A DNA stretch of 11,583 bases, from NCBI GenBank assembly GCA_002686955.1, contig NYZA01000030.1:1-11583 (forward strand). Direction: 5' to 3'. This document shows, one piece after another, positions 1 through 11,583 of the stretch. Origin of the DNA: Gemmatimonadota bacterium (GTDB lineage: Bacteria > GCA-2686955). The notes under the pieces are model-generated. The model was not told the origin of the DNA and made no database searches. It saw only the letters and a program-made list of their open reading frames with translations. The translations under genes were made by a program, and so were the position numbers. The stretch's first letter is position 1. Every line of letters begins with the position of its first letter.

Positions 1-1
1 C

Positions 2-988
2 CTACCGGAGGAAATCGAGGTGGGGGACTGGATCGGATTGACCGTTGCCGCACCGATCTTGGTGGTCGACTCCCTTACAGTGGGCGGCATGCTCGTTGAG
101 CGGTCGATCGGGCGCTTTCCCGACGGAAGCGGGCGGACGCGTGTCTTGTCGGAGGCCACCCCGGGACAACCGAATCGCTGGGAAGAACCGTTGACAGTCG
201 TCGCGACGCCTGAGGAGGAGATCTATTACGCCGGCGAGGAGGTGCGGGTCGACCTCTGGGTGACGAACCGATGGAGAGACACCATTGCCGTGGATCTGGA
301 AGTCGAGGTCGTCTGCCCCGGGGGGGTCTGGTGTCTCGAGGCGCCGATCGATACGGTATCGATTCCGGTGTTGGCCGCCGGAGACAGCGCGTTCGCGAGC
401 TTTGAGGATTCGATCCCGGAGTTGATGGCGCCGGAGAACGAAGGGCGCTACGACATCGTCTTCACTCCGGTGGAGTCGAAGGGGCAGCCTCTGGAACCGG
501 GCGTGGCGACAATCTACGTACTGGGAGAATCGTTCGGAACCGCGATGATCAACGAGTTCTGCGCGAGCAACCAATCGGTCGTTGCCGATGAAGACGGCGA
601 ATTCGAGGACTGGGTCGAGATCGTCAATGCCGCGGATTCCACAATCAGCACGGCGAACCTCTATCTGAGCGATGATGCTGAAGACGAGCCCTTCAAATGG
701 GCTCTGCCGAGCCTCGATTTGGAGCCCTCCGAGCATTTGCTCATCTGGCTCGACAACGAGCCCACGGAGGGTCCTCTGCACGCATCTTTCAAGCTGGATC
801 GCGAAGGCGAAGAGATCGGGCTGATCCAAGAGACCGCGGATTCGGTCCTGGTTCTGGATCGAATCCCTTTCGGTTATCAGGAGAAGGACTGGAGCTACGG
901 GCGCTACCCGGACTCGGCGCGCAACTGGGAGCTTTTCGGCTGGCCCACCCCGGCGGCAACGAACCTCGATCCGGTCTTGCGCTACTGA
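2..988 (+). CDS. Secreted protein with tandem lamin-tail domains (3' part of a larger gene)
   Basis: The reading frame is open from base 2 (L-P-E-E-I-E precedes the GTG at 20) to the TGA at 986-988, so the gene begins outside the window; 328 residues are visible. The first ~50 residues end in a R-F-P-D-G-S-G then T-P-G-Q-P-N pattern, the usual end of a lamin-tail (LTD) domain. A middle part of about 110 residues is beta-rich and Ig-like (V-R-V-D-L-W-V-T-N near its start). A second LTD domain follows, starting at M-I-N-E-F-C-A-S-N and including D-W-V-E-I-V-N, L-Y-L-S-D-D and G-R-Y-P-D. LTD domains are common in exported proteins of environmental bacteria, often attached to CotH-kinase, nuclease or repeat modules, so the missing N-terminus may hold the catalytic part. 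The protein stops just after the second LTD with no sorting tail. Exported location is inferred. The domain call is good; the overall function is unknown. Confidence 0.8.
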   Translation, partial: LPEEIEVGDWIGLTVAAPILVVDSLTVGGMLVERSIGRFPDGSGRTRVLSEATPGQPNRWEEPLTVVATPEEEIYYAGEEVRVDLWVTNRWRDTIAVDLEVEVVCPGGVWCLEAPIDTVSIPVLAAGDSAFASFEDSIPELMAPENEGRYDIVFTPVESKGQPLEPGVATIYVLGESFGTAMINEFCASNQSVVADEDGEFEDWVEIVNAADSTISTANLYLSDDAEDEPFKWALPSLDLEPSEHLLIWLDNEPTEGPLHASFKLDREGEEIGLIQETADSVLVLDRIPFGYQEKDWSYGRYPDSARNWELFGWPTPAATNLDPVLRY

Positions 989-1087
989 TCCGGGCCGGCC
1001 GCACACTCGAGTGCGACGACGGCGGAGCGATTCGGAATCGCGACCGCGATCATGCCCTGATAGGAGCTGCACTTCCGGGACTGCGCT

Positions 1088-2081
1088 CTACTCGTTCACC
1101 CAGCGCATATTCTCGTTTCCGCCATGGGCTCCGATGTCCGCCCTTTCGCCGTTGGGGAAGGCCCGAGGCCAGCGTGGATGAGTGTCGAAAACGCCGTCTC
1201 TCGTCGAGGGGTCCCCCGAGTCGACAAGGGGAGAGCCGGGCAATGGCAGATGGGGAAAGGGCCCGATGTCGCCGCCTTCATGGATGCTGGAGTAACGAAC
1301 GTTCAGCGATTCATCCGTATCCAGGCTCTTGCCGAGGTTCCCCCAAACGATACAATTCGTCAGACTCGCGGTGCCCAAGTAGCTGAAGCCCATCCCGTCG
1401 GGTACATTGCCGTGAATGGTGCATCCGATCAGCTCCGCATTCGAGTTCTGGCTGCACTGGATTCCCCCGCCCGAGCCGGCGGAGCTCCCTATGATCCGGC
1501 ATCCGATCAGCCGCGGTGCCGAGCTGCCGCTGCAGTACGCCCCGCCTCCATAGCTCAGGGGACTGGTGTAGTTCCCATCGATCGTGCAATCGATGATGGC
1601 CGGGGAAGCGTTACGGCAGGCCAATCCGGAGCCGCCGACACTCGAGTATGTGCTTCGGTTGTCCCGAATCTCGCAATGGCTGATGGTGGGGACGATTCCA
1701 GGCATTCGATCCCGGGGCTCGGCTCGCCCGCGGATCTGGTGATGGTGAGCCCGTGAGAACACTCGACGCGTTCTCTCTGTCCGAGAAGACGAACACCCCC
1801 CCCTGCCGCCCGGCATCCACCACCGTTGAGGAGACGGCGGCCGGATCCGAAGGGGACTTGCCCATCACGGTCACGCCTTTCCCGCGAAACGAGATATCGG
1901 TCTCCAAGTATGTGCCGGGGTAGACCAATACGATGTCTCCTGCCTCGGCTGCGTCGATCGCTTCCTGTATCGAAGCGCAATCGAGCGGAACGTCCGGGAC
2001 TCGAGCACTGGCGGGCGCATGGGCCAGGAGCAAGACGAAGAGGATTGCTGCGCTGCGCAGGCATCGGGTATGTATAGGCAT
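1088..2081 (-). pseudogene. Exported right-handed parallel beta-helix protein, interrupted by two frameshifts
   Basis: The gene starts at the ATG at 2081 with a clear signal peptide (basic start, I-L-F-V-L-L-L-A core, A-S-A cleavage near residue 26). It continues with S-I-Q-E-A-I-D-A-A and I-V-L-V-Y-P-G-T-Y, the typical opening of bacterial pectate-lyase-like beta-helix proteins. After S-S-V-L (1755) the next helix rung G-L-T-I-T-R lies in a second frame (1752-1690). After E-C-L-E-S-S the rung P-T-I-S-H-C lies in a third frame, which runs to the TAG at 1088-1090. Each switch fits loss of one base, the second in a run of four G on the + strand. Restored, the protein is about 331 residues, with repeated x-I-x-x-C-x-I-x-x-N rungs and a usual C-terminus (V-D-S-G-D-P ... 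D-I-G-A-H-G). It probably acted outside the cytoplasm; ligand unknown. It could be an intact gene with sequence errors. Confidence 0.75.
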
Positions 2082-2198
2082 TCGGGGAGAGCATGCCTAT
2101 CATTCCATCACTATGTGCGCCCGCTGTGCACCGCAGGCCCTGGTACAGTAGTATCCAAGCGAAAGTGCGCTCCAGAGGGCGCCGACCGATCCGGACCT

Positions 2199-2202
2199 GG
2201 AG
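2199..2202 (+). promoter_or_regulatory. Ribosome binding site for the B12-type radical SAM gene
   Basis: GGAG lies five bases before the GTG at 2208. This fixes the start there rather than at the in-frame ATG at 2019, which would add 63 residues of cysteine- and arginine-rich sequence and overlap the divergent beta-helix gene. The chosen start opens directly with A-N-V-I-L-V-Y-P, the usual first strand of the family. Confidence 0.6.
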
Positions 2203-2207
2203 ATTCT

Positions 2208-3689
2208 GTGGCGAACGTCATCCTTGTCTATCCTGTCACCGGCCTGGACGTCAGGGGCGTAACGGTGTGGCTGCCCTTGTCGGTCCTCACCGTGGCATCG
2301 ACGCTGACCGGTGACTACGAGGTGGTGATCGTCGACCAGCGGACCGATCCGGACTGGCGGGAGTCGATCAGCAGGCATCTGACTAGAGACACTTTGTGTG
2401 TCGGCATCTCCTCGATGACCGGTACACAGATACGCTACGGCCTGAAAGCCGCGGAATGGACGCGACGAATTGCTCCGGATCTGCCGATCGTTTGGGGAGG
2501 GAACCACCCGACTCTGCTTCCCGAGCAGACGGCCCGACATCCGCTGGTCGATATCGTTGTAATGGGGGAAGGGGAGGCCACATTTCGCTCCCTTGTGAAT
2601 GCGTTCAAGGCCGGGCGCGATTGGAAGACGACCGCCAACATCGCATTCAAGAAGGGCGAGGGGGTAGCGGTCCAGGGTTCAGGCTACGATTTCGTCGATC
2701 CAGGAGCCATGCCTGAACTTCCTTATGAGCTCATAGACGTCGAAAACTATGTCTCCGGCAATCTGCTCTTCGGTCACAAGGTGCGTAGTCTTCCCTTCAT
2801 CACTTCATCGGGGTGTCCGTACGCTTGCACTTTCTGCTGCCAGCCGGTCCTCTCGAATCGGAGGTGGCGACGCATGGATCCGGACATGGTCGTCGAGCGT
2901 ACCTTCGCCCTGAAGGAGCGTTACGATCTCGATGCGATCGAGTTTCACGACGAGGAGTTCTTCGTGGACCGTCTGCGAGGGGCAAGGATCGCCGAGAGGA
3001 TCGGCGGAGCCTTCGACTGGTACGCCCAGACCCGCATGGACGATCTGCTCGAAGTCGACCTCGCCAAACTCGAGAGATGCGGCATGCGCTCCTTGCAGCT
3101 TGGGCTCGAAAGTGGTTCCAACAGGGTTCTCGATCTGGTCAAGAAACAGGAGACCGTGGAACAGTACCGCGCCGCCAATACTGCCCTGGCACGCACGGGG
3201 ATCCAAGCTACCTACAACTTCATGATGGGTTTTCCGACGGAGACGGAGGAAGAGCTGAAGGCCACGGTACGCCTTGTTCTGGAGCTAACGGCGTCGAACC
3301 CAAATGCATATGTGGCTGGGTTCTATGTGTTCGTTCCTTATCCCGGATCGGCGCTCTACGACCTGGCGCTGGCCAACGGATTTCGCCCGCCGGAGAGCTT
3401 GAGCGGATGGAGCCAATTCAATCGACACAATATTGCTGCTCCGTGGATCGAGGACAAGACGCATATGGAGTTCCTGATGGTGACCTCGAAGCTGATCGAC
3501 GGCAGGCGGCTGCGAGGAGGGCTCGGGGTGCCGTGGCCAGCGAAAGAGGTCTTGGGCCTCCTGAGTAGGCGCTACCGGTCCCGCTGGGAGGCTCACGCCC
3601 TGGCGATGACCTGGGATGCGAAGCTCCTATCTATGTTCACCCGGCGCTTCTTGAGCGGCGAGAGTTTCCTCTCCAGCACGAGGCCATGA
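2208..3689 (+). CDS. B12-binding-domain radical SAM protein
   Basis: A 493-residue protein of the cobalamin-binding radical SAM class (BchE/COG1032-like). Residues 1-135 form a Rossmann-like B12-binding-type domain: I-L-V-Y-P at 5-9, V-W-G-G-N-H-P-T-L at 95-103 and V-V-M-G-E-G-E at 117-123. The D-x-H-x-x-G motif of base-off B12 enzymes is absent (I-V-D-Q-R-T at 41-46), as in many relatives. The radical SAM barrel begins with C203-x3-C207-x2-C210, which binds the 4Fe-4S cluster that splits S-adenosylmethionine. It includes F-H-D-E-E-F-F-V-D at 246-254, G-L-E-S-G-S at 299-304 and M-G-F-P-T-E-T at 340-346. Such enzymes methylate, cyclise or rearrange unactivated carbons; the substrate here cannot be read. 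Its TGA overlaps the ATG of the next gene (ATGA), so the two are probably translated together. No membrane segment is seen. Confidence 0.88.
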   Translation: MANVILVYPVTGLDVRGVTVWLPLSVLTVASTLTGDYEVVIVDQRTDPDWRESISRHLTRDTLCVGISSMTGTQIRYGLKAAEWTRRIAPDLPIVWGGNHPTLLPEQTARHPLVDIVVMGEGEATFRSLVNAFKAGRDWKTTANIAFKKGEGVAVQGSGYDFVDPGAMPELPYELIDVENYVSGNLLFGHKVRSLPFITSSGCPYACTFCCQPVLSNRRWRRMDPDMVVERTFALKERYDLDAIEFHDEEFFVDRLRGARIAERIGGAFDWYAQTRMDDLLEVDLAKLERCGMRSLQLGLESGSNRVLDLVKKQETVEQYRAANTALARTGIQATYNFMMGFPTETEEELKATVRLVLELTASNPNAYVAGFYVFVPYPGSALYDLALANGFRPPESLSGWSQFNRHNIAAPWIEDKTHMEFLMVTSKLIDGRRLRGGLGVPWPAKEVLGLLSRRYRSRWEAHALAMTWDAKLLSMFTRRFLSGESFLSSTRP

Positions 3690-5884
3690 CACCATCCCGA
3701 GGGTCTCGCCTGAGCATCATCGTGCCGGTCAGCCGTGGACCGGAGTTCATCGAGACTCTGATCCGAAGCCTCGAAAGGCAAAGCCTCCCGGGACTATGCG
3801 AGCTCGTGCTCGTCACGGACGGACCGGCTTCGTACGACTCCGACCGGATTGCTCTCGAGACCGTAGTTTCGCCTAGCCCTCACCCGAGCTCGAAGAGGAA
3901 TGTTGGGGTAGGCCAGGCTGCCAACACGGAATACCTCGCTTTCATAGACGACGACGTCCGCCTCGAGCCGGACTGGGTCGAGCAGGTGCTCAGGGCGCTC
4001 GATGCTGGGGCCGACGTCGTTACCGGTCCCACCGACCTTCCCTATTCCGATGGGTTTCGGCAGAAAGCCGCCAACGGAATCGTCTGTTCCCCTCTTTTCA
4101 GCCTGAAGAAGACGCTCGCGAATCCGGCGCGGGAGCAGGTCCCTTTCTACGAGGTCTCCCTCTGCAATGTAGCCATGAAGAGACGCGTCTGGGAGGATGT
4201 CGGCGGCTTCAACGAGGTGGCGTACTACTGGGTGGATGATGCGGAGTTTTTCTTCATCGCGCGGCGTCACGGCTTCGAGCTCTGGAATGATCCGACGGTT
4301 CGCGCCGCCCACTACAAGCGACCGCTTCTGTGGCCGCTCATGCATCAGTATTTTCGTCAGAGGTGGTACGCGGGACTCTCGACCTGGCAGTTCCCGGAGC
4401 TCTATCTGCCTCAGGCTGGAGTCGTGGCGGCGGCGATCTTGTTGGTGGCCCTAGTCGTCGTCTTCCTCGTCGGACTGATCGGCTCCGAACAGATGCGTCT
4501 AATGCTTGTCGCCACACCGGCAGGGGTGACTCTCGCGGGGCTGGCAACCGTCGTGATTTGGGGCGGCCGTTCTGTTTCGCCGTCGAAGCGGGTGGGGCGG
4601 GTGTTCATCTCCGGTGCGTCTCTCGCACTGTGCGTTGGGGCCACGTTGCTTGGTTTCTGGGGCGGGCTGATCTGGGGACCCTTCTATCGTTTGTGGGAAC
4701 CAACCGCGAGGGGATATAGGCGATTTCGCTATCGAGACCGCGCGAGTGAGTTCGAGGGGAAGGAGATCGTTCAGCCTTCTCGGTCCGTTCTCCGTCAGAC
4801 CATGCCGATGCGCCTCTGGACCGGTCGCTTTCCGCAATGGCTCATCTATTTCGTCACGGCTCGGTGCAACGCGCGTTGCCCAATGTGCTTCTATCTCGAC
4901 GAGATCGAAGACGCGAAGTCTTCGAAGGAGCTTGCGCCGGAGGAGGTCCGCCGGATCGTCGCGTCGATTCCCCCCATCACCTACTTCTCCCTCTCGGGGG
5001 GCGAGCCTTTCTTGAGGGACGATCTCAGCGACCTGGTTCAGGCTTTCATCAACGGTCCGAATCCCATCTATGTCTCCATTCCGACGAACGGATCTTTCCC
5101 GGATCGGGTCGAACGCGCCTTCGAAGTTCTTTCGAGGCGCAATTATTTGACCAATTTCGATCTGCATCTATCGCTGGACGGGCCTCCGGAGGTGCACGAC
5201 AGGATACGCGGTTCCCAGGCCACCTACGCACATGTGATGGAGACGCACCGGGCCGTGCTTCCTCTGGCGAGGCGGAGGGACAACGTGAGCATCAAGTTCG
5301 TCGTGACCTGTTCGACGGAGAACATCGACCATCTCGAGGATTTCCTCGAGCACTTGGTCCGCGACGTGGAATGCGACAGGGTCAGCCTCAACCCTCTGCA
5401 CGGGAACTTCAGGGACAAGGAGATGGCCGTCGATCCTGCGCGCTATCTTGCTCTCGTACGCAGGGTGTACGGGCTCACCGATAAGAGGGGCTACAGGGGA
5501 CCCCGCTACCGGCTCTTCAACGCCATCAAGCGCGTCATGGATGGACGGCTCGAGACGATCCACCAGCAGGGGGACTTTGGGAGGATCTGCGGTGCGGGGA
5601 AGAAGATCGCGGTGATCGGTCCCCAGGGAGACGTGCTCCCCTGCGAGCCGCTGCAGGAATCGGTCGGCGGCCTGAGGGACCACGACTATGATCCGCGGCG
5701 GGTGCTCGCGGGCGAAGCGATGGGGGCATTCGCGGAGAAGCACCTGGGGACCGGCAAGTGTCACTGCAATTGGGGGTGCGCCATAGGCAACGCCCTGGTT
5801 CATGACCCCTGGTTCTATCCCGCGGTTGGGCGGGAGCTGCTGCGGGGGGTTTTCGAGGCGAGAGACGGTCGGAGCGGTAGGTAG
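3686..5884 (+). CDS. Glycosyltransferase family 2 / membrane / radical SAM fusion protein
   Basis: One uninterrupted 732-residue frame holds three parts. Residues 8-215 are a GT-A fold family 2 glycosyltransferase: S-I-I-V-P-V-S at 10-16, S-K-R-N at 69-72, F-I-D-D-D at 86-90 (metal and nucleotide-sugar site) and W-V-D-D-A-E at 182-187 (likely catalytic acids). Residues 243-333 hold three hydrophobic stretches (about 244-266, 272-292, 307-332). Residues 385-732 are a radical SAM domain with C394-x3-C398-x2-C401, S-G-G-E-P-F at 437-442 and H-L-S-L-D-G at 494-499. Its C-terminal region carries C635, C653, C692, C694 and C698, resembling a SPASM-type auxiliary cluster site. Glycosyltransferases of this type extend lipid-linked or surface glycans. 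The radical SAM half could modify the same product or a carrier, which is inference. Start ATG at 3686 overlaps the preceding stop; GAGG sits only two bases upstream. The fusion is unusual. Confidence 0.87.
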   Translation: MTPSRGSRLSIIVPVSRGPEFIETLIRSLERQSLPGLCELVLVTDGPASYDSDRIALETVVSPSPHPSSKRNVGVGQAANTEYLAFIDDDVRLEPDWVEQVLRALDAGADVVTGPTDLPYSDGFRQKAANGIVCSPLFSLKKTLANPAREQVPFYEVSLCNVAMKRRVWEDVGGFNEVAYYWVDDAEFFFIARRHGFELWNDPTVRAAHYKRPLLWPLMHQYFRQRWYAGLSTWQFPELYLPQAGVVAAAILLVALVVVFLVGLIGSEQMRLMLVATPAGVTLAGLATVVIWGGRSVSPSKRVGRVFISGASLALCVGATLLGFWGGLIWGPFYRLWEPTARGYRRFRYRDRASEFEGKEIVQPSRSVLRQTMPMRLWTGRFPQWLIYFVTARCNARCPMCFYLDEIEDAKSSKELAPEEVRRIVASIPPITYFSLSGGEPFLRDDLSDLVQAFINGPNPIYVSIPTNGSFPDRVERAFEVLSRRNYLTNFDLHLSLDGPPEVHDRIRGSQATYAHVMETHRAVLPLARRRDNVSIKFVVTCSTENIDHLEDFLEHLVRDVECDRVSLNPLHGNFRDKEMAVDPARYLALVRRVYGLTDKRGYRGPRYRLFNAIKRVMDGRLETIHQQGDFGRICGAGKKIAVIGPQGDVLPCEPLQESVGGLRDHDYDPRRVLAGEAMGAFAEKHLGTGKCHCNWGCAIGNALVHDPWFYPAVGRELLRGVFEARDGRSGR

Positions 5885-5965
5885 ATGGCTTGGCTTCCGA
5901 GCGGCGAAGGGCTCGCACGTGGCTATCCTATCGGTAGCCGGATTCTCGCGGCACCTTCCAGCCCC

Positions 5966-6505
5966 ATGGAACCGATGTTCCGCCACCTGATCGCAAGAAT
6001 CCTGCTCGCGTCACTCGCACAGCCCGCGACGGCGCAGTTGATTCCGCAAAAGGAAAATGCAACGAACTATGTGGCCACCGAGGCGATCGCGATTCTCCCG
6101 AACAACACGGGCGACGAGGCTCTCGAGCTCCTCAATCGACTGAGTGGCACTCAATGGTTCTCGGAATCGAGCCGTCTCTATGAGGTGAATTCAACGGGCG
6201 AGGTGGAGTACCGGGAGAGAGATCTCCAGCCGGGCGGGACATGGCGCTTGAATGCCGTGTTTGGCGCTCACCAAGGCGACTGGCACGCTGCGCTCGAAGC
6301 GTATCGCAACAACTATGCGATCCTCTTCATGAACGGCACCGAATGGGCTACGCCCCATCGGGAAGTCCTGCACTCCCCGGAACCGGTAGCTGCTTCATCA
6401 GCGGGAACGGATGGTTCGGTGGCTTCGACGGACGCCTTGACGGTATTAGGGACACTTTCGGGGGAGGAGATCCGGGAGACGGTTCGTCGGTCATCGCACG
6501 GATAG
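5966..6505 (+). CDS. Small exported protein, LamG-like, possibly frameshifted
   Basis: The frame is open from an ATG at 5885, directly after the stop of the fusion gene, but a signal peptide (M-F-R-H-L-I-A-R-I-L-L-A-S-L-A, cleavage after A-T-A-Q) starts only at the ATGs at 5966 or 5975, so 5966 is preferred; no good ribosome binding site decides it. The mature part has G-D-W-H and I-L-F-M-N-G-T-E, which resemble the W-H-H-V-A and L-Y-V-N-G-V-E strands of concanavalin-like (LamG_3) domains. In this frame the C-terminus (after about 6365) looks random. The +2-shifted frame (codons starting at 6361) instead reads G-S-C-F-I-S-G-N-G-W-F-G-G-F-D-G-R-L-D-G-I-R to a TAA at 6520-6522, the usual closing strands of such a domain. 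A frameshift near 6336-6400 is therefore likely. It may be carried on the same transcript as the two genes before it. Function unknown. Confidence 0.5.
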   Translation: MEPMFRHLIARILLASLAQPATAQLIPQKENATNYVATEAIAILPNNTGDEALELLNRLSGTQWFSESSRLYEVNSTGEVEYRERDLQPGGTWRLNAVFGAHQGDWHAALEAYRNNYAILFMNGTEWATPHREVLHSPEPVAASSAGTDGSVASTDALTVLGTLSGEEIRETVRRSSHG

Positions 6506-7267
6506 CGATTCCAGGGCGATAAGAGCCGCGCCGTAGGCCCCCATGAGCTGGGGGTGCTCAGGCACCACGACCTCGACGTCGAGCTCCTCGCCGAGGAAGC
6601 GGCGAACCGCGGCGTTCTGAGCGACACCGCCCGAGAGCATCACTGGCTTCTCGAGGCCGGTGCTGCGAACCAGCGCGCCGACGCGTCGGACCAGAGAGCG
6701 GTGTAGTCCGGCGATGATCTCCCCCACCGGAAGCCCTTCGGCAATGAGCGAGACGATTTCCGACTCGGCAAAGACGGTGCAGGTAGACGAGATATCCCGA
6801 TCCCGCTCGGCATGCAGGGCGGCGTCGGAGAAGGCGTCGATATCGAGTTTCAGGCGCCGGGCGGCTACCTCCAAGAAACGTCCCGTCCCAGCGGCGCATT
6901 TGTCGTTCATCGCGAAGTTCGCAACTTTGCCCGTGTGGCCGACGACTATTACCTTGGAATCCTGGCCGCCGATGTCGATCAGGGTGCCGCCGTGACCGGT
7001 TTGCGTGTAGACACCTTTGCAATGACAGGTGATTTCGGTGACCGAACGGTCGGCCGCCGCAAGGCGACGCCCATGACCTGTTGCGACCACCGGCGCCGGG
7101 CTGCCGGCGACCTCGCGGGCTATGGTAATGATCCTCTCGATCTGCAAGCGCAAGCGCGGGTCGGTCTCCTCCAGGAGATGCCAGCGGGCGCGGCCTTCAG
7201 CGTCAACCCCCACGGCTTTGGTAGTGGTCGAGCCCGCGTCGATTCCGATCGCGCGAACATCGCTCAC
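6491..7267 (-). CDS. BcrAD/BadFG/HgdC-family ATPase, activator of 2-hydroxyacyl-CoA dehydratase/benzoyl-CoA reductase
   Basis: A 258-residue cytoplasmic ATPase of the acetate/sugar kinase fold that carries an oxygen-sensitive 4Fe-4S cluster between two subunits. It drives an electron, at the cost of ATP, into the dehydratase or reductase. Visible motifs are G-I-D-A-G-S-T-T-T-K at 8-17 (phosphate 1), A-T-G-H-G-R at 62-67, I-D-I-G-G-Q-D-S-K at 97-105 and S-G-G-V-A-Q-N at 212-218 (adenosine). The cluster cysteines are C124 in N-D-K-C-A-A-G-T-G and C163 in S-S-T-C-T-V-F-A-E-S-E. The length matches HgdC-type activators, which work as homodimers; no second ATPase gene is present, unlike BcrA/BcrD pairs. 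The start is GTG at 7267, overlapping the stop of the gene before it (GTGA), with GAGG seven bases upstream at 7275-7278. It is the last gene of the leftward operon and converges on the + strand LamG-like gene. Confidence 0.92.
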   Translation of the reverse strand: MSDVRAIGIDAGSTTTKAVGVDAEGRARWHLLEETDPRLRLQIERIITIAREVAGSPAPVVATGHGRRLAAADRSVTEITCHCKGVYTQTGHGGTLIDIGGQDSKVIVVGHTGKVANFAMNDKCAAGTGRFLEVAARRLKLDIDAFSDAALHAERDRDISSTCTVFAESEIVSLIAEGLPVGEIIAGLHRSLVRRVGALVRSTGLEKPVMLSGGVAQNAAVRRFLGEELDVEVVVPEHPQLMGAYGAALIALESLSVR

Positions 7268-8595
7268 GCGGCGTCCTCAAGAAGCTCCAGGAACGCCTCC
7301 AGGCGGGTGCGGACGGGACCTTCGGAGAAGGCGCGCGGATCGTTGTGATCCGCTTCGAGAAGGAGCGCCGCGGCGCCGGTGCTCTTGTTGATGCGATCGG
7401 TTTGATCGACCTGGCCGATGGAATAGGGCTTGCAGCTGCGGTCGGAATGCAGAATGACTCCGTCGGCCTCGAATCGGCTCACCATATCGGTGATGAGAGC
7501 GAGCTTGTGTCCCGTTCCGCGGTTCAGAATCGGGTGCAGATGCACACGCGCCGCCGATTCGAGCGGATTCGATACATCCACCAGATCCGCCAGCTCGCCC
7601 CAGGCGTTGGTGTAGGTCGAGGCCACCATTGCCACCCCCCGCTCGGCGAGAAGCTCCGCAAGCCACTTGATCCGAAACCAGATCGGCAGATTGTCCCACA
7701 CCAGTCGGTGACGCTCGTTCTTCACCGCGCCGATTCCCTTTTTCTTGCGCTCGTTGAGCTCATCCAAGACGGTGCCGTAGAAGTCGACCGTGAACGCCTC
7801 GCCGCGCATTTCGACGATCGGAGCCATGCAGATGAACTGATCGAAAGCGGTGATCGGCGCCGGTCGGTGCCGCGCGGACTCGATGATCGCCTTCCACAGA
7901 TCGGTTGCCTGTTTCGACAAGCGCGTGGTCGCGTCGAAGTCCCTGGGGTCGAGCGACCGCCCGGCGACACGTTCGGCCGTGGCGATCGCTTCTTCGATTT
8001 GGGCTTTGGTGTAGTCCAGGTCACGCTGCCGAGCCTCGCCGTACAGAAAAGGTGTATCGATGACGATGAGAGGAACGTCGAAGTGGTGGGCGAGAGCTTT
8101 GTACCAGTACAGCACGGTCTGGCAGATGTTGGTGCAGCAGAGGAGCAGATCGGGACGGGGAAGCGATCCCGCCGGTCCTTTGTTCGAAAGCATGGCGCCG
8201 AAGTCGGTGCGGGCGTAGGAACAGATATCGCGTGACCAACCGGCGCCTTCGGCCACGTCGCTCAGCTCCTCGCTGATTCGGCGAATGCCGCACATCGCCC
8301 CATGGTTTTCCGGATAATGTGGGAAATAACCCAACGCCACCAGGAACTCCATCGGTGCGCCCGAGCTGATCCAGGCCACCTTCTTGTGCCCCGGCGCGAA
8401 CTTCCCTTTCAGGTAGTGGTGGCTGATCAGCTCTTTCAGTCGTCCCGAGCTGAGCAGCGGCGGCGCGATATGTTGGTGTTTCCACCAGTTGGGATTCGCG
8501 AGCTTCCTTTCGAGCAGAATGCGTTGCCACCGCAGCACGCCCGAGCCGATGATATTCGCGCCGACATGGTAGCGGAGGGAATCGAGCACGCTCAT
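7264..8595 (-). CDS. 2-hydroxyacyl-CoA dehydratase/benzoyl-CoA reductase family, larger subunit
   Basis: A 443-residue subunit of the BcrB/HgdA-type family, which with its partner carries 4Fe-4S clusters and removes water from 2-hydroxyacyl-CoA or reduces an aromatic acyl-CoA. Family features are W-I-S-S-G-A-P-M-E at 75-83, C125-S-Y-A-R, L-P-R-P-D-L-L-L-C-C at 145-154 with N-I-C158, and H-S-D-R-S-C388-K-P. Cluster ligands probably come from C125, C154 or C158, and C388. The length is close to BcrB (about 430-440). The start is ATG at 8595 because it overlaps the preceding stop (ATGA), has GGAG eight bases upstream (8604-8607), and begins the recognisable sequence M-S-V-L-D-S-L-R. An upstream in-frame ATG at 8655 would add 20 proline-rich residues and lies inside the preceding gene. 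Whether it is a dehydratase or a reductase cannot be told by eye. Confidence 0.88.
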   Translation of the reverse strand: MSVLDSLRYHVGANIIGSGVLRWQRILLERKLANPNWWKHQHIAPPLLSSGRLKELISHHYLKGKFAPGHKKVAWISSGAPMEFLVALGYFPHYPENHGAMCGIRRISEELSDVAEGAGWSRDICSYARTDFGAMLSNKGPAGSLPRPDLLLCCTNICQTVLYWYKALAHHFDVPLIVIDTPFLYGEARQRDLDYTKAQIEEAIATAERVAGRSLDPRDFDATTRLSKQATDLWKAIIESARHRPAPITAFDQFICMAPIVEMRGEAFTVDFYGTVLDELNERKKKGIGAVKNERHRLVWDNLPIWFRIKWLAELLAERGVAMVASTYTNAWGELADLVDVSNPLESAARVHLHPILNRGTGHKLALITDMVSRFEADGVILHSDRSCKPYSIGQVDQTDRINKSTGAAALLLEADHNDPRAFSEGPVRTRLEAFLELLEDAA

Positions 8596-9692
8596 CTCAG
8601 GGTCTCCACGAGGGCCTGGGCGCGGGTGACGGCCTGGTTGGGTAGGGGCTCGCATACGTCGGCTTCGATGACGATCGACCGAAGCCCCGCGGCTTCCAGC
8701 GTTGGCCGCATCTGTGGGAGGTAGAAGAGCTCGGGCTCACAGAACTTCACCAGAAAATGGAGCACGGCCTTCGCACCGCCGGCCGCGGCCAAGGCAACCA
8801 GGTGGTCCGCGCGGGCCTGGATTTCGGCGCCCCTAGTCGAGTCGGGTGGGGCACTCAGCAAGCGTTCGGCCATGCGGCGCAGCGGATCCTCCGAGGAGCC
8901 CTCACCGTAGAGACGTCGCCCCGAGCAAGCCATGTCGTCGCCCACCACCCTTCCCCCCGCCTCCTCGATGGCATCGAGAATTCCCATCGGCTCCGGGACC
9001 AGACCCGAGATCACGACTGCCGGCCTATCGTCCAATTCCCCCAGGGGCTCAGTCAGGTACCCTTGCACGATCCGTGTGAATTGCTCCGCGGGAAGATACT
9101 CGCGGGACCGCACGAGTCGATAGAAGTCTCTTTCTCCCAAGTCGATGCGGCGCCGGGAAGAGAGCAGCTGGGCGAGCAGCGCGTCGGCCTTGGTCTCTCG
9201 ATCGATCGCCTCTCTCAGGGCTGCCGCACTTGGCTGCTCGCCAACGATTTCGGCGAGCTTCTCGAACACGGCAGCAAGTTCTCGGTTGAGGAAATCTATC
9301 CGAGTCACGCCACTGCCGCCGCGAGGGGAGTAGATCGTCAGAACCGGTCGCCGCTCATCGACGAAATCGATGAGCATCGAACCCATTCCTTGCAGGCTGT
9401 CGCAGGCATGGGGGACGACGATCAGGTCGGCCACGTCGACCCCACCATCGAGTAGAAAGGACAAGCCGCCGCGAACGATTGAGCAGGTGTATGCCTGCAA
9501 GTGTCGATCGCCCGAGGCCGTGCGGGTGCCCGGCGGTCCCCAGACCTCCATCGGCAGGACCCCAAACGCTCGGAGCAGCTCACGGGGGTAGTGGATGGGG
9601 TAGACCGCGGCGATGCGGCCGCCGTCCGCCTTCCAGTCCGCGGCCACTTCTTTGCGGGAGGGGAGATTCAGCTTGGTCACGGCTCTGAGCAT
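8592..9692 (-). CDS. 2-hydroxyacyl-CoA dehydratase/benzoyl-CoA reductase family, smaller subunit
   Basis: A 366-residue subunit of the HgdB/BcrC type. Conserved-looking parts are Y-P-I-H-Y-P-R-E-L-L at 31-40 (cf. family Y-x-P-x-E-L), A-F-G-V-L-P-M-E-V-W-G at 42-52, Q-A-Y-T-C70-S, V-P-H-A-C97-D-S-L, G-D-D-M-A-C256-S and H-F-L-V-K-F-C318-E-P-E. C70, C97 and C318 sit where the three cluster ligands of this family are found. It should pair with the 443-residue protein encoded next, and be activated by the ATPase after that. The frame is open to 10130, but the sequence before M-L-R-A-V-T is arginine- and glycine-rich shadow coding of the membrane protein gene, so the ATG at 9692 is chosen. A weak GAGCGAG lies just upstream. 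It overlaps the preceding gene by 16 bases and the next by 4. Cytoplasmic; substrate unknown. Confidence 0.88.
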   Translation of the reverse strand: MLRAVTKLNLPSRKEVAADWKADGGRIAAVYPIHYPRELLRAFGVLPMEVWGPPGTRTASGDRHLQAYTCSIVRGGLSFLLDGGVDVADLIVVPHACDSLQGMGSMLIDFVDERRPVLTIYSPRGGSGVTRIDFLNRELAAVFEKLAEIVGEQPSAAALREAIDRETKADALLAQLLSSRRRIDLGERDFYRLVRSREYLPAEQFTRIVQGYLTEPLGELDDRPAVVISGLVPEPMGILDAIEEAGGRVVGDDMACSGRRLYGEGSSEDPLRRMAERLLSAPPDSTRGAEIQARADHLVALAAAGGAKAVLHFLVKFCEPELFYLPQMRPTLEAAGLRSIVIEADVCEPLPNQAVTRAQALVETLR

Positions 9693-10243
9693 ACTCGCTC
9701 GCGAAAGACCCACCGCACCAAGATCCAATAGGCGAAAGGAGCGGCCAACCAGATCAGCTGCGGCAAGAGCGTGATCGACTCTCCCCTGAGCTCGAAGAGG
9801 GACCCATTCCACCGGTGAGTCGGATCGTAGGCCCAGCCACCGCAGACCACGGATGAGAGCTCGACCAGGAGCGCCGAGAGCTGGCCCCAAGCCAGCAGAA
9901 GGGCGAGCTCCGGCGCGCCGGGGTGGCGTGCGGCGTCCGTGCCCCGAATCGCGGCGACGATCACCATCCCCGCAAGGAAGAGCCCCCCGTCCCACAGGGT
10001 GTGAGACACGAACAACACCGAGGGATGAACCGGAGGGGGCACAACGAATTGAATCAAAGGCGTGGGGCTGGCGAGGGCTGACCAGAAGATCGGCAGCTCC
10101 CAGGTGAGCCCCAGCGCCACACCGAGCCAATAGAGTTGCGCGACCGATGTGGCCCGCAGTGGACCCACGGCCAGCCCTGTGACGACCAAGGGCAGACCGA
10201 AGCCAACCGCCAGATCAGCGACGTAGTAGAGGAGTGCCGGCAT
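9677..10243 (-). CDS. Polytopic membrane protein of unknown function
   Basis: A 188-residue hydrophobic protein with about five membrane helices (near 7-28, 35-57, 77-98, 111-134, 156-177). Between them are polar, possibly conserved stretches: S-H-T-L-W-D-G-G at 80-87, G-G-W-A-Y-D-P-T-H-R-W-N at 136-147 and E-L-R-G-E-S-I-T at 151-158. Buried E49, H81, D85 and E128 could form a site in the membrane. I do not recognise the family. It overlaps the propeller gene upstream by 29 bases and the smaller dehydratase subunit downstream by 16, so it is firmly placed in the operon. A role in supplying substrate, lipid or electrons to the dehydratase is possible but is only inferred from position. The start ATG at 10243 is the first in frame and opens directly into the first helix; no clear ribosome binding site is seen, consistent with coupling to the gene before. 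Confidence 0.75.
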   Translation of the reverse strand: MPALLYYVADLAVGFGLPLVVTGLAVGPLRATSVAQLYWLGVALGLTWELPIFWSALASPTPLIQFVVPPPVHPSVLFVSHTLWDGGLFLAGMVIVAAIRGTDAARHPGAPELALLLAWGQLSALLVELSSVVCGGWAYDPTHRWNGSLFELRGESITLLPQLIWLAAPFAYWILVRWVFRERVCSEP

Positions 10244-11480
10244 TTCCGGTCAGCCGTGAGAGCATTCCAGTGGTCGTGCCGAACAAGACATCTCCATTGC
10301 CCGCGATCGCGATCGACCCCGCGATTGTCGCTGAATCGCCCGCGTACTTCCACACGACGCCGCCACCGGCATCGAGGCAGTGCACGACGCCGTTCATGTC
10401 TCCGAACACGATCTTGCCCGCCGCGTCGACCGCGGCTGAGCCACGGATCATCTCGGCACCGCTGGAGTAGGTCCATACGGTGTTTCCTGTGGCTGCATCG
10501 ATCGTACGCAGCTCACCGTTCAGCATAGTCAGATGAATCGACGCGCCGGATGGGCTCAGGGCCGGAATGGCGTACGATCCGGCCCCGAGATCGACCGGGT
10601 CCGCCCAGATCGGAGTACCGTCCGTCAGATCGAGCGCGTAGAGATAGGCGCCGGATGGACAGTTGTGGTTCGCGGCGACGAAAAGACGCTCGTTTTCCTC
10701 GTCTATCGAGATCGCCGCCACCTGCATCGAGCCGGTGCAAAGCTCCGCGCCGATCGGGTCGTCCTGAAACAACCACAGCCCGGCGCCGTCCGCGGTGCTC
10801 GCCGCGAACACCACGAACTCGGCGCCGCTTCCGAATCGAAGAGGCTGGTAGAGAATCGAGCCATCACTCGATACCGCCACGCCGGCGCTCATGTAGTCCT
10901 GCAAGGTGTAGCCAAAGACCTGATCGATCGGCGGAAATACGGCTGTACCCTCGTCGATCCAGCTCAGGGTCATGAGCCAGTCCCCCAGAAAGACGCCACC
11001 TGTGTTCATCGGTGTCGGATCACAGAGGATGCGGTGCTCCTCCGGATCGATGCTAGTATTTCGATACTCCCACTCCAGAACACCTCCCGCAGAGAGCTTG
11101 TATACGTATCCCGACAGGTCCGCGAGGTAGATGGCATCGTCGGATCCGACGGCCGGCGCCCCCATCACGGCGTCGTGGGCCTCGAACGACAGAAGCTCTT
11201 GCCCGAGTGGGCTGAACGCCCGCAGGTGTCGATCGTTGCCGGTCGAAACCGCTATGACGCCGTCCCCCCGAACGACCGGCGAACCGAAGATCGACCCGCC
11301 AGCCTCGGCCTGCCAGCTCAGCGTCGGGGTCGACGCGAACACCGTCGCATCGGAGCGCCCCGTGTGCTGCGCATCTCTTTGCACGCAGGCCCACTCAGGC
11401 TCCGCGGCGGCGTTGGAAGCGAGCAGGGGGATGATCGCGCAGAGCGATAGGACGCCCCATCGACTTCTTCTAGCCCGCAT
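10215..11480 (-). CDS. Exported PQQ-like beta-propeller repeat protein
   Basis: A 421-residue protein with a Sec signal peptide (R-A-R-R-S-R start, hydrophobic core to L20, cleavage after A-A-A at 26). It continues with W-A-C-V-Q-R-D-A-Q-H-T-G-R-S, close to the W-x-x-x-x-x-D-x-Q-H-T-G-R-S opening typical of PQQ-like (BamB-type) propellers. Blade repeats follow the G-x-x-x-S-P-V-V / L-x-A-x-D-x-x-G-x-x-x-W pattern: G-S-P-V-V at 66-70, L-Y-A-L-D-L-T-D-G-T-P-I-W, I-D-A-A-T-G-N-T-V-W and C-L-D-A-G-G-G-V-V-W-K-Y. No residues for a quinoprotein dehydrogenase are evident, so a structural or binding role outside the cytoplasm is more likely than PQQ-dependent catalysis. It is not BamB itself: no lipoprotein cysteine is placed after the signal and the context is wrong. 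It is the first gene of the leftward operon; GGTGAG lies two bases before the ATG, a poor spacing. Confidence 0.82.
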   Translation of the reverse strand: MRARRSRWGVLSLCAIIPLLASNAAAEPEWACVQRDAQHTGRSDATVFASTPTLSWQAEAGGSIFGSPVVRGDGVIAVSTGNDRHLRAFSPLGQELLSFEAHDAVMGAPAVGSDDAIYLADLSGYVYKLSAGGVLEWEYRNTSIDPEEHRILCDPTPMNTGGVFLGDWLMTLSWIDEGTAVFPPIDQVFGYTLQDYMSAGVAVSSDGSILYQPLRFGSGAEFVVFAASTADGAGLWLFQDDPIGAELCTGSMQVAAISIDEENERLFVAANHNCPSGAYLYALDLTDGTPIWADPVDLGAGSYAIPALSPSGASIHLTMLNGELRTIDAATGNTVWTYSSGAEMIRGSAAVDAAGKIVFGDMNGVVHCLDAGGGVVWKYAGDSATIAGSIAIAGNGDVLFGTTTGMLSRLTGNAGTPLLRR

Positions 11481-11525
11481 TTCTCACCAACTTTCGTCGC
11501 GAGGCTGCGCAGATTCGTGCCCTGG

Positions 11526-11540
11526 CGGTGCTTCGCACCG
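11526..11540. repeat. Perfect inverted repeat in the operon leader (6-bp stem)
   Basis: CGGTGC and GCACCG are separated by TTC, with two possible G-T pairs outside the stem. It lies in the leader of the propeller gene, about 46-60 bases before its ATG on the - strand. There is no T-run beside it that would make a convincing terminator. Confidence 0.5.
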
Positions 11541-11583
11541 TTTCGCGCGGAGGCGTGCTGGTTGCACGTCGCACAAAGCGAAA
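11541..11583. repeat. Nested inverted repeats at the window edge
   Basis: TTTCGC at 11541-11546 matches GCGAAA at 11578-11583, enclosing a second inverted repeat CGTGC (11554-11558) / GCACG (11564-11568) around TGGTT. It abuts the 11526-11540 hairpin. In RNA read leftward these would make two adjacent stem structures in the 5' leader of the five-gene operon. The right side is cut by the window end. Role unknown. Confidence 0.4.

Follow-up and report, generated by a model that had tools for sequence, protein, structure and literature searches.

A family 2 glycosyltransferase joined to a radical SAM domain in one putative membrane protein of a Gemmatimonadota bacterium and in other lineages

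The 11,583-nt stretch of Gemmatimonadota DNA analyzed here (the window) encodes a protein in which a family 2 glycosyltransferase (GT2), hydrophobic segments and a radical SAM (rSAM) domain follow one another in a single chain. The fusion, noticed in a preliminary description of the DNA, is confirmed, catalytic motifs are intact in both halves, and the rSAM phylogeny shows that such fusions arose repeatedly and independently. Each of the domains is familiar. Nevertheless, a glycosyltransferase and a radical SAM enzyme, either fused or as a gene pair, are not described in the literature that we searched, and neither is their repeated fusion in one membrane protein. Within the papers and family libraries that we searched, the earlier remark that no well-described enzyme has this order of domains is correct, but the architecture recurs in other genomes. 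That the fusion arose independently more than once strongly hints at joint action of the two steps. We propose, with a confidence that falls a little short of even, a bifunctional enzyme, anchored in the membrane, that takes part in the synthesis of surface glycans or glycolipids and whose radical step would edit the lipid-linked sugar product of the GT2.

Domains of the fusion protein

The reading frame is open from end to end, as had been reported, and the codon-position GC pattern is unbroken across the join of the two halves (GC3 of 0.64 at residues 330-385, vs. 0.60-0.86 in the rest of the gene). The preliminary description had named a stop codon anywhere from residue 340 to 385 as a sign of two merged genes; the contig has none, and neither do four other fused proteins described below. 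Features are listed in Table 1.

Table 1. Position of the fusion gene, its domains and the upstream gene in the window.
Feature	Position	Strand	Basis
B12-binding radical SAM protein, 493 aa, probable operon partner	2208..3689	+	Pfam, sequence overlap
Fusion gene, 732 aa: GT2, hydrophobic segments, linker, radical SAM, twitch	3686..5884	+	ORF, Pfam, alignment, model
GT-A fold family 2 glycosyltransferase domain, residues 1-230	3686..4375	+	Pfam PF00535, DxD D88/D90, D185, fold matches
Hydrophobic region, residues 244-332, two or three predicted membrane segments	4415..4681	+	Kyte-Doolittle, model helices
Flexible basic linker, residues 333-378	4682..4819	+	pLDDT, composition
Radical SAM core, residues 385-620	4838..5545	+	Pfam PF04055, SkfB fold match
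CX3CX2C cluster motif, C394-x3-C398-x2-C401	4865..4888	+	Invariant in 32 aligned family members
Predicted twitch-type auxiliary cluster domain, C635-x12-G648-x4-C653 ... C692-x-C694(-x3-C698)	5588..5779	+	Invariant Cys, CXC as in SkfB

An assembly or sequencing artefact merging two adjacent genes is barely credible. At locus G043, the GT2 and the rSAM are two genes in one frame, 10 nt apart with a TGA between them, so that one lost stop would fuse them. However, the four other fusions come from unrelated MAGs, which already refutes an artefact for the architecture as such, and the linker of about 50 residues has a coding-like composition.

The N-terminal half belongs to GT2 according to Pfam PF00535 (residues 10-166, 46.8 bits, cutoff 23.3). 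The acidic triplet reported at residues 88-90 is present as D88-D89-D90, together with a downstream acidic motif at D185. In 27 aligned GT2 rows, trimmed to the catalytic domain, D88 is conserved in 26, D90 in all and D185 in 24; an alignment that kept the GT2s whole misplaced the C-terminal tails and was not used for structure. Fold matches of this half were chondroitin polymerase 2z87 (VIA Z 22.2) and AvpGT (VIA Z 21.4).

Kyte-Doolittle peaks at residues 247-265, 273-291 and 306-324 agree with the hydrophobic stretches previously noticed, and the structure model gives helices of low confidence there. If all three segments crossed the membrane, the rSAM domain would be extracellular and should not be functional there; the fusions L097 and L099 have two C-terminal hydrophobic segments. 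The linker contains 12 K/R within residues 333-385. It is modeled as disordered, with pLDDT <50 at residues 330-378, and this very low confidence makes the relative placement of the GT2 and rSAM domains unreliable.

The C-terminal half belongs to the radical SAM superfamily (Pfam PF04055, residues 389-556, 60.1 bits, cutoff 29.5). The cluster-binding cysteines C394, C398 and C401 were found where they had been described, and with C635, C653, C692 and C694 they make seven cysteines that are invariant in the 32 aligned members of the family. The C-terminal region, earlier called cysteine-rich, does hold four invariant cysteines, and its assignment can be refined. A twitch domain is a truncated SPASM domain, with four cysteines for one auxiliary cluster (PMC6231123); judged by its cysteine pattern, the region is a twitch-type domain for one predicted auxiliary cluster. 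A full SPASM domain, defined by the seven-cysteine motif CX9-15GX4C-gap-CX2CX5CX3C-gap-C, was rejected, as only the first part and the CXC are conserved and the Pfam SPASM score is 15.2 for a cutoff of 21.5. A profile of the C-terminal domain alone gave no match to PDB sequences.

Recurrence of the fusion and gene neighborhoods

The preliminary description had suggested a look for the same architecture, and for its halves as adjacent genes, in other genomes; both were found. Four more single-ORF fusions have the GT2 first: L086 in Stygiobacter (Ignavibacteriota), L097 in Omnitrophota, L099 in Elusimicrobiales (Elusimicrobiota) and L107 in Rhodospirillaceae. A single origin of the fusion was rejected on the rSAM tree (AU p=8.8e-5). 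Other candidates were discarded: at L063/G070 the frame overlaps a separate GT2, at L196/G196 the separate ORFs lie about 180 nt apart, and the long open frames with an rSAM match at L160, L161, L162, L164 and L165 are not GT2-rSAM fusions.

Adjacent separate genes were seen in many relatives. The nearest adjacent pair for both halves is in Portnoybacteria (L085), where the GT2 and rSAM genes overlap by 4 bp and a B12-binding rSAM gene lies just downstream. Altogether, a GT2 is fused to the rSAM gene or directly beside it (same strand, within 300 nt) in 66 of the 121 loci with this rSAM family, a total made up of 17/40 and 48/80 from two locus sets of separate genome searches plus the window; the background among genes four or more genes away is 40/674 (about 6%). 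The rSAM family extends over many bacterial phyla and some archaea, and we could find no characterised member. About half of these relatives, including the nearest clade members of the window (L080-L083), have no GT2 alongside, and the rSAM can thus work without a linked GT2. In Parabacteroides distasonis, the rSAM family member (gene UNS60_RS03265) is followed by a glycosyltransferase of another fold unrelated to that of the GT2, GT-B (GT28/macrolide-type GT, gene UNS60_RS03260).

The neighbors of related loci are surface-glycan genes, among them those for NDP-sugar epimerases, GT4s, PMT_2, nucleotidyltransferases, a Wzx-like flippase, Bac_transf and polysaccharide deacetylase. The window's own contig carries no polysaccharide cluster.

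In the window, the TGA stop of an upstream gene overlaps the ATG of the fusion gene by 4 bp (ATGA). This gene starts at a GTG at 2208, with an ATG in the same frame upstream of it at 2019, and its product is a B12-dependent radical SAM protein by Pfam (B12-binding 60.1 bits, cutoff 32.1; Radical_SAM 76.1 bits, cutoff 29.5). A B12-rSAM gene directly precedes the fusion at L086 and also precedes a GT2-rSAM pair at L041. At L099, the gene downstream of the fusion joins a B12-rSAM to a GT2. In the only other examined genome of the window's family (L079), the B12-rSAM, rSAM and GT2 genes are separate neighbors. As a general rule, this linkage was not retained: a B12-rSAM lies within three genes of the rSAM family in 39/647 cases vs. 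17/500 (p=0.05), a marginal enrichment.

Comparison with known systems

Neither half of the fusion protein nor the upstream B12-rSAM protein reached any curated NCBIfam cutoff. A close parallel is the synthesis of bacteriohopanetetrol cyclitol ether by HpnI, HpnK and HpnJ, in which a glycosyltransferase puts a sugar on a membrane lipid that a radical SAM enzyme then remodels (PMC12583986). Similarity to HpnJ is seen in the B12-rSAM of the window, and weak similarity to HpnI in the GT2 of L079. However, the Hpn enzymes are separate proteins and scores in the window are far below the cutoffs: HpnH reached 42 for a cutoff of 225, and the best names for the B12-rSAM were BchE (122, cutoff 481), ApyD (118) and HpnJ (109, cutoff 578). 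Squalene-hopene cyclase (PF13249) had no match in the window's genome, which is 84.5% complete, while the control matched in B. subtilis. By this analogy, the fusion most likely works like the HpnI-HpnK-HpnJ route without being part of the hopanoid route.

In fold, the rSAM half is most similar to the peptide maturases SkfB and SuiB. SkfB, a twitch radical SAM sactisynthase, has the same twitch CXC (PMC6231123) and aligns over 276 residues of rSAM and twitch (VIA Z 24.0, 18% identity), but it acts on a peptide and carries an RRE at its N-terminus, where the fusion has a GT2 and membrane segments. No RRE domain precedes the rSAM core within the chain: residues 330-378 are disordered in the model of the fusion, and the core begins about 20 residues into the stand-alone relatives, which leaves no room for an SkfB-like N-terminal RRE.

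These matches could evoke a RiPP-type system like mycofactocin, in which the rSAM (MftC) would modify a peptide and the GT2 (MftF) would glycosylate it. MftF and MftC are indeed among the top-scoring NCBIfam families of the two halves, a generic similarity at 68.9 and 51.8 bits; these scores are far under the equivalog cutoffs of 280 and 265, and generic GT2s beside the relatives score similarly for MftF. Also, MftC and MftF are separate proteins in another gene context, and mycofactocin membership was rejected; a search for the MftB chaperone gave no match in the window's genome, although no control genome matched either. Among the targets first put forward (glycan, lipid carrier or peptide), the missing RRE-like domain and the surface-glycan neighbors disfavor a peptide, and we judge a RiPP-type system very unlikely.

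Among carbohydrate-acting rSAM enzymes, BtrN shares the twitch domain (a weak match to the rSAM family profile, E 6e-6) and BlsE the overall fold (VIA Z 21.3), as does DesII (VIA Z 20.2); neither BtrN nor BlsE is joined to a glycosyltransferase or membrane segments. The rSAM half could accordingly be a BtrN- or BlsE-like dehydrogenase or decarboxylase of a free nucleotide sugar, which the GT2 would transfer in a second step, and donor-modifying neighbors (epimerases, nucleotidyltransferases) are common. Yet rSAMs that act on peptides or nucleotides are just as similar in fold, modification of a soluble donor gives less reason for membrane tethering, and at L198 a member of the rSAM family is joined to LPG_synthase_TM, a domain with several membrane spans. 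We consider this order of events unlikely.

Proposed role

In the proposed bifunctional enzyme, the GT2 domain would transfer a sugar from a nucleotide-sugar donor to an acceptor, presumably lipid-linked, at the inner face of the membrane. The twitch rSAM domain, tethered to the membrane by the same chain, would generate a 5'-deoxyadenosyl radical that may take a hydrogen from an unreactive carbon of the GT2 product. The sugar could be dehydrogenated, epimerised, deoxygenated or rearranged in its ring, or the lipid could be altered. The B12-rSAM encoded by the overlapping upstream gene probably shares this intermediate as its substrate. A coupling between sugar transfer and radical chemistry, as first suggested, is favored by the repeated fusions, the adjacency in about half of the loci and the GT-B pairing in Parabacteroides; reaction and substrate are those that we infer.

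Alternatively, two enzymes of one pathway may have been joined for co-expression or stoichiometry only, each with an intermediate of its own; the product of the rSAM could be, for example, an unusual lipid or sugar that the GT2 uses at a later step. The gene order varies, with the GT2 before or after the rSAM, the partner is either a GT2 or a GT-B, many rSAM relatives have no adjacent glycosyltransferase, and the lipid moiety is the target of rSAM lipid enzymes like HpnH (PMC12583986). Nevertheless, several independent fusions, all with the GT2 first and the rSAM near the membrane, suggest more than expression coupling, and we find this explanation somewhat doubtful.

Fusion and adjacency across phyla point to an unstudied route that builds, then chemically edits, sugar-bearing lipids or surface glycans. 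Tentatively, and with less confidence than for the enzyme itself, we suggest a widespread unrecognised class that would glycosylate and then radically edit, in which a membrane glycosyltransferase tethered to a twitch rSAM, often with a B12-rSAM partner, would place chemically unusual sugars or lipid headgroups on the cell surface in many phyla, most of them uncultivated. For the rSAM family, a lipid-linked sugar is the predicted substrate. This prediction is testable with the two-gene forms of Planctomycetes strain Pla86 and P. distasonis, whose genomes are not MAGs.

The fusion gene and its predicted structure

The uninterrupted frame reported in the preliminary description for the protein joining a family 2 glycosyltransferase (GT2), hydrophobic segments and a radical SAM (rSAM) domain proved to be real: its 732 codons contain no internal stop, both the GT2 and Radical_SAM domains exceed the Pfam curated cutoffs, and codon-position composition shows no break at the join. 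The window is the entire 11,583-bp contig (G000:C30) of a 4.28 Mb assembly, 84.5% complete. The motif positions D88-D90 and C394-C401 were exact. In the C-terminal region, four cysteines (C635-x12-G-x4-C653 and C692-x-C694) proved invariant in 32 aligned members of the rSAM family. With reference to the published definitions of twitch and SPASM domains and to the cluster ligands of SkfB, including the CXC of its twitch domain (PMC6231123), the region is a predicted twitch domain with a CXC as in SkfB; a full SPASM was ruled out by the number of cysteines.

The AlphaFold model, built on a 56-sequence alignment, had a mean pLDDT of 80.7 and a pTM of 0.71, with both catalytic domains mostly >90 and residues 330-378 <50. 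The GT half matched chondroitin polymerase, AvpGT, RmlT and WrtF (Z 21-22), and the rSAM half matched SkfB (Z 24.0), SuiB (23.0), BlsE (21.3), viperins (21) and DesII (20.2); these matches of the modeled fold fail to separate peptide from carbohydrate substrates. The RRE is absent from the fusion chain, and stand-alone relatives start ~20 residues ahead of the rSAM core.

Hydrophobic segments were found at 247-265, 273-291 and 306-324, and two C-terminal ones in the Omnitrophota and Elusimicrobiales fusions (L097, L099). If all three segments crossed the membrane, the GT2 and rSAM domains would end up on either side of it, an implausible arrangement for an Fe-S enzyme that depends on SAM. As basic residues (K/R) flank the segments on both sides (5 in 205-246, 4 in 292-305, 12 in 333-385), one segment may be re-entrant.

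Recurrence of the fusion and of its neighbors

A profile built on the rSAM half picked out 80 loci in the contig set, four of which hold a further single-ORF fusion of identical order, GT2, hydrophobic segments, rSAM (table). In a tree built from 118 rSAM halves the five fusions lie dispersed, with well-supported branches forcing at least 4 changes, and the AU test rejected their monophyly (p=8.8e-5, an exact value not to be pressed for a quick tree of divergent sequences). The fusion thus very probably arose more than once. Our literature search found no paper on a GT2-radical SAM fusion or on a GT2/rSAM gene pair, and neither half reached an NCBIfam cutoff among the matches listed. Each domain belongs to a known kind; what appears new is their repeated joining in one membrane protein.

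Positions of the features in the window and at related loci
Locus	Feature	Position	Strand	Length
Window	GT2-rSAM fusion	3686-5884	+	732 aa
Window	B12-binding radical SAM protein (B12-rSAM)	2208-3689		
Window	ORF straight after the fusion stop	5885-6505	+	206 aa
Window	HgdC-like activase and two HGD-D proteins	6491-10130	-	
Window	Overlapping ORFs 1611-2081 and 1088-1816	1088-2081	-	
L086, Stygiobacter	GT2-rSAM fusion	7023-9167		714 aa
L097, Omnitrophota	GT2-rSAM fusion	6915-9017		700 aa
L099, Elusimicrobiales	GT2-rSAM fusion	7509-10136		875 aa
L099, Elusimicrobiales	B12-binding rSAM/GT2 fusion	10133-12316	+	727 aa
L107, Rhodospirillaceae	GT2-rSAM fusion	7989-10136		715 aa
L198	LPG_synthase_TM-rSAM fusion	2421-4523	-	700 aa
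L199	rSAM family, then FAD/NAD module	2124-4127	+	

In relatives, the two halves often occur as adjacent separate genes. At 66/121 rSAM loci a GT2 was either fused or encoded no more than 300 nt away in the same orientation, against a background of 40/674 for genes four or more away. These comprise the window, 48/80 loci of the contig-scan set, which may be inflated since a neighboring GT2 can raise the ranking match, and 17/40 of the genome-search set, found almost wholly through the rSAM half. In genome G043 the two genes lie 10 nt apart in one frame with a TGA between them, and in Portnoybacteria (L085), the nearest two-gene relative for both halves, they overlap by 4 bp and are followed by a B12-rSAM. 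The closest relatives overall of the window's rSAM half (L080-L083) have no adjacent GT2. Their operons, a putative biosynthetic cluster, hold a second rSAM and B12-rSAMs, with SDRs and a split transketolase in L081-L083 (Elusimicrobia, Omnitrophota; Pfam run on L081 members). At L080 (Brocadiaceae), DUF362 and a PHP-associated protein accompany several rSAMs.

In the window, a B12-rSAM directly precedes the fusion with a stop/start overlap (ATGA). A B12-rSAM also lies immediately 5' of the Stygiobacter fusion and of the L041 GT2-rSAM pair, and immediately 3' of the Omnitrophota fusion; at L099 a B12-binding rSAM/GT2 fusion directly follows. B12-rSAM, rSAM and GT2 are separate neighbors at L079, in the one other genome examined from the window's family. 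The link is likely in the window but unproven for the rSAM family as a whole, because general enrichment is marginal (39/647 near genes vs 17/500 far genes, p=0.05).

The ORF after the fusion (start uncertain), without Pfam or NCBIfam match, could be a further operon gene. Converging on the operon are genes for an HgdC-like activase, which at 218 bits exceeds the CoA_E_activ cutoff, and for two HGD-D proteins that resemble 2-hydroxyacyl-CoA dehydratase/benzoyl-CoA reductase but fall under every equivalog cutoff. By eye, the overlapping ORFs look like two parts of a single secreted, beta-helix-like repeat protein interrupted by a frame change.

Glycan context and proposed function

Pfam matches around the GT2-rSAM loci included NDP-sugar epimerases and dehydratases, GT4 glycosyltransferases, PMT_2, nucleotidyltransferases, methyltransferases, a Wzx-like flippase, a Bac_transf sugar-phosphate transferase and polysaccharide deacetylase, a gene context indicative of surface-glycan biosynthesis. 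At L198 a multi-spanning LPG_synthase_TM membrane domain is fused ahead of the rSAM, and in Parabacteroides distasonis a GT28/macrolide-type glycosyltransferase (GT-B fold, unrelated to GT2) lies 33 nt after the rSAM gene; the family is therefore associated with glycosylation at or near the membrane rather than to a single GT fold.

We infer, by analogy, a glycosylate-then-edit mechanism: the GT2 domain would first transfer a sugar onto a lipid-linked acceptor, and the glycosylated product would then be edited by the tethered twitch rSAM. The closest worked example is the bacteriohopanetetrol cyclitol ether route, where HpnI puts N-acetylglucosamine on the lipid, HpnK takes off the acetyl group and HpnJ, a radical SAM protein, makes the cyclitol ether (PMC12583986). 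The window fusion would follow the same logic, but in one chain. The hopanoid system itself was rejected, since the scores fell well short of the cutoffs and the window's genome (84.5% complete) gave no match to a squalene-hopene cyclase domain; mycofactocin was ruled out by score.

At L199, a family member and a ferredoxin-reductase-like FAD/NAD module share one ORF, the module perhaps being the enzyme's own electron supply. The Parabacteroides distasonis sequence L202 (NZ_OY725749.1) is labeled a plasmid; given its genes for glycyl-tRNA synthetase and fumarate reductase, it may be a piece of chromosome.
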